From Roseococcus pinisoli (GTDB lineage Bacteria > Pseudomonadota > Alphaproteobacteria > Acetobacterales > Acetobacteraceae), in the NCBI RefSeq assembly GCF_018413645.1, contig NZ_JAHCDA010000002.1, forward strand, positions 1,257,676 to 1,321,675: a DNA stretch of 64,000 bases, in the 5' to 3' direction. Shown here in pieces: positions 1 to 64,000 of this stretch. A model generated the notes under the pieces. It was not told the origin of the DNA. It saw only the letters and a program-made list of their open reading frames with translations, and did not search any database. The translations under genes were made by a program, and so were the position numbers. How positions within the stretch are numbered: the stretch's first letter is position 1; each line of letters begins with the position of its first letter.

Positions 1-554
1 ATGGCGCCGGCATACATGTCGCCCACCGAACGCCCGAGCTGGTCGCCCAGGATGATCAGCACCAGCGAGGGCGGGATGACCTGCGTGATGGTGCCCGAGG
101 CCGCGATGACGCCCGTGGCGATCCGCATGTCGTAGCCGTAGCGCATCATGATCGGCAGCGAGATCATGCCCATCGCGATGACCGAGGCCGCGACCGTGCC
201 GGTGATGGCGCCCAGCACCGCGCCCACCAGGATCACCGCGAAGGCCAGCCCGCCCGGCACCTTGCCGAACAGCTGCCCCGTGCCCTCGAGCAGGTCCTCC
301 GCCAGGCCGCAGCGCTCCAGCACCGCGCCCATGAGCGTGAAGAAGGGGATGGAGAGCAGCAGGTCGTTCGACATGATGCCGAAGATCCGCAGCGGGAGAT
401 TGCCCAGATAGGCCGAGGTGAAGAAGCCCATCTCGATGGAGAGGAACCCGAAGAAAAGCCCCGTGGCCGCCAGGGAGAAGGCGACCGGAAAGCCGATCAG
501 CAGGAAGACGACCAGCCCGCCGAACATGATCGGCGGCATGAGTTCCAGGCTCAT
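1..554 (-). CDS. dctM: TRAP transporter large permease DctM (N-terminal part, cut by window edge)
   Basis: This is the large membrane subunit of a tripartite ATP-independent periplasmic transporter, which moves an organic acid with a sodium ion across the inner membrane. The ATG at 554 gives MSLELMPPIMFGGLVVFLL and about 184 residues before the window ends. Visible are several hydrophobic segments, a conserved SIPFFTLMGA stretch, GAITGTVAASVIAMG and SGTITQVIPPSLVLIILGD, all typical of the DctM family (usually about 430 residues). It starts 14 bases after the end of dctQ and is the last gene of a dctP-dctQ-dctM operon read leftwards. The C-terminal half lies outside the window. Confidence 0.93.
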   Translation of the reverse strand, partial: MSLELMPPIMFGGLVVFLLIGFPVAFSLAATGLFFGFLSIEMGFFTSAYLGNLPLRIFGIMSNDLLLSIPFFTLMGAVLERCGLAEDLLEGTGQLFGKVPGGLAFAVILVGAVLGAITGTVAASVIAMGMISLPIMMRYGYDMRIATGVIAASGTITQVIPPSLVLIILGDQLGRSVGDMYAGA

Positions 555-568
555 CCGGGGATTTCGTC

Positions 569-1120
569 CTATTGCTCGGGGCGCACGTATTCGGACACCA
601 GCTCGACCTCACCGGTCCTGGTGCCCTTCAGCGCCGCGATGCGTTTGATGAGCTCGGAAATGCCCTGCAGGAAAATCAGCGCGAAGCCGATGGGCAGGAT
701 CAGCTTGACCGGCCAGCGCAGCAGCCCCCCGGCATTGGAGGAGCTCTCCTGCCGGGTCCAGCTGTCGAGGAAGAAAGGCCAGGTCATCCAGGCCAGCAGC
801 GCCATGGCCGGCCCGAGGAAGAGGATAAGGCCGACGACATCCACCCAGAGCCGCGCCCGTGGCGGCAGGTTGCCGTAGACCAGGTCCACCCGCACATGCT
901 CGTTGCGCAGCAGCGTGTAGCCCGCGCCCAGCATGACGATCACGGTGAAGAGGTACCACTGCACCTCGAGCCAGGCATTGGAGCTGTAGGAGAGGAGGTA
1001 GCGGATCGCCGCATTGCCGGCGCTGACCACGCAGGCCACCAGCACGGCCCAGACGGCGAGCCGGCTGACCAGCCGGTTCACCACATCGATCGCATGGCTG
1101 ACGCTGAGAAGCGGGCCCAT
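569..1120 (-). CDS. dctQ: TRAP transporter small permease DctQ
   Basis: This is the small four-helix membrane subunit that pairs with DctM in a TRAP transporter. The 183-residue product has four hydrophobic segments (roughly residues 18-40, 53-72, 92-115 and 138-160). The EVQWYLFTVIVMLGAGYTLLRNEHVRVDL stretch (quoted here only as EVQWYLF and NEHVRVDL) is the signature region of the DctQ family. It lies 22 bases downstream of dctP and 14 bases upstream of dctM, so the three genes form one operon. The substrate cannot be read from this subunit. Confidence 0.94.
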   Translation of the reverse strand: MGPLLSVSHAIDVVNRLVSRLAVWAVLVACVVSAGNAAIRYLLSYSSNAWLEVQWYLFTVIVMLGAGYTLLRNEHVRVDLVYGNLPPRARLWVDVVGLILFLGPAMALLAWMTWPFFLDSWTRQESSSNAGGLLRWPVKLILPIGFALIFLQGISELIKRIAALKGTRTGEVELVSEYVRPEQ

Positions 1121-1142
1121 CTTCGTCCTTCCCTACTCGGCC

Positions 1143-2249
1143 CTACCCTCGGCGCTGCTGCTCCTGCGACTGCATGAGGTAGTTGAAGCTGTCGAAGGTG
1201 TTCTCGGCCACGCGGAACCAGGGCAGCGTCGCCTCGCGGAAAGCCTTGGTGTGGTCGTAGATCCGCTTGAACAGCGGGTTCGCCGCCGAGGTCTCGGCAT
1301 AGAGCTCGTTGGCCGCGTGGTAGCAGGCCTCCATCACCGGCCGCGGGAAGGGCCGCAGCTGCGCGCCAGCGCCCACCAGGCGGCGCAGCGCCGGCGGATT
1401 GACGGCGTCGTACTTCGCCATGGTCTCGATGGTGGCGTCGCGGCAGGCGCTTTCCAGCGCCTCCTTGTAGAGCGTGGGCAGCGCGTCGTAGCGCTGCTTG
1501 TTGCTGTAGAAGGAGAGGTTGAGGCCGCCCTCCCACCAGCCGGGGTAGTAGTAATAGGGGGCAACGCGGTTGAAGCCGAGCTTCTCGTCGTCATAGGGCC
1601 CGACCCATTCGGCGGCGTCGATCGTGCCGCGCTCCAGTGCCGGATAGATGTCGCCACCGGCGATCTGCTGCGGCACGACGCCGAGCTTCGCCAGCACGTT
1701 CCCCGCGAAGCCGCCGACGCGGAACTTCAGGCCGCGCAGATCCTCGGGCGTGCGGATCTCGCGGCGGAACCAGCCGCCCATCTGCGCGCCGGTATTGCCC
1801 GCCGGCATCGAGACGATGTTCATCGGCTCGAAGAACTCGCGCAGGATCTGCCGGCCGCCGCCATGTTCCAGCCAGGCATTGATCTGGCGGAAGTTGAAGC
1901 CGAAGGGCCAGGTCGCGTCGAAGGTGAAGGTCGGGTCCTTGCCGACGAAGTAGTAGGAGGCCGTGTGGCCGCAATCGACCGTGCCGCCGGTCACGGCATT
2001 CGCGACCTCGAGGGCCGGGACCAGCTCGCCCGCGCCGAAGACGCGGATCTGGAACTTGCCGTCCGTCAGGGCCAGGACGCGCTTGGCGACGTGCTCGCCG
2101 GCACCGAAAATGGTGTCGAGCGACTTGGGGAAGGAGGAAGCGCAGCGCCAGCGGATCTCCGGCATCGCCTGGGCCAGCGCGGGCGCGGCAAGACCTGCCG
2201 CACCAAGGGCGCCAGCGGCCGTCCCGGCGACAATACGGCGACGATTCAT
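1143..2249 (-). CDS. dctP: TRAP transporter substrate-binding protein DctP
   Basis: This is the periplasmic solute receptor of the TRAP system encoded with dctQ and dctM. The 368-residue product opens with MNRRRIVAG followed by an Ala-rich hydrophobic stretch and an APALAQA cleavage region, a twin-arginine type signal peptide. The mature part has the family features [21 protein letters not shown] (around residues 193-213) and a Trp/Tyr-rich [11 protein letters not shown] loop. The sequence resembles the mannitol/chloroaromatic or sialic-acid type DctP receptors in which a central Arg binds the substrate carboxylate. It is the first gene of the operon and has a perfect inverted repeat 67-94 bases upstream. 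Confidence 0.93.
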
Positions 2250-2315
2250 GCAATGCGATCCTTTTCCCGGACTTCCCCGTGGCCTCGCTCTAGCGGCGGA
2301 GGCTCACTCGATTCT

Positions 2316-2343
2316 CTTACGATACAGATTCCGACATCGTAAG
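2316..2343. promoter_or_regulatory. Perfect 8-bp inverted repeat upstream of dctP (candidate operator)
   Basis: CTTACGAT and ATCGTAAG form a perfect dyad separated by 12 bases, 67-94 bases upstream of the dctP start. The arm centres are 20 bases apart, about two helical turns, which suits a dimeric helix-turn-helix regulator. The spacer is too long for a strong RNA hairpin. No regulator gene is adjacent inside the window. Confidence 0.5.
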
Positions 2344-2376
2344 GAAAAGAAGAATGTCCAGGATCGGGAGCGGTTG

Positions 2377-2413
2377 GCGCCGGTTACCGGCGCGGAGGGG
2401 GCGAACCCCCTCC
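2377..2413 (-). terminator. Tandem hairpins at the 3' end of fabI
   Basis: Two perfect hairpins sit just after the fabI stop codon. GGAGGGGG pairs with CCCCCTCC around a 4-base loop (2394-2413), and GCGCCGG pairs with CCGGCGC around TTA (2377-2393). There is no T-run, so termination is inferred from position and stem strength, and Rho could be needed. Confidence 0.45.
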
Positions 2414-2421
2414 CCCTTAAG

Positions 2422-3261
2422 TCAACTCTTGTCGATGGTGAGGTCGGGCGCGTCGGGGTTCTTCATGCCGACGATGTGGTAGCCGCAATCGACGTGATGG
2501 ACCTCGCCCGAAACGCCGGTGCTCAGCGGCGAGAGCAGGTAGAGGCCCGCACCGCCCACCTCGTCGAGGCCGACATTGCGCTGCATGGGCGCGTTGTACT
2601 GGTTCCACTTCAGGATGTAGCGGAAGTCGCCGATGCCGCTGGCGGCCAGCGTCTTGATCGGCCCGGCACTGATCGCGTTCACGCGGATACCGTCCGGCCC
2701 GAGGTCGGCCGCCATGTAGCGCACGCTCGCCTCGAGCGCGGCCTTGGCCACGCCCATGACGTTGTAGTGCGGCACCCACTTCTCGGCGCCCAGGTAGCTC
2801 AGCGTCAGCAGCGAGCCGCCCTCGCTCATCAGCGCGGCGGCACGGCGGCCGGCGGCGGCGAAGGAGTAGCAGGAGATGTCCAGCGCCTGGAGGAAGGCCT
2901 CGCGCGGCGTGTCGACGAAGCGGCCCCGGAGGTACTGCTTGTCCGCGAAACCGATGGCGTGGACGAAGAAGTCGAGCTTGCCCCAGCGCTCCTCGATGGC
3001 GCCGAAGACCGCATCCAGATCCTCGTCGCGGCCGACGTCGCAGGGCAGGATGATGTCGCTGCCGATGCTCTCGGCGAGCGGGCGAACGCGCTTTTCCAGC
3101 GCCTCACCCTGATAGGTGAAGGCAATTTCAGCCCCTTGCGCCGCGCAGGCCCGGGCAATGGCCCAGGCGATGGAGCGGTCATTCGCGACACCCATGATGA
3201 GGCCGCGGCGGCCTTGCATCAGCGTACCGGTTGGCAAGGCGGGAGCGGCGTCGTCCTTCAT
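2422..3261 (-). CDS. fabI: Enoyl-[acyl-carrier-protein] reductase (NADH)
   Basis: FabI catalyses the last reductive step of each fatty-acid elongation cycle in the cytoplasm. The ATG at 3261 gives 279 residues, the usual length. The N-terminal cofactor motif is [16 protein letters not shown] (about residues 24-39). The short-chain-dehydrogenase active site is present as YNVMGVAK, the Tyr-x6-Lys arrangement of FabI. An upstream open frame continues to 3909 but runs antisense through pdxH and is rejected. The gene diverges from pdxH across a 105-base promoter region. Confidence 0.95.
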
Positions 3262-3366
3262 GGCGTTCCGTGTCTTGGTGGGGCGCGACGGCGCGGGCAC
3301 CGGTTGCGGGGCGATAGTTGTGGTGGCACATGCCCTAGAACCGGGCAAGGCCCCCAAGGACTTAGC

Positions 3367-3951
3367 ATGGCTCAAGCAACCGATCCCTACGCTCTCTTCG
3401 CCGAATGGCTCGCCGAGGCGGAGAAGTCCGAACCCAATGACCCCAACGCGCTGTGCCTGGCCACCAGCACGCCGGAAGGGCGCCCTTCGGCGCGCATGGT
3501 CCTGCTGAAGGGCCACGACGACCGGGGCTTCGTCTTCTACACCAACCTCGAATCGAGGAAGGGCGAGCAGCTCGCCGCGAATCCCTTCGCCGCGATGTGC
3601 TTCCACTGGAAGTCCCTGCGCCGCAGCATCCGGGTCGAGGGCCAGATCGAGAGCGTGACCGACGCCGAGGCCGACGCCTATTACGCCACCCGCCCGCGCG
3701 GTTCGCGCATCGGGGCCTGGGCCTCGCGCCAGTCGCGGCCGCTGGAGGGGCGCTGGGCGCTCGAGAAGGCCGTCGCCGACTACACGATGAAGTTCGGCGT
3801 GAGCGCGATCCCGCGGCCGGCCTTCTGGTCCGGCTTCCGCCTGATCCCCGACCGGATCGAGTTCTGGCGCGACATGCCCTTCCGCCTGCATGAGCGCCGC
3901 GTCTTCCATCCCGAGGGCGAGGCCTGGCGCGAAGAGGCGCTGTACCCCTGA
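3367..3951 (+). CDS. pdxH: Pyridoxamine 5'-phosphate oxidase
   Basis: PdxH is an FMN enzyme that oxidises pyridoxine or pyridoxamine phosphate to pyridoxal phosphate, the last step of vitamin B6 synthesis and salvage. The 194-residue product has the family blocks [22 protein letters not shown] (start of the FMN site, residues about 39-60), [11 protein letters not shown], and the C-terminal signature beginning [15 protein letters not shown]. The ATG at 3367 gives a normal N terminus ([15 protein letters not shown]). Its TGA overlaps the ATG of the next gene by one base, so the two are probably translationally coupled. Confidence 0.95.
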
Positions 3952-5411
3952 TGGCCGTGCCGGCCGGGCAGCAGGAGGCCGCGGCCTTCCTCGCCCGGCT
4001 GACGGGCGGTGGCGTCATCGAGACGCATATCTCGGCCGTCTTCCTCGGCGAAAGGGAGGCGCTGAAGCTCAAGAAGGCCGTGGATCTGGGCTTCCTCGAC
4101 TTCACCCGGCTCGACGAACGCGAGCGGCTGGTGAAGTTCGAATACGCGCTGAACGCGCCGCATGCCCCCTCCCTCTATCTCGGTTGCGAGAAGCTGACGC
4201 GCGGTCCCGAGGGCTTGCGCCTGGGCGGCGAGGGCGAGGCGGTGGACTGGGTGCTGCGCATGCGCCGCCTGCCCGCCGACGCCTTCCTCTCGGCCCGCGA
4301 CCTCGACCCCGCGCTGCTCGATCCGCTGGCCGATGCCGTAGTCGCGCTGCACGCCGCCGCACCCTGGCGCGCGGGCGATGGCGACATGACCGCCATCCTC
4401 ACGGGCAATCGCGACGCCGGGCTGGCGGCCGGCCTGCCCCGGGCCGAGGTGCTGCGCTGGGCGGAATCGGCGCTTGCCCTGCACGGCCGGCTGAAGCCCT
4501 GGCTGGCCGAGCGCGCCCGCGACGGCTTCCTGCGGCGCTGCCATGGGGACCTGCACCTGGGGAACCTCTGCCTGATCGACGGCCGCCCCACGCCCTTCGA
4601 CGCCCTCGAATTCGACGAGGCGCTGGCCACCATCGACACGGGCTACGACCTGGCTTTCCTGCTGATGGACCTGGCCCTGCGGCACGGCCGCGGGCCGGCC
4701 AACCGCGTGCTGAACCGCTACCTGGCCCGCACCGGCGATGTGGCGCTGTTGCGCGGCCTGCCACTCTGGCTTTCGACCCGCGCCTTCATCCGCGCGCATG
4801 TCGTCGCCCGCGCCGAAGCCGCTTCTTCCGACGAGGCGGCGCGGCTGCTGGCGGCGGCGCTGTCCTGGCTCGAGCCCGCGCCTCCCCCGGTGCTGGTCGC
4901 GATCGGCGGCCTTCCCGGCACCGGCAAGACGACGATCGGACGGCTCGTGGCCCCCGAGCTCGGCCCCTCGCCCGGCGCGGTCCAGCTCCGCAGCGACGAA
5001 ATTCGCAAGCGCCGTCACGGCGTGCTGCCCGAGATGCGTCTCCCGAAGGAGGCCTATGGCTCGGAGACCTCGAAAGGCGTTTTCGACGAGCTGCGAGAAC
5101 TCGCGCGCGTCGCGCTCAATGCCGGCTGCCCGGTCGTGGCCGACGGCGCGTATCTCGACCCCGCGGAACGCGACGCCATTGCCGCTCTGTCAACGAATTT
5201 CTTCGGCTTCTGGCTCGAAGCGCCGCTCGACATTCTGCGCGACCGCGTCGCTTCTCGGCAGGGCGACGCTTCCGATGCCGACGTCCATGTCCTCGATGTC
5301 CTGGCCGCGCGCGACATCGGCCGGATCGAATGGAAGCGCGTCAACGCGGCGGTTGATACAGCGTTGTCATCACGCAAGATGCTGGACTCATTGCCTTCCA
5401 CGCCGCCATAA
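3951..5411 (+). CDS. Bifunctional aminoglycoside phosphotransferase-like / P-loop kinase fusion
   Basis: The 486-residue cytoplasmic protein has two domains. The N-terminal part (about 1-300) is an APH/choline-kinase-like fold with the catalytic HGDLHLGNL loop near residue 198 and a downstream FDALEFDE metal site. The C-terminal part (about 310-486) is a P-loop kinase with Walker A GGLPGTGKTT near residue 320. This two-domain arrangement is a known conserved family of unproved substrate; it should not be read as evidence of antibiotic resistance. The start overlaps the pdxH stop (TGATG), so its job may be linked to B6 or small-molecule phosphorylation. That link is inference. Confidence 0.85.
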   Translation: MAVPAGQQEAAAFLARLTGGGVIETHISAVFLGEREALKLKKAVDLGFLDFTRLDERERLVKFEYALNAPHAPSLYLGCEKLTRGPEGLRLGGEGEAVDWVLRMRRLPADAFLSARDLDPALLDPLADAVVALHAAAPWRAGDGDMTAILTGNRDAGLAAGLPRAEVLRWAESALALHGRLKPWLAERARDGFLRRCHGDLHLGNLCLIDGRPTPFDALEFDEALATIDTGYDLAFLLMDLALRHGRGPANRVLNRYLARTGDVALLRGLPLWLSTRAFIRAHVVARAEAASSDEAARLLAAALSWLEPAPPPVLVAIGGLPGTGKTTIGRLVAPELGPSPGAVQLRSDEIRKRRHGVLPEMRLPKEAYGSETSKGVFDELRELARVALNAGCPVVADGAYLDPAERDAIAALSTNFFGFWLEAPLDILRDRVASRQGDASDADVHVLDVLAARDIGRIEWKRVNAAVDTALSSRKMLDSLPSTPP

Positions 5412-5446
5412 CCCATTCCAGTACAACCCGCTTCAGGGGAACCACC

Positions 5447-6325
5447 ATGGCCTACCGCCGCCTGCTTCTGCCCATGACGGGAACCGCCGCCGGCGAAGCC
5501 GCGCTCGCGACCGCCCTGCTCGTCGCCCGGATCTGGAACGCGCACGTCCATTGCCTGCATGTCCGCGTCGATGCGCGTGACGTCGCGCCGCTCGCCGGCG
5601 AAGGCCTGTCCGGCGCCATGATCGAGGAGATGATGGCGGCCACCGAACGCGAGAGCGGCGACCGCGCCGGCCGCGTGCGCGCGCTCTTCGATCGCTTCGC
5701 CGCCACCGCCGGCGACATCACGATCGCCGATTCCGCGGAGACCGCGCTGAAGTCCGGCGGCCCGACCCTTTCCTTCGAGTCCATCGCGGGCCGCGAGGAG
5801 GACATCGTCGCCCAGCAGTCGCGCCTCTACGACATGGCGGTGGTCCCGCACCCCGAGGCCGACGAGGACGTCTCGAGCTCCGACGCGCTCCACGCCGTGC
5901 TCTTCGATAGCGGCCGCCCGGTGCTGATCGCGCCCCGCGAGGCGCCGAAGACCATCGGCACGCGCGTCTGCTGCGCCTGGAACGGCTCCGCCGAGAGCGC
6001 CGCTGCCATCGATGCCGCCCTGCCCTGGCTGCACCGCGCCGATGCGCGCCGCATCCTCTATTCGGACGAGTACCAGCGGCGCGGCCCGAAGGTGGAGGGC
6101 ATCCTGGCCTATCTCCACTGGCACGAGATTTCCGCCGAGGCGATGCAGTTCAAGCCGCTGACCAAGGATGTCGGCGCCGGCCTGCTCGGCGCCGTGCGCG
6201 ACTTCGACGCGGACCTGCTCTGCATGGGCGCCTACAGCCATTCCCGCCTGCGCCAGCTCATCCTGGGTGGCGTCACGCGGCATGTGCTGGAGAACAGCGA
6301 CGTGCCCGTGCTCATGTGCCGCTGA
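5447..6325 (+). CDS. Universal stress protein family protein
   Basis: The 292-residue cytoplasmic protein starts MAYRRLLLPMTGT and ends GAYSHSRLRQLILGGVTRH followed by VLENSDVPVLMCR, the nucleotide-binding and C-terminal motifs of UspA-type domains. Its length fits a tandem arrangement with a degenerate N-terminal UspA fold and a better conserved C-terminal one. It lies 35 bases after the kinase fusion and could be co-transcribed with it. The precise role is unknown; the family is usually induced by starvation or stress. Confidence 0.88.
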   Translation: MAYRRLLLPMTGTAAGEAALATALLVARIWNAHVHCLHVRVDARDVAPLAGEGLSGAMIEEMMAATERESGDRAGRVRALFDRFAATAGDITIADSAETALKSGGPTLSFESIAGREEDIVAQQSRLYDMAVVPHPEADEDVSSSDALHAVLFDSGRPVLIAPREAPKTIGTRVCCAWNGSAESAAAIDAALPWLHRADARRILYSDEYQRRGPKVEGILAYLHWHEISAEAMQFKPLTKDVGAGLLGAVRDFDADLLCMGAYSHSRLRQLILGGVTRHVLENSDVPVLMCR

Positions 6326-6330
6326 GACAC

Positions 6331-6942
6331 ATGAGCCGGATCGACCACGGACCGCCGGGCGCGCGGATGAGTCCCGCCGCCGGCCGTCTTCAGCTCGTGC
6401 GACCGGCACGGGAGCATCTGCGCTCCTATCTCGGCGCGCTCGAGACCGGCTGGTCGCCGGACAATCTGCGCCCCGAAGTCGCGGCGGAGCAGATCGCGGC
6501 CATCGGGCAGGATGCGGAGGCCTTTCTGGCCTCGTTCGACGATCCGGAGGCCAAGGGACCGCCCATCGGCCTGCCCGACGGCACGACCGTCCCGCGCCTG
6601 CCCAGCTTCCGCCGCTGGATGTGGGAGGGGGGCGAATTCTGCGGCTCGATCGGCGCGCGCTGGCAGCCCGGCACGGCGGCGCTCCCGCCCCATGTCTTCG
6701 GCCATATCGGCTACGCCGTCGTGCCCTGGCGCCGCCGCGAGGGGCTCGCCACCCGGGCGCTCGCCCTGATGCTGGAGGAGGTGCGGCCGCTGGGCCTTCT
6801 CCATGTCGAGCTCACCTGCGACGCGGATAACGAGGCCTCCATCCGCGTCATCCGCGCCAATGGCGGCGAGCCCTGCGGCCAGTTCGACCGTGCCGCCGGC
6901 CATGGCGGCGGGGTCGAGCTACGCTGGCGGATCCCGTTCTGA
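6331..6942 (+). CDS. GNAT family N-acetyltransferase
   Basis: The product of about 203 residues is a Gcn5-related acetyltransferase. The acetyl-CoA motif A region reads HIGYAVVPWRRREGLATRALALML, followed by HVELTCDADNEASIRVIRANG, a strong match to the family and to RimJ-like members. Three starts are possible: GTG 6316 (overlapping the usp stop), ATG 6331 and ATG 6367. I chose 6331, five bases after the usp stop. The acceptor substrate is unknown. Confidence 0.85.
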   Translation: MSRIDHGPPGARMSPAAGRLQLVRPAREHLRSYLGALETGWSPDNLRPEVAAEQIAAIGQDAEAFLASFDDPEAKGPPIGLPDGTTVPRLPSFRRWMWEGGEFCGSIGARWQPGTAALPPHVFGHIGYAVVPWRRREGLATRALALMLEEVRPLGLLHVELTCDADNEASIRVIRANGGEPCGQFDRAAGHGGGVELRWRIPF

Positions 6943-6982
6943 TCGACGTCCAGAATTCAATACTCAAACACCTGTTCATACG

Positions 6983-7011
6983 TTGACATAAAAGCCGGCG
7001 ACACCTATCCG
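6983..7011 (+). promoter_or_regulatory. Candidate sigma-70 promoter of mntP
   Basis: TTGACA (6983-6988), a 17-base spacer and TATCCG (7006-7011) lie just upstream of the mntP start at 7036. The predicted transcript would have a leader of only about 20 bases, too short for a manganese riboswitch. Confidence 0.45.
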
Positions 7012-7035
7012 GGGCTTCCCTGAAGCGGAAGACCC

Positions 7036-7611
7036 ATGTCGCCCTCCACCATCGCCATGCTCTCCTTCAGCATGTCTGCCGATGCCTTCGCGGCCTCCAT
7101 GGCCAAGGGCGCATCACTGGATCGCCCACGGCTGAGCGAGGCGCTGCGCACCGGTGCCATCTTCGGAACCGTCGAGGCGATCACGCCCCTGCTCGGCTGG
7201 GCGGCCGGCTTCGCGGCCAGCGCCTATATCGCCGCCGTGGACCATTGGATCGCCTTCGTCCTCCTCGCCGTCATCGGCGGGCGCATGGTACGGGGCGCGC
7301 TGAAGCCGCCAGAGAGCCTGGAGGGCGATGGCACCCGGCCGCGCCGCCACAGCCTCGGCGTCCTGCTGGCGACCGCCATCGCCACCAGCCTCGACGCCAT
7401 GATCGTCGGCGTGTCGCTCGCCTTCCTGGACGTCAATATCCTCGTGATCGCGCTGTGCATCGGCGGCGCCACCTTCCTGCTGTCGACCGGCGGCGCCCTG
7501 TTCGGCCGCCATCTCGGCGCGCGCCTCGGCCGCTGGGCGGAGGGGCTGGGCGGCCTCGGCCTGATGGCGATCGGGACCTCGATCCTGATCGAGCACCTCT
7601 TCCTGGCCTAG
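7036..7611 (+). CDS. mntP: Manganese efflux pump MntP
   Basis: MntP exports Mn(II) through the inner membrane and protects against manganese excess. The 191-residue product has six predicted helices in two inverted repeats. Each repeat carries the family Asp motif: [14 protein letters not shown] near residue 14 and [15 protein letters not shown] near residue 117. The length equals that of characterised MntP proteins. The 3' end overlaps the convergent LysR gene by four bases. A good promoter precedes it, but no manganese riboswitch fits in the 93-base upstream gap. Confidence 0.92.
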
Positions 7612-8510
7612 GAAGCCGGCGGTTCCTCCCGCGAGGGCGCCGCCGCGGCCTCCAAGATCCAGGCGCGGAAGGCCGTGAAGGCGACATCCTCCTCGCGCCC
7701 GGCGCGATGGACCAGGAACCACCCCTTCTCCTTCGGCACCGAGGCCGCGAAGGGCGCCACCAGCCGACCCTGCCGCAGCGCGTCGTCAATATAGGGGCGG
7801 ATGCCCATGGCCACGCCGAGCCCGTCCGCCGCCGCCTGCTGCGCCTGTCCGTAATAGTCGAAGACCGGCCCGCGCACCGCGACCTTCCCTGCAAGCCCCT
7901 GCGCCGCCAGCCAGAGCGGCCAGTCCTCCTCCGCATGCGCCACCCGCAGCAGCGGGACGCCGGCCAGTTGTTCCACCCCCTCAAGGCGCCCGGCCATGGC
8001 AGGCGAGCAGACCGGCAGGAGGCCCGCGGCGAAAAGCGGCGTCGCCACGAAGCCCGGCCATTCGCCGTCGCCCAGGCGAATGCCGCAGCTCCAGCCCTCG
8101 TCGAAGGCCGTCGTCGCGCCGCCCGAGGTCACGCGCACCTGGATGCCGGGCGCGCGGGCGTGCCAGTCGGCCAGCCGCGGGATCAGCCAATGCGCGGCGA
8201 AGCTCGGCCCGACGCCGAGGGTGAGCATGCGCTGCCCGGCCTGCGCCACGGTCGCGACGGTCAGACGCTCCAGCTCGTCGAAGATGGCACCCAGCCCGGC
8301 GCGATAGGTCTCGCCCACGGGCGTGAGGGTGAGGCGGTTCGGCCGCCGCTCGAACAGCACGATGCCCAGGCGCTGCTCCAGCAGCCGCACCAGCCGGCTC
8401 ACCGCGGCCGGGCTGACGTGGAGCTCCGCGCCGCCGGCCGCGAAGCTGCCATGGCGCGCGGAAGCCTCGAAGGCGCGCAGGCCGTTCATGAAGGGCAGGC
8501 TTCGGGACAT
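7608..8510 (-). CDS. LysR-family transcriptional regulator (GcvA-like)
   Basis: The 300-residue protein has an N-terminal winged helix-turn-helix ([21 protein letters not shown] and [18 protein letters not shown], residues about 11-50) and a two-lobed effector domain. The length and HTH wording are closest to the GcvA/AmpR branch. It is divergent from a TauE/SafE exporter gene. A T-N11-A LysR box with 7-base dyad arms lies 11-29 bases before its start, so it probably regulates itself and the exporter. The inducer cannot be read from sequence. Confidence 0.92.
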
Positions 8511-8520
8511 GGCTTCTCCA

Positions 8521-8539
8521 CCCTCAGGAAAGCTGAGGG
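8521..8539. promoter_or_regulatory. LysR-type operator between the LysR gene and the TauE/SafE gene
   Basis: CCCTCAG and CTGAGGG form a perfect 7-base dyad with a 5-base spacer. The core TCAGGAAAGCTGA matches the T-N11-A LysR recognition rule. It sits in the 85-base divergent intergenic region. Confidence 0.6.
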
Positions 8540-8595
8540 TCAGCCGAGTATATCTTCCCTATCGCGTCGTTGCGCCAGCGCGCAGATTTCGCCGC

Positions 8596-9357
8596 ATGTC
8601 GCTTCCCCTCGCCGCGCTTCTTGGCGCCATCATGATCTTCACCTCCCTCCTATCGGGCATCTTCGGCATGGCGGGCGGGCTGATCCTGGTCGGCGTCCTG
8701 CTCGTCCTCATGCCCCTGCCCGATGCCATGGCGCTGCACGCCGTCACGCAGATCGGCTCCAACGGTTGGCGCGCCATTCTCTGGATCCGCTACGTGCGCT
8801 GGCGCAGCGTGGGCGCCTATCTCACCGGCAGCGTGCTGGCGACGGCCGCCTGGGCGATGGTGCAGTTCGTGCCGGACAAGCCCTGGGCGCTGCTCGCCCT
8901 CGGCGCGACGCCCTTCCTCGCCCGGGCGCTGCCGTCGAGCCTGCGGCCGGACCCGGACCGGATCTCGCACGGCCTCGCCTACGGCGCAGCCTGCATGATG
9001 CTGATGTTGGTGACCGGCGTGACCGGGCCGCTCTCCGACACCTTCTTCCTCGGCAACGGCCAGCAGGACCGGCGGCAGATCGTCGCCACCAAGGCCTTCT
9101 GCCAGGTGGTGAGCCACGCGCTGAAATTCGTCTATTTCAGCGCGCTGATCCCCGATTCCGGCAGCGTGGCGCTCTGGCTCGCCGTGATGGGCGTGGCCTG
9201 CTCGATGCTGGGCACCACCCTGGCCCGCCGCGTGCTGGACGCCATGACCGACACCGGCTTTCGCCTCTGGTCGCGCCGCCTGATCACCGTGATCGGCCTG
9301 TTCTACCTCGCCCAGGGGGGCTGGCTGCTGATCTCCGGATGGATGAACGCCTCATGA
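8596..9357 (+). CDS. TauE/SafE (TSUP) family sulfite/organic-anion exporter
   Basis: The 253-residue integral membrane protein has about seven to eight hydrophobic segments. It starts MSLPLAALLGAIMIFTSLL, with a GIFGMAGGLILVG motif near residue 22 that marks the TSUP family. Members export sulfite, sulfoacetate or related small anions. The ATG at 8596 avoids the antisense region of the LysR gene. Control by the adjacent divergent LysR protein is likely from context. The stop overlaps the next start (ATGA). Confidence 0.9.
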   Translation: MSLPLAALLGAIMIFTSLLSGIFGMAGGLILVGVLLVLMPLPDAMALHAVTQIGSNGWRAILWIRYVRWRSVGAYLTGSVLATAAWAMVQFVPDKPWALLALGATPFLARALPSSLRPDPDRISHGLAYGAACMMLMLVTGVTGPLSDTFFLGNGQQDRRQIVATKAFCQVVSHALKFVYFSALIPDSGSVALWLAVMGVACSMLGTTLARRVLDAMTDTGFRLWSRRLITVIGLFYLAQGGWLLISGWMNAS

Positions 9358-9596
9358 GCACACCCGTGGTCCAGGCCCTGATGCTCGACATGGTCGAGTG
9401 GCTCGCGCGATCGCCGCGCCCTTATGAGGAGGCGATCGAGGCCTGGCGCACCTCCTGCCCGCGCCTCACCGTCTGGGAGGATGCGATGGAGGAGGGCGTG
9501 ATCGAGAACCGGCGCGCGGCGGGCGGCGGCCTCGTGGTCGCCGTCACGCCGAAGGGCCTGGACATGTTGCGGAGGCGTCATCACCCGGCTGAATAG
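9354..9596 (+). CDS. Small conserved protein, winged-helix-like
   Basis: The 80-residue protein starts at an ATG that overlaps the exporter stop (ATGA), showing translational coupling. The sequence (LMLDMVEWLARSPRPYEEA, TSCPRLTVWEDAM, VAVTPKGLDMLRRR) reads like a small winged-helix domain. Its ending is of the kind seen in MarR/PadR-like proteins. I recognise it only as a small alphaproteobacterial hypothetical family. No function can be assigned. Confidence 0.75.
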   Translation: MSTPVVQALMLDMVEWLARSPRPYEEAIEAWRTSCPRLTVWEDAMEEGVIENRRAAGGGLVVAVTPKGLDMLRRRHHPAE

Positions 9597-9684
9597 GGCT
9601 GATCCATTCGCCTGCATGGCGAAGGCACCCTCCCTTCACCTATCTCATCCCCCGAAGCCACAAACCGGCTCACGGGATCAGACC

Positions 9685-10392
9685 ATGATCGACATCCGCC
9701 CCTTCGACACCCTCGGCCACGCCGACCACGGCTGGCTCAACGCCCGCCACCACTTCTCCTTCGCCAGCTACCACGACCCCAAGCGCATGAGCTGGGGCAA
9801 GCTGCGGGTCTGGAACGACGACGAGATCGCGGCCGGCAACGGCTTCGATCCCCACCCGCACCGCGACATGGAGATCATCACCTATGTCCGCGAGGGCGCG
9901 ATCACCCATCGCGACAGCATGGGCAACGAAGGCCGCACCGAAGCGGGCGACGTGCAGATCATGTCCGCCGGCACCGGCGTCACGCACAGCGAGTACAATC
10001 TGGAGCCGGAGACGACGAAGCTCTTCCAGATCTGGATCATGCCCGATGTGCGCGGCGCCAAGCCGAACTGGGGCGCGAAGAGCTTCCCCAGGGCCGGGCG
10101 CGAAGCGCGGTTCGAGGTGCTGGCCGGCGGCCGCGAAGGCGACGCGGCGGCTGGCGCGCTGCCCATCAACGCCGATGCGGCGGTGATGGCGGCGACGCTC
10201 TCCAAGGGCCAGGAGCTGCGCTACACGCTGGCCGAAGGCCGCGCGGCCTATCTCGTCGCGGCCAAGGGCAGCGGGTCGGTGAACGGCACGCCGCTCGGCC
10301 CGCGCGACGGGGCGGCGATCTACAAGGAGGACGAGGTCGTCATCGTCGCGAATGACGAGGCCGAATTCGTTCTCGTCGAGGTCGCGGCCTGA
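9685..10392 (+). CDS. Pirin family protein
   Basis: The 235-residue bicupin protein has the pirin metal motif: HPHRDMEIITYVREG near residue 60 and SAGTGVTHSEYN near residue 98, giving the His/Glu ligands of the N-terminal cupin. It resembles YhhW-type pirins that act as quercetin dioxygenases or redox sensors. An in-frame ATG upstream (9616) would add 23 residues unlike the family, so 9685 is preferred. A 10-base-pair hairpin follows the stop. Confidence 0.92.
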   Translation: MIDIRPFDTLGHADHGWLNARHHFSFASYHDPKRMSWGKLRVWNDDEIAAGNGFDPHPHRDMEIITYVREGAITHRDSMGNEGRTEAGDVQIMSAGTGVTHSEYNLEPETTKLFQIWIMPDVRGAKPNWGAKSFPRAGREARFEVLAGGREGDAAAGALPINADAAVMAATLSKGQELRYTLAEGRAAYLVAAKGSGSVNGTPLGPRDGAAIYKEDEVVIVANDEAEFVLVEVAA

Positions 10393-10407
10393 TCGGTCAC
10401 GCCTAAG

Positions 10408-10431
10408 GTGAAGGGGGATTTCCCCCTTCAC
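10408..10431 (+). terminator. Strong hairpin downstream of the pirin gene
   Basis: GTGAAGGGGG and CCCCCTTCAC form a perfect 10-bp stem with an ATTT loop, 15 bases after the stop. There is no T-tract, so it may be a Rho-assisted or mRNA-stabilising element. Confidence 0.5.
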
Positions 10432-10534
10432 GTCCCACCATACGAAACACTCCTTTTCGATCCGCATCCTGGCGCGGCGCGGCGCCTTTCGGTTAAAGCC
10501 GGATTCATCTTCGGAACGATAAGGAAGCACGGCC

Positions 10535-11104
10535 ATGAATGCCGCCTCGGAACAGGTCACGTCGGACACGCTCCTCGTGCGAAGCGCCACCGACGCCGAC
10601 ATGGAAGCCGTGGCCGACATCTACGGCCACTACGTGCTGCACGGCACGCCCACCTTCGAAACGGAACCGCCGGGCGCGAGCGAGATGGCGCGGCGCCATG
10701 CCGGGCTGGTTGCGCAGGGCTATCCCTATCTCGTCGCGGAGCGCGACGGCGTTGTGCTCGGCTATGCCTATGTCAGCTCCTACCGGCCGCGCCCGGCTTA
10801 TTGGAACACGGTCGAGAACTCGATTTACCTGCGGCATGACGCGGGCGGCCGCCGCGTCGGCACGCGGCTGCTGGCCGCGCTGATCGAGGAATGCGAGCGG
10901 CGCGGCTTCCGCCAGATCATCGCGATGATCGGGGACAGCGGAAACGAGGCCTCGCTGCGGCTGCATCTCGCGCATGGCTTCGAGAGCATCGGCACCCTGC
11001 GCGCGGTCGGCTACAAGCTCGGCCGCTGGATCGACACGGTCTGCCTGCAGCGCAGCCTGGGCCCGGGCGACACCATGCCGCCCGCGGGCCCGCCGCCCGG
11101 CTGA
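10535..11104 (+). CDS. GNAT N-acetyltransferase, phosphinothricin acetyltransferase-like
   Basis: The 189-residue protein belongs to the PAT/MnaT branch of GNAT enzymes. Seen are the ATDADMEAVADIYGHYVLHG start, an AYVSSYRPRPAY loop, the acetyl-CoA site DAGGRRVGTRLLAALIEE, and the SLRLHLAHGFESIGTLRAVG ending. Family members acetylate phosphinothricin, methionine sulfoximine/sulfone or related amino acids, and the native role is often methionine-derivative detoxification. The gene stands alone between a hairpin and the convergent liv operon. Confidence 0.88.
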   Translation: MNAASEQVTSDTLLVRSATDADMEAVADIYGHYVLHGTPTFETEPPGASEMARRHAGLVAQGYPYLVAERDGVVLGYAYVSSYRPRPAYWNTVENSIYLRHDAGGRRVGTRLLAALIEECERRGFRQIIAMIGDSGNEASLRLHLAHGFESIGTLRAVGYKLGRWIDTVCLQRSLGPGDTMPPAGPPPG

Positions 11105-11127
11105 CGGCGGCGGGTTGTCGGCGCCGC

Positions 11128-11784
11128 TCAGGCGGGCGCGATCTCGCCCCGCTCGATGACGTAGGTGCTGTCGACCAGCGGTCGCAGCAGGCCCGGATTG
11201 CTCTCGGTGATGAGGATCGCGACGTCCGGCAGCGCGTCGCGCAGGCGGCGCAGCGCCTCCGCGTAACGCAGCGCCAGCGCGGGCGCCAGGCCCTGGAAGG
11301 GCTCGTCCAGCAGGATCGCGCGCGTGCCGATCATCAGCGCGCGCGCCAGCGCGACCATCTTGCCTTGCCCGCCCGAGAGGCCGGCGGCCTTGCGCGGCGC
11401 CAGGTCCCGCAATTCCGGCAGCAGGGTGAAGACCGCCTCCATCCGCCGTGCCGTCTCCGCCGGGTCCAGCTTCAGCACCTGGGCCGGCAGCAGCATGTTG
11501 TCGTGCACGGTGAAGCTGCCGAAGAGCCGGCGATCCTCCGGCGCGTAGCCCACGCCGAGCCGAGCGCGGAAATGCGCGGGCACATGCGAGGCATTCTCCC
11601 CCGCCACCGAGACGCTGCCGGCGCGCAGCGGCAGCAGCCCCATCAGCGCGCGCAGCGTTGTGGTCTTGCCGGCGCCGTTGCGGCCGATCAGCGCCACGCG
11701 GCCGCCCGGCGGCACGTGCAGCGAAACGCCGCGCAGCACCGGCGCGCCGGCGATGTCGACGCAGGCGCCCTCAAGCCGCAGCAT
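11128..11784 (-). CDS. livF: Branched-chain amino acid ABC transporter ATP-binding protein LivF
   Basis: This is the second ATPase of a HAAT-type ABC importer. The 218-residue protein carries Walker A GRNGAGKTTT, signature LSGGQGKM, and Walker B AILLDEPFQGLAP. It is a little shorter than typical LivF (about 235). It is the last gene of the operon and overlaps livG by 14 bases. The substrate could be an amino acid, amide or aromatic acid, since the whole family is annotated by homology to Liv. Confidence 0.93.
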   Translation of the reverse strand: MLRLEGACVDIAGAPVLRGVSLHVPPGGRVALIGRNGAGKTTTLRALMGLLPLRAGSVSVAGENASHVPAHFRARLGVGYAPEDRRLFGSFTVHDNMLLPAQVLKLDPAETARRMEAVFTLLPELRDLAPRKAAGLSGGQGKMVALARALMIGTRAILLDEPFQGLAPALALRYAEALRRLRDALPDVAILITESNPGLLRPLVDSTYVIERGEIAPA

Positions 11785-12532
11785 GGCGCTCGATCCCGAT
11801 CACGTCGCGTTGCACCTGCGGGTCCGACAGCACCTCGGCGGGCGGGCCCAGCGCGGCGATCCTGCCCTGCGACCAGACGGCCACGCGGTCCGCGAAGCGC
11901 TCCACCACGTCCATGTCGTGCTCAACGAAGACGGCCGTGACCTGCGCCGCGCGCAGGACGCGGGCCAGCGTCTCCACCACCTCCATCTTCTCGTTCGCGG
12001 CCACGCCGGAGGTCGGCTCGTCCATCAGCAGCAGGCGCGGCTTCAGCGCGACGGCCATGGCGATGTCGGCCAGCTTGCGCGCGCCCTCGTTCAGCGCATC
12101 CGCCCGCGCCCCGGCGATGGAGGTGAGGCCGAAGCGCTCCAGCAGATCCACCGCCTCCTCGCGCCAGCGCGGACGCAGCAGCGGCGCCAGCGGCGACCAC
12201 GGCCCCTCCCGTGCGGCGATGGCGAGCGCGACATTCTCCAGCACCGTGTGCTCGGTGAAAAGCTGCGGCAGCTGGAAGGAGCGCGCGATGCCGCGCGCCA
12301 CGATGCGCCGGGGCGCCATGCCGGTAATGGCCTGGCCCTCATAGGTGATGATGCCGGCCTGCGGGCGCAGATAGCCGGTGGTCATGTTGATGAAGGTCGT
12401 CTTGCCGGCGCCGTTCGGCCCGATGATGGCCAGGAACTCGCCGCGCCGGACATCGAGGTCGATGCCGTCGGCCGCCTTCACGCCGCCGAAGGCCAGGCGC
12501 AGCCCCTGCGCCGAGAGAAGCACGTCGCTCAT
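11771..12532 (-). CDS. livG: Branched-chain amino acid ABC transporter ATP-binding protein LivG
   Basis: The ATG at 12532 gives 253 residues and overlaps the livM stop (ATGA). Walker A is GPNGAGKTTF and Walker B RLLLMDEPTSGVA, with the switch His in VFVEHDMDVV. The ABC signature is degenerate, LNEGARKLADIAMA, in place of the family's LSYGxQRxLEIA-like stretch. Since LivF keeps a standard LSGGQ, the pair may be functionally asymmetric. The upstream in-frame ATG at 12568 lies inside livM and is not preferred. Confidence 0.93.
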   Translation of the reverse strand: MSDVLLSAQGLRLAFGGVKAADGIDLDVRRGEFLAIIGPNGAGKTTFINMTTGYLRPQAGIITYEGQAITGMAPRRIVARGIARSFQLPQLFTEHTVLENVALAIAAREGPWSPLAPLLRPRWREEAVDLLERFGLTSIAGARADALNEGARKLADIAMAVALKPRLLLMDEPTSGVAANEKMEVVETLARVLRAAQVTAVFVEHDMDVVERFADRVAVWSQGRIAALGPPAEVLSDPQVQRDVIGIERHAAA

Positions 12533-13461
12533 GCGCGCCTCCGCCACAGGCTTTCGACCATGCCCCACAGGCCGCGGGAGAAGAACAGGATCACGCCCAG
12601 CAGCACGAGGCCGAGGATGGCCTGCCAGGCATCGGCGAAGCTCGCCGCCGCATAGACCCGAACCAGCTCGAAGGTCACCGCGCCGAGGAAGGGGCCGAGC
12701 GCGGCGCCGGCGCCGCCCAGGATGGCGATGAAGACCAGCTCGCCCGAGACGGTCCAGTAGCCCAGCAGCGGCGTCACATGGCGCGTCGTCATGGCGATGA
12801 TGCTGCCCGCCAGCCCGCCCATCAGCGCCGAGAGCACATAGGCCGAGAGCAGCACGGCGCGCGCCGGCAGGCCCATGAACTCAAGCCGCGTCTCACGCGT
12901 CTTGATGGCGGAAAGCGCCTGCCCCATCGGCGAGGCGAGGTAGAGGCGCACGAAGCAACCGATGGCCAGCGCCAGCACCAGCGCCGTCCCGAACATCGCC
13001 CATTCGAACTGGTCGCGCTCAAGGGCCATGCCGAGGAAGCGCGGCACGCCGACGCGGATGCCGTCCGTGCCCTTGGTGTAGTGGTAGAGCTTCTCCAGCA
13101 GCGAGTAGAACACCATGCTGATGGCGAGGTTCAGCATGCTGAAGAAGATGTCCCGGTAGCGCGACACAAAGAGGCCGATCACCAGCCCGAGCAGGCCCGA
13201 GAGCAGCATGGCCACGGGCATCAGGATCAGCGCCTCGGGCATCGCGGGCGCGAGGAAGGCCACGGTATAGGCGCCGAAGGAGAGGTAGAGTGCGTGGCCG
13301 AAGCTCACCTGTCCCGCCCGCAGCAGCAGCAGGATGCCGAGCACCGCGACGCCCTTGGCGAGGGCGATGGTCAGCACGAAGCGCAGCCAGGGCGCGAGGA
13401 TGGCCAGCAGCACCAGCAGCGCGGCGCCGCCGATCGCGAGAAGCGTTTCCGTTCTTCTCAT
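12529..13461 (-). CDS. livM: Branched-chain amino acid ABC transporter permease LivM
   Basis: The 310-residue inner-membrane permease has about eight to ten hydrophobic segments. It shows the LivM-type sequences RAGQVSFGHALYLSFGAYT and a C-terminal LGGAGAALGPFLGAVTFELV. It pairs with LivH to form the channel. It overlaps livG by four bases downstream. Upstream, 142 bases of hairpin-rich repeat separate it from livH, which is unusual in this otherwise tight operon. Confidence 0.93.
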   Translation of the reverse strand: MRRTETLLAIGGAALLVLLAILAPWLRFVLTIALAKGVAVLGILLLLRAGQVSFGHALYLSFGAYTVAFLAPAMPEALILMPVAMLLSGLLGLVIGLFVSRYRDIFFSMLNLAISMVFYSLLEKLYHYTKGTDGIRVGVPRFLGMALERDQFEWAMFGTALVLALAIGCFVRLYLASPMGQALSAIKTRETRLEFMGLPARAVLLSAYVLSALMGGLAGSIIAMTTRHVTPLLGYWTVSGELVFIAILGGAGAALGPFLGAVTFELVRVYAAASFADAWQAILGLVLLGVILFFSRGLWGMVESLWRRRA

Positions 13462-13473
13462 TCTACCGATCCC

Positions 13474-13573
13474 TTGAGGAGGGCTCTGCCCTCCTCAAAC
13501 TCCGCCCGCCAGGGCTTTTGGCCCTGGACCCCGGGACTCAAGTATTGGTTTCCAAAGGCCCTTCGGCCTTTGG
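13474..13573. repeat. REP-like cluster of three perfect hairpins between livH and livM
   Basis: Three consecutive dyads fill 100 bases. TTGAGGAGGGC/GCCCTCCTCAA has an 11-bp stem and TCT loop (13474-13498). CCAGGGC/GCCCTGG has a 7-bp stem (13509-13527). CCAAAGGCC/GGCCTTTGG has a 9-bp stem and CTTC loop (13552-13573). The wording (GGGCTCTGCCC, CCAGGGCTTTTGGCCCTGG) looks like dispersed palindromic elements of this group of bacteria. In the transcript it may act as a processing or stability element that sets different LivH and LivM levels. Confidence 0.7.
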
Positions 13574-13603
13574 TGGGGAGGGTCTTCCAGGAAGCTGTCC
13601 TGC

Positions 13604-14539
13604 TCATACCCGCCGCGTCTCCGCCACGCCGAACAGCCCCTGCGGCCGCACCAGCAGCACCGCCACCATGATGAGATAGGGCGTCAGCACCTCGGCCTCC
13701 GGCAGGAAGTAGACGGCGATGGAGCGGGAGAGGCCGATCATCAGGGCGGTCAGCGCCGCGCCCTCGATCTGGCCGAGCCCCGCCGTCGCCACCACGGCGA
13801 AGGAGAGCACGATGGTCTGCGCCCCCAGCCCCGGCACCAGCGAGGCCGTGGGCGAGGACAGCGCGCCGCCCAGCGCGGCCAGGATCGCGCCGAAGGTGAA
13901 GGTCAGCAGGTAGATGCGCGAGGCGTCGATGCCCATGGCCGTCGCGGCCTCGCGGTCGGTGGTGACGGCGACGATGACGCGCCCCGTCAGCGTCCGCCGC
14001 AGGAACCAGGCGAGGCCCACCAGCGTCGCCACCGCCACGCCCGGCAGGACGAAGAGCTGATAGGCCGTGAAGGGGATGAAATCGGCCCCGAAGGGCACGT
14101 CGAAATTGCCGAGCAGCCGCATCGCCGCATCGTTCTGCACGGGCTGCGTGCCCCAGATCAGCTTCTGCGCATCCTCCAGGATCATGAAGAGCGCGAAGGT
14201 GACGAGGAGCTGCAGCACCGGCTCCTGCGCATAGATCCGGCGCAACAGCAGCCGCTCGATCAGCGGACCGAGGATGCCGCCGACCAGCGCCGCCGCCACG
14301 AGCAGCACGGGCAGGCTGGCCCAGGCCGGCAGGCCGCTCGACGCCGCGAAGAGGCCGAGGCTCGCGGCCGCATAGGCGCCGATCGCGTAGAGCGAGCCAT
14401 GGGCGACGTTCAGCACGCGCAGCACGCCGAAGACGAGGTTCAGCCCCACCGCCACCATGAAGACGAGCGCCGCATAGGCGAGCCCGTCCAGCAGCGCGAG
14501 GCCGAGCAGCAGCCCGTTCTCCTCGAACCAGCCATACAT
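13604..14539 (-). CDS. livH: Branched-chain amino acid ABC transporter permease LivH
   Basis: The 311-residue inner-membrane permease has about eight hydrophobic segments. Diagnostic stretches are LNLVFGVLRVLNVAHGSLYAIGAY near the N terminus, REAATAMGIDASRIYLLTF, and the C-terminal LRPQGLFG-like VRPQGLFGVAETRRV. It lies 16 bases downstream of the receptor gene livK, so livK is the operon leader. Confidence 0.93.
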   Translation of the reverse strand: MYGWFEENGLLLGLALLDGLAYAALVFMVAVGLNLVFGVLRVLNVAHGSLYAIGAYAAASLGLFAASSGLPAWASLPVLLVAAALVGGILGPLIERLLLRRIYAQEPVLQLLVTFALFMILEDAQKLIWGTQPVQNDAAMRLLGNFDVPFGADFIPFTAYQLFVLPGVAVATLVGLAWFLRRTLTGRVIVAVTTDREAATAMGIDASRIYLLTFTFGAILAALGGALSSPTASLVPGLGAQTIVLSFAVVATAGLGQIEGAALTALMIGLSRSIAVYFLPEAEVLTPYLIMVAVLLVRPQGLFGVAETRRV

Positions 14540-14555
14540 GCGCGTGCCTCCCGGC

Positions 14556-15869
14556 TCAGATCGCCTCGCCCGCGGTGTTCTCCAGCCCTGCGCGCAGCGT
14601 CTTCAGCCAGTCCACGCTCTTCTGCCCGACCGGCGCGCTGACGTTGGTGGCGGGGTAGAGCATCATCTTCTCCGGCACCGCATAGGGCAGCGTGCCGAAA
14701 GAGGAGAGACCGACGATCTGGTCCTCCATTCCCTGCCCGTCCTCGCGGATGGTGATGCGCGAGGTCGGCGTGTCGAAGGTCAGGCCCTGGAAGGCCGCCG
14801 CCAGCTCCTGGTCGTTCGGCCAGCCACCGGACTTGGCCGCGATCGCCTTGGTGTAGGCCGCCTGCAGCGCCGAGAAGGCCTGGAACATGTGGTGGCAGGG
14901 ATAGATGGCGGGCTGGTTGAAGCGCTGCTGGTAGCCATTCACGAAGCGGTCCAGCGCCGCCTTGTCGCGCGGGCGCGGATGGTTGACCCAGTGGTCGCCG
15001 CGCGTGCCGATGATGTGGCCGGCCGGCATGGAGCGGCCCAGCGGCGGAAGCGAGGCCTCGGCCACCGGCAGCACCATCAGCGAACGCTCGAGCAGCCGCC
15101 GCTCATTGGCCTGCCGCACCAGCGTCACCAGTTCGCCGCCCCAGGAGGTGGAGAGGATGACGTCGGGCCGCAGCGCCAGCAGGCGGGTGATCTCGGTGGA
15201 GAAGTCGGTGCTGTTGAAGCGCGGGAAAAGCTCGGCCACGACGCGCACGCCGGGCTTCATCGCGTCCATGCCCGCGCGCCAGAGCTCCCAGGAATCGCGG
15301 CCCCAGGCGTAGTCCTGGTTGATGACCGCGATGCTGCGGAAATCGGGCTTGTGCTTCAGCAGGTAGAGCAGCGGCGCCAGCACCTCGGAGGTGCCGTAGC
15401 CCTGGGTGCGGAAGGCGAAGGGGTGGCGCCCCTCCTCGAAGATGCGCTGCGTGCCGCAGTCCCAGAGGATGGTCGTCTTGCGCATCTCGTCCGAGAGCGG
15501 CGTGCAGGCGAGGCAGGAGCCCGAGGAGATGGAGGCGAAGACGACATGCACGCCCTCGGACTGCACGAGGCGGCGGAACTCGCCGACCAGGTGCTCCGTG
15601 CCGGGGTTCTCGTCCACGAAGGAAAGCCGCACCGGCACGCCGCCGATGCCGCCCGCGGCGTTGATCTGCTCGGCCAGCATCTCGGCGGTCTGCTTGGCCG
15701 GAACCCCGAAGACGCTGGCCGGGCCGGAGAGGAAGGTGGTGATGCCGATCTTGAGCTCGGCGGGCTTGGCGGGCTGGGCCTCGGCGCCGGAACCGGCCAT
15801 GAGCAGGCTGCCGGAGGTGGCGGCGCCGGCGAGCACGGAACGGCGTGACATGGACGCGCTGGTCGTCAT
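14556..15869 (-). CDS. livK: ABC transporter substrate-binding protein, LivK type
   Basis: The 437-residue periplasmic receptor has a type I solute-binding fold. The N terminus, MTTSASMSRRSVLAGAATSG, carries a twin-arginine motif followed by a hydrophobic stretch and an AEAQP cleavage region. The mature start ELKIGITTFLSGPASVFG is typical of amide/urea/branched-chain amino acid receptors. It is first in the livKHMGF operon. An internal ATG at residue 7 (MSRRS) would also keep the Tat signal. Confidence 0.92.
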   Translation of the reverse strand: MTTSASMSRRSVLAGAATSGSLLMAGSGAEAQPAKPAELKIGITTFLSGPASVFGVPAKQTAEMLAEQINAAGGIGGVPVRLSFVDENPGTEHLVGEFRRLVQSEGVHVVFASISSGSCLACTPLSDEMRKTTILWDCGTQRIFEEGRHPFAFRTQGYGTSEVLAPLLYLLKHKPDFRSIAVINQDYAWGRDSWELWRAGMDAMKPGVRVVAELFPRFNSTDFSTEITRLLALRPDVILSTSWGGELVTLVRQANERRLLERSLMVLPVAEASLPPLGRSMPAGHIIGTRGDHWVNHPRPRDKAALDRFVNGYQQRFNQPAIYPCHHMFQAFSALQAAYTKAIAAKSGGWPNDQELAAAFQGLTFDTPTSRITIREDGQGMEDQIVGLSSFGTLPYAVPEKMMLYPATNVSAPVGQKSVDWLKTLRAGLENTAGEAI

Positions 15870-15964
15870 GACGTGATCTCCCTGGACAGGGTCGATTCAT
15901 GTCGTGATCGACCTCTTCACCGACGCTGCCCGAGGACAATGGCCAAAGCAAGCCTTGGCTGCCC

Positions 15965-17185
15965 TCAGGCCATGGCCCCCTTCGGCACGGCCCGCAGCGC
16001 GGCCACGAGGTCCACCGCCAGCGCCAGCGCCACGGCCACGCCGCCGACGAGGAAGAGGAGCTGGTAGTTCCCGCCCGTCGCCGTAAAGACGAAGCTCAAC
16101 CCATAGGCGGCGACGGCCTGGAAGAGGGCGAAGAACACCGTCGCCCGGCTCCAGGCGGCCTTCTGCCGGACGTGATGGCCCGGCAGGAGCTCGCCGATCC
16201 GGCCCAGCACCAGCGGCACCGTCCCCGTCACGAAGGCGCCGACCACGAGGCTCGACGCCCCCAGCGCGAGGGGGCCCGTGGCCACGGCCGGCAGGGCCAC
16301 CGCCACCGCCTCCAGCACGAAGCCGAGGCGCAGCGCCGTACCGAAGCCCACCCGATCGGCGAAGTGGCCGAGGAGCAGCGGGCCGAGCGTGGCGCCGATG
16401 CCGAAGAGGATCCAGTAGCCGGAGCCCGCCTGCACGCCCTGCCCCAGCCCGCGCGCCACGAAGTCGACCAGGAAGATCATGTGCGGAACCCAGCCCGCGG
16501 CGTTCAGTGCATAGGAGGCGTAGAGGGCGCGCAGCGGCAGGGGCCGGTGCGCGGCGGCCTTTTCCACGGGCGGCGGGGGCAGCGCGCCCTCGCGCGGCCA
16601 GCCCGCCCAGGCCGTGGCGGTGAGCAGCATCGACAGGGCGCCGAGGCCCAGCCAGGCCTGCGACAGCCCCTGCTGCAGCAGGAGCGGGACCAGCGTGCCG
16701 GAAATGGCGACCCCCGCCCCCACCCCCATGAAGATCAGCCCGCCCGCCAGTCCGCGCCGCGCCGGCGCCAGATGCGGCAGCACGGCCGGCGCCGCCAGCA
16801 CCATCAGCGCCCCGCCCGCGACGCCGGCCGCCAGCCGCCAGACGAAGAACCAGGCGAAGTCCACCGGATGGGTGCAGGCGAAGAAGGAAGCGGTCGCGAG
16901 GAGCATCATGGCCCGCAGCACGGCGACGGCGCCGAAGCGCGCGGCGAGCGGCCGCCCCAGCAGCGCGCCGGCGAGATAGCCGGCCAGGTTGGCGGCCCCC
17001 AGATAGGCCGCGGTCGAGGCCGCGAACCAATGGGCATCGACGATGGCCGGCAGGAGCGGGGTATAGGCGAAGCGCGCGAGGCCGATCCCGATCAGGCTGG
17101 CGCAGAAGGCGGAGAGGATGGATCGCCCGCCCACCACCTCTGCCCGGACAGGATTGGTTTCGCCCTTCCGGGCCGCGCGAGACAT
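15965..17185 (-). CDS. MFS transporter, YbfB family
   Basis: The 406-residue, 12-helix transporter starts at ATG 17185 (MSRAARKG); a longer frame to 17365 runs through the operator and the LysR gene and is rejected. The stretch SAFCASLIGIGLARFAYTPLLPAIV near the N terminus is typical of the YbfB/YjiJ branch. It lies 67 bases downstream of a LysR gene on the same strand, with an ATC-N9-GAT operator in between. It is probably an importer or exporter of a small organic acid linked to the PrpF-family enzyme upstream; this is inference. Confidence 0.9.
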   Translation of the reverse strand: MSRAARKGETNPVRAEVVGGRSILSAFCASLIGIGLARFAYTPLLPAIVDAHWFAASTAAYLGAANLAGYLAGALLGRPLAARFGAVAVLRAMMLLATASFFACTHPVDFAWFFVWRLAAGVAGGALMVLAAPAVLPHLAPARRGLAGGLIFMGVGAGVAISGTLVPLLLQQGLSQAWLGLGALSMLLTATAWAGWPREGALPPPPVEKAAAHRPLPLRALYASYALNAAGWVPHMIFLVDFVARGLGQGVQAGSGYWILFGIGATLGPLLLGHFADRVGFGTALRLGFVLEAVAVALPAVATGPLALGASSLVVGAFVTGTVPLVLGRIGELLPGHHVRQKAAWSRATVFFALFQAVAAYGLSFVFTATGGNYQLLFLVGGVAVALALAVDLVAALRAVPKGAMA

Positions 17186-17252
17186 GTCAGCTCCATCAGC
17201 TATCGCTGACGGAGAAGGTAGGAGCGCGGTCTTATCTATAAAATTGAATTGT

Positions 17253-18173
17253 TCAGATAACGGATATCTCTGCGGGAGATATCCCTTCCGCAGACCGGTC
17301 GTGCCCCGAGCCTGCGGCGCGCACGAGATTGAGGAAGGCGGCCAGCGCGCTCGACACATAGCCATCCGCCCGGCGGACGAAGAGCGTCTCCACCCAGGCG
17401 CGGTCCGGCGGCAGCGTGTGGAGGGCGACGCGGCCCTCCCGCTCCGCCTGGGCCGCCACCCCGCGCGGCAGCAGCGTGACCCCGACCCCGGCCGCGACGC
17501 AGCTCAGGATCGCATCGAGCGAGCCGAATTCCTGTGGCGTCGCCGTCACCGCCCCCATCCCGGCCAGCAGGTCCTCGAGACGCTGGCGATAGGAGCAGCC
17601 GAGCTGGAAGACGACGGTCCGCAGCTCCCGCACCTCCGGCAAGGCCGCGAGGGACGGGATCGCGGGGGAGGTCACCAGGACCAGCTCCTCCCGGAACACT
17701 GGCTCGGTCACGAGTTCGGGATGGGCCACGGGGCCCGCGACGAAGGCGCCTTCCACCCGGCATTCCAGCACATCGCCCAGCAGCTTGCGCGTGGTGCCCG
17801 TGCTCACGGCGAGCCGCACCGCCGGATGCTCGCGGGAGAAGCGGCCCAGCAGGGGGGAGAGGCGGAGCGCCGTCGTCGTCTCGAGGCCGCCGAGCAGCAG
17901 CGTCCCGGACGGCGTTCCGTCGTCCCGCGCGGCCACCTGCGCATCGCCCAGCAGCTTCCTGATCCGCCCCACGAAGGGCAGCATCCGCTGGCCGGCGGGC
18001 GTGACCGAGACGCCGCGCGCATGGCGCTGGAAGAGCGCGACGCCCAGCTCGTCCTCCAGGGCGCGGACCCGCGCCGTCACGTTGGACTGGACTGTGTTCA
18101 GCTCGCGCGCGGCCTGGTTCATGCTCCCGTGGCGGGACACGGCCTCGAAGACGCGCAGGTCGGAGATATCCAT
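17253..18173 (-). CDS. LysR-family transcriptional regulator
   Basis: The 306-residue protein starts MDISDLRVFEAVSRHGSMNQ and continues AARELNTVQSNVTARVRALE, a clear LysR winged helix. The effector domain follows. It lies between prpF and the MFS gene, all on the minus strand. Two nearly identical dyads flank it: one 8-26 bases before its own start and one spanning its last codons ahead of the MFS gene. This suggests negative autoregulation and control of the transporter. Confidence 0.92.
   Translation of the reverse strand: MDISDLRVFEAVSRHGSMNQAARELNTVQSNVTARVRALEDELGVALFQRHARGVSVTPAGQRMLPFVGRIRKLLGDAQVAARDDGTPSGTLLLGGLETTTALRLSPLLGRFSREHPAVRLAVSTGTTRKLLGDVLECRVEGAFVAGPVAHPELVTEPVFREELVLVTSPAIPSLAALPEVRELRTVVFQLGCSYRQRLEDLLAGMGAVTATPQEFGSLDAILSCVAAGVGVTLLPRGVAAQAEREGRVALHTLPPDRAWVETLFVRRADGYVSSALAAFLNLVRAAGSGHDRSAEGISPAEISVI
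17263..17283. promoter_or_regulatory. ATC-N9-GAT LysR operator ahead of the MFS gene
   Basis: GATATCTC-TGCGG-GAGATATC is a perfect 8-base dyad whose core is ATC-TCTGCGGGA-GAT. It overlaps the last codons of the LysR gene and lies 78-98 bases upstream of the MFS start. It shares the CGGGAGATA half-site with the site at 18181-18199. Confidence 0.6.
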
Positions 18174-18180
18174 GGGCCAC

Positions 18181-18199
18181 CTATCCCTTCGGGAGATAG
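18181..18199. promoter_or_regulatory. ATC-N9-GAT LysR operator ahead of the LysR gene
   Basis: CTATC-CCTTCGGGA-GATAG fits ATC-N9-GAT and shares the CGGGAGATA half with the second site. It sits 8-26 bases before the LysR start, over the ribosome-binding region, which suits autorepression. Confidence 0.6.
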
Positions 18200-18296
18200 A
18201 TAGGAAATCCTCCGGCAGAAATAAACGATATCCCAGAGCAGATCCCGCTCAGGCTGCTTCACCCGAGCGGGTGGAGATGCTCGAAAACAAAAAGCT

Positions 18297-19418
18297 CTAG
18301 TCGCGCAGCGCCACGGCGCCGACCATGAGCGTCCGTGCCGTCCGGTAGACGACGGCGGATTCCGCGCGCCAGCCCTCGCCGTCGCGCCGCACCTCGGCGC
18401 CCACCGCCAGCATGCCGCTGGGCTGCGCCACCCGGATCTCATCGGGGCTCCGCAAGGGCCCGCAGAGCCTTTCGGGCAGGCTGCCCTCGACACGGCAGGC
18501 GCAGGCCAGGCCGAGCGCGCCGGTCAGCGGCACCGCGCGATGCACGCGCTCCATCGAGAGCATGCGCACCTGGATGTCATGGCTCTCCGGCGACATCACC
18601 GAGCCGTCCAGCAGGCGCGGGATGCCCGGGGGCGCCAGCAGCGCGATGCGCGGCGCGGCGAGCCCCACCTGCTCCGGCGTCTCCGCCAGCCCCATTCGCA
18701 CGCCGGCGAGCCGACGCAGCACGTCGAGCCGCGCCATCAGCCCCGGCACGGCCTCGATCGCGTCCGGGCTCTCCTCGCCGGTCAGGCCGAAATCCGCCGC
18801 TGCGAAGAAAACGGCCGGATTGGCGGCATCGATCAGCGTGCAGGCCAGCCCGTCGATCCGCTCGATCGCCTGGCCGGTGGGCAGCAGCGCTCCGGTCTGG
18901 GTGCCGCCCGGCGACAGGAAGTCGAGCCGGATGCGGGCGCCCGTGCCCGCGACGCCCGCGATGGCGTAGTCGCCCCTCACCTCCGCCTTGCCGTTCCGCA
19001 CCGGAAAGCGGGCGTGGATGATCTTCTTCGTATTCACCTGATGGATGCGGACCAGCGCCTCGCCATCCGCCACGCGCACCAGCCCGTTATCGACAGCGAA
19101 GGGCCCCACCGCCGAGGACAGGTTGCCGCAATTGCCCTTCCACTCGACCACCGGCCGGTCCACCGCCACCTGGGCGAAGGTGTAGTCGATATCGGCCTCG
19201 GGATGGGTCGGCGGACCGATGATCACGCCCTTGGACAGGGAGGAGATACCGCCGCCCATGCCGTCGAGCTGGCGGCCATAAGGGTCGGGCGAGCCCAGCA
19301 CCTCGAGCAGGAGGGCATCCAGCGCCGCGCGGTCGGCCGGGAGGTCCTTTGCGTGGAAGAAGACGCCCTTGGACGAGCCGCCGCGCAGGAAGGTGGCGGG
19401 GACGAAGCGCTGGCTCAT
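18297..19418 (-). CDS. PrpF-family isomerase / 4-oxalomesaconate tautomerase-like
   Basis: The 373-residue protein belongs to the PrpF family of diaminopimelate-epimerase fold enzymes, which isomerise 2-methylaconitate, oxalomesaconate or similar tricarboxylates. The start MSQRFVPATFLRGGSSKGVFF holds the catalytic-lid motif of the family. Other matches are QLDGMGGGISSLSKG, EWKGNCGNLSSAVGPFA (the catalytic Cys in GNCGN) and the MLSMERVHRAVPLTGA ending. With a LysR regulator and an MFS transporter downstream, a small catabolic unit for a tricarboxylic or aromatic-derived acid is likely. Confidence 0.88.
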   Translation of the reverse strand: MSQRFVPATFLRGGSSKGVFFHAKDLPADRAALDALLLEVLGSPDPYGRQLDGMGGGISSLSKGVIIGPPTHPEADIDYTFAQVAVDRPVVEWKGNCGNLSSAVGPFAVDNGLVRVADGEALVRIHQVNTKKIIHARFPVRNGKAEVRGDYAIAGVAGTGARIRLDFLSPGGTQTGALLPTGQAIERIDGLACTLIDAANPAVFFAAADFGLTGEESPDAIEAVPGLMARLDVLRRLAGVRMGLAETPEQVGLAAPRIALLAPPGIPRLLDGSVMSPESHDIQVRMLSMERVHRAVPLTGALGLACACRVEGSLPERLCGPLRSPDEIRVAQPSGMLAVGAEVRRDGEGWRAESAVVYRTARTLMVGAVALRD

Positions 19419-19496
19419 GCGGAAACCCTCCGGTCGCGCCCGAGGCGGCGCCGCCTCATCTGAGCCATGCCCCTGGCGCCGCGCAAGCCGGGCGCC

Positions 19497-20156
19497 TCAC
19501 CGGGTGGACGGCCCCTGCAGGACCGAGGAATGCACCCAGCCCACCGGGCTGCCGCCCTGCCCGACCTGGTACCAGCCGCCCGGCGCCTCGCCGACGACCT
19601 GGAGCGTGCTGGAGGGCGGCAGGGAGCGGATCACCGCCCCGCCGCGCGTGCCGTTCCGCAGATAGGCGCCCGACCGGGCGACGATGACGGTGCCCCGGCC
19701 GCGCGGCGTCTCGGCGGGCGCCTGGGCCTGGGCAACCACGTCGTCTCCCAGCTCCGGCGCGGGCGGCGGGCGGGTCGCCGGGCCGCCGCCCTCGTAGCAG
19801 CGGTTGATCATCTGCGCGAAGGCGCGCGAGGCCTCGCGGCCGCTAGCGCCCAGGACGAAGTCGGTCAGGCTCGGCGTGGCGCCCTCGAAGGACACGATGG
19901 CCACATAGGGAAGGAAGGGGCTTCCGGCGGCGGTGGAGGCCTGCGCCCGCCCGCAGACCGCGAGCGTATCGGCCAGGGCCTGGGGAAAAACCTGCACGCC
20001 CCGCTGCCGGACGCCCGCCACTTGCAGCCGCTCCAGCACGGCCGCGGCGCCGGCTTCGCGGGCCGCCTTCTCCCGCGCTTCCGCGGCCGAGCCCCTCTCC
20101 TCGCGGCAGGCCACGAGCGCAAGCAACGCGACGGCAAGGGCGGCATTCAGGCGCAT
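19497..20156 (-). CDS. Lipoprotein with C-terminal SH3 domain
   Basis: The 219-residue protein starts MRLNAALAVALLALVACREE, which has a hydrophobic segment ending in a lipobox (LVAC). An Ala/Glu-rich stretch follows, then a middle region, then a bacterial SH3 domain (about residues 155-215) with GAYLRNGTRGGAVIRSLPPSS and GWYQVGQ...VGWVHSSVL. Such domains bind peptidoglycan peptides or proteins in the envelope. A TTG at 20168 is an alternative start, but the ATG gives a standard lipoprotein signal. Specific function unknown. Confidence 0.82.
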   Translation of the reverse strand: MRLNAALAVALLALVACREERGSAAEAREKAAREAGAAAVLERLQVAGVRQRGVQVFPQALADTLAVCGRAQASTAAGSPFLPYVAIVSFEGATPSLTDFVLGASGREASRAFAQMINRCYEGGGPATRPPPAPELGDDVVAQAQAPAETPRGRGTVIVARSGAYLRNGTRGGAVIRSLPPSSTLQVVGEAPGGWYQVGQGGSPVGWVHSSVLQGPSTR

Positions 20157-20209
20157 GATGCGCCACAACGCCGCTCCGCCCCCGCCGTTGCGTCGGGCGT
20201 CGCGAAGTG

Positions 20210-21958
20210 TCAGGCCACGGCGAAGGCCTGGGTCCGCACCAGCCGGGCATAGAGGCCATTCGCGGCCATGAGCTCGGCATGGGTGCCCTGCTCGACGGCG
20301 CGTCCGTCATCCATCACCACGATGCGATGGGCGTTCTGCACCGTCGCCAGGCGGTGCGCGATCACCAGCGTGGTGCGTCCCTCGCGCAGCGTCTCGAGCG
20401 CCGCCTGCACGGCCGCCTCGTTCTCGGCATCAAGCGCGCTGGTGGCTTCGTCGAGCAGCAGCACCCGCGGGTTGCGCAGCAGGGCCCGGGCGAGGCTCAC
20501 GCGCTGGCGCTGGCCGCCCGAGAGCCGGCCGCCGGCCGGGCCCAGCGGCGTGTCGTAGCCGGCGGGCAGCGCCTGGAGGAAGCTATGCGCCTGGGCCGCC
20601 CGCGCCGCCGCCTCGACCTCCTCGCGCGTGGCGCCCGGCCGGCCGCAGGCGATATTGGCGAAGGCCGTGTCGTCGAAGATCACCGCCTCCTGCCCCACAT
20701 AGGCGATGGCGTCGCGCAGCTCGGCGAGGTGAACCCCGCGGATATCCGCGCCATCCAGCAGGATGCGCCCCTCCGTCGCGTCGTAGAGGCGTGGCAGCAG
20801 CGCGATGGCGGTGGATTTTCCCGCGCCCGAGGGGCCCACCAGGGCAACCGTCTCGCCAGGGGCGGCGCGCAGGTCCAGGCCCTCGACCGCCGGGACGTCG
20901 CTGCCGGGATAGCGGAAGCCCACCCGGTCGAAGACGACCTCGCCATGGCCCGCGGGCAGCGGGCGCGCCTCGGGCTGGTCCGCGATCTCGCGCCTGATGT
21001 CGATCACGCCGAAGACGCGGACGAGGCCGGCCAGCCCCTCCTGCAGGGCCGCGTTCAACGAGCCCAGCGCGCGCACCGGCCGGGCCGCGATCAGCACGGC
21101 GGCGACGAAGCCGGTGAACTCGCCGATCGTCCCCTGCCCCGTGGACACCCGCCAGCCGACGACGCCGAGCACGACGGCGACCGTCAGGCCGCCCAGCGCC
21201 TCGAGGATGGGGTCGACACGGGCACGGACGCGGATGATGCGCTGCAGGCTGCCGCGCAGCTCGGCGAAGGCGGCGGCGGCGCGCGCCTCCTCCTGCTCCT
21301 CCAGCCGATAGGTGCGCACGACGCGGGCGCCCGAAAAACTCTCGTTCAGCAGGGCGCTGGTCTCGCCCGCCCGGTCCTGCATGCCGCGCGAGGCGCGGCG
21401 GATGCGCTTGCCGATAGTCAGGATGGGCCAGGCCGCGATCGGGTAGAGCAGTGCCGCCATGGCCGCGAGCTGCCAGTCGAGCCAGATCATCGAGGCGACG
21501 AGGCCGATGACCGTCAGCAGGTCGCCCATGCCGTTGATGCTGCGGGTCAGCGCCTCTCGGATCTGGGTGGCGTCCAGGGTGAAGCGGGTGACGTGCCGCG
21601 CCGGCGCCTCGGCGCTCACGGCCGCGTAATCCGCCCGGGTAAGGGCCGAGAACAGTGAATTCTGCAGATGCTCAATGCTGCGCAGGACCGCGCTCTGCAT
21701 CACCGTCTGCTGGAAGTACATCGCCGCCCCGCGCGCGGCCGTCACCAGGACGATGATGGGCGGCAGCAGCCAGACGACGTTCGGGTCACCCTTCCCGAAG
21801 CTGTCGAAGGCCTGCTGGATGATCACCGGATAGAGCGCGGTGATGCCCGCCAGGACCAGGGTCAGGACAACCGCCAGGACGAGGCGTCCCTTCTGCTGGT
21901 GCAGATGGTCGCGCCAGTAGCGGCGGATCAGGGGAAGCGAGGCGCTCTCGGTGGACAT
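20210..21958 (-). CDS. MsbA-like ABC exporter (fused permease and ATPase)
   Basis: The 582-residue protein has six N-terminal membrane helices (starting near VLAVVLTLVLAGITALYPVII) and a C-terminal ATPase. Walker A is GPSGAGKST, the signature LSGGQRQR, and Walker B VLLLDEATSALD. It resembles lipid A or lipid flippases of the MsbA type, which work as homodimers. The open frame continues upstream to 22873 through the CCA-transferase gene in another frame; the ATG at 21958, 15 bases after the previous stop, is the sensible start. Confidence 0.9.
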   Translation of the reverse strand: MSTESASLPLIRRYWRDHLHQQKGRLVLAVVLTLVLAGITALYPVIIQQAFDSFGKGDPNVVWLLPPIIVLVTAARGAAMYFQQTVMQSAVLRSIEHLQNSLFSALTRADYAAVSAEAPARHVTRFTLDATQIREALTRSINGMGDLLTVIGLVASMIWLDWQLAAMAALLYPIAAWPILTIGKRIRRASRGMQDRAGETSALLNESFSGARVVRTYRLEEQEEARAAAAFAELRGSLQRIIRVRARVDPILEALGGLTVAVVLGVVGWRVSTGQGTIGEFTGFVAAVLIAARPVRALGSLNAALQEGLAGLVRVFGVIDIRREIADQPEARPLPAGHGEVVFDRVGFRYPGSDVPAVEGLDLRAAPGETVALVGPSGAGKSTAIALLPRLYDATEGRILLDGADIRGVHLAELRDAIAYVGQEAVIFDDTAFANIACGRPGATREEVEAAARAAQAHSFLQALPAGYDTPLGPAGGRLSGGQRQRVSLARALLRNPRVLLLDEATSALDAENEAAVQAALETLREGRTTLVIAHRLATVQNAHRIVVMDDGRAVEQGTHAELMAANGLYARLVRTQAFAVA

Positions 21959-21972
21959 GGGGGCGCGGGGTA

Positions 21973-23175
21973 TCAGGAAGCGCCCTCCCCGACCAGTTCG
22001 CGCAGTTTTTCCAGGCATCCGGCGTGGCCGGCGGCAGCGCCGGTCGCGAGCCACCAGTCGCGGACCTGCCCCAGCAGCCGGCCGATCGCCGGCCCGTGCG
22101 CCACGCCCAGGGCCACGACGTCGCGGCCCTGGAGCGGAAAGGCCGGACCCAGCCCCGGCTCCAGATGGTCGAGGAGCGGTCCATAGTCGCGATCCGGATA
22201 TTGCGCGGCGGCGACGAGGAGGATCTCGCCCGGCAGGGCGGCCTCGCTGCGCAGCCGGGCGGCGGCGCGGAAGCGGCGCAGCACGTCCGGATCGCGTTCC
22301 TCCGGCGACGGCACGCCCTCGATGGCATGCAGCGCCCGCAGGCGGGAGGCCTCCTGGCCCGAGAGCCTGAGCCGCGAGGCCAGCGCCGTCAGGTCGGCGC
22401 CCACCGGCAGCAGCAGCGCGATGCGGAGCACGACGTCGGTCACGCCCCGCGCCAGGGCCAGGTCCAGCCGTGCGGGGTCCCCGGCCTCGGGCAGCACGGC
22501 GGGCAGGACGCCCGTCCCGGCCATGAGGCGGAGCGCCGCGCGCGGATCCTCGGCCTCCATCAGCCGCTTGAGCTCGCTCCAGACCCGCTCGGCGGAAAGC
22601 CGCGCCAGGCCCGGCACGGCCTCCCGGATCGCCTGCACGGCGACGGGGTCGGGCTCGGTCCCGCCATAGCGGGCGTGGAAGCGGAAGAAGCGCAGCGCGC
22701 GCAGATAATCCTCGCGCAGGCGCTGGGCGGCGTCGCCCACGAAGCGCACCCGCCGCGCCGCGAGATCCGCCGCGCCGGAGAAGTAGTCGTGCAGCAGGCC
22801 GTCCGCGCCCATGGACATGGCGTTGATGGTGAAGTCCCGCCGCTCGGCATCCTCGCGCCAGTCGGTCGTCCATTCGACCTCGGCATGGCGGCCGTCGGTC
22901 GCGACGTCCCGGCGGAGGGAGGTCACCTCGATGGGCACGCCGCGCAGCACCGCCGTCACCGTGCCGTGCGCGAGCCCGGTCTCGAAGACCTTGAAGCCGG
23001 CGGCCTTCAGCCGCTCCGCGATCTCGGCGGGCGGAAAGGGCGCCGCCATGTCCAGGTCGCGGACGGGCACGCCCGCCAGGCTGTCGCGCACGCAGCCGCC
23101 GACGGCCCGCGAATCCGCCAGGGCCCCGAAGACCCGCTGCGGCCCCTCGGCGCGCAGATAGTCCGGCAGGCTCAC
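21973..23175 (-). CDS. cca: CCA tRNA nucleotidyltransferase / poly(A) polymerase family
   Basis: This enzyme adds or repairs the CCA end of tRNAs. The GTG at 23175 overlaps the stop of the DUF6111 gene (GTGA) and gives 400 residues. Motifs are AVGGCVRDSL, the metal-binding pair in RDLDM, the REDAERRDFTINAMSMG block and the RLREDYLRALRFFRFHARYG helix, all diagnostic of class II nucleotidyltransferases. No Met lies between the upstream gene's stop and the GGxVRD motif, which supports GTG as the start. Confidence 0.92.
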   Translation of the reverse strand: MSLPDYLRAEGPQRVFGALADSRAVGGCVRDSLAGVPVRDLDMAAPFPPAEIAERLKAAGFKVFETGLAHGTVTAVLRGVPIEVTSLRRDVATDGRHAEVEWTTDWREDAERRDFTINAMSMGADGLLHDYFSGAADLAARRVRFVGDAAQRLREDYLRALRFFRFHARYGGTEPDPVAVQAIREAVPGLARLSAERVWSELKRLMEAEDPRAALRLMAGTGVLPAVLPEAGDPARLDLALARGVTDVVLRIALLLPVGADLTALASRLRLSGQEASRLRALHAIEGVPSPEERDPDVLRRFRAAARLRSEAALPGEILLVAAAQYPDRDYGPLLDHLEPGLGPAFPLQGRDVVALGVAHGPAIGRLLGQVRDWWLATGAAAGHAGCLEKLRELVGEGAS

Positions 23176-23417
23176 CGCGTGGTTCCCCGCACGATCCCGC
23201 CCCGCTCGATATGCGCGGGCACGTAGTTGTCGTTCTCCAGGCTGCGCGAGAGGCCGTAGTAGATCGCCCCCGCCACGCCGCAGGCCACGCCGATCGCCGC
23301 CAGCACGATCAGCCGGCGCGAAGGCTCGTGCCCCGGCTTGCTGCCGGTCATCCGCCACCAGATGACATAGGCGATGAAGGGCAATGCGAAGAGGATTAGC
23401 TCGATCAGGATGCCCAT
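23172..23417 (-). CDS. DUF6111 small membrane protein
   Basis: The 81-residue protein has two hydrophobic segments (residues about 4-22 and 36-54), starting MGILIELILFALPFIAYVIW and ending with an HIERGGIVRGTTR tail. It matches a small alphaproteobacterial family that sits next to CCA transferase and NUDIX genes. Its stop overlaps the cca start, so the two are translationally coupled. Function unknown. Confidence 0.85.
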   Translation of the reverse strand: MGILIELILFALPFIAYVIWWRMTGSKPGHEPSRRLIVLAAIGVACGVAGAIYYGLSRSLENDNYVPAHIERGGIVRGTTR

Positions 23418-23463
23418 GGTTGGACCATAGCGACTTTGTGCGGCGGAGCCATGACGACCTGCG

Positions 23464-24066
23464 TCAGGCGGAACCCTGAGCCCGCAGCGCGGTGGCGAGG
23501 TTCACCAGGATGGTCGCCGTGGCGCCCCAGATGAAGTGCTCGCCATGCGGCCAGACCCAGTATTCGCGCATGCGCCCTTTCCATTCCGCCCGCTCGCGAC
23601 GGGGCGCCGCGGGGTCGAGCAGGGTGGAGAGCGGAAGCTCGAACGCGGATTCGACCTCGTCCGGCGAAGGCAGCAGGGTGAAGCCCGGCCGCAGCGCGGC
23701 GATGATGGGCGTGATCTCATAGCCCGTTCCGGTGAGATGGCGCGGCAGGCGGCCGATCACCCGCGGCAGGCTGGGGTCCAGCGCCACCTCCTCGAAGGCC
23801 TCGCGCAGGGCGGCCTGCTCGGGGGATTCGCCGGGCTCGATGCGGCCGCCGGGGAAGCTGACCTGCCCCGGATGGCTCTTGAGATGCGCCGCGCGCTGCG
23901 TGAGCAGCACGCCCGGCTCCTCGTCGCGCAGCACCATGGCCACGAGAACGGCCGCGGGCTTGATGATGGTGCCGGGGGGCAGCAGCGCGTCGTCGCCGGT
24001 GGGCGGCGGCATGGCCGCCATCAGCCGGGGATCCCGCAGTCGGGCGCAAAGCTCCTTGGCGGTCAC
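23464..24066 (-). CDS. CoA pyrophosphatase, NUDIX family
   Basis: The 200-residue protein hydrolyses CoA or related nucleotides. It carries the NUDIX box GGRIEPGESPEQAALREAFEEVAL (key residues GG-x-I-E, REA, EE) and the UPF0035-type LKSHPGQVSFPGG that precedes it. The GTG start at 24066 overlaps the upstream stop (GTGA). The longer in-frame extension runs through the DUF1285 gene and is rejected. Confidence 0.9.
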   Translation of the reverse strand: MTAKELCARLRDPRLMAAMPPPTGDDALLPPGTIIKPAAVLVAMVLRDEEPGVLLTQRAAHLKSHPGQVSFPGGRIEPGESPEQAALREAFEEVALDPSLPRVIGRLPRHLTGTGYEITPIIAALRPGFTLLPSPDEVESAFELPLSTLLDPAAPRRERAEWKGRMREYWVWPHGEHFIWGATATILVNLATALRAQGSA

Positions 24067-24683
24067 TCCGCCGCCACGTCGAGCGCGGGCTCGTCGTCGA
24101 TCGGGAAGAAGACGCCCTCGCTCCAGACGCCCATGACGTTCCGGTCGTCCAGGCGCTCGGTCACCGAAAGCGCGACCATTTCGTAGAAGACGGGCCGGGC
24201 GATTCGCGCCTCCAGCCCCGGGCGCACGGTGATGTAGGGCCGCGGTTCGCGCGTGCGAGGGTCCATCTGGATGCGGATCGGATGATCCGCGTTGCAGGGC
24301 ACCACCTCGTCGCAATTCGTGCGGAAGCTGAGGCATTGCCGGATGGGGCCACCATCGCCGCAATCACAGTCCCGCCAGGCCATCTCGACGGCGACGAAGG
24401 GCGCGTCCTCGACCGTGATGCGCCCCTTTTCCACTGGTGTTTCAAGGAGATAGCCGCCATCGGCCTCGCGCTTCAGCACGGAGGCGAAGAGGCAGACGAG
24501 CTCCTTCCGGTTGATCGGGCTGCCCTTGTAGAACCAGGTGCCGTCACGCGCGATCCGCATATCAATGGATCCGCAATCATGCTTCTCACGGAGGGGCGGC
24601 TTGCTCAAGGATTGGTCAATCCGCCGCGCGCAGTCGGGGAGACCCTCCCCAATCGATGCTTTGATCCCAGCTTCGGGCGGCAT
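24063..24683 (-). CDS. DUF1285 family protein
   Basis: The 206-residue protein shows the DUF1285 core DMRIARDGTWFYKGSPINRK, then LVCLFASVLKRE, the central EDAPFVAVEM and the ending VMGVWSEGVFFPI. The start was set at the ATG 24683 because the family keeps an N-terminal helix before the DMRIARDG motif. It is coupled to the NUDIX gene and diverges from the MoxR gene. The biochemical role of the family is unknown. Confidence 0.87.
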   Translation of the reverse strand: MPPEAGIKASIGEGLPDCARRIDQSLSKPPLREKHDCGSIDMRIARDGTWFYKGSPINRKELVCLFASVLKREADGGYLLETPVEKGRITVEDAPFVAVEMAWRDCDCGDGGPIRQCLSFRTNCDEVVPCNADHPIRIQMDPRTREPRPYITVRPGLEARIARPVFYEMVALSVTERLDDRNVMGVWSEGVFFPIDDEPALDVAAE

Positions 24684-24774
24684 AGGCTTTCCTGGCAAAA
24701 TCCCGTGTGGTCCGGCGGGCACTGCCCAACGCAGCATCGCCGCCACACGACGTCAATATGGGAACCGTGAACAG

Positions 24775-25762
<988 letters not shown>

Positions 25763-25770
<8 letters not shown>

Positions 25771-26647
25771 TCCCGCCGCCGTTTCCGCCCCCTTGTCCCA
25801 GCCCTTGTCGCATCTGCGCGCCGAGGCCGCGGCCTCCCGCCTGCCGCCGCTCGTCGTGGCGGCGGAGCGCGTGGCCAATACGGTGATGCAGGGCGTCCAT
25901 GGCCGCCGCCGCTCCGGCCATGGCGACGCCTTCTGGCAGTTCCGACCCTATACGCCCGGCGACGCCGCCTCGGCCGTGGACTGGCGGCAGAGCGCCAAGG
26001 CCGACCGCCTCTTCGTGCGCGAGACCGAGTGGGAGGCGGCGCAGACCGTGCTGCTCTGGCGCGACCCCTCCCCCTCCATGCGCTGGCGCTCCGGCAAGAA
26101 CCTCGAGGAGAAGGCGGCCCGGGCGGACCTGCTGCTGCTGGCCCTGGCCTCGCTGCTGCTGCGCGGGGGCGAGCGCGTGCGCCTGGTCGGCGACCGCCAG
26201 GCCTTCATGGGCCGCTCGGCGCTGCCGGCGCTGGCGGCGGCCATGGCGCGCTCGGCCCCGGCCGAGGCCGAGGACGCGACCGCCCCCCGCCATGCCCGCC
26301 TGGTGATGTTCGGCGATTTCCTCCAGCCGCTGGCCGGGCTGCAGGCCATGCTGTCGCGCCAGGCGGCGAAGCCCCTGCGCGGCCAGATGCTGCAGATCCT
26401 GGATCCGGCCGAGGAAAGCCTGCCCTATTCGGGCCGCATCCGCTTCGACGGGCTGGAGGGCGAGGGCTCCCTCCTCGTGCCCCGCGTCGAGACCATCCGC
26501 GGCCTCTACGCCGAGAGGCTGGCCGCGCATCGTGACGGGCTGTCGACCATGGCGCGCGCCGCGGGCTGGGGCTTCTCCACCCACCTCACCGACCAGCCGC
26601 CGCACCTCGCCTTGCTGTCGCTGTGGCAGGCGTTGGCGCCGGCATGA
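25763..26647 (+). CDS. DUF58 domain-containing protein
   Basis: The 294-residue protein starts at a TTG that overlaps the moxR stop by eight bases, with no better ATG nearby. The DUF58 core is visible: GRRRSGHGDAFWQFRPYTPG and AASAVDWRQSAKADRLFVRE. It then carries a VWA-like fold (WRDPSPSMRW). DUF58 proteins are the standard partners of MoxR ATPases. The exact start is uncertain. Confidence 0.88.
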
Positions 26648-26723
26648 GGCATGATCTAGACTGCCGCATGCCCCGGAATGATGTGGAGTTGGCGGGCTGC
26701 CGCGCGGCGGGCGAAAGCCGCGG

Positions 26724-29417
26724 ATGATCAGCTTCGCCGCACCCCTTCTGCTGCTCGCCCTGCCGGCGCTGCCGCTGCTGTGGTGGCTGCTGCGCGTCAC
26801 GCCGCCGCAGCCGCGCCGGATGGACTTCCCTGCCGCAATGCTGCTGCGCGACCTCCCCCTCGCGGAGGAAACGCCGGCCCGCACGCCCTGGTGGGTGCTG
26901 CTGATGCGCATCGCGGCGGCGGCGCTGCTGATCCTGGGTCTCGCGCGCCCCGTTCTGGGGCCGGGCGCGACCGGCAGCGGCGACGGCGCGCTGCTTCTCG
27001 TGCTCGACGACGGCTGGGCCTCCGGGCCCGACTGGCCGCTGCGCGTGGCCATCGCCCAATCCGAGCTCGACCGTGCCGGGCGCGAGGGGCGCCCCGCGGC
27101 CCTGCTCACCACCGCCCCCGGCGAGGGCGCCGCCCCGCCCCGCGTGATCGGCCCCATGCCCGCGGCCGATCTGGCGCCCCGGCTGGCCGCGCTGCGGCCG
27201 CGCTCCTGGCCGCCCGACCGGCAGGCGGCGCTGGCTGCTCTGGATGGCTGGGTTCGCGCGGATCCCGGCAACGGTCGCTTCTCGGCGCTCTACCTCTCGG
27301 ACGGCATCGCCCACCGGACCGACGACACGGCCGAGGCCTTCATGGCCCGGCTGGGCGAGGGCGGCCCCCTCACCGTGGCGCGGGCCGGGGAACGGCCGGT
27401 GCGGCTGCTCGCGCCCCCGCGCACCGAGGGCGACCGGCTGCTGCTCACCCTGCGGCAATCGCCGGTGAACGCGGCCGGCGAAGCGCAGCTCGTCGCCCGC
27501 GCACAGGATGGCCGGGCTCTGGCGCGCGCCACCTTCGCGCTCGGCGCCGGCGCGACGGAGGCCGAGACGGCGCTCGACCTGCCGACCGAAATCCGCAACC
27601 GCGTCTACCGGCTGGACCTGCTGGACGAGGGCGGCGCGGGCGGCATGGTCCTGCTGGACGAGCGGTTCCGCCGCCGCCCCGTCGGCCTGCTGCCCGGCGC
27701 CGAGGAAGCGGCCGCCGACGCCCCGCTCATCGGCGACCTCTTCTATCTCGAGCGCGCGCTGAACCCCTTCGCCGAGCTGCGCCGCGGCGAGGTGGAGCAG
27801 CTGCTCGCCCGTCCCCTCTCGGTGCTCATCCTCGCCGATCGGCCGGTGGCCGAGGGGCCGGAGATGGCCGCCCTCACCCGCTTCGTCGAGCAGGGCGGCA
27901 TGCTTATCCGCTTCGCCGGCCCGAGGCTGGCCGAGCATCCGGACACGCTGCTGCCCGTGCAGCTGCGCGCCGAACGGCAGCTCGGCGGCTCGCTCTCCTG
28001 GGAGCAGCCGCAGCATCTGGCCCCCTTCGCGGAGGGTTCGCCCTTCGCCGGCCTGCCCGTCCCTTCCGAGATCAGCGTGGAGCGCCAGGTCCTGGCCGAG
28101 CCTTCGCCGCGGCTGGCCGACAAGGTCTGGGCACGCCTCACCGACGGCACGCCGCTGGTGACGGCCGAGACGCGCGGCGCCGGGCGGATCGTCCTCTTCC
28201 ACGTCACCGCCACGGCCGAATGGTCGGACCTGCCGCTCTCGGGCCTCTTCGTCAGCATGCTCCGGCGGCTGGTGGCCCTCTCCTCCGGCGTCGCCGGGCA
28301 GGAGGGCGAGGGCGTGCTGGCGCCGCTGGAGGCGCTGGACGGCTTCGGGCGGCTCGTCGCGCCGCCGCCGGGCGCGCAGCCCATCCCGACGAATGGCGAG
28401 GCCCTTCCCTCCGCACGCACCCCACCCGGCTGGTACGGCACCGCGGGCGCCGAGGGCTTCCGCCGCGCGCTGAACCTCGGCGACACGCTTCCGGCACCGC
28501 GGCTGCATGCGAACCCGCCCGCCGGCACCACCCTGCGGGCGATCGCCGGCATCCCGCCGGAGCGCGACCTCGGCCCCTGGCTGATGGCCGCCGCGCTGGC
28601 CCTCCTGGCGCTGGACCTGCTGGCCTCGCTCCGGCTCCGGGGGCTGCTCGGCCTCGCCCGGACGGCGGGCGTCGTGCTCGTCCTGATGGCCGGCACGGCC
28701 CAGGCGCAGGAGGGTGCCCTGCCGGCGCTGGTCACGCGCCTCGGCTACATCGTCACCGGCGACAGCGCGGTGGACGAGACCATGCGCCAGGGGCTGACGG
28801 GCCTCTCGGAATTCGTGAACCGGCGCACCGCCGCGGCGCTCGCGGAGCCCGCCGGCGTCACGCCCGGGCGCGACGACCTCAGCCTCTATCCCCTGCTCTA
28901 CTTCACCGTCCGGCCCGATGCGCCGGCCCTGGAGCCCGAGGCGGTGGCCGCCCTCAACGGCTTCATGCGCAATGGCGGGATCATCCTCTTCGACACGCGC
29001 GACGAAGGCTCGGGCGAGGGCTTCTCCCCGGGTGCGCGGGCGGCGCTGCGGCGGGTGACGCAGGGGCTGGCGATCCCGCCGCTCATGCCCGTGCCCGAGG
29101 AGCACGTGCTGCGCCGCGCCTTCTATCTGCTGGCCGACCTGCCGGGGCGGTTCGCCGGCGGCACCGTCTGGGTCTCGCGCGAGCAGGATCGCGCGAATGA
29201 CAGCGTGAGCCCGGTCGTCATCGGCGGGCACGACTGGGCCAGCGCCTGGGCGGTCGATGCGCGGGGCCAGAACCTGCATGCGGCGGTGCCGGGCGGGGCG
29301 CGGCAGCGCATCCTGGCTTATCGCTTCGGCGCGAACCTCGTGATGTACGCCCTCACCGGCAACTACAAGGGCGACCAGGTGCACGTGCCGGCCATCCTCG
29401 AAAGGCTGGGCAACTGA
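26724..29417 (+). CDS. BatA-like / DUF4159 membrane protein
   Basis: The 897-residue inner-membrane protein opens with the BatA-type N-terminal segment MISFAAPLLLLALPALPLLWW and a second helix near residue 60. A VWA-like middle region and a glutamine-amidotransferase-like part follow, then two helices near residues 610-665. The C-terminal DUF4159 domain (about 670-890) has TRLGYIVTGDSAVDETMRQG and FMRNGGIILFDTRDEG. Orthologues always accompany MoxR and DUF58. It overlaps the next gene by one base (TGATG). Confidence 0.88.
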   Translation: MISFAAPLLLLALPALPLLWWLLRVTPPQPRRMDFPAAMLLRDLPLAEETPARTPWWVLLMRIAAAALLILGLARPVLGPGATGSGDGALLLVLDDGWASGPDWPLRVAIAQSELDRAGREGRPAALLTTAPGEGAAPPRVIGPMPAADLAPRLAALRPRSWPPDRQAALAALDGWVRADPGNGRFSALYLSDGIAHRTDDTAEAFMARLGEGGPLTVARAGERPVRLLAPPRTEGDRLLLTLRQSPVNAAGEAQLVARAQDGRALARATFALGAGATEAETALDLPTEIRNRVYRLDLLDEGGAGGMVLLDERFRRRPVGLLPGAEEAAADAPLIGDLFYLERALNPFAELRRGEVEQLLARPLSVLILADRPVAEGPEMAALTRFVEQGGMLIRFAGPRLAEHPDTLLPVQLRAERQLGGSLSWEQPQHLAPFAEGSPFAGLPVPSEISVERQVLAEPSPRLADKVWARLTDGTPLVTAETRGAGRIVLFHVTATAEWSDLPLSGLFVSMLRRLVALSSGVAGQEGEGVLAPLEALDGFGRLVAPPPGAQPIPTNGEALPSARTPPGWYGTAGAEGFRRALNLGDTLPAPRLHANPPAGTTLRAIAGIPPERDLGPWLMAAALALLALDLLASLRLRGLLGLARTAGVVLVLMAGTAQAQEGALPALVTRLGYIVTGDSAVDETMRQGLTGLSEFVNRRTAAALAEPAGVTPGRDDLSLYPLLYFTVRPDAPALEPEAVAALNGFMRNGGIILFDTRDEGSGEGFSPGARAALRRVTQGLAIPPLMPVPEEHVLRRAFYLLADLPGRFAGGTVWVSREQDRANDSVSPVVIGGHDWASAWAVDARGQNLHAAVPGGARQRILAYRFGANLVMYALTGNYKGDQVHVPAILERLGN

Positions 29418-31507
29418 TGCGCACCGCCTTCGGCTTCGACTTCGCGCCCATCCTGCCGCTCTGGCTGATCGCGGCCCTCGGCCTGCTCTGCCTGCTGGCG
29501 CTGGTGCCGGCCGCGCTGCGCCGCGCGCGCGGCACCTGGTGGCGCGCTTTGGCCTTCCTGCTGGTGCTGGGCGCCCTCGCCCAGCCGCGCCTCGTCGAGC
29601 AGACGCGCGAGACGCGGCCGGACATCGCCCTCCTGCTGGTGGACCGCACCGACAGCACGCGCGTCGCCAGCACCCACGCCGCCGCGATCGAGGCCGCGCG
29701 CCAGCAGATCGAGGCCCGCATCGGCCGCATGCGCGAGGTCGAGCTGCGCGTGGTTGAGATCCCCGAGGGCGGCAACCAGGGCACCCGCGCCTTCGCCGCG
29801 CTGGAGCAGGCGCTGGCCGACATCCCCGCCGCGCGGCTGGCCGGCGTGCTGCTGCTCTCCGACGGCCAGGTGCATGACGTGCCGACCGAGGGCGCTGGCT
29901 GGGCGCCCGGCGAGGGCGTGCCGCTGCACCTCCTCATGCCCGGCCATCAGGGCGAGGTGGACCGGCGCATCCGCCTGCTGGAGGCGCCGGGCTTCGGCAT
30001 CGTCGGCCGCAGCGTGGAGCTGCGGCTGATCGTGGAAGACCTCGGCGTGCCCAACCCGACCGGGCAGGCGCAGCTGACGCTGCGCCGCGACGGCCAGGCG
30101 CCCATCACCGAGAGCGTGCCCATCGGCCGCGAGCACCGCATCACGCTTCCCATCGAGCGCGCCGGCCCCTCGGTCATCGACCTCGTGGCCGAGACGCGGC
30201 CGGGCGAGGTCTCGGACGTGAACAACCGCGTCGTCGTCGCCATCAACGGCGTGCGCGACCGGCTGCGCGTGCTGCTCGTCTCCGGCGAGCCGCATGCGGG
30301 CGAGCGGACCTGGCGCCGGCTGCTCAAGGCCGATCCGGGCGTGGACCTCGTCCACTTCACCATCCTGCGCCCCCCCGAGAAGGACGACCTGACGCCGCTG
30401 AACGAGCTGGCGCTGATCGCCTTCCCGGTGCGTGAGCTCTTCCAGGTGAAGCTGCGCGACTTCGACCTCGTGGTCTTCGATCGCTTCGCCAATCGCGGCA
30501 TCCTGCCGCCGAGCTATCTGCGCAACATCGCCGAATACGTCCGCGGCGGCGGCGCGCTGCTGGTCTCGGTGGGGCCGGAATATGTGGGCGGGGCCAGCCT
30601 CGCCTCGACGCCGCTCGGCGCCGTGCTGCCCGCCCGCCCGCTGGGGGCGCAGGCGATCCTCGACGAGGCCTTCCGGCCGCATGTCTCCGCGGCGGGCGCG
30701 CGTCACCCGGTCACGGAAGGCCTGCCTGGCGCGAATACCGAGACGGCGGAGGCGAGCTGGGGCCGCTGGTACCGCACCATCCGCACCGAGGCGCGCTCGG
30801 GCTCCACAGTGATGGAAGGCGCGGGCGGCGCGCCGCTGCTGGTGCTGGACCGCGTGGGCCAGGGCCGCGTCGCGCTGATGCTCTCGGACCATATCTGGCT
30901 CTGGTCGCGCGGCCATGACGGCGGTGGGCCGCAGCAGGAGCTGCTGCGCCGCACCGCACACTGGCTGATGCGCGAGCCCGAGTTGGAGGAGGAGGACCTG
31001 ACGGCGCGCATCGAGGCCGGGCGGCTGACGATCAATCGCCGCAGCCTCGACGCCGGGCCGCCGCCCGAGGTCACCATCACCGCGCCCGACGGCACCCAGA
31101 GCCGCATGCCGCTGTCCAATGCCGGCGGCGGGCGCTCCGCGGCCGAGGCGCCGGCCGGCGCCCCCGGCCTCTGGCAGGTGAGCGACGGACGGCGGCAGGC
31201 CTTCGCGGCCGCAATGCCCGCCAATCCACCCGAATTCGCCGATCTCCGCGCCGATCCCGCGCGGCTGGCGCCGCTGGTCGAGGCGACGGGCGGTGCCGCG
31301 CGCTGGCTCGGCGACGGCACGACCGTGCCCGAGATCCGCAGCGTCGCGGCCGGGCGCGCCGCGCAGGGCGCCTCCTGGATCGGGCTGCGGCGGCGGGACG
31401 ACCATACGGTGACCAGGATCGCCGCCCTTCCTCTGCTGCCGCCCTGGCTGATGCTGCCGCTGCTCCTCGGCGTCGCCGTCATCGCCTGGCGCCGGGAGGC
31501 CCGCTAA
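29417..31507 (+). CDS. Large membrane protein of the MoxR cluster (VWA/GATase-like)
   Basis: The 696-residue protein has two N-terminal hydrophobic helices (residues 10-33 and 42-58). A VWA-like segment LLLVDRTDSTR follows with an Asp-x-Thr/Ser metal site, then a glutamine-amidotransferase-like region (AEYVRGGGALLVSVGPEYVGG, residues about 370-395), and a C-terminal helix near 676-692. It is the last gene of the MoxR operon. The function is unknown, perhaps envelope stress tolerance or assembly of a secreted enzyme. Confidence 0.85.
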   Translation: MRTAFGFDFAPILPLWLIAALGLLCLLALVPAALRRARGTWWRALAFLLVLGALAQPRLVEQTRETRPDIALLLVDRTDSTRVASTHAAAIEAARQQIEARIGRMREVELRVVEIPEGGNQGTRAFAALEQALADIPAARLAGVLLLSDGQVHDVPTEGAGWAPGEGVPLHLLMPGHQGEVDRRIRLLEAPGFGIVGRSVELRLIVEDLGVPNPTGQAQLTLRRDGQAPITESVPIGREHRITLPIERAGPSVIDLVAETRPGEVSDVNNRVVVAINGVRDRLRVLLVSGEPHAGERTWRRLLKADPGVDLVHFTILRPPEKDDLTPLNELALIAFPVRELFQVKLRDFDLVVFDRFANRGILPPSYLRNIAEYVRGGGALLVSVGPEYVGGASLASTPLGAVLPARPLGAQAILDEAFRPHVSAAGARHPVTEGLPGANTETAEASWGRWYRTIRTEARSGSTVMEGAGGAPLLVLDRVGQGRVALMLSDHIWLWSRGHDGGGPQQELLRRTAHWLMREPELEEEDLTARIEAGRLTINRRSLDAGPPPEVTITAPDGTQSRMPLSNAGGGRSAAEAPAGAPGLWQVSDGRRQAFAAAMPANPPEFADLRADPARLAPLVEATGGAARWLGDGTTVPEIRSVAAGRAAQGASWIGLRRRDDHTVTRIAALPLLPPWLMLPLLLGVAVIAWRREAR

Positions 31508-31595
31508 TCCCACATTACAAATGATGCAAAATAGCCGTTGCACGGTACCGGCGCGCATAGGAATTAGACCAGGAACTTCAACACCGGAGGCACCC

Positions 31596-32063
31596 TTGTT
31601 CCCGAGAACCCTGGCGATCTCCGCCGTCGTCCTGGCGATCACCGCTGGCAGCGTGGTGGCGCAGAACTACAACCGGCGGCCGACCTTCGGCACCATCAAC
31701 CTGGTTACGAATTTCCAGCCCGATCCCTACACGGTGAACGTCACCGCCGGCGGGAACATCCCGGCCGAGCGCATCGGCGGCCCGGGCTGCGTCGGCTCCA
31801 TCGCCGATGCGCCGGATGTGCGGCTGAACTACCGCGCGGGCCAGTTCCCGCTCTACATCTCGGCCGCCTCGCGCTCCGACGTGACGCTCGTCGTGAACCT
31901 TCCGAATGGTCGTTGGGTCTGCAACGACGACTTCAACGGCACCGACCCCGGCATGATCCTGAACAACCCGATGTCCGGCCAGTACGACATCTGGATCGGC
32001 CACTACAATCGCGGCTCGGGCGTGCCCACGCAGTTGCGTATCTCGGAAATCCCGCCACGTTGA
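31596..32063 (+). CDS. Small secreted protein, unknown function
   Basis: A TTG start at 31596, with GGAGG five bases upstream, gives a 155-residue protein. It has a clean signal peptide (LFPRTLAISAVVLAITAGSVVAQ, first residue read as Met). The first ATG in frame, at 31521, lacks a comparable ribosome-binding site and would put 25 polar residues before the signal. The mature part has conserved-looking GGPGCVGSIADAPDVRLNY, SDVTLVVNLPNGRWVCNDDF and YDIWIGHYN. I recognise it as a family of periplasmic proteins without assigned function. Confidence 0.8.
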   Translation: MFPRTLAISAVVLAITAGSVVAQNYNRRPTFGTINLVTNFQPDPYTVNVTAGGNIPAERIGGPGCVGSIADAPDVRLNYRAGQFPLYISAASRSDVTLVVNLPNGRWVCNDDFNGTDPGMILNNPMSGQYDIWIGHYNRGSGVPTQLRISEIPPR

Positions 32064-32090
32064 GGCGGTCACACTGCAAGAGAGACCGAG

Positions 32091-32423
32091 ATGACTGACA
32101 TCAAGATTGGTACGGGCGAGACGGCCGTCGCCGGCAAGCCCGTGGCCGTCCACTACACCGGCTGGCTCTTCGACGAGGCGGCCCCGGAGAATAAGGGCCG
32201 CAAGTTCGACAGCTCCGTCGATCGCGGGGACCTCTTCCGGTTCCAGCTCGGCGCCGGCCACGTCATCGCGGGCTGGGACGAGGGCGTGCAGGGCATGCAG
32301 GTGGGCGGCCAGCGCCGCCTCGTGATCCCGCCCGAGAAGGGCTACGGCGCGCGCGGTGCGGGCGGCGTGATCCCGCCGAACGCGACGCTCGTCTTCGACG
32401 TCGAGCTCTTCGAGGTCGGCTGA
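32091..32423 (+). CDS. FKBP-type peptidyl-prolyl cis-trans isomerase
   Basis: The 110-residue protein is a single FKBP domain. Motifs are [51 protein letters not shown] (key residues GxVIxGWxEG) and a C-terminal [22 protein letters not shown]. No signal peptide is visible, so it is cytoplasmic. It lies 27 bases after a secreted-protein gene and is followed by a strong hairpin. Confidence 0.94.
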
Positions 32424-32430
32424 GATCAAC

Positions 32431-32454
32431 GGCGCCGCGGCCTTCCGCGGCGCC
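32431..32454 (+). terminator. Hairpin after the FKBP gene
   Basis: GGCGCCGCGG and CCGCGGCGCC form a perfect 10-bp stem with a CCTT loop seven bases after the stop. No T-tract follows. Confidence 0.5.
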
Positions 32455-32536
32455 GCCCCGCCCTGGCGGCGACCGGTTGACAGGCACAGGCAATCTCCGG
32501 TCGGCTGGCTCCCAAAACAGGGGAGAAGCCGCCGTC

Positions 32537-34279
32537 ATGAACGTCATGGATCGTCCGGCAAGCGCGACCGCCAGCGCCTGGCTCGATGCCTTCGACCGCG
32601 CCCTTCGCCGAAAAGACACCACAGCCGCCGCTGGGCTGTTCCTGCCCGATGGACATTGGCGGGACGTCATCGCCTTCGGCTGGGACATCGTGACCACGAG
32701 CGGCGGCGCCGCCATCGCCGACCGCCTCCGCGACACCCTGGACCGCACGCAGCCGCAGGGCTTCCGCCTCGACGAGGCACGGACGCCGCCGCGCCGCGTG
32801 ACACGCGCGGGGCGCGAATGCCTCGAGGCCCTCTTCGTCTTCGAGACGGCGACCGGCCCCTGCTCGGGCGTGCTGCGCCTCGTCACCGGCGAGGAAGGGC
32901 CGCGCGCCTGGGTGCTGCTCACCACCCTCGACCAGATCCGCGGCCATGAGGAGGCCTTCAACGCGGCCGGCGCGAGCGAGGCCGACTACTCGCGCGACTT
33001 CGGCGGCGAGAACTGGCTAGACAAGCGCCTCCGCGCCCAGGCCTACGAGGATCGCGAGCCGGCGGTGCTGGTCATCGGCGCCGGGCAATCCGGCCTCGGC
33101 ATCGCCGCCCGGCTGGGGCAGCTCGGCGTGGACACGCTGATCGTCGACCGGCAGGCGCGCATCGGCGACAACTGGCGCAAGCGCTACCACGCGCTGACCC
33201 TGCACAACGAGGTGCACGTCAACCACCTCCCCTACATGCCCTTCCCGCCGACCTGGCCGGTCTTCATCCCCAAGGACAAGCTGGCCGGCTGGTTCGAGGC
33301 CTATGCCGAGGCGATGGACCTCAACGTCTGGACATCGACCGATTTCCGCGGCGGCGACTGGGATGAGGCCGGGCAGCATTGGCGCGTCACGGTGCGCCGC
33401 GCCGACGGCAGCGAGCGCGTGCTGCAACCGCGCCACATCGTCTTCGCGACGGGCGTCAGCAGCATCCCGGTGAAGCCGGACCTCCCCGGCCTGGAGGACT
33501 TCAAGGGCACCGTCCTGCACTCCGGCGCCTATACGGAAGGCGCGGCCTGGAAGGACCGGCCGACCATGGTGCTCGGCACCGGCAATAGCGGGCATGACGT
33601 GGCGCAGGACCTCGGCGCGAGCGGCTCCAAGGTCACGATCGTGCAGCGCAGCTCCACCTATGTGGTCGGCATCCGCGAGGCGCAGCGCGTCTATTCCATC
33701 TATGCCGAGGGCATTCCCTTCGAGGATTGCGACCTGCTCGCCATGGCCACGCCCTTCCCGGTGATGAAGCGCGGCTACCAGCTTTCCACCGCGCATTCGC
33801 GCCAGGTCGACAAGCCGCTGCTCGACGCGCTGGAGGCGCGCGGCTTCCGGCTCGACTACGGGCCGGACGATACCGGATTCCAGATGAAGTACCTGCAGCG
33901 CGGCGGCGGCTACTACTTCAACGTCGGCGCCTCGGACATGATCGTGGAGGGCCGCATCGGCCTGCTGCAATTCGCCGATATCGAGCGCTTCGTGGCCGAG
34001 GGCGCGCGCCTGCGCGACGGCTCGCTCGTGCCGGCGGAGCTGCTGGTGCTGGCCACCGGCTACCTTAACCAGCAGGAAGTCGTGCGCCACTTCCTGGGCG
34101 ACACCATCGCCGAGCGCATCGGCCCCGTCTGGGGCTTCGGCGAGGATGGCGAGCTGCGCAACATGTGGCGTCCAACCGGCCAGCAGGGCCTCTGGTTCAC
34201 CGCGGGCAGCCTGGCGCAGAGCCGCATCTATTCGAAGGTGCTGGCGTTGCAGATCAAGGCACGGGAGCTCGGCAGATGA
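32537..34279 (+). CDS. FAD/NAD(P)-dependent monooxygenase with N-terminal SnoaL-like domain
   Basis: The 580-residue protein has an N-terminal NTF2/SnoaL-like domain (about residues 10-150, WLDAFDRALRRKDTTAAAGLF). A flavin-containing monooxygenase follows. The FAD motif GAGQSG is near residue 180, the FMO fingerprint FKGTVLHSGAY near 330, and the NADP motif GTGNSG near 347. Known in bacteria and fungi as a fused FMO-like family; the substrate is unknown. The ATG at 32537 follows a run of in-frame codons without a good ribosome site. Its stop overlaps the dipeptidase start (ATGA), so the two are coupled. Confidence 0.9.
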   Translation: MNVMDRPASATASAWLDAFDRALRRKDTTAAAGLFLPDGHWRDVIAFGWDIVTTSGGAAIADRLRDTLDRTQPQGFRLDEARTPPRRVTRAGRECLEALFVFETATGPCSGVLRLVTGEEGPRAWVLLTTLDQIRGHEEAFNAAGASEADYSRDFGGENWLDKRLRAQAYEDREPAVLVIGAGQSGLGIAARLGQLGVDTLIVDRQARIGDNWRKRYHALTLHNEVHVNHLPYMPFPPTWPVFIPKDKLAGWFEAYAEAMDLNVWTSTDFRGGDWDEAGQHWRVTVRRADGSERVLQPRHIVFATGVSSIPVKPDLPGLEDFKGTVLHSGAYTEGAAWKDRPTMVLGTGNSGHDVAQDLGASGSKVTIVQRSSTYVVGIREAQRVYSIYAEGIPFEDCDLLAMATPFPVMKRGYQLSTAHSRQVDKPLLDALEARGFRLDYGPDDTGFQMKYLQRGGGYYFNVGASDMIVEGRIGLLQFADIERFVAEGARLRDGSLVPAELLVLATGYLNQQEVVRHFLGDTIAERIGPVWGFGEDGELRNMWRPTGQQGLWFTAGSLAQSRIYSKVLALQIKARELGR

Positions 34280-35658
34280 TGAGGTTGGACTGGCTGGCGC
34301 TGCTGAAGGGTCGGTCCACTCTCGAGGACGGCGCGGAGGTGACGCTGGAGGGCGAGGTCTTTCCGCTCGAGGAGGCGTCGGCGGACCGCCTGCTCCTCGT
34401 TGCCGAGGCCGCCTGCTGCCTGGGCTGCCGCCCGGAACGCGAGACGACGGTGGAGGTCCTCCTCGACCGCAAGGCGCCCGCCGCCCGCTCGGTGCGGGTG
34501 ACGGGGACTTGGCGCAAGCCTTCGCCGGATTCTCCCTGGCGCTGGCGCATCGACGCCGCGCAGGCCGTCGCGCGTTCGACCGGCGGGCCCTGGCTCGCCC
34601 GGCGCGCGGTGCTGGCCGCGCCCCTGCTCTGCGCGGCACCCCGCCCTGCCCTGGCACAGGTGCCGGCCGGCGCCGGACGCGCGCTCGTCGCCAGCACCGC
34701 GCCCATGGACCTGCACAGCCATGCCGGCCGCGTGATCCTGTCTCCCCGCGAACCGGACCGCGCCTTCCAGCCCCTCGCCGCGCCGATGCGGGACGGCGGC
34801 ATGGCGCTCATCGCCCTGGCCCTGGTGGCGGACTCGCCCGTGACGCGCATCGTGGAGCGCACCATACAGCCCTATCGCTCCCCGGAACCCGGCGAGCTCT
34901 GGACCCACGGCCAGGCGGCCTTCGCGCGCCTGCACCGTCTGGTGGCGCAGGAGAGGCTCGGCATCGTCACGGACAAGGCCGGGCTGGCACGCGCGATGCG
35001 GCCGGGCGCGGGGCCCTCGGTGGTCGTGGCGGCGGAAGGCGCGGATTTCCTCGAAGGGCGGATCGACCGCGTCGAATGGGCCTTTCGCGAGCAGCGCCTG
35101 CGCCATCTCCAGCTCACGCATTACCGGGTCAACGAGCTCGGCGACATCCAGACGGTAAGTGCCGTGCATAACGGCCTGACCGATTTCGGCGTGGAGGTGG
35201 TGCGCGCCTGCAACCGCCTCGGCATCGTCGTCGATCTCGCGCACGCCACCCTGCCGATGGTCCGCAAGGCGGCCGAGGTCTCGAACCGGCCGATCGTGCT
35301 GTCGCACACCTCGCTCTCGCGGCAGCCGCGCCCCTTCAGCCGACTCATCTCGGCCGAGCATGCGCGGGTCGTCGCGGAAACCGGCGGCGTGGTCGGCGTC
35401 TGGCCACTGGTGGGGGACAGCCCAACCCCGCGCCGCTATGCGGAGAGCATGGCGCGGATGGTGGACGCGATCGGCATCGACCATGTCGGCATCGGCAGCG
35501 ACATGCGCGGGTTGCTGGCGCTCAGCGCCTTCGAGACCTACCAGGCGACGCCGGATCTGGCCCAGGCACTGCTTGAGATCGGCGTGGAGGCCGAGGGCGT
35601 GAAGAAGCTCATGGGCGGCAATTACGCGCGGGTGCTCCAGGCCGTGCTGCCCGGCTGA
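34276..35658 (+). CDS. Membrane dipeptidase (M19) with N-terminal Cys-rich domain and internal Tat-like signal
   Basis: The 460-residue protein has an unusual layout. Residues 1-100 form a separate domain with a CCLGC motif (Cys47, Cys48, Cys51). Residues 105-127 look like a Tat signal (LARRAVLAAP...PALAQ). The M19 peptidase part follows, with ligands in DLHSHAG (residues 145-150), AAEGADFL, DLAHATLP, LSHTSL and GIGSDMRG. The first metal site reads HSH where most members have HxD. Translation starts at an ATG overlapping the FMO stop (ATGA), so the long N terminus is probably real. It may be membrane-tethered with both domains used. Confidence 0.82.
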   Translation: MMRLDWLALLKGRSTLEDGAEVTLEGEVFPLEEASADRLLLVAEAACCLGCRPERETTVEVLLDRKAPAARSVRVTGTWRKPSPDSPWRWRIDAAQAVARSTGGPWLARRAVLAAPLLCAAPRPALAQVPAGAGRALVASTAPMDLHSHAGRVILSPREPDRAFQPLAAPMRDGGMALIALALVADSPVTRIVERTIQPYRSPEPGELWTHGQAAFARLHRLVAQERLGIVTDKAGLARAMRPGAGPSVVVAAEGADFLEGRIDRVEWAFREQRLRHLQLTHYRVNELGDIQTVSAVHNGLTDFGVEVVRACNRLGIVVDLAHATLPMVRKAAEVSNRPIVLSHTSLSRQPRPFSRLISAEHARVVAETGGVVGVWPLVGDSPTPRRYAESMARMVDAIGIDHVGIGSDMRGLLALSAFETYQATPDLAQALLEIGVEAEGVKKLMGGNYARVLQAVLPG

Positions 35659-35747
35659 GCCGCGATACTTCGGCTCCGATCGTTTCCTTGTGGAACCGAA
35701 GCCGAGGAGCCGGCGTTCTCGCTCTGGCCCGGGGAGCTGAGACCAAT

Positions 35748-38054
35748 ATGCCAGGACACCAGACGGAGATCGGCGGAGCGCCCCAGAGCGCGGCCCCGAG
35801 GAAGGACGTCATCAGGCTCGCGGCCGGGCTGGTCTCCATGGCCGTCATCGTGGCCGCGCTCTACTACGGGCAGAACATCATCATCCCGATCGCGGTGGCG
35901 CTGCTCATCAGCTTCGCGCTCAATCCCGTGGTCACCTGGATGTCCCGACGCGGGATTCCGCGCGCGATCTCGACCTCGATCGCGATCGCGGCCGTCCTCA
36001 TCCTCGTCGCCGGCTTCGGCATCCTGCTGGCCGCGCAGGTCCGTTCCCTGGCGCTGGAGCTGCCGAACTACCAGTCGACCATCCTCGCCAAGCTGACCTC
36101 CCTCAAGGACACGATCAACGCGCCCGGCATCTTCGACCGCGCCTTCGAGACGCTGGAGCGCGTCCAGCGCGAGGTGACGACGACGGATCCCGCCCAGCTA
36201 GCCAACGGGCCGCAGCGCGTCGAGGTCGTTCCCATCCCGGCCAGCCCCTTCGAGCAGGCGCTGACCTGGCTCGGGCGTTCGCTGGAACCGCTGGCGACGC
36301 TCGGCATCGTCTTCATCTTCATCTTCCTGACGCTGCTCGACCGCGGCGACCTGCGCGACCGCTTCCTGCGACTGATGGGCAACGACCTCCACCGCTCCAC
36401 CGATTCCATGGAGGAAGCGGGCGGTCGGATCAGCAAGTACCTGACCATGCAGCTGGTGGTGAATGTCAGCTACGGCATTCCGATGGCCATCGGGCTGTGG
36501 CTGATCGGCATTCCCGGCGCCCTGCTCTGGGGCACGGTGGCCGCCGTGCTGCGCTTCATCCCTTACCTCGGCCCGATGATCTCGGCGGTGTTCCCGCTCT
36601 CACTCGCCTTCGCGGTGGATGACGGCTGGAACATGCTCATCATGGTCGCCGCGCTGATCGTGGTGCTGGAGCTGGTCAGCAACAACGTGATCGAGCCGCT
36701 GCTCTACGGGACGAGCACGGGCCTTTCCACGCTGTCGCTCATCGCCTCGGCGATGTTCTGGACCGCCATCTGGGGGCCGATCGGCCTCATCCTTTCGACG
36801 CCGATCACCGTCTGCCTTCTCGTCGTCGGCAAGAACCTGCCCCAGCTGCAGTTCCTCGACATCATTCTCGGCTCGACGCCGGTGCTCGATCCGCCGATGC
36901 GGCTGTACCAGCGGCTGATCGCCAATGATCCCGAGGAGGCGGTCGACCTCGCGAAGACGGAAATCGCCAGGTCGTCGATCCTCGAATTCTACAACGACGT
37001 GGTCATCGACGCCCTGAACATCGCCAGCCGGGATTATCTGCGGAACGCCACTTCCGAGCACCGGCTGAGGCTCGCGAACGGGATGGACCTCCTGCTGGAC
37101 GAGCTGCGGGAGGAATACCCAACCGCTGATGGCGGAAGCTCCGCGGCCCCGGTGATCTGCATCGGTGGGAAATGGCACCTCGACAACATCTCGGCCGAGA
37201 TGATGGCCCATGCCCTGAATCTGGAAGGCGTGCCGGCGACGACGCGGGCCATCTCGACGATCAATTCCCGCAATATCGGCGAGCTCAACCTCTCCGGCAC
37301 GGAGACGCTGTGCATCTGCTACTTCAGCCACGATCCGGCGATCCCCGCGCGGCATTTCGCGCGGCGCCTGCGCCTGCGCTGGCCGGGGCTGAAGATCGTC
37401 TTCGCGCTCTGGAACCCGCCCGCCGATCTCTGCGACACCCGCGCGCTCGAGCGGCTGTCGGCCGATGCCGTCGTGACCTCGGTCAACGAGGCGGTCCTGC
37501 GAATCCAGCACATCATCGCGCCCGAGCAGGCAGAGGTCGCGCGGCAGGCCGAGCTGCCGGAGAACGAGGCGCAGCGCGTGGCCGCGGTGGAGGCGAGCGG
37601 AATCCTGGAGCAGAGCCATCGGGAGAAGCTCGATGCCATCGCGAGGCGCGCGGCCAATGTCTTCGACGCGGACTTCGCCGTGATCTCCACCATCACCTCC
37701 GACATGGAGTATTTCGTCGGGCAGAGCGGGAAGATCCCGGGCGGGATCGTGGACGATTCGGGACGGTTGCTGCCGATGCCGCGGGTGGAGGCCATCTGCA
37801 ACTACGTGATCGCGGATGACGAGACGCTGGTGATCCACGACATGCATCGCGACCCGCGCTTCTCCGACAATGCGACCATCCGGCAATGGGGCGCGCGCTT
37901 CTACGCCGGCGCGCCGATCCGCGGCGCCGATGGCGAGGTGTTCGGCGCGCTGTGCCTCCTCGATTCGGAGCCGCGCGAGCTGGAGGAGGAGGAGGTCGAG
38001 CTTCTCGAGGAAATGGCGAAGGAAGTGCCAGCCGAGATGAAAGAAGCCGACTGA
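35748..38054 (+). CDS. AI-2E family permease fused to a C-terminal GAF domain
   Basis: The 768-residue protein starts with an AI-2E/PerM-like transporter (about residues 20-385) of eight hydrophobic segments, including IGLWLIGIPGALLWGTVAAV and FIPYLGPMISAVFPL. A soluble middle region (about 390-610) resembles a Rossmann-like domain (VICIGGKWHLDN, LKIVFALWNPP). A GAF domain follows (about 620-765) with SITSD...YFVGQSG and RFYAGAPIRGADGEVFGALCLLD. The fusion suggests transport controlled by a small ligand or redox signal. The gene stands alone before the tRNA-Gln gene. Confidence 0.87.
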   Translation: MPGHQTEIGGAPQSAAPRKDVIRLAAGLVSMAVIVAALYYGQNIIIPIAVALLISFALNPVVTWMSRRGIPRAISTSIAIAAVLILVAGFGILLAAQVRSLALELPNYQSTILAKLTSLKDTINAPGIFDRAFETLERVQREVTTTDPAQLANGPQRVEVVPIPASPFEQALTWLGRSLEPLATLGIVFIFIFLTLLDRGDLRDRFLRLMGNDLHRSTDSMEEAGGRISKYLTMQLVVNVSYGIPMAIGLWLIGIPGALLWGTVAAVLRFIPYLGPMISAVFPLSLAFAVDDGWNMLIMVAALIVVLELVSNNVIEPLLYGTSTGLSTLSLIASAMFWTAIWGPIGLILSTPITVCLLVVGKNLPQLQFLDIILGSTPVLDPPMRLYQRLIANDPEEAVDLAKTEIARSSILEFYNDVVIDALNIASRDYLRNATSEHRLRLANGMDLLLDELREEYPTADGGSSAAPVICIGGKWHLDNISAEMMAHALNLEGVPATTRAISTINSRNIGELNLSGTETLCICYFSHDPAIPARHFARRLRLRWPGLKIVFALWNPPADLCDTRALERLSADAVVTSVNEAVLRIQHIIAPEQAEVARQAELPENEAQRVAAVEASGILEQSHREKLDAIARRAANVFDADFAVISTITSDMEYFVGQSGKIPGGIVDDSGRLLPMPRVEAICNYVIADDETLVIHDMHRDPRFSDNATIRQWGARFYAGAPIRGADGEVFGALCLLDSEPRELEEEEVELLEEMAKEVPAEMKEAD

Positions 38055-38152
38055 CGAGCGGCGGCCAGCCAATGTGCCGGATCTCGTTTTTCTGCGGTCT
38101 GCATTCAGGCCTGCGGGGCGTTACGCCCTTACTGGCAGCATGCCTGAGCCGG

Positions 38153-38226
38153 TGGCTGGGGGACCTGGATTCGAACCAAGACTGTCCGAGTCAGAGTCGG
38201 AAGTTCTACCGTTAAACTATCCCCCA
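38153..38226 (-). tRNA. tRNA-Gln (anticodon CTG)
   Basis: Folded by hand, the minus strand has a 7-bp acceptor (TGGGGGA/TCCCCCA), a TCCGA/TCGGA anticodon stem with loop CTCTGAC (anticodon CTG at plus positions 38192-38194), a CTTGG/CCAGG T-stem with TTCGAAT loop, and an encoded CCA. It reads CAG codons. Confidence 0.95.
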
Positions 38227-38315
38227 AGCGCTCACCGCTCGGCTGGACGGGCAGATAGCATCGACGATCCGAGCTGCCAAGACCGCAATAACACTTGCGA
38301 TGACAGTCCTGCTTC

Positions 38316-39362
38316 ATGATCATGACTGCCACGCACCCTGAACGAGTCAGCGCCCCGATGACCGCTCTCCACCCCTCGCACGCCGCGAACGGCCCCCCTT
38401 CCGCGCTTTTCGCGGCCCTCGATCTGGGCACCAACAACTGCCGCCTGCTCATCGGCGCGCCCACGCGCCACGGCTTCCGCGTGGTGGACAGCTTCTCGCG
38501 CATCGTTCGCCTCGGCGAAGGACTGGCCGGCTCCGGCGCGCTCTCCGACGCGGCGATGGACCGCACCATCTCCGCACTTTCCGCCTGCGCCGAGCGGCTG
38601 CATCGCCGCCCCGTCCGCCGCCTGGCCGCCGTCGCCACCGAGGCCTGCCGCCGGGCCGCGAACGGCAACAGCTTCCTGGCCCGCGCCGCCGAGGAGACCG
38701 GGCTGCGGCCGCGCATCATCTCGCCGCGCGAGGAAGCCGAACTCGCCATGGAGAGCTGCGCCCCTCTCCTCGAGCCTGGGGACCGGCGTGCCATTCTCTT
38801 CGACATCGGCGGCGGCAGCACCGAGATCGCCTGGATTCGCACCGGCCCCCGCCCGGAGCTGATCGGTTATCTCTCGATTCCCTGCGGCGTGGTGACGCTG
38901 GCGGAGCGCGAGGGCGGCAACTGCTTCTCCGTCGAAGGCTTCCAGGCCGTGGTGGACGACATCCACGCCCGACTCCGCAGCTTCGACCGACTGCATTGCA
39001 TCGGCCAGGAGATCCGCCGCGGCGGCGTGCGCCTGATTGGAACCTCCGGCACGGTGACGACGCTGGCCGGCGTGGTGATGGCCCTGCCCAAATACCGGCG
39101 GGAGCTGGTGGACGGCACGCATCTGGGCATCGGCGCCGCGGAGGATGCCATGGCGCAGCTCTTCGCCATGGGGCGCGCCGGGCTCTCGGCCCATCCCTGC
39201 ATCGGGCCGGAGCGCGCGGATTTCGTGCTTCCCGGCTGCGCCGTCTATTCCGCGATTCATCGCCTCTGGCCGGTCGATGCGCTGACGGTGGCCGATCGCG
39301 GGCTGCGCGAAGGCATGCTCCTGCGGCTGATGCGGGGTGACCGGAGCGTCTGGCGCGCGTAA
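38316..39362 (+). CDS. ppx: Ppx/GppA phosphatase family protein
   Basis: The 348-residue protein is an exopolyphosphatase/pppGpp phosphatase of the ASKHA fold. Motifs are FAALDLGTNNCRLLIG (phosphate 1), SREEAELAMES-like SPREEAEL, FDIGGGSTEI (phosphate 2) and LIGTSGTVTTLAG. It is shorter than GppA of enterobacteria, as is usual for the alphaproteobacterial form. ATG 38358 is an alternative start. It is followed ten bases later by rlmE, the usual alphaproteobacterial pairing. Confidence 0.92.
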   Translation: MIMTATHPERVSAPMTALHPSHAANGPPSALFAALDLGTNNCRLLIGAPTRHGFRVVDSFSRIVRLGEGLAGSGALSDAAMDRTISALSACAERLHRRPVRRLAAVATEACRRAANGNSFLARAAEETGLRPRIISPREEAELAMESCAPLLEPGDRRAILFDIGGGSTEIAWIRTGPRPELIGYLSIPCGVVTLAEREGGNCFSVEGFQAVVDDIHARLRSFDRLHCIGQEIRRGGVRLIGTSGTVTTLAGVVMALPKYRRELVDGTHLGIGAAEDAMAQLFAMGRAGLSAHPCIGPERADFVLPGCAVYSAIHRLWPVDALTVADRGLREGMLLRLMRGDRSVWRA

Positions 39363-39371
39363 AGGCTAGCC

Positions 39372-41664
<2,293 letters not shown>

Positions 41665-41783
41665 GGCCACCGTGCCCCGGCGGCGGAGGACGACGCCGGG
41701 GCACGCAGCCGAAGCCCTGAAATCCGAGGGGGGCGGCGCCCGCGCCACCCCCTTCCCCACCTTTCCCCCCGGCCGGCCGCGGC

Positions 41784-43142
41784 ATGATGACGCGGCGCTC
41801 CGGTCCCCTTCCCCCATCGACGGAGCTGCCTGACGTGACGCCCGAAGGGCGGCTTGCCGCCGCGATCGACCTGCTGCACGCCGTCTTCGACCAGCCTCGC
41901 CGGCCGGCCGACGCCATCGGCGCCGAATTCTTCCGCAACCGCCGCTACATCGGCGGCAGCGACCGCCGCGCCGTGTCCGACCTTGCCTGGGGCATCGTGC
42001 GGCAGCGGCTTCGGCTGGAATGGTGGATCGGCCAGACCGGGGCGCGCCTGACGCCCCGGCTGCTGGCCCTGGCCTTCCTCATCCTCGCCGAGAAGCGCAA
42101 GCCCGGCGAGGCCGCGAAGCTCTTCGACGCCGGGCGCTATTCCGCCGGCCCGCTGGACGCCGGCGAGATGGGCGTGGCCGAGCGCCTCGTCGGCAAGCCC
42201 CTGATGGGCAAGGAGATGCCTGATTCCCCTCGCCTGAACCTGCCCGGCTGGGCGCTGCCCGGCCTCGCGGCGCGCTTCGGCGACCGGCTGGAGGCCGAGG
42301 CGCTGGCCATGGAGGCCTCCGCGCCGCTCGACCTGCGGGTGAACATCCTCAAGGGCACGCGCGAGGAAGCGCAGCGCGCCCTGCGCGCCGAGGGCCTGGC
42401 TTCCGAAACCACGCCGCATTCGCCCTGGGGCCTGCGGATGCCCGGGCGCACGCCCATCACCGGCACCAATGCCTATAAGACCGGCCTCATCGAGGTGCAG
42501 GACGAGGGCAGCCAGGTCATCGCCGCCCTGGTGGGCGCCGCACCCGGCATGCGCGTGGCGGATTACTGCGCGGGCGCGGCCGGCAAGACACTGGCCATGG
42601 CCGCCACGATGAACAACCAGGGCCGGGTCACCGCCTGCGACGTCTCCGCCCCGCGGCTGGAAGGCGCCACCAAGCGCCTGCGCCGGGCCGGCGTTCATAA
42701 TGCCGAGACCCATCTGCTGGAGCCCGGCGACCGCTGGGTGAAGCGCCGCGCGGGCCAGTTCGACCGCGTCCTGGTTGACGCGCCCTGCACCGGCACCGGC
42801 ACATGGCGCCGCAATCCCGACGCCCGTTCCCGCACAACGGCGGAGGACCTCGCGGAACTGTTGCAAAAGCAAAGTGAAATTCTTGTAACGTCTTCCCATC
42901 TCGTTCGTCCTGGCGGTAGGCTCGTTTACGCGACGTGTTCGCTGCTTCCCGAGGAGGACGACTTGCAGGTTGAGCAGTTCCTGGGACTCCATCCGGAGTT
43001 CCGAGCGGTCCCGCTCGGCGCCGCCTGGTCGGCCGCCGGCCTCCCCGGCGCGCCGCCGATGGAGGGTCCCCACCTGCTGCTCTCCCCTGCCGCCCACGGC
43101 ACCGACGGCTTCTTCTGCGCCGTCCTGGAACGCCAGGGCTGA
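41784..43142 (+). CDS. RsmB/NOP-family RNA (cytosine-5-)methyltransferase
   Basis: The 452-residue protein has an N-terminal NusB/RsmB-like region (about residues 20-150). A SAM-dependent Rossmann fold follows with VADYCAGAAGKTLAMAA, the DAPCTGTGTWRRNPD motif (catalytic Cys) and the VYATCSLLPEEDD motif (second Cys). Both cysteines of the family are present. It may methylate rRNA or tRNA; the exact site is unknown. It sits between guaB and guaA. Confidence 0.9.
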   Translation: MMTRRSGPLPPSTELPDVTPEGRLAAAIDLLHAVFDQPRRPADAIGAEFFRNRRYIGGSDRRAVSDLAWGIVRQRLRLEWWIGQTGARLTPRLLALAFLILAEKRKPGEAAKLFDAGRYSAGPLDAGEMGVAERLVGKPLMGKEMPDSPRLNLPGWALPGLAARFGDRLEAEALAMEASAPLDLRVNILKGTREEAQRALRAEGLASETTPHSPWGLRMPGRTPITGTNAYKTGLIEVQDEGSQVIAALVGAAPGMRVADYCAGAAGKTLAMAATMNNQGRVTACDVSAPRLEGATKRLRRAGVHNAETHLLEPGDRWVKRRAGQFDRVLVDAPCTGTGTWRRNPDARSRTTAEDLAELLQKQSEILVTSSHLVRPGGRLVYATCSLLPEEDDLQVEQFLGLHPEFRAVPLGAAWSAAGLPGAPPMEGPHLLLSPAAHGTDGFFCAVLERQG

Positions 43143-43154
43143 GGCCGGGGTGCG

Positions 43155-43718
43155 ATGGTCACCATCCGCCGTGCGAGGCCCGGGGACGCCCCCGCCCTTG
43201 GCGAGGTCCACGTGGCCTGCTGGCGCAGCGCCTATGCCGGGGTCCTGCCTGACAGCTATCTGAACTCCCTCTCCGCCACGGCGGAGACGCGGGGCTACGA
43301 GCGCGCCATCGCCGAGCGCCGGGGCGGCCATGCCGCCTTCGTGGCGGTGGCCGACAACCTGGAAATGCCGGGCGGCGGCGTGGTGGGCTTCATCACCGGC
43401 GGCCTTTCGCGCCGCCCCTCCATCGCGGAGGGCGAGGTCGAGACGCTCTACCTGATGGACGACTTCCACGAGCGAGGCATCGGGCGCCGGCTGATGCGGG
43501 CCATGGCGTCGCACCTGGCCTCGCTCGGCGCGCAATCCGCCTTCGTCTGGGTCCTGGAGCCCAACCCCTCGCGCTGGTTCTACGAGCGTCTGGGGGCCAA
43601 GCTGGTGGCGCGCGAGGACATGGTCTTCGCGCATCAGCGCACGACCCAGCTGGCCTATGCCTGGGACCCCATTCACACGCTGCTGACCGCCACCGCGACG
43701 ACCAAGCTGCCGCGCTAG
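43155..43718 (+). CDS. GNAT family N-acetyltransferase
   Basis: The 187-residue protein starts MVTIRRARPGDAPALGEVHVACWRSAYAG. It has the acetyl-CoA site LMDDFHERGIGRRLMRAMASHL, then SAFVWVLEPNPSRWFYERLGAK. The wording matches small GNAT acetyltransferases that often lie next to guaA in this group. It follows the methyltransferase by 12 bases. Substrate unknown. Confidence 0.88.
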   Translation: MVTIRRARPGDAPALGEVHVACWRSAYAGVLPDSYLNSLSATAETRGYERAIAERRGGHAAFVAVADNLEMPGGGVVGFITGGLSRRPSIAEGEVETLYLMDDFHERGIGRRLMRAMASHLASLGAQSAFVWVLEPNPSRWFYERLGAKLVAREDMVFAHQRTTQLAYAWDPIHTLLTATATTKLPR

Positions 43719-43818
43719 CCCTGGCTTTTGTGCCTCCTGGGCCGCCGTCCCGCCCGGCGCAGGGGACGGCGGCGCAACGCGCGCTTGACGCGGCGCGGAT
43801 TCGACCTTTCAAGCGCGC

Positions 43819-45375
43819 ATGGCCCAGCACGACCGCATCCTGATTCTCGATTTCGGCAGCCAGGTGACCCAGCTCATCGCACGGCGCCTCCGCGAAAGCG
43901 GGGTCTATTGCGAGGTCTGGCCCTTCAACGCCGCGGCCCCCGAGCGCATCCACGCCTTCGCGCCCAAGGGCCTCATCTTCTCCGGCGGCCCGGCCTCCGT
44001 CACCGAGGGCGCCTCCCCCCGCGCCCCGCAGGAAGTCTTCGAGATGGGCCTGCCCATTCTCGGCATCTGCTACGGGCAGCAGACCATGGCTACCCAGCTG
44101 GGCGGCACGGTCGAGGGCGGGCATGCGGCGGAATTCGGCCGCGCCGTCGTCACCGTCACGGGCGAATGCACGCTGACCCAGGGCCTCTGGGCCAAGGGCG
44201 CGACGGAGACGGTGTGGATGTCGCATGGCGACCGCATCACCGTGCTGCCGCCTGGCTTCCGCGTCGTCGCGGAATCCGAGGGCGCGCCCTTCGCGCTGAT
44301 CGCCGACGAATCCCGCCACTACTACGGCACCATGTTCCACCCCGAGGTGGTGCACACGCCGCATGGCGCGGCGCTGCTGAAGAACTTCACCCACGGCGTC
44401 TGCGGCTGCACGGGCGACTGGACCATGGCCGGCTTCCGCGACGAGGCCATCGAGCGCATCCGCGCCAAGGTGGGCAAGGGCCGCGTGATCTGCGGGCTTT
44501 CCGGCGGCGTCGATTCCTCCGTGGCCGCGGTGCTGATCCACGAGGCCGTGGGCGACCAGCTCACCTGCATCTACGTCGACCATGGGCTGATGCGCGCGAA
44601 TGAGAGCGACCAGGTGGTCGCCACCTTCCGCGACCGCTTCAACATCAAGCTCATCCACCGCGACGCGAGCGACCTTTTCCTCGGCCAGCTCTCGGGCGTC
44701 ACGGACCCCGAGCAGAAGCGCAAGATCATCGGGCGCCTGTTCATCGAGGTCTTCGAGGAGGAGCAGAACAAGCTCGGCGGCGCGGATTTCCTCGCGCAGG
44801 GGACGCTCTACCCGGACGTGATCGAGAGCGTCTCGGCCACCGGCGGGCCCAGCGTCACCATCAAGTCCCACCACAATGTCGGCGGCCTGCCCGAGGGCAT
44901 GCGCATGCAGCTCGTGGAGCCGCTGCGGGACCTCTTCAAGGATGAGGTCCGCGCCCTGGGCCGCGAGCTCGGCATCCCCGAGGAGATCGTGGGCCGCCAT
45001 CCCTTCCCCGGCCCCGGCCTCGCCATCCGCATCCCCGGCGAGGTGACGCGCGAGAAGGCCGACCTGCTGCGCAAGGTGGACAGCATCTACCTGGAGGAGA
45101 TCCGCGCCGCGGGCCTCTACGACGCAATCTGGCAGGCCTTCGCGGTGCTGCTGCCGGTGCGCACGGTCGGCGTGATGGGCGACGGCCGCACCTACGACAT
45201 GGCCTGCGCGCTGCGCGCCGTGACGAGCACGGACGGCATGACGGCGGAGTTCTACCCCTACGACATGGGCTTCCTGGGGCGCGTGGCGAACCGGATCGTG
45301 AACGAGGTCCGCGGAGTGAACCGGGTGACCTACGACATCACGAGCAAGCCGCCCGGGACGATCGAGTGGGAGTGA
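43819..45375 (+). CDS. guaA: GMP synthase (glutamine-hydrolysing)
   Basis: GuaA converts XMP to GMP with glutamine and ATP. The 518-residue protein has the class I amidotransferase with [11 protein letters not shown] (catalytic Cys) and MFHPEVVHT (catalytic His). The ATP-pyrophosphatase loop is [13 protein letters not shown] (residues about 230-242), and the C-terminal dimer domain ends [14 protein letters not shown]. Length is the usual one. A hairpin-rich convergent region separates it from the histidine kinase gene. Confidence 0.96.
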
Positions 45376-45446
45376 GGGAAGCGGGGGCGATTTCCGCTGT
45401 CGCGTAATTCGCTTTCCTCGCTTCGTATCTCACCTCGTTGAGTCGG

Positions 45447-45474
45447 CCGCCGGCAGGGCGTAAGCGGCCGGCGG
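45447..45474. terminator. Bidirectional hairpin between guaA and the kinase gene
   Basis: CCGCCGGC and GCCGGCGG form a perfect 8-bp stem around a 12-base loop between two convergent genes. No T-run is present on either side. Confidence 0.45.
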
Positions 45475-45478
45475 ACCT

Positions 45479-47314
45479 TCAGGACGGCAGAGGCCGGGCA
45501 GCGCTTCCGTAGCCCCATCGCTCCAATGCCGCCAGGAGCTCGCCGCGGTCCATCGGCTTGGTCAGGTGGTCGTCGAAACCTGCCGCCATCATCTTCTGGA
45601 TCTGCGCGGGAAGCGCGTCGGCCGTCACCGCCAGGATCGGCAGCCCGGCGACCGGGCCCGGCATGGCACGGATTAGCCTCACCGTGTCGCTGCCATTCAG
45701 GCCGGGCATGCGCTCGTCCATCAGCACCAGGTCCGGCAGAGGCTCGCGCTCCAGCAAGGTCAACGCGGATTCTCCGCTCGGCGCCTGGACCACGCGATGG
45801 CCGGCCGCCTTGAGAAGCTCCGCAGCGACAAGCCGGTTGGTCGCGATGTCGTCGACCACGAGGATGTTCAGCGCCTGCCGGGCCGGCGGCTCGGCAGGGA
45901 GCGGCGTTAGGGCTTCGGCCCTTCCTGGTTCGGCGATGGGCAGCGGCAGTAGCAAGGTGAAACGGCTGCCACGCCCCTCGGGGCCATCCTCGTGGGTCAG
46001 GCGGCCGCCCATGGCCCCGGCCAGCGCGGCGCTGATCGCCAGCCCCAGCCCGCTGCCGGCAAGCGCCTGATCTCCCTCGGCCTGGGAGAATTCCTCGAAG
46101 AGATGCGGCCGCAGTGCCGCTGGGACGCCGCTGCCGGTGTCGGTCACGGCGAAGCACGTCTCGCTGCCGCGCTGCAGCACCTCCAGCGAGACCGTGCCGC
46201 CCGGAGGCGTGAAGCGGATCGCGTTCGCCAGAAGGTTCATGAGAATCTGCCGCAGCCGCAGCGCATCGGCCGAAACAATCGGCGGCAGGGCTGGGTCCAG
46301 TCGCAGGACAAGCGTCACGTCCCGGGCGGCGGCCGTCTCCTTCAGGAGCGCGAGCATGTCGTCCAGAAATTTTGCCAGCCCGAGCGGCCTGGGCATGGGA
46401 AGGAAGTGGCCGGCCTCGATCCGGGAGATGTCCAGCACGTCGTTCAGGATCGCCAGCAGATGCCGGCCCGCCTGCTCCAAGGTCTCTGCCTTGCGCTGCT
46501 GCTCCGGACCGAGGCTGCGGTCATCCGCCAGCACCTGGGCCAACCCCAAAACGGCGTTGAGCGGGGTGCGCAGCTCGTGGCTCATCCGCGACAGGAAGCG
46601 TGTCTTCTGAAGGCTGGCGCGGTCCGCAGCGTCGCGTGCCGCGGCCAGTGCGGCTGTCGAGCGTGCCTCGGCCTTCTCTTTGGTGAGGGCCACGAGGAGC
46701 AGCGTGCCCCCGCACAGCAGCACGATGTTGAGCAGCAACAGCGCGCCGAGCCAGTAGGCATGAGGCAGTTGCCCGGGCGGGCGGGGCAGGAAAGCCAGGG
46801 TGATGCTGGTGAGGGCCAGGTAGGCAACCGTCACGCCTGCGAGCAGCGCGATGAACAAGGGCCTCGATGGCAAGGGAAGCGTCCGCTGGCCGCGGACAAA
46901 TTCCCTCAGCGTCAGGCCATTATAAGCGATCAGAAGCAGGGCGACCATCGCCACACGTGCATCCGTGTCGGCATAGAAGCCCGGGAACTGGCAGGCGGCC
47001 AGCCAGACGCCCGCCCCGGCGAATATGGCCCAGGTCAGCGGCGGCCTTCCCTCGAACTGACGGGCGCCGGTCCAGCCCAGCCCGAAGCTGAGGCAGACCA
47101 CCGTATTGGCCAGATCTATCGAGAGCCAGTCCGGCGCGATACCACGCAAACCAAGGAGCACCGTGGCCAATGCGCTGAGGAGGCGATTCAGCGCCCAGCT
47201 GGCCAAGGCGGGCTCGCGGCGGTCATGGAGCCAGAGCCAGAGCATCGCCAACCCGAGGAAGCTGCTCAGGATTGCCGAGAAGATGGAGATCGTCGGCAGG
47301 TGAAGCGCGGACAA
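45479..47314 (-). CDS. Hybrid sensor histidine kinase / response regulator
   Basis: The 611-residue inner-membrane protein has seven hydrophobic segments in its first 210 residues. A HisKA domain follows with phosphoacceptor His246 (SHELRTPLN), then an ATPase with NLLANAIRFTP, DTGSGVP and GSGLGLAIS. The C-terminal receiver starts NILVVDDI near residue 483, with phospho-Asp533 in LMDERMPG. No DNA-binding output is present, so it is probably an input to a phosphorelay. It diverges from an HD-GYP gene. Confidence 0.93.
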   Translation of the reverse strand: MSALHLPTISIFSAILSSFLGLAMLWLWLHDRREPALASWALNRLLSALATVLLGLRGIAPDWLSIDLANTVVCLSFGLGWTGARQFEGRPPLTWAIFAGAGVWLAACQFPGFYADTDARVAMVALLLIAYNGLTLREFVRGQRTLPLPSRPLFIALLAGVTVAYLALTSITLAFLPRPPGQLPHAYWLGALLLLNIVLLCGGTLLLVALTKEKAEARSTAALAAARDAADRASLQKTRFLSRMSHELRTPLNAVLGLAQVLADDRSLGPEQQRKAETLEQAGRHLLAILNDVLDISRIEAGHFLPMPRPLGLAKFLDDMLALLKETAAARDVTLVLRLDPALPPIVSADALRLRQILMNLLANAIRFTPPGGTVSLEVLQRGSETCFAVTDTGSGVPAALRPHLFEEFSQAEGDQALAGSGLGLAISAALAGAMGGRLTHEDGPEGRGSRFTLLLPLPIAEPGRAEALTPLPAEPPARQALNILVVDDIATNRLVAAELLKAAGHRVVQAPSGESALTLLEREPLPDLVLMDERMPGLNGSDTVRLIRAMPGPVAGLPILAVTADALPAQIQKMMAAGFDDHLTKPMDRGELLAALERWGYGSAARPLPS

Positions 47315-47602
47315 GTTCTTGCAACCTTGAGTTGAGAAGAATCCTCAGTATGCAATCTGGATGATCGGGCCCGACTTCGGCAACTGTCCCCGCATCCTGC
47401 TCGCCTCTCGCGATGCTTTCGTCCGAAGCGATGTTTGGAACCCGAGGTCGCGAGTGGCGAAGAGCTCTACAGGCGGTCTCTCGGCAGCGCGCCGAATGAT
47501 GATCGCGAGGAAGTTTCCGTGACGAAGCGCGCGCTCCGGTTGCCGGAAGACTGAATTTGTTCGATTTTGGTCAGATTGAGACTTCGTCTGGGGCGAGCGG
47601 TT

Positions 47603-48256
47603 ATGTCTTACGTGGAGCGTCTGACAGAACGCTTGAACCTGCTGGAATTGAGCGCTGGCGCCACCTTCGTGCATGAGGTCGTCAAGCATGAGCAACGTGT
47701 CGAGGCCCTGGTGGGGGACTTCGCGGATGCGCTGGCCCTTCCCCTGGCAGAACGCCGCGAGGCCCGCCTCGCCGGAAGATTTCATGACATCGGGAAGCTG
47801 CGGGTTCCTCCTGAAATCATCTTCAAGCCAGGGGCCCTGGACAGGAACGAGCGTCATGTCGTCGAACTGCATGGCGCATTGGGCGTGGATATCATCTCGG
47901 AAGCGCACGAAGAGCTTCCGGACGGTCTGCGGGAGGCCGTGCTGTACCATCACGAAAGATGGGATGGTCTAGGCTACGAAGGGGTAACGGGCACGGACAT
48001 CCCTCACGTCGCCCGGCTCCTCTCGATCGTTGACGTCTTCGACGCGCTCACCGCTGACCGCGTTTATCGCCCCGCTATGACGGAGGCGGAGGCGTTGCGT
48101 CAGATGATCGCGCAGTGCAATGGCGTGGATGCGATGTGGTTCGATCCCTGTCTCTTTCGTCAGTTCATCGCCTGGAGATGCGACGCTTCCTCCGCTCTGA
48201 CGCCGGAGCAGATCGAGGAACTGCGGGCCTACCCCTCAGCGGATCTTCCGCCGTAG
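47603..48256 (+). CDS. HD-GYP-type cyclic-di-GMP phosphodiesterase-like protein
   Basis: The 217-residue protein is a stand-alone HD-GYP-like hydrolase. Seen are RFHDIGKLRVPPEII (the HD metal pair), HHERWDGLGYEGVTG, where the family's GYP reads GYE, and RLLSIVDVFDALTADRVYRP. The core metal ligands are present, but the GYP variation leaves open whether it cuts cyclic-di-GMP. It lies head-to-head with the histidine kinase across 288 bases without another gene, so the two may be functionally linked. Confidence 0.85.
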   Translation: MSYVERLTERLNLLELSAGATFVHEVVKHEQRVEALVGDFADALALPLAERREARLAGRFHDIGKLRVPPEIIFKPGALDRNERHVVELHGALGVDIISEAHEELPDGLREAVLYHHERWDGLGYEGVTGTDIPHVARLLSIVDVFDALTADRVYRPAMTEAEALRQMIAQCNGVDAMWFDPCLFRQFIAWRCDASSALTPEQIEELRAYPSADLPP

Positions 48257-48302
48257 CGGATCGGTTCTTGCGGGCGCACTCCACATCGGAGACCGTGGCA
48301 GC

Positions 48303-48653
48303 ATGCTCGACAGTCCCCGCACGGTCCTGAAGCGGCTGGCCAAGACCGCCTTGCTTGCCTCCGGTCTGGGGCTGGCGCTCTACGGCGCGCTCATGGTCAT
48401 CGCCGAGTTGGCCTACGGGCGCTGGGTGATCACGCTGGTCCTGGCAGTGCCTGCGACGCTGCTATTGGCTTTCATGGTGTTCGACGCGCTTCGAACGGGC
48501 GTTTTCCCCGTCTGGAGACACGCGGTTTCCCGACGCAGCGAACCGGGGCGCTATTGGATGAACATCGGCTGGCATGCCGCATGCGCGCTCCTTCTTGGCG
48601 CCATCGCCCTGTGGAGCGGCACGGAGCTGGCGACCGCCAGCCTGTCTCGGTGA
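48303..48653 (+). CDS. Small membrane protein, unknown function
   Basis: The 116-residue protein has three hydrophobic segments (about residues 15-33, 41-60 and 92-110) and a basic N terminus (MLDSPRTVLKRLAK). No known family was recognised. It lies 46 bases after the HD-GYP gene and is followed by a strong hairpin, so it is probably the last gene of the core segment before the decayed island. Confidence 0.7.
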   Translation: MLDSPRTVLKRLAKTALLASGLGLALYGALMVIAELAYGRWVITLVLAVPATLLLAFMVFDALRTGVFPVWRHAVSRRSEPGRYWMNIGWHAACALLLGAIALWSGTELATASLSR

Positions 48654-48659
48654 AGAGAA

Positions 48660-48688
48660 AGCCCGGCCCGGGTTTCCCCGGCCGGGCT
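48660..48688. terminator. Terminator hairpin at the left edge of the decayed island
   Basis: AGCCCGGCC pairs with GGCCGGGCT, and a GGG-TTT-CCC inner stem follows one mismatch. On the minus strand a TTTCTCTT stretch follows the stem, so it can act in both directions. Confidence 0.6.
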
Positions 48689-48833
48689 CATCAGCCGCCA
48701 AAGCACCCGGCCGGCAGCCTCTCCGGCTGATGTGTGCCGAAATTACCCCGGATGACACCGCAAATAAATCGTTGCCCGTCCGGCCGATCGATCAGGCGTC
48801 CCATTTTCGGCGAGTTCAGATCTTCCGGGGACG

Positions 48834-49130
48834 ATGAGCGGCTTCGTGGGCTTCATGTCCCGCATCGTGAAGCTGGCCGAGTTGCCGCCCGAGATGACCG
48901 CGCACGTCCTGCGACATTCACTCGCAAGCGTGACCGCTGACCTCCAGCTTCGAAAATCACCATGACCTCGCTTATCGGCCAAAAGGGGCGGCATCACCGA
49001 CGCTACATCCATTAGGCTGAGCGCCGTGCTGCCCGCCGCCGCAGACAAGGCGACGAGCGAGGTGCAGGGGCAGATGGGTGAGGCTATGCTGGAAAGCCAG
49101 GTGGTGCAGGTGCCCCTGCGGGTCGCATAG
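48834..49130 (+). pseudogene. Remnant of tyrosine integrase 3' end (left copy)
   Basis: Read by eye, 48834-49130 aligns with the last 300 bases of the integrase at 56646-57983. It starts with MSGFVGFMSRIVKLAELPPEM and THVLRHSLASV-like wording, then frameshifts and stops (TGA 48963). In the shifted frame it carries SLIGQKGRHHRRYIH, where the intact copy has SLIGHKGGGITRRYIH, and ends with the same CATAGCGCTGGACCG junction. Everything upstream of the C-terminal catalytic part is gone. It is a non-functional relic that marks the left edge of the island. Confidence 0.85.
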
Positions 49131-49249
49131 CGCTGGACCGTGGGATATCCGCCGACCAGGAAGACTGGCCGCATGCATCGTGTAGCCACTCATGGTTGCC
49201 TGTCGCGCGCAGACACGGGCAGGCTCACACTCCCAAGGAGCGACGGCCT

Positions 49250-49612
49250 ATGAAGTATCCGATCCTCGCCGCCGCGCTCCTGGTCGCTTTGGCCGCCGTC
49301 CGGCCGGCTTGGGGGCAGGCGCTCGCAGGCGAGCACCAATTCATCCGGGATACGGTGATCCTGGAGCAGTACGTCCTTTGTCGTGAGGACAGCGACGAAG
49401 ACACCGATAGCAAGCTCCAACGAGCATCGCGGTTCATCGCCGAGGAATTCATGGCGGCCAATGTTCGGGCGGCGGCCCTTCAGTTCGCCGTCGGCGCCCG
49501 CCTGGCGATCAGGGAGTATCACCAACGGCTCCTGCTTTTCGGTCAGCGGAGCGCCATCTGCGCGGATAACATCCTCGGCGTGCCCGAACTGCTGACGCGC
49601 GCACTTCGTTGA
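49250..49612 (+). CDS. Small secreted protein, unknown function
   Basis: The 120-residue protein starts at ATG 49250 with AAGGAG nine bases before it. It has a signal peptide (MKYPILAAALLVALAAVRPAWGQ). The mature part (about 97 residues) is helical, with two cysteines in YVLCRED and AICADNI. No family was recognised. It is within the decayed island. Confidence 0.65.
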   Translation: MKYPILAAALLVALAAVRPAWGQALAGEHQFIRDTVILEQYVLCREDSDEDTDSKLQRASRFIAEEFMAANVRAAALQFAVGARLAIREYHQRLLLFGQRSAICADNILGVPELLTRALR

Positions 49613-49797
49613 TCGCATCTCACGCGCCCGCCTATGATGACGGATCATCGCCGCTGCGGATCCGGCCCACGCCCCACGTGAAGGGGTTCGTGGATCAGCC
49701 GGCGACCGAGCTTCACCTGCGTCGGCACAACCCGCTTTCTGACGCGTACCGAACTGATGGGGGATGGATGACGCCTCCCGTCGAGGAGCCTTAGCCC

Positions 49798-50199
49798 ATG
49801 ACCGATCGCGCCAAAGCCGTCTTCGCCTCAGGCGGCCGATCTGAGCTCCTGTCCCTTTGGAGCCGTCTGGACGCCAATGGCCAGGCCCGGGTGCTCGAGC
49901 TGTCGCGGGAGCTTGCGCGTAGCGAACAGGCGCCGGCGCGTCTCGCCGGACCGGTGGCGGAGGCACCTCAGGGCGGCGGGCGGGTTTGGGTGATCGTCGC
50001 GCTCGCGCTGGCCATCTCCGCGGCCACTTACGGGATCACCCGCAGGGCGGATTCCGGCTTCTTCACCAGCGTGCAGAGCAGCGTCATGAGCGTCCGGAAC
50101 AAGATCGCGGCGTGGTCGCGCGGCTGGCTGGACTTCGATCGCGATGACGACGAGGCGCGCGGCGAGCCGGCACCTCGGAAGCAGTCTGAGTGGCCATGA
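49798..50199 (+). CDS. Small single-pass membrane protein, unknown function
   Basis: The 133-residue protein has a soluble N-terminal part (about 1-60), one hydrophobic helix (VWVIVALALAISAATYGI, residues about 63-80) and a charged C-terminal tail (DFDRDDDEARGEP). No known family was recognised. It could be a small membrane anchor. Confidence 0.6.
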   Translation: MTDRAKAVFASGGRSELLSLWSRLDANGQARVLELSRELARSEQAPARLAGPVAEAPQGGGRVWVIVALALAISAATYGITRRADSGFFTSVQSSVMSVRNKIAAWSRGWLDFDRDDDEARGEPAPRKQSEWP

Positions 50200-50326
50200 C
50201 GACCCCGGGCCTCGGCCTCTAGCCCGACGCCCCTCGCCCACTCCGGCCTACGGATTTTTTGTGCCTGGGGAAAACTGCGCTCTACTCTGAGAACGCGGAG
50301 CAAAGCGCCGCGGAGAGGGAGCCGAC

Positions 50327-50632
50327 ATGGTAAAGAAGCCCACGAGCACCGCCGCACCAAGGAGAGCACGCGCTGCCAAGTCAGCCCAGGCCGAGACCGT
50401 GCCTGCCGAAGTCGAGCTTGCGCCTGAAGCAGAGGACGAGCCCACCCCGCTCGCCACGCTGACCCACCCGGAAGAAATGCGCGCGACGGTCGACGTCCAG
50501 CTTTCGTCGGGCAGCACCCTCAAGGCGACCGCGCGCTGGACGCCGGCGGGCGTCGTTACGATGGGCGTGACGATGTCCAGCATCCTGCTCTCGGCGGCCG
50601 CGATCGTGTGGGCGTCCCGGCGCCGCCCTTAG
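50327..50632 (+). CDS. Small membrane-anchored protein, unknown function
   Basis: The 101-residue protein starts MVKKPTSTAAPRRARAAKSA, a Lys/Ala/Arg-rich disordered tail. An acidic Pro-rich segment follows, and one hydrophobic C-terminal helix (VVTMGVTMSSILLSAAAIVW) comes last. A GAGAGGGAG-like purine-rich leader precedes the start. No family was recognised; the tail resembles histone-H1-like basic proteins only by composition. Confidence 0.5.
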   Translation: MVKKPTSTAAPRRARAAKSAQAETVPAEVELAPEAEDEPTPLATLTHPEEMRATVDVQLSSGSTLKATARWTPAGVVTMGVTMSSILLSAAAIVWASRRRP

Positions 50633-50769
50633 CGCATCAGCAGCCAGACCGATCACCGGCGGTGTCGCCCGTCTGGAGGACGCCATCGCGAAAGGGCACC
50701 CACTGATAAAGGCTTGCTGGCAGGCGGCGTTGCGGCGATAGGTCAGCGCAAATTCACAAGGAGGAAATC

Positions 50770-51738
50770 ATGTCCGCCATCACCCGTCGCTCCGCCCTCG
50801 CCCTCCCGCTGGCGGCTGGCCTCGCGGCCCCCGCCTATGCCCAGCAGAATTTCCCGAGCCGCCCCATCCGCATGCTCGTCCCCTGGGCGCCGGGCGGCAC
50901 GTCCGACATCGCGATGCGCGCCCTGTGCGAAGCCGCCTCGAAGCGGCTCGGCCAGCCCGTCATCGTGGAGAACAGGGCCGGCGCGGGCGGTGTGCTCGGG
51001 GCGCAGTTCCTCCTCACCACGCCGGCGGACGGCTATGTGCTGAGCCAGTTCCCCATCAGCGTCATGCGTCAGCCGCTGCTGAACAGCCGGCCGCTGTTCG
51101 ATCCGCTGGCGGACTTCACCTACGTCTCCCTGATCACGGGCTACCTCTTCGGCATCGTGGTGCGCGCGGACGCGCCCTGGCAGACGCTGGACGACCTCAT
51201 CGAGGCGGCGCGGCGCGAGCCCGGCAAGCTCAACTATGGCTCGCCCGGCGTCGGCACCTCGCTCCACCTCACCATGGAGCAGATCGCCAAGGCGAAGGGC
51301 ATCGAGTGGACGCACGTGCCCTTCCGCGGCGTCGCCGAGAACATGCAGGCCTTGCTGGGCGGGCAGATCCATATCCTGTCCGACAGCTCGGGCTGGGGAC
51401 CGCAGGTGCAGGACGGCGCCCTGCGCTGCCTTGCCGTCTGGAGCGAGGCGCGCGCCAAGTCCTTCCCCAACGTCCCGACGCTGCGCGAGAGCGGGATCGA
51501 TATCGTCTCGGTGAGCCCCTACGGCATCGGCGGCCCCAAAAACATGGATGCGGGCATCCTCCGTGCGCTGGACGCAGCCTTCCGCGAGGCGGTGTCCGAC
51601 CCGCTGCATATCGGCGTGCTCGACCGCTACGACATGGCGCCCATGTACAAGAACAGCGCGGACTACACGGCCTATGTGCGCCAGACCATGGAAGACGAGC
51701 GGAAGCTCATCCAGGAGCTGGGCCTCCGGCTGAGCTGA
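50770..51738 (+). CDS. Bug-family tripartite tricarboxylate transporter receptor (TctC-like)
   Basis: The 322-residue periplasmic receptor starts MSAITRRSALALPLAAGLAA with a twin-arginine-like signal and an AYAQQ cleavage site. The mature part begins FPSRPIRMLVPWAPGGTSD and has VENRAGAGGVLGAQF and NYGSPGVGTSLHL, the carboxylate-binding loops of Bug proteins. No TctA or TctB membrane subunits are adjacent, as is common for orphan Bug receptors. It lies in the decayed island. Confidence 0.92.
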   Translation: MSAITRRSALALPLAAGLAAPAYAQQNFPSRPIRMLVPWAPGGTSDIAMRALCEAASKRLGQPVIVENRAGAGGVLGAQFLLTTPADGYVLSQFPISVMRQPLLNSRPLFDPLADFTYVSLITGYLFGIVVRADAPWQTLDDLIEAARREPGKLNYGSPGVGTSLHLTMEQIAKAKGIEWTHVPFRGVAENMQALLGGQIHILSDSSGWGPQVQDGALRCLAVWSEARAKSFPNVPTLRESGIDIVSVSPYGIGGPKNMDAGILRALDAAFREAVSDPLHIGVLDRYDMAPMYKNSADYTAYVRQTMEDERKLIQELGLRLS

Positions 51739-51875
51739 GGCGCCACGCGTCGATCGCGACGCGTTCGGCCAGAAAATCGAGGCCCGCACCCGCGCAGGGC
51801 GCGGGCCTGCCTGCCCCAGATGAACCGCGAGGATTTCCTCGCGGTCGCCAGATTCAGATTCTCTGTCATTCCACG

Positions 51876-51921
51876 CGCAAAACGCCCGCCCTCTTGAAGA
51901 GGACGGGCACTCTGTTTTGCG
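51876..51921. terminator. Bidirectional terminator-like hairpin (copy 1)
   Basis: CGCAAAAC ... GTTTTGCG encloses a GCCCG-C-CCTC stem pairing with GAGG-A-CGGGC. The same design recurs at 52691-52724. The A-tract before and T-tract after the stem suit termination in both directions. Confidence 0.6.
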
Positions 51922-52093
51922 TGCCGGACCTGATACCGGCTCACGAGATTTTCGTAGGCTCAGCTTAGCCTAAGCGCCACTCCGCCACTCGCTTTACAGC
52001 CATACCCTCCGAGAAAGTCCGCGCTTCCATCAGCGCTGCCGCAGCGCCGCGACCGGAGCATTAAGCCCGTCAGTTGGTTGCCAGGAGGTACCA

Positions 52094-52110
52094 CCCTTTG
52101 TACCAAAGGG
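52094..52110 (+). promoter_or_regulatory. Dyad over the ribosome-binding site of the IalB-like gene
   Basis: CCCTTTG-TAC-CAAAGGG is a perfect 7-bp hairpin whose right arm is the AAAGGG ribosome-binding element three bases before the ATG. In mRNA it could hide the binding site or serve as a thermo- or protein-controlled switch. Confidence 0.4.
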
Positions 52111-52113
52111 AGC

Positions 52114-52617
52114 ATGAGAGCAGTGATCATGATCCCGGCCCTCGCGGCCCTCTTCATCGCTCCCGCCCTGGCACAGGACGGGCCACGAATTCTCCGCGTC
52201 TTCGGGCAATGGTCTGTGGCCGTCGACGTGCAGGACGGCCAGAAACTCTGTTACGCCTACACCACGCCAACGCGCATGAGTCATCGGCGCCGGAACGTCC
52301 ACCTCAGCGTGATGCACGGCTCCCAGGGGCGGAACCAGATTGGTCTGAGCTCGGGTTACCGCTACTCCCGCGGCGCCTCGGTCACCGCAACGGTCGGGCG
52401 CACGCGGCTGCCCTTCTACACCGATGGTGATTGGGCGTTCGCCCGGAACGGCACGGCAGCCGTGGCCGCCTTCCGCGCGGGTTCCGAGGCGGTTGTGCGC
52501 GGTCCGCGCGCTGCCGGGCGGCCTCGTGGTACCGTCGTCGACACCTTCAGCCTGCGTGGCTTCACCGCTGCCTACGCCGCCATCAATCGGGAATGTCCGC
52601 CGCGCCGGCGGGGGTGA
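52114..52617 (+). CDS. IalB-like periplasmic protein
   Basis: The 167-residue protein starts at ATG 52114 with a signal peptide (MRAVIMIPALAALFIAPALAQ). The mature part RVFGQWSVAVDVQDGQKLCYAYT has the FGxW...CY wording of invasion-associated locus B proteins. IalB family members are periplasmic and of unclear function. The N-terminal extension in frame (from 52078) overlaps the dyad and is not preferred. Confidence 0.7.
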   Translation: MRAVIMIPALAALFIAPALAQDGPRILRVFGQWSVAVDVQDGQKLCYAYTTPTRMSHRRRNVHLSVMHGSQGRNQIGLSSGYRYSRGASVTATVGRTRLPFYTDGDWAFARNGTAAVAAFRAGSEAVVRGPRAAGRPRGTVVDTFSLRGFTAAYAAINRECPPRRRG

Positions 52618-52690
52618 TTTCGCAGGCAGGGCACCTGCCCGTTCCTTCTTACGACAGAAATCCGTGCCGTAGCGGCGCGAAAGCCTCGAA

Positions 52691-52724
52691 ACACAAAACG
52701 CCCGTCCTCGCGAAGAGGGCGGGC
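52691..52724. terminator. Bidirectional terminator-like hairpin (copy 2)
   Basis: ACAAAACGCCCG ... CGGGCG repeats the design at 51876-51921, with a GCCCG-T-CCTC stem, GCGAA loop and GAGG-G-CGGGC. It lies between the IalB-like and SnoaL-like genes. Confidence 0.55.
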
Positions 52725-52753
52725 GACGAGCGATGCTCAGCGAATCTACGGCC

Positions 52754-53227
52754 CTAGCCCGAGGCGGTTTCCAGCCCCACAACAAGGCCTCCAGAGATGA
52801 AACGCGCCTTGGCCTGGCGCTGCGTCGTCCACACCGCTTCCTCGACAATCTTGCCGCCGCAGAAGCGCAACGCGCTGTGTCCGCCAAGAACGATTTCCCG
52901 ACGCGATCCGGCGGCCAGAGGCCCGATCTGGAAGTCGGCATAGGCCGGCCCCGTGTGCAGGCCGGAGCCCTCCCATTTCACCGCAACGATGTCGCGATCG
53001 GCAAGCATCGGCCCGAGCCGGCGGAATTCAAAATCGGGAAACGCCGCACGGAATTCGCGAATGAACCCTTTGAGGGCCTGGCGTCCAAGGCGCGGCTGCT
53101 CCGGCGAATACTGCAGAAGGATGTGCGCAGCCGCTAACTCATCGACAACATGCAGATCGCAAGGCTTCCCCCAGAAATGCGCCAACCATCGGCTGGCGAC
53201 TGCCTTGTTGAGAGTTTCGGTATCCAT
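52754..53227 (-). CDS. SnoaL-like / NTF2-fold protein
   Basis: The 157-residue protein starts MDTETLNKAVASRWLAHFWG and has GFIREFRAAFPDFEFRRLGPM and DIVAVKWEGSGLHTG, the wording of SnoaL-like polyketide-cyclase or ester-cyclase families. Such folds bind small hydrophobic molecules. No partner gene is adjacent. It lies in the decayed island. Confidence 0.75.
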   Translation of the reverse strand: MDTETLNKAVASRWLAHFWGKPCDLHVVDELAAAHILLQYSPEQPRLGRQALKGFIREFRAAFPDFEFRRLGPMLADRDIVAVKWEGSGLHTGPAYADFQIGPLAAGSRREIVLGGHSALRFCGGKIVEEAVWTTQRQAKARFISGGLVVGLETASG

Positions 53228-53379
53228 GACGCCCTCGGCACATTGCGTTTGGGGCTACGGGATCTCTCGGTGGCCCTAAGCGAATTTGCCTCTCGGCCTG
53301 GACGGCCGAACTCCGGTTCTTGCTTTCTAAACGAAATCACCGGCTCGGCGCTGTGGCCTCTTAGGGAGGCCGGCGTGTC
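53228..53379. other. Gene-free stretch left of the IS5 scrap
   Basis: Between the SnoaL-like gene start and the transposase remnant I see no coding potential, no dyad and no clear promoter. Together with the scrap it forms most of a 486-base gap without an intact gene. Confidence 0.5.
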
Positions 53380-53559
53380 GAGACCTACGTCCTGACCAAC
53401 AGCCTGCCTGCCCACTTCGTCATGGCCGATGCCGCTTACGATGCGGATCGGCTTCGCCAGATCATCGCCGACGAGGGCTCATTGGCCGTGATCCCCAGCA
53501 GCCCTTGCGCGCGCGAATACCCGGTCGATAAGCACCTCCGCGCCGCCCGCCATTTGATC
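53380..53559 (+). pseudogene. IS5-family transposase C-terminal fragment
   Basis: The open reading ETYVLTNSLPAHFVMADAAY, then DADRLRQIIADEGSLAVIPSS and REYPVDKHL, matches the C-terminal DDE region of IS5-type transposases (family wording ADKAYDAD and YPLDKHLY). The rest of the transposase and both terminal repeats are not seen. It is a relic, about 60 codons long. Confidence 0.7.
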
Positions 53560-53713
53560 GGATGCAGCGATGGGCGCCGGCTTTGCAGGCTTGATCTCGC
53601 CCATACCGCCGTCGGTCGGCTGGCCTTGGCGGATGTGGACCCTCACTGCGCAACCGATGCTGGATAACGACGTTGGCTCAAACATGAATTTCACGTAACC
53701 AATCGGAGCCAGC

Positions 53714-56185
53714 ATGGACCAGCTATACAGAGAGGTGCAGCCCGCATCGGCTCGGCAATCTCGCGGCTGGCTGCTTCTTCATCGCGGCCTGCTAATTGTC
53801 CTGGGCCTCCTTGGGGTAGGACAAGCTGTCCTCGGTGGTTGGCTGCTGGCGCTCGGCGGGTCGCCCATGCACTTGGTCTGTGGCCTGCTGCTGCTGATCG
53901 CCGCTTGGCTCGGGCTCCGCTCCACCGGCCGGGCGGAGGTATTGGCGAGCGGCCTCGCCGCCGCGGTCGCCCTGGGCTGGGCGCTGACGGAAATTGCCGG
54001 CAAGGGCTGGATGCCAAGCTGGATTTTCGACTTCGCCGGCCGCGTGGCGCTGCTGCTGATCCTCCTGACGGCGATGCTGGCGGTCTCCGTCATGGCGCGC
54101 CATCGGCCGGGCCACTGGGCGCGCAGGGCCGTCGGCGGAGCGATGGCGGCCTGCCTTCTGCTGGTGAGCGGGCTTGTCGTACTGCTGTGGGAGAGGCCGC
54201 AGGGCCCGGCCCAGATCGCCGCCCACAGCACCCTGCCTTCCACCGCGAACGAGGTGACCAATACGGCCCAGAATTGGAGTGCCTATGCCGGATCGAATTT
54301 TGGGCGCCACTACTCGCCGGCCGCCCAAATTACCCCCGCCAACGTGCACGGGTTGCAGGAGGTGTGGCGCCACCGCTCCGGCGACACCGCGCCGAATGAG
54401 CGCGTGTTCTTCTCCTCCCAGAACACGCCGCTAAAGGTGGATGACACGCTGTATCTGTGCAGCAGCAGCGCGCAGGTCTTCGCCCTGGACCCCGCCACCG
54501 GCGAGCAGCGCTGGCATTACGATCCTGCTACTCCGGCGCGCGCCATGGAATCGCTGTTCAGCGTCGCCTGCCGCGCCGTCGGTCATCACGGCGTGCGGGG
54601 AGAGGCCGCGTGCAGCGAGCGCATTTTCACCGCCACTGCGGACGGCCGGCTCATTGCCCTGGATGCGCGCCGGGGGCAGCCCTGCACCAATTTCGGCACC
54701 GCCGGCACCGTCGACCTGACGGAGGGGATGGGTCTGCGCGATCCTGGCTTCGCCTCCAACACCTCCGGCCCCGCGGTGGTCGGCGACTTCGTCATCATCG
54801 GCCAGCAGGTCAGCGACAACCAGCGGCGCGACGCCCCCTCCGGCGTCGTACGCGCCTATGACGCGCGCAGCGGCGCGCTGGCGTGGGCCTGGGATGCGCA
54901 TCGCCCGGATGCACGGGCGCCGCTGGCGGCAGGCGAGATCTATCCGCGCGGCACACCCAATGTGTGGACGGTGATCTCGGCCGATGAATCACTCGGCTTG
55001 GTCTTCCTGGGGACCGGCAACTCCGGCGCGGATCACTGGGGTGGCGACCGGACGGAGGAAGAGGACCGCTACACCGCCGCCATCGTGGCGGTGGAGCTCG
55101 AGACGGGCGCCACACGCTGGTCTTTCGCCACGGTCGATCACGACCTTTGGGACTACGACATCGGAGCACAGCCGACGGTGCTCGATATCCCGATCGACGG
55201 GCAGGTGCGTCGGGCCGTGCTGCTCGGCACCAAGACCGGATCGCTTTTCCTGTTCGATGCGGCGACAGGGGAAGCCCTGCGTCCCATCGAGCGGCGCCCG
55301 GCCCCGCAGGGGGAGACGCTGACCGGCGAGCGTTTGTCGCCGACTCAGCCGCAATCGACCTTTTATCCGAATTTTGCCGCGCATCCGGGGCAGGATCCGG
55401 AACGGATTGATGCGCGCCACACCTTCGGCATCTCGCCGCTGGATGCTGCCTGGTGCCGCATCCAGTTCCACCGCATGCGGTATGAGGGGATCTACACGCC
55501 ACCGGTTTCAACCGGCAACGGCATGCTGCTGTTCCCGGGGACCATCGGCGGGCTCAACTGGGGTGGCGTCGGTGTGGATACCGGCCGGCTTATCGCCATC
55601 ACCAATCACAGCCGTCTGCCCAACCATGTGGTGATGGTGCCGCGTGCGCAGGTGACCGACGTCGCGGTGGGCGATGGCGGGGCGCGGCCGGACCAGGTCG
55701 TGGCGCCACAGGCCGGCACGCCCTACGGCGCCATCCGGCCGATCTGGTTCTCGCCGCTCAACATGCCCTGCATCGCGCCGCCCTGGGGCTACTTGGCCGC
55801 AACCGATCTCGTCTCCGGCGATTTGCTATGGTCGCAGCCGCTGGGCACCGCCTTCGACACCGGCCCACTCGGCCTGCCGCTGCGCCTTCGCATCCCGGTC
55901 GGCACCCCGAACATCGGGGGACCGCTGGTGACGGGCAGTGGCCTGACCTTCATTGGTGCCGCGCAGGACAACTACCTGCGCGCCTTCCAGACGGAAACGG
56001 GCCGGTTGCTCTGGTCGGCGCGCCTGCCGGCGGGCGGCCAGGCCTCGCCAATGACCTATGTCCATGAAGGTCGGCAATATGTGGCGATGGTCGCAACCGG
56101 CCATTCGCGTCTGGAAACGGCACCAGGCGATCACCTGGTGGTCTATGCGTTGGGAGGAGAAGGCGAAGTCGGTGCGCGACCTTGA
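53714..56185 (+). CDS. Membrane-bound PQQ-dependent dehydrogenase (glucose/quinate/shikimate type)
   Basis: The 823-residue protein has five N-terminal membrane helices (about residues 18-165) and a PQQ beta-propeller (about 185-815). Motifs are NWSAYAGSNFGRHYSPAAQI, then TPANVHGLQEVWRHRSGD, the TVDHDLWDYDIGAQPTVLDI block, and QASPMTYVHEGRQYVAMVATG near the end. Membrane helices deliver electrons to ubiquinone; the active site faces the periplasm. Substrate could be glucose, quinate or shikimate. The gene lies in the decayed island, with an IS scrap upstream and a terminator hairpin downstream, so it may be acquired. Confidence 0.93.
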   Translation: MDQLYREVQPASARQSRGWLLLHRGLLIVLGLLGVGQAVLGGWLLALGGSPMHLVCGLLLLIAAWLGLRSTGRAEVLASGLAAAVALGWALTEIAGKGWMPSWIFDFAGRVALLLILLTAMLAVSVMARHRPGHWARRAVGGAMAACLLLVSGLVVLLWERPQGPAQIAAHSTLPSTANEVTNTAQNWSAYAGSNFGRHYSPAAQITPANVHGLQEVWRHRSGDTAPNERVFFSSQNTPLKVDDTLYLCSSSAQVFALDPATGEQRWHYDPATPARAMESLFSVACRAVGHHGVRGEAACSERIFTATADGRLIALDARRGQPCTNFGTAGTVDLTEGMGLRDPGFASNTSGPAVVGDFVIIGQQVSDNQRRDAPSGVVRAYDARSGALAWAWDAHRPDARAPLAAGEIYPRGTPNVWTVISADESLGLVFLGTGNSGADHWGGDRTEEEDRYTAAIVAVELETGATRWSFATVDHDLWDYDIGAQPTVLDIPIDGQVRRAVLLGTKTGSLFLFDAATGEALRPIERRPAPQGETLTGERLSPTQPQSTFYPNFAAHPGQDPERIDARHTFGISPLDAAWCRIQFHRMRYEGIYTPPVSTGNGMLLFPGTIGGLNWGGVGVDTGRLIAITNHSRLPNHVVMVPRAQVTDVAVGDGGARPDQVVAPQAGTPYGAIRPIWFSPLNMPCIAPPWGYLAATDLVSGDLLWSQPLGTAFDTGPLGLPLRLRIPVGTPNIGGPLVTGSGLTFIGAAQDNYLRAFQTETGRLLWSARLPAGGQASPMTYVHEGRQYVAMVATGHSRLETAPGDHLVVYALGGEGEVGARP

Positions 56186-56187
56186 TC

Positions 56188-56211
56188 GTGGGCGGAACTA
56201 GGCTCGCCCAC
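56188..56211 (+). terminator. Hairpin after the PQQ dehydrogenase gene
   Basis: GTGGGCG and CGCCCAC form a perfect 7-bp stem with a 10-base loop, three bases after the stop. It lies in a 460-base gap that otherwise holds only the att-like features listed next. Confidence 0.45.
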
Positions 56212-56372
56212 TGACGGTGGCAGTGGACGACGCCATCGGGGCGGCACCGCCCCGTCAGGCCCTGATGGTCAAGGAAGGGCGGACGGCACCGAAATCGATG
56301 AACTGGTAACGGGCCCGCCATCGGGGGCTAAGCGCTCGTGGGAAGGTCAGCCGACACGTGGGTTGTTCCAGC

Positions 56373-56627
56373 GTTACCCCACTGCCGAGGAACGCCCACC
56401 TACAGCCGATCAGAATATTGAAAAGATTGGCGGACCCGAATGGATTCAAACCATCGACCTCTGCCTTCGGGGGGCACTTAGTAGCACTCTCCGGGGCATG
56501 ATCACTCAGGATCGACAGGTCAAATCCCTTGGATAACCGCCATTTCCTTCATTCCCACCCATGATCGATGTTGCTCATACATTCTGACAGCTGTTACCCC
56601 AGCGTTACCCCGGCGCGGCGGGGTAAC
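56373..56627. repeat. Iterated GTTACCCC boxes around the att-like site
   Basis: GTTACCCC occurs at 56373-56380, 56593-56600 and 56604-56611, and inverted at 56620-56627. The third and fourth copies form a perfect dyad with an 8-base spacer. Two copies share the longer CCAGCGTTACCCC. Short repeats on either side of an att core are the usual arm-type binding sites of tyrosine integrases. Confidence 0.5.
56428..56477 (-). pseudogene. tRNA-Arg(CCG) 3' fragment (att-like site)
   Basis: The minus strand reads an encoded CCA, discriminator G, acceptor 3' strand CGGGTCC, a complete T-arm (GATGG-TTTGAAT-CCATT) and the 3' half of an anticodon arm (CCGAAGGCAG). The anticodon is CCG, as in tRNA-Arg. The 5' half of the tRNA is missing, and loop position 33 reads C instead of T, so the gene is not functional. 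It lies 170 bases ahead of the integrase start, the usual place of an integration site. Confidence 0.8.
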
Positions 56628-56645
56628 AAAGGCAGAGGTCATTCC

Positions 56646-57983
56646 ATGGCGACCGCGAGCGGCAAGATCGGGCTGCGCGAGATCAGGGCAATCGCCCCCG
56701 GCAGCGAGCTTTTCGACGGTCCCGGCGGGCTGCCCGGCTTCGGTACTCGCCGGCGAGCAGGGCCCGCCGTCTCCTACTTCGTCATGTTCCGAACGGCGGA
56801 GGGCCGGCAACGCCGGTTCACGATCGGGACCCATGGCGCACCCTGGACGCCGGAGGAGGCCCGCGCCAAGGCCAAGGCGCTGCTCGCCGAAGTCGTGAAG
56901 GGTGAGGATCCTTCAGCGCGGAAGCGAGAGGTCCGAGAGGCGCCAACTGTCGCGGAGCTCTGCACGTCCTATCTCGAGGCCGCGGAGGCGGGCAGGCTGC
57001 CCACGCGACGTGGCGGGACGAAAAAGGCCAGCACCATCGCCACAGACCGCAGCCGCATCGACTCCCACATCCTGCCGCTGCTCGGCTCCATGAAGGTCCG
57101 GGCAGTCACCCAACGCGACCTCGACGACTTCCTGCAGGACGTCGCGGCGGGGAAGACCCATCGGCGCGAGCATCTCGGTCGATCCAGAGCCTATCGGAAC
57201 GTCCGTGGCGGGATGGGCACGGCGTCGCGCACGATGGGGTTGCTTGGCGCCATCTTCACCTACGCTCTCCGCATGGGCCTGCGCGACGATAACCCCACTC
57301 AGGGCGTGCTGAGGCCCGCCGACAGCAAACGGGAGCGCCGCCTCTCTGCCGACGAGTAGGCCCTTGGCGACGGCCTCAACAGGGCCGCGGCGGTCATTCC
57401 GGCGACCGAGGAGGGCAAACCCGACAAGGCCGGCATGTGGCCCTCCGCGATCGCCGCGGTGCGTTTCCTCGCGCTGACGGGATGGCGTAGCGGCGAGGCT
57501 ATCGGCCTAACCTGACGGGAGGTGGATCTGGCGCGGCGCACGGCCCGTCTGGGCGACATGAAGACGGGCGCGAGCACGCGGCCCCTGCCCCATGCCGCCT
57601 GCGCCGTCCTGACCGCCCAGCAGGCGCTGACGGGCGGCAAGGTCGATGGGCTGGTCTTCCCCCCTTCTCGCGGCGACGGGACCATGAGCGGATTCGCTGG
57701 CTTCATGGCGCGCATCGTGAATCTGGCAGATCTGCCGCCGGAGATCACTGCGCACGTCCTGCGGCAGTCCTTCGCCAGTGTGGCCGCCGACCTTGAGCTT
57801 TCAGAAGTCACCATCGCGTCGCTCATCGGCCACAAGGGCGGCGGCATCACCCGTCGCTACATCCATTCGGCCGACACTGTGCTGCTCGCCGCGGCCGATA
57901 AGGTGGCGGGTGAAGTGGCGTGGCAAATGGGTGAGGCCCCGCCAGAGGGCCAGGTGGTGCAACTCACCCCACGGGGCGCATAG
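56646..57983 (+). pseudogene. Tyrosine integrase, inactivated by two in-frame stops
   Basis: The reading frame is continuous over 446 codons except for TAG at 57357-57359 and TGA at 57513-57515. Around the first the protein reads LSADE[stop]ALGDGLN; around the second EAIGLT[stop]REVDLAR. Family wording suggests Tyr and Trp originally. The rest is intact: an N-terminal DUF4102-like domain (REIRAIAPGSELFDG...GFGTRRR), a core-binding domain, and catalytic motifs GWRSGEA (Arg), HVLRQS (His-x-x-Arg) and GHKGGG...RRYIH (Tyr). It is non-functional unless stops are read through. It lies next to the tRNA-Arg fragment. Confidence 0.88.
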
Positions 57984-58046
57984 CGCTGGACCGTTGGGTG
58001 CCGTCCCCGGCAGGAAACCCAGAGTTAGCATGAAAAATGCTGTTCT

Positions 58047-59168
58047 CTACTTGGCCCGTAAAGCGCGCACCCTTGCTGCGGCCCCCAGGACCTGTTCCTC
58101 GCTGAGGACTCCCTCAGCGATCGCCGCGCGCACCCAACCCACCGCGCGTTGCGGCAGAAGCGGATCATAGCCGAACAGGTTCTTGATCATGATGAGATCG
58201 TTGCCGGCGGCAATGGCCTGCACGAGGGCCTCCTTCCGACCCATGAGATGGTTGACCGCCTTCATGTCGAGATCGTCCGTCACCACCACGCCGCGATAGC
58301 CCAGCCGCTCCCGCAGCAGGCCGGTCACGATCGGCGCCGATATCGTCGCGGGCCGGCCATCCGGCGCCACCTGATCGAGCCGCAAATGCCCCGTCATCAC
58401 CATGGGCGGGGGATGATTCGACGCGATCAGCCGGACGAAGGGCTCCAACTCGTCCTCGGTCCAGGTCGCCGAGATATCAGCCGCGTGATAGTGGCTGTCG
58501 CCCGTCGAGCGGCCATGGCCAGGAAAGTGCTTCGCCGCACAGATGATGCCGGTGCCCGAGAAACCCTCCACGAAGGCTTCCCCATAGCTCGCGATGAGCT
58601 GGGGATCGGTGCCGTAGGCACGCCCGGAAATGCCGATCGACGGATTGGTCGGATCGTCGACATCGACCACGGGTCCCAGATTCACGTCGAAGCCAACGGC
58701 CGCCAACTCGCGGCCCGCCTGGGCATAGATGCCGCAGGCCTCGGCCGGCGACAGCCCCGCCGCGACATCGCGCGCCGATGGCAGGCGCGTCATGCCATGC
58801 GCCTCGGTAAGCCTCTGTACGGTGCCGCCCTCGTGATCGATGGCCAGCAGCGGTGCCCAACCCTCCCCAGCGCCGAAGAGGCCGAGCAGGCCCTTCAGCT
58901 CCTCCATCGTGCCGACGTTCTGGCTGACGAAGAAGACCGCACCGACCTGAGCGCGACGCGCCTGCCGGGCCAGCAGCCGGGCGGAGGGCGATGCCGTGCT
59001 GGCGCCGTAGAAGCCCACCAACAGCAGATCCCCCACCGCCGCAGCCAGCTTGTCGCGGTGCCGGAACCAGCCGAGCCAGGCGAGCGGATAGGCCAGCATG
59101 CCGATGGCCACGCCCAGGCCGGCGCTGGCGGCGCGCCCTGCCCGCCGCCAGCGCTGAGGAATTTTCAT
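58047..59168 (-). CDS. GH3-family beta-N-acetylhexosaminidase-like enzyme with N-terminal membrane anchor
   Basis: The 373-residue protein is a NagZ-like glycoside hydrolase. Motifs are LAIDHEGG, GISGRAYGTDP, KHFPGHGRSTGDSHYHAADI (the catalytic His/Asp loop) and VVVTDDLDMKAV (nucleophile Asp). Cytosolic NagZ starts directly with the barrel; this protein has a basic leader and a hydrophobic segment (about residues 15-35, GLGVAIGMLAYPLAWLGW). That points to a membrane-tethered, probably periplasmic enzyme. It starts at an ATG overlapping the stop of the Mur-NRPS gene (ATGA), so it is co-translated with it. Confidence 0.88.
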   Translation of the reverse strand: MKIPQRWRRAGRAASAGLGVAIGMLAYPLAWLGWFRHRDKLAAAVGDLLLVGFYGASTASPSARLLARQARRAQVGAVFFVSQNVGTMEELKGLLGLFGAGEGWAPLLAIDHEGGTVQRLTEAHGMTRLPSARDVAAGLSPAEACGIYAQAGRELAAVGFDVNLGPVVDVDDPTNPSIGISGRAYGTDPQLIASYGEAFVEGFSGTGIICAAKHFPGHGRSTGDSHYHAADISATWTEDELEPFVRLIASNHPPPMVMTGHLRLDQVAPDGRPATISAPIVTGLLRERLGYRGVVVTDDLDMKAVNHLMGRKEALVQAIAAGNDLIMIKNLFGYDPLLPQRAVGWVRAAIAEGVLSEEQVLGAAARVRALRAK

Positions 59169-62100
59169 GCGTCTGTCTCGACGTGCTCGAAAGCCGCTTC
59201 CACCCGCCGCATCAGGTGATGGGCCAGGAACTGTACCGCAGGCTCAATGCAGGCGTTGCCGTGAGGCCCTGGGATCAGATCGATGCTGACACCGCCGGGC
59301 ATTGCCGCTTCATAGGGCACAAGGCCCGGCCCATCGGGCCGCAAGGGATTCAGAAAGCTGTCCTCCGCACAGATCATGGCGACGCGCCCGGGATAAGGTT
59401 GGGGGCGGCCGGGCTCGATGAGCACCATCAGCGGTACCGGGCGCCCCTCTGCGGAAAGCTGTTCGGCAATGTTCTGAACGATGGTGCCCCCTTGGCAGAC
59501 ACCGGCCAGCAGGACCGGACCTTCCGGCGCAATCGCTGCGATCTCCTCGGCGTAACGGGAGGCGATCTGGCGGATGCTGCCTGGCCCGTGATCGATCACG
59601 AGATGACCGGAGCGCATCCCATGCACGCGGAAGGCCGGTGAAAGGCGCGCCGCCAGGGCGGTGAACTCCTCCTCCATCTGGCAGCACAGGAAGATATCGC
59701 GCCGGGCCTCGGGGGAACCCAGGGTGGTGATGAGGCTTTCGGGAGAGACGCGCACACCAGGCCAGTGCCCGCAAAGATCGCGCATGCGCCGATAGATGCG
59801 ACTTGCCGTGAAGCCCTGCGCGCCGTCCGCGATACCGTCACGCTGCCAGAGCAGATCCTCCAGCTGCGCGGCCATCTGAGGGAGCGTACCGATCCGTCCG
59901 AAATAGCCAGGCGGCACGACGACGCAGAAGCGTTCCTCGACAAGCTGAATCAGGATCAGCGAGGCAAGGGAGTCGCCGCCAAGCGCGGCAAAGCGATCAA
60001 GCATGCCGACCGGATCCGGGAGATCCAGCGCCTCCTGCCAGAGCGGGGCCAGGCGCTGCTCGATCTCGGTCTGCGGCGGCCAGTATTCCGTCGCGCGGAT
60101 GATGCTGCGGCCACCATGTTCCGCGAGCAGCTTCTGGCGATCCTTCTTCCCGCTCGGCGTGAGGGGAATCCTGGGCACGCGCTGGATACGGGAGGGCAAG
60201 GCGCTTTCCGGCAGCCATTCCGCGAGCCGGCGCGACAGGGCGGAGATATCGAGCGCACGATCATCCGTCGCCTGCACGAAGCAGGTCAGCAGAGGACGCG
60301 GCCCCTTCGCGATGCAGACGGCAGCATCGGCCACGCCGTCCTCGCGCAGGACGACGCGCTCGATCTCGCCGAGCTCGATGCGCACGCCATGCATCTTCAC
60401 CTGGGTGTCGGCACGGCCAATGAAGTGCAGCGCGCCGTCCTCGCCGCGCCGGACCATGTCGCCGGTGCGATAGACGCGCAGGAGGCGGCGCCCCATGGGC
60501 GCCTGAACGAAGCGCTCCGCCGTTTCTTCCGGTCTGCCGAGATATCCCGAGGCCACGCCTGGTCCCGCGAGGCACAGCTCGCCGAGCTCACCCCTACCGA
60601 CCGGCTGCAGCGCCTCGTCCAGCACATGGGCTTCCACATGGCCCAGCGCCGTGCCGATCGTGACCTCGGCACCCGGTTCGCACGGGGCGGCCGTGGCATA
60701 GATCGTCGCCTCCGTCGGACCATAGACGTTGAAGAAGCGCCGGCCCGGGGCCCATTCCGCGACCAACTCCGGCGGGCAAGGCTCACCGCAGGCGATGATG
60801 CAGCGCAAATCTGGCAGCGCCCGCGAACGCGCGCTCGCGAGCAAGCTCGGTGTGATGGAGAGATGAGTCACGCCCGCCCGCTCCAGCGCATCAGCCAGGC
60901 GCTCCCCGCCCAGCGGCCTCGCGCCGGCCACCGACAGCGCACCGCCGCCGGCCAGCGTGCCGCAGATCTCCGCCAGCGATACGTCGAAGCTGATGGAGGT
61001 ATTGAGCAGCATCCGCGCCCCGCGGCCGGTCCCGAAGCGTTGCACCGTGTCGCGCAGCAGGGCGGCCAGCGCCGCGTGGTCGATGCGGATCCCCTTCGGA
61101 TATCCGGTCGATCCCGAGGTGAAGCAGATATAGGCGCCGCCGCTTCCTCGCGGTGCAGGTGGCACCTCACCGCCCAGGGCACGCAGCGCCGCGACGTCGT
61201 AGGCGGGCCATGCGCCCATCGTCTCGCGTGCCACCAGCGCCGCGGCCCCGGCCTGTTCCAGCATATAGGCGCGGCGCGCCTCCGGCAGCGCGAGGTCGAG
61301 CGGGAGATAGGTACCGCCTGCCTTCATCACGCCCAGCAAGGCGACGGCCAGTTCCGCGCCGAGCGGCAGCGCGACACCGACCACCGTGCCTGCCAGCCCG
61401 CGTGTCGCGAGGCCGGCAGCAAGCTCGTCGCTGGCGCGATCGAGTTCGGCATAGGACAGCGCGCCGTCGCGCCCGACCAGGGCTAGCTCTTCCGGCCCGG
61501 CTCGTGCGGCGGCACGGAACATCGCGACGAAGCTCTCCGCGGGGCGCAAGGCTTCCACGACGCGCTGCGTCCAGCGCCGCGGCACGAGCGCCTTCGACGG
61601 CGCTGCCGCCACCTCCGTCTGCAACTGCTGCAGCATCTTCCCGGCGACGCCCGTCATGCCGGCGCCGCCCATGACCAGCAGGAGATCGCCGGCCGCAAGG
61701 TCATGTCGCGCATGGGCGACAAGTTCCCCGGCATCCTCGCGTTGCACGGCCGCGATGCCGAGGCGCTGCAGCCCTTCGGCGATGGCGGTGCTGCCGGCCG
61801 ATTGCGCGGCCTCGCCGTCCCCGTCCACATCGAGAAGCAGCACCTGGTCGGCCTCGGCGAGACTCGTCACGAATTCCGCCTGCAGCCGCTGAAGGCGCGA
61901 GTGCAGCAAGGGCTGGAAGGCCGCAACCAGGCGACGATCCGGCGCAACGGCGCGTGCCGCGCGCAAGGTCGCGGCGACCTCGGCTGGGTGATGGGCGTAG
62001 TCGTCCACGATGCGGATGCCCGCGGCCTCGCCGATCTCCTGCCAGCGGCGCGCGACGCCCGTGAAACGCTCCAGGCCCCGGGCCATGACCTCCAGGCCGA

Positions 62101-62950
62101 TGCCCAGCGCATGGCAGGCAGCGAGGGCCGCCAGGGCGTTGCGGCGCATGTGATCGCCGGGCTGGCGCAGCGCGATGGGCCCGAGCTGCCTCCCCTCGAT
62201 GCGCGGGGCAAAGGGCGCGGGCCCGGGTTCGGCGGAAACGGCGCAGCCCGGATCGAGCCCGAACCACGTGACCTTGCCCTCCGGTAGCCCGAGGCGGGCG
62301 ATGCCGGGATCCTCGCCGAAGGCAGCGATCCGCTGCGCCCGGCGGGCGAAGGCGGCGAAGGATTCCTCCAGCGCGGCCTGCGAGGCGTAATGGTTGACGT
62401 GCTCGTCATCGACGTTGGTGAGGACGGCGATGTCGGGGTTCAGGCTGTCGAGGTTACGGAAGGCCTCGCAGGCCTCGGCGACGAAGAGGTCCTGGCCGCC
62501 CGGACGCGCGCGCCTTCCATCCAGGCAGGGGATATCCGCGCCGAGCGCAAAGCCGGGATCAATGCCGGCTTCGTCCAGGATGCAGGCTATCATGCCGCTC
62601 GTCGTGGATTTGCCATGCGAGCCCGCGACCATGACGGCGCGACGGCCTTCCCGCAGCAGGTCGAGGCATTCCGCGCGGCGCAGCAGCGGAATGCGGCGGC
62701 GGCGCGCACCCTCCAGCTCGGCATTGCCGGCGGGGATCGCATCGCTGACCACGACCAGCTCGGCGCCATCGAGCTGGGCCTCGTCGTGATCCTCGGCGAT
62801 CCGCGCGCCTTCCCGCACGAGGCTCTCGATGATCGCCGTTCGCGCCCGATCGCTGCCCGTGACCCTGCGGCCGGAGGCCAGCAGATATTGCGCGAGGCTT
62901 GCCATGCCCGCGCCGCCAATTCCCACCAGATGGATATGCCTGGGCAGCAT
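59165..62950 (-). CDS. Four-domain MurC-like ligase / NRPS adenylation / carrier / thioesterase-like protein
   Basis: The 1261-residue protein combines four folds. (1) A MurC-like ligase (1-450): IHLVGIGGAGMASLA, P-loop GSHGKSTT (110-117) and DDYAHHPAE (316-324). (2) An NRPS adenylation domain (465-945): TSGSTGYPKG (611-620), FDVSLAEI (655-662), NVYGPTEATIYAT (741-753) and PLTPSGKKDR (929-938). (3) A carrier domain with GGDSL, phosphopantetheine Ser994. (4) A thioesterase-like alpha/beta hydrolase (1085-1250) with GVCQGG, Cys1152 at the nucleophile position, Asp1197 and His1230. No condensation domain is present. It overlaps ydcF by one base and the GH3 gene by four, so all three are one operon. 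The product is unknown; the inference is a ligase-made amide. Confidence 0.9.
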   Translation of the reverse strand: MLPRHIHLVGIGGAGMASLAQYLLASGRRVTGSDRARTAIIESLVREGARIAEDHDEAQLDGAELVVVSDAIPAGNAELEGARRRRIPLLRRAECLDLLREGRRAVMVAGSHGKSTTSGMIACILDEAGIDPGFALGADIPCLDGRRARPGGQDLFVAEACEAFRNLDSLNPDIAVLTNVDDEHVNHYASQAALEESFAAFARRAQRIAAFGEDPGIARLGLPEGKVTWFGLDPGCAVSAEPGPAPFAPRIEGRQLGPIALRQPGDHMRRNALAALAACHALGIGLEVMARGLERFTGVARRWQEIGEAAGIRIVDDYAHHPAEVAATLRAARAVAPDRRLVAAFQPLLHSRLQRLQAEFVTSLAEADQVLLLDVDGDGEAAQSAGSTAIAEGLQRLGIAAVQREDAGELVAHARHDLAAGDLLLVMGGAGMTGVAGKMLQQLQTEVAAAPSKALVPRRWTQRVVEALRPAESFVAMFRAAARAGPEELALVGRDGALSYAELDRASDELAAGLATRGLAGTVVGVALPLGAELAVALLGVMKAGGTYLPLDLALPEARRAYMLEQAGAAALVARETMGAWPAYDVAALRALGGEVPPAPRGSGGAYICFTSGSTGYPKGIRIDHAALAALLRDTVQRFGTGRGARMLLNTSISFDVSLAEICGTLAGGGALSVAGARPLGGERLADALERAGVTHLSITPSLLASARSRALPDLRCIIACGEPCPPELVAEWAPGRRFFNVYGPTEATIYATAAPCEPGAEVTIGTALGHVEAHVLDEALQPVGRGELGELCLAGPGVASGYLGRPEETAERFVQAPMGRRLLRVYRTGDMVRRGEDGALHFIGRADTQVKMHGVRIELGEIERVVLREDGVADAAVCIAKGPRPLLTCFVQATDDRALDISALSRRLAEWLPESALPSRIQRVPRIPLTPSGKKDRQKLLAEHGGRSIIRATEYWPPQTEIEQRLAPLWQEALDLPDPVGMLDRFAALGGDSLASLILIQLVEERFCVVVPPGYFGRIGTLPQMAAQLEDLLWQRDGIADGAQGFTASRIYRRMRDLCGHWPGVRVSPESLITTLGSPEARRDIFLCCQMEEEFTALAARLSPAFRVHGMRSGHLVIDHGPGSIRQIASRYAEEIAAIAPEGPVLLAGVCQGGTIVQNIAEQLSAEGRPVPLMVLIEPGRPQPYPGRVAMICAEDSFLNPLRPDGPGLVPYEAAMPGGVSIDLIPGPHGNACIEPAVQFLAHHLMRRVEAAFEHVETDA

Positions 62951-63591
62951 CAGAATCCCCCGATGTCGCCCTTCTGGGCGTAAGTGCCGATCGCGCTGAG
63001 CTCACGGAGGACATAGGCCTGCCCGCCTTCAGTCTCCCACCAGGTCGTGGCGAGGAAATCGTCGGGTTCCTGGGAGGGCTGCATGACGAGCCGGAGATGC
63101 GCGGGCCAATGCCGCCGCGCCGTCATGAGGGCACGACGCGCGTGGTAGGGCTTGCTGACGATGGCCACACGGCGGATGCGGTCCCAACCGATCCGCTGCT
63201 CAATGATGGAGGCAGAAAAGACGAAATTCTCTCGGGTATTGGTCGACTCCGTCTCCAGAAGGATCGCGCTCTCGGGAACGCCGCGCGCGACGGCATAGTC
63301 ACGAAACAGGACGGCTTCCGGCACCGGCTGCGGCGCGGGGCCGTGACCGCAGACCATGATCACCGGGGCAAAGCCACGGGCATGGAGCGCGATCGCCGGG
63401 TCCATGTTCGTCGGCGTCGGGCAACCCAGGACAAAGCAAAGGTCGACAGGCTCCGGCAGATCCTCGACGAAAAGGAAGCGCGTGATCGCCTCTCTCGATG
63501 CCAGGAGGTTCGGGTCCGACGGCGCGGATTGGCCTGCTTCAGCCGGCTTGGTGCGCGGGAGATATGCGCGCAGGCGCTTCAGGAACAGCAA
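62950..63591 (-). CDS. YdcF/DUF218 family protein
   Basis: The 213-residue protein has the DUF218 core: DLCFVLGCPTPTNMDPAIALHARG, ESTNTRENFVFS and IVSKPYHARRALMTARRH. Related proteins (YdcF, SanA, ElyC) act in envelope and peptidoglycan-precursor metabolism. It lacks a clear signal peptide. Its TGA overlaps the ATG of the Mur-NRPS gene (TGATG), so it is the first gene of the operon. Its job in this pathway is inferred from context. Confidence 0.88.
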   Translation of the reverse strand: MLFLKRLRAYLPRTKPAEAGQSAPSDPNLLASREAITRFLFVEDLPEPVDLCFVLGCPTPTNMDPAIALHARGFAPVIMVCGHGPAPQPVPEAVLFRDYAVARGVPESAILLETESTNTRENFVFSASIIEQRIGWDRIRRVAIVSKPYHARRALMTARRHWPAHLRLVMQPSQEPDDFLATTWWETEGGQAYVLRELSAIGTYAQKGDIGGF

Positions 63592-63624
63592 TGTCTATCC
63601 TGCCTCATGTCGCAGATGTGTTGA

Positions 63625-63871
63625 TTCTCGCCTGAGGAGCATGCGGCTGACGGTGGGCATGATGAGTCTTTCCGGGCCATTTGGCGAGGCGAGCGAGCCG
63701 AGCTCTCCATTCTTTCGGCGCACTCCACCCCGACGCGCAAGGCCGAGGTCAGGCGATGGCTCGCAACGAACGCGGATCATCCGCCTATCGTGGTGCACGA
63801 TGACTGGCGGCAGCAGGTCAGCGGTTTGGCCGCGCAGCTGGTCCAGACCCACGCTCGGATGGGACTGAGGT
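63625..63871 (+). other. Open but unanchored reading frame, unknown
   Basis: The frame from 63625 is open for about 95 codons and reads ESFRAIWRGERAELSILSA, HSTPTRKAEVRRWLATN and HPPIVVHDDWRQQVSGLAAQ. No ATG, GTG or TTG stands at its beginning. It may be the tail of a gene cut by the IS481 insertion, or not coding. No family was recognised. Confidence 0.3.
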
Positions 63872-64000
63872 GTTGTTTAGTCCCGGCATTTCCTGGTGCG
63901 GATTTTTGCTGAAGCGTTCGGGCGTTTCTGCTCATGTTTTGCAGATGAATTCGTAGGGCGTGAGGCCGCGCAGCCGTTTGAGGCGGCGGGCGAAGTTGTA
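63872..64000 (-). pseudogene. IS481-type transposase C-terminal end (cut by window edge, in-frame TGA)
   Basis: The minus strand reads YNFARRLKRLRGLTPYEFIC, KT, then TGA (63932-63934), then AETPERFSKNPHQEMPGLNN. The family ending is a Trp at the stop position and ...MPGLNT. So the stop is probably a TGG-to-TGA change, or the sequence naturally ends there. The TGTTGTTTAGTCC at 63871-63883 is where the element's terminal repeat would begin. It marks an insertion at the right edge of the window. Confidence 0.75.

What the first reader, a model, noticed from the sequence alone, without database searches (positions are those of the whole stretch)
59165..62950. MurC-like ligase fused to an NRPS adenylation-carrier-thioesterase module without a condensation domain
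One 1261-residue protein carries a MurC-like ATP-dependent amide ligase, an adenylation domain with motifs A3 to A10, a carrier domain (Ser994) and a thioesterase-like domain, with no condensation domain. Standard NRPS logic needs a condensation domain to make a peptide bond. The Mur ligase fold makes amides by acyl phosphates and could replace it: it would activate a carboxylate (in MurC, UDP-MurNAc) and join it to the amine of a carrier-bound amino acid. The P-loop and DDYAHHP motifs are intact, but the usual EADESD-like loop reads EACEAF. The fusion and the substrate are, as far as I know, not described; I cannot search for it.
Basis: partly seen in the sequence, partly recalled or inferred. 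Interest (0 to 1): 0.93.

Follow-up and report, generated by a model that had tools for sequence, protein, structure and literature searches.

The report
Cell-wall ligase fused to peptide synthetase
One bacterial protein joins a cell-wall-building ligase to part of a peptide-antibiotic assembly machine that lacks its usual bond-forming domain; the ligase likely makes the bond instead, which would be a new way for bacteria to build molecules from a cell-wall sugar.

Summary
Confirmed: window 59165-62950 (minus strand) encodes one intact 1261-residue protein: a complete MurC-type ligase (1-445), an adenylation domain (478-940), a carrier domain (Ser994) and a small Cys-type thioesterase (Cys1152). 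It has no condensation domain, and none was found in this genome. It is not an isolated oddity: 78 other aligned proteins carry the same four parts. In nine loci a DUF218 gene directly precedes the fusion; a NagZ-like glycosidase follows in five of the eight readable ones. The cassette is rare and, by identity contrasts, horizontally moved. Seven of seven carrier genomes searched keep a separate MurC. Mur catalytic residues and the main UDP contact are conserved, but two of the five residues that contact the incoming amino acid in MurC (His376, Arg377) are replaced almost throughout. Best explanation (inferred, untested): the adenylation domain loads a small amino acid (tentatively glycine) on the carrier, the Mur domain joins UDP-MurNAc to its amine, and the Cys thioesterase releases the product. 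Product and role are unknown. Five literature searches aimed at such a fusion showed none.

The parts
59165..62950 (-). fusion gene: MurC-type ligase / adenylation / carrier / Cys-thioesterase, 1261 aa
61616..62950 (-). [not shown]
62459..62476 (-). EACEAF, residues 159-164, in place of MurC EADESD
61904..61909 (-). Leu348-Leu349, at the positions of H. influenzae MurC His376-Arg377 (contacts of the incoming amino acid; position match inferred from motif spacing)
60131..61519 (-). adenylation domain, residues 478-940; Asp656 and Lys935 (positions 235 and 517) kept in 81 of 81; pocket read as D V A S I C V I Y K
59867..60058 (-). carrier (PCP) domain, residues 965-1028, attachment site Ser994
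59168..59833 (-). thioesterase, residues 1040-1261: nucleophile Cys1152 (GVCQGG), Glu1179, His1230; model of residues 1036-1261 pLDDT 94.4; 11-residue loop where NRPS thioesterases have a lid
62950..63591 (-). DUF218 protein, directly upstream, overlaps the fusion start by 1 base; true start not settled
58047..59168 (-). GH3 glycosidase, NagZ-like (KHFPGHG....DSH kept), overlaps the fusion end by 4 bases; extra hydrophobic N-terminus
56568..57359 (+). neighbour: tyrosine integrase, N-terminal parts only, in a separate ORF
57522..57983 (+). neighbour: tyrosine integrase catalytic part in a second ORF, ends 63 bases from the 3' end of the GH3 gene

Best explanation
This protein is a fusion of a complete MurC-type ligase to an adenylation-carrier-thioesterase module with no condensation domain, and its ligase domain likely takes the place of that domain and would join the carboxyl group of UDP-MurNAc, activated as an acyl phosphate, to the amino group of an amino acid held on the carrier. 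Predicted steps: (1) the adenylation domain activates an alpha-amino acid (tentatively glycine in this subfamily) and loads it on Ser994; (2) the Mur domain phosphorylates the lactyl carboxylate of UDP-MurNAc with ATP and the amine of the aminoacyl-thioester attacks, giving UDP-MurNAc-aminoacyl-S-carrier; (3) Cys1152 takes over the chain and releases it to water or another nucleophile. The product would be a muramyl-amino acid, made apart from the housekeeping MurC. The DUF218 protein and, where present, the NagZ-like glycosidase would modify or trim it or its lipid-linked form. Shown: architecture, conservation, operon, separate MurC, no condensation-domain match in 5 of 7 carrier genomes, identity contrasts that speak for horizontal spread. 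Inferred: substrates, order of steps, product, role.
For: No condensation domain in the protein or in 5 of 7 carrier genomes including G000; the same search rang in 4 of 14 control genomes. Mur residues K130, E174, H199, R327, D351 (E. coli numbering) in 81 of 81 representatives, N296 in 80 of 81, UDP contact His71 in 77 of 81; Glu177, which stands in for the carbamoyl-lysine of other Mur ligases, in 81 of 81. Of the five residues that contact the incoming amino acid in H. influenzae MurC (PMC3060825, passages), the equivalents of His376 and Arg377 are kept in 1 and 0 of 81, while those of Arg380 (79 of 81), His348 (81) and Tyr346 (66 Tyr, 13 Phe, 2 Cys) stay; all five are kept in 14 of 14 ordinary MurCs. 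This fits an acceptor whose carboxylate is tied up as a thioester (inference). Adenylation Asp235 and Lys517 and carrier Ser in 81 of 81; thioesterase Cys and His in 79 of the 79 that have the domain. Mur, adenylation and thioesterase distances correlate at 0.92-0.97 over 88 rows. A separate MurC in 7 of 7 carrier genomes. DUF218 partner in 9 of 9 loci, GH3 in 5 of 8. Among the best-scoring solved adenylation domains are LgrA module 2 and DhbF module 1, both Gly-activating (PMC8150014 and PMC11253843, passages).
Against: No biochemistry. The equivalents of Arg380, Tyr346 and His348 remain, so a free amino acid could still bind. N293, kept in 14 of 14 MurCs, is Met here and kept in only 14 of 81. 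The UDP contact at Leu51 varies (46 Leu, 20 Arg, 15 other of 81), though it varies in ordinary MurCs too and is a main-chain contact. The adenylation pocket varies (41 distinct nine-residue codes in 92 rows); the Gly enzyme AB3403 scores lower (195.3 bits) than the Phe enzyme GrsA (206.9; GrsA's substrate recalled), and DhbF's Gly pocket is closed by a Trp that is not in the window's pocket: glycine is a weak guess. G000 has one PF01648 match, in a 148-residue frame (AcpS size, recalled), so it is unclear what would arm the carrier. Two of 81 representatives lack the thioesterase. Two of 7 carrier genomes do have condensation domains elsewhere. One origin of the fusion is only weakly supported (79/62).
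Confidence: 0.58

Rival explanations
1. The Mur domain works like ordinary MurC on a free amino acid, and the adenylation-carrier-thioesterase part then adds a second aminoacyl group (ester or amide) to the UDP-MurNAc-amino acid.
For: TIGR01082 murC cut-off passed; equivalents of Arg380, Tyr346 and His348 kept; the short loop where NRPS thioesterases carry a lid could admit a bulky acceptor (inference).
Against: Equivalents of His376 and Arg377 replaced in 80 and 81 of 81, EADESD replaced throughout; an ordinary MurC is already present in 7 of 7 carrier genomes searched.
Confidence: 0.2
2. A muropeptide recycling or editing enzyme: it re-attaches an amine to UDP-MurNAc as Mpl does, with the NagZ-like glycosidase feeding it, and the carrier module supplies or charges the amine.
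For: NagZ-like GH3 next door in 5 of 8 loci; Mpl, whose acceptor is a peptide, also lacks the His-Arg pair (E. coli Mpl; P. arcticus Mpl residues listed).
Against: Mpl model TIGR01081 150.8 bits, cut-off 388.7; no GH3 match at L037, L040, L043; rare, horizontally moved occurrence is unlike core recycling.
Confidence: 0.12
3. The Mur domain is a catalytically idle UDP-MurNAc sensor that gates the NRPS part.
For: N293 varies; conserved non-standard EACEAF loop.
Against: Catalytic Lys, Glu, His, Arg and Asp positions are kept in 81 of 81, not expected of an idle domain; no known amide-forming domain would then be left for the module in 5 of 7 genomes.
Confidence: 0.05

Closest known systems
MurC (UDP-N-acetylmuramate--L-alanine ligase)
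   Different: Fused to an NRPS module; His376 and Arg377 equivalents and the EADESD loop replaced; extra to the genome's own MurC
NRPS termination module (C-A-T-TE, such as SrfA-C or EntF)
   Same: Adenylation, carrier and thioesterase in the same order
   Different: A Mur ligase stands where the condensation domain would be
Mpl murein peptide ligase
   Same: MurC relative that joins UDP-MurNAc to a peptide rather than a free amino acid
   Different: TIGR01081 cut-off not reached; no NRPS part
DltA/DltC and AlmE/AlmF (adenylation plus carrier used on the cell envelope; carrier partners recalled)
   Same: Aminoacyl carrier chemistry on the envelope; DltA models and structures are among the hits, below cut-off; AlmE activates Gly and has a Cys near the alpha carbon (PMC11253843, passage)
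   Different: Those transfer the aminoacyl group; here the aminoacyl amine is predicted to be acylated by muramic acid
Lincosamide synthetase (PMC4351081, abstract start seen)
   Same: NRPS components used to make an amide with a sugar unit
   Different: There an amino sugar is joined to an amino acid; here the sugar acid would supply the carboxyl, through a Mur ligase
Cys-type thioesterases SulM, ObiF and AB3403 (PMC11298585, passages)
   Same: Cys nucleophile in a thioesterase fold
   Different: Acid is mostly Glu, after strand 6; no long lid between strands 6 and 7 in the model
Cyanophycin synthetase (Mur-like ligase fused to another ligase; description recalled)
   Different: No carrier protein; makes an Asp-Arg polymer (recalled)

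Membership tests
MurC | ATP/Mg catalytic residues K130, E174, H199, R327, D351 (list recalled; columns checked) | tested here: met
   81 of 81 representatives; 14 of 14 MurC controls
MurC | N293 and N296 (recalled as invariant) | tested here: inconclusive
   N296 80 of 81, N293 14 of 81; both 14 of 14 in controls
MurC | UDP contacts His71 and Ile88 (PMC3060825) | tested here: met
   His71 77 of 81; position 88 Ile 68, Val 13; third contact Leu51 varies, as it does in controls
MurC | L-Ala contacts His376, Arg377, Arg380, Tyr346, His348 (H. influenzae numbers) | tested here: not met
   His376 kept in 1 of 81, Arg377 in 0 of 81; the other three mostly kept (offset of 6 to E. coli inferred from motif spacing)
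MurC | NCBIfam TIGR01082 cut-off | tested here: met
   340.7 bits against 335.1 for the window protein
MurC | sole, housekeeping enzyme of the genome | tested here: not met
   separate MurC in 7 of 7 carrier genomes searched
MurC | makes UDP-MurNAc-L-Ala from free L-Ala | not testable with these tools
   needs enzyme assay
Mpl | NCBIfam TIGR01081 cut-off | tested here: not met
   150.8 bits against 388.7
NRPS elongation/termination module | adenylation domain with Asp235 and Lys517 | tested here: met
   TIGR01733 367.7 bits against 317.4; 81 of 81
NRPS elongation/termination module | carrier Ser | tested here: met
   81 of 81
NRPS elongation/termination module | condensation domain | tested here: not met
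   none in the protein; none in 5 of 7 carrier genomes
NRPS thioesterase | fold and Ser/Cys-acid-His triad | tested here: met
   type I thioesterases top the fold list; over 81 representatives Cys 79, His 79, Glu 73 or Asp 7; 2 lack the domain
NagZ (GH3 partner) | KHFPGHG....D(S/T)H motif and nucleophile Asp (recalled as defining) | tested here: met
   alignment with E. coli NagZ, 5 of 5 loci that have GH3
NagZ (GH3 partner) | NCBIfam NF003740 cut-off | tested here: not met
   149 bits against 207, window protein
DUF218 (ElyC/SanA) partner | Pfam cut-off and SanA triad Thr125, His149, Glu182 (PMC12176290) | tested here: inconclusive
   Pfam passed in the 3 of 9 tested: window 83.0, L012 86.3, L039 62.1, cut-off 27.6; Thr and His in 9 of 9, Glu not aligned

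The most novel reading that the evidence does not exclude
A new class of carrier-dependent muramyl synthetase: a mobile two- or three-gene cassette in which a Mur ligase has replaced the NRPS condensation domain, diverting UDP-MurNAc from the cell-wall pathway into a muramyl-amino acid that is either a dedicated alternative wall precursor or a secreted metabolite.
Probability: 0.5. Interest if true: 0.92.

Novelty: new variant of a known kind. Interest (0 to 1): 0.82.

Why it matters
Peptide bond formation on carrier proteins is normally the work of condensation domains. A Mur ligase doing it would be a second, ATP-driven solution, would connect peptidoglycan precursor metabolism directly with carrier-protein chemistry, and would give a genome-mining handle (EACEAF plus an adenylation domain) for muramic-acid-based natural products that databases now label as plain MurC. 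It is testable with purified protein and UDP-MurNAc.

Tried and rejected
Rejected: gene-prediction artefact or chimeric contig (the same four parts in 78 other proteins, and at eight other loci). Rejected: the fusion is the organism's housekeeping MurC. Rejected: condensation domain supplied from elsewhere in the genome for 5 of 7 carriers; not excluded for G1118 and Variovorax. Rejected: EACEAF as damage (Cys, Glu and Ala invariant in 81 of 81).

Led nowhere: the plasmid search found NRPS-part matches only, 0 of 109 records covering 80% of the query. Six pocket codes are in no paper of the library. The genome-collection scan gave only 3 loci. Metagenome contigs could not be scanned, so the neighbourhoods of the Chthoniobacterales and 1725-1808-residue variants are unseen. 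No structure of the whole protein was made (over the 1200-residue limit; two jobs only); domain docking is unknown. Two papers whose listing showed one 'Mur ligase' each (PMC7601586, PMC2812497) were checked by passage and hold nothing on such a fusion. An early note of mine called a short L043 ORF a possible GH3 remnant; its letters match the frame that overlaps the fusion's end, so L043 is counted as lacking GH3. The Mpl row was shifted at the EADE loop; one search shows Mpl has EADEYD.

Rows dropped: from the 87 best-ranked proteins I left out six short ones (P0033, P0079, P0082, P0085, P0086, P0087) for the Mur alignment and added 7 locus translations (88 rows; three of these repeat listed proteins). 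At 90% identity these are 81 representatives, 77 proteins and 4 loci. Four of the short ones were put back for (92 rows). The tree used 32 of the 88 fusion rows. The structure alignments used 46 of them plus the window piece. L043 is in the neighbourhood count but not in the 88 rows. L038 ends just after the fusion, so GH3 is counted over 8 loci, not 9. The genomes of L011 and L013 were not searched for MurC or condensation domains. Ranks below 87 were not aligned; two of them (P0089, P0091) list a partial Mur domain. Pfam was run on selected flanking ORFs only.
Full report

A family, not an accident. A protein search (1072 proteins at E <= 1e-60, 120 listed) found the same fusion under sources naming uncultured Roseococcus, Parvibaculum, Afipia, [Pseudomonas] carboxydohydrogena and Chthoniobacterales. 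A protein 98% identical to the window's is from an uncultured Roseococcus. Of the 81 long fusions 23 bear a name, and all 23 are called 'UDP-N-acetylmuramate--L-alanine ligase'. In one search, of the 87 best-ranked (the window's own included), 73 are Mur-A-T-TE, 6 have a further C-terminal extension, 2 lack the thioesterase, 4 lack the Mur part (822-903 aa) and 2 fragments were not aligned. Pairwise distances correlate at 0.967 (Mur with adenylation), 0.954 (Mur with thioesterase) and 0.924 (adenylation with thioesterase), so the parts have travelled together. The tree of 41 rows places 8 ordinary MurCs in one supported group (100/97); the 32 fusions form the other side of a weakly supported branch (79/62, 81% of bootstrap trees), which allows one origin but does not prove it.

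Not the housekeeping MurC, and horizontally moved. All 7 of the 7 carrier genomes searched hold a separate MurC. Between the window's genome and Variovorax, MurC is 48% identical but the fusion 73%; between the window's genome and G563 of the same family, MurC is 84% but the fusion 37%. In samples that each include the window's own genome, a full-length fusion was seen in 1 of 100 genomes of the family (the other matches there cover the Mur or the NRPS part only), 3 of 299 of the order, 1 of 385 of the class and 3 of 398 of the phylum. Two further searches around carriers gave 2 of 149 and 1 of 39. Eleven other genomes of the window's genus listed had no match. Among the flanking ORFs tested, mobile-element genes lie near the cassette at 4 of 9 loci: a tyrosine integrase in two ORFs in the window, an IS3-type integrase core in L043, an IS4/5-type transposase in L040, a serine recombinase in L038.

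The operon. At 9 of 9 loci (window, L011, L012, L013, L037, L038, L039, L040, L043) a DUF218 gene directly precedes the fusion; at 5 of the 8 loci where the other side is readable (window, L011, L012, L013, L039) a GH3 gene follows; no other neighbour recurs widely (Pfam on selected ORFs). In the window the overlaps are 1 base and 4 bases, which suggests coupled translation (inference). The GH3 proteins keep the NagZ motif (5 of 5); the window's misses the NCBIfam NagZ cut-off and has an extra hydrophobic N-terminus. Two loci without GH3 (L037, L040) share a methyltransferase-like gene on the opposite strand. DUF218 relatives SanA and ElyC act in peptidoglycan and enterobacterial common antigen synthesis in E. 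coli, and a Thr-His-Glu triad is needed in SanA (PMC12176290, passages). The cassette proteins keep Thr and His in 9 of 9; the Glu could not be aligned. They lack the strongly hydrophobic stretch of SanA and ElyC, so they are likely cytosolic.

The Mur active site. Counts are over 81 representatives below 90% identity, controls over 14 ordinary MurCs including E. coli. Catalytic Lys130, Glu174, His199, Arg327 and Asp351: 81 of 81. Asn296: 80 of 81. Asn293: kept in 14 of 81 only, a mark against full MurC likeness. UDP contacts (PMC3060825): His71 in 77 of 81, position 88 Ile 68 and Val 13, Leu51 variable in fusions and controls. Arg108, invariant in the controls but not in E. coli Mpl, is kept in 81 of 81. 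Glu177, which replaces the carbamoylated lysine of other Mur ligases: 81 of 81. PMC3060825 (passages) lists His376, Arg377, Arg380, Tyr346 and His348 of H. influenzae MurC as contacts of the incoming amino acid. By motif spacing these are E. coli His382, Arg383, Arg386, Tyr352 and His354. In the fusions His382 is Gln (50) or Leu (29), with 1 His and 1 Arg; Arg383 is Leu (79), Val (1) or Ser (1); Arg386 is kept in 79; Tyr352 is Tyr (66), Phe (13) or Cys (2); His354 is kept in 81. In controls all five are invariant. Loss of the His-Arg pair to a conserved Leu fits an acceptor whose carboxylate is a thioester, with the phosphopantetheine arm passing there. That is inference; the retained Arg386 argues for caution.

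The NRPS part. Best total scores among solved structures go to LgrA, whose second adenylation domain aligns better (278.7 bits) than its first (218.5). With the adenylation domain alone, DhbF module 1 (5u89) scores 252.6 and leads the chains matched by a single stretch. LgrA module 2 and DhbF module 1 activate Gly (PMC8150014 and PMC11253843, passages). Against this, the Gly enzyme AB3403 scores below GrsA (195.3 against 206.9), and DhbF closes its pocket with a Trp. The window's pocket, read by motif position from recalled GrsA numbering, is DVASICVIYK; across the family it varies. Glycine is only a first guess for this subfamily. The thioesterase has Cys and His in all 79 representatives that have the domain, and Glu (73) or Asp (7) as acid. 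Its model (pLDDT 94.4) matches type I thioesterases but has only 11 residues between the strands that usually flank a lid (lid position: PMC11298585, passage). Trp1063 (79 of 79) and Arg1067 (77 of 79) ahead of the core are conserved and unexplained.

Why the Mur domain is the likely bond-maker. With no condensation domain in the protein, and none found in 5 of 7 carrier genomes including this one, the known amide-forming catalyst on the chain is the Mur ligase. A phosphopantetheinyl transferase family member is present in 7 of 7, though only one in this genome.

Prior art. Five full-text searches of the held library were aimed at such a fusion: 0, 38, 487, 6 and 340 papers met the terms, of which 0, 20, 20, 5 and 15 were listed; titles and abstract starts showed none, and the two listed papers with a 'Mur ligase' mention have nothing on it (passages). 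The other five searches served other questions. Unlisted papers, subscription papers and preprint servers were not seen.

Verdict. The mechanism is the best-supported reading but untested, and the product is unknown.

Noticed in passing
window 56568-57359 and 57522-57983, plus strand: A tyrosine integrase in two separate ORFs (arm/core parts and catalytic part) next to the operon.
   Followed up: partly
P0055, P0066, P0068, P0069, P0070, P0071: Six of the 87 best-ranked homologues carry a shared C-terminal extension of 442-504 residues; in P0070 it matches Glyco_trans_1_2 (26.7 bits, cut-off 25), not matched in P0055 and P0066. It hints at a glycosylated product.
   Followed up: partly
P0072 and P0075: Variants without thioesterase; P0072 has a second adenylation C-terminal piece before its carrier.
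   Followed up: no
L037:8351-9205 and L040:6410-7261, plus strand: Related methyltransferase-like genes on the opposite strand at the 3' side of the fusion in two loci without GH3.
   Followed up: partly
window 59750-59764, minus strand (residues 1063-1067): Trp1063 (79 of 79) and Arg1067 (77 of 79) ahead of the thioesterase core, function unknown.
   Followed up: no
protein records listed: All 23 named long fusions are called simply UDP-N-acetylmuramate--L-alanine ligase, so automatic annotation hides the NRPS part.
   Followed up: no
window 53714-56185, plus strand: Membrane-bound PQQ-dependent dehydrogenase, just under its NCBIfam cut-off (810.3 against 832.65 bits).
   Followed up: no
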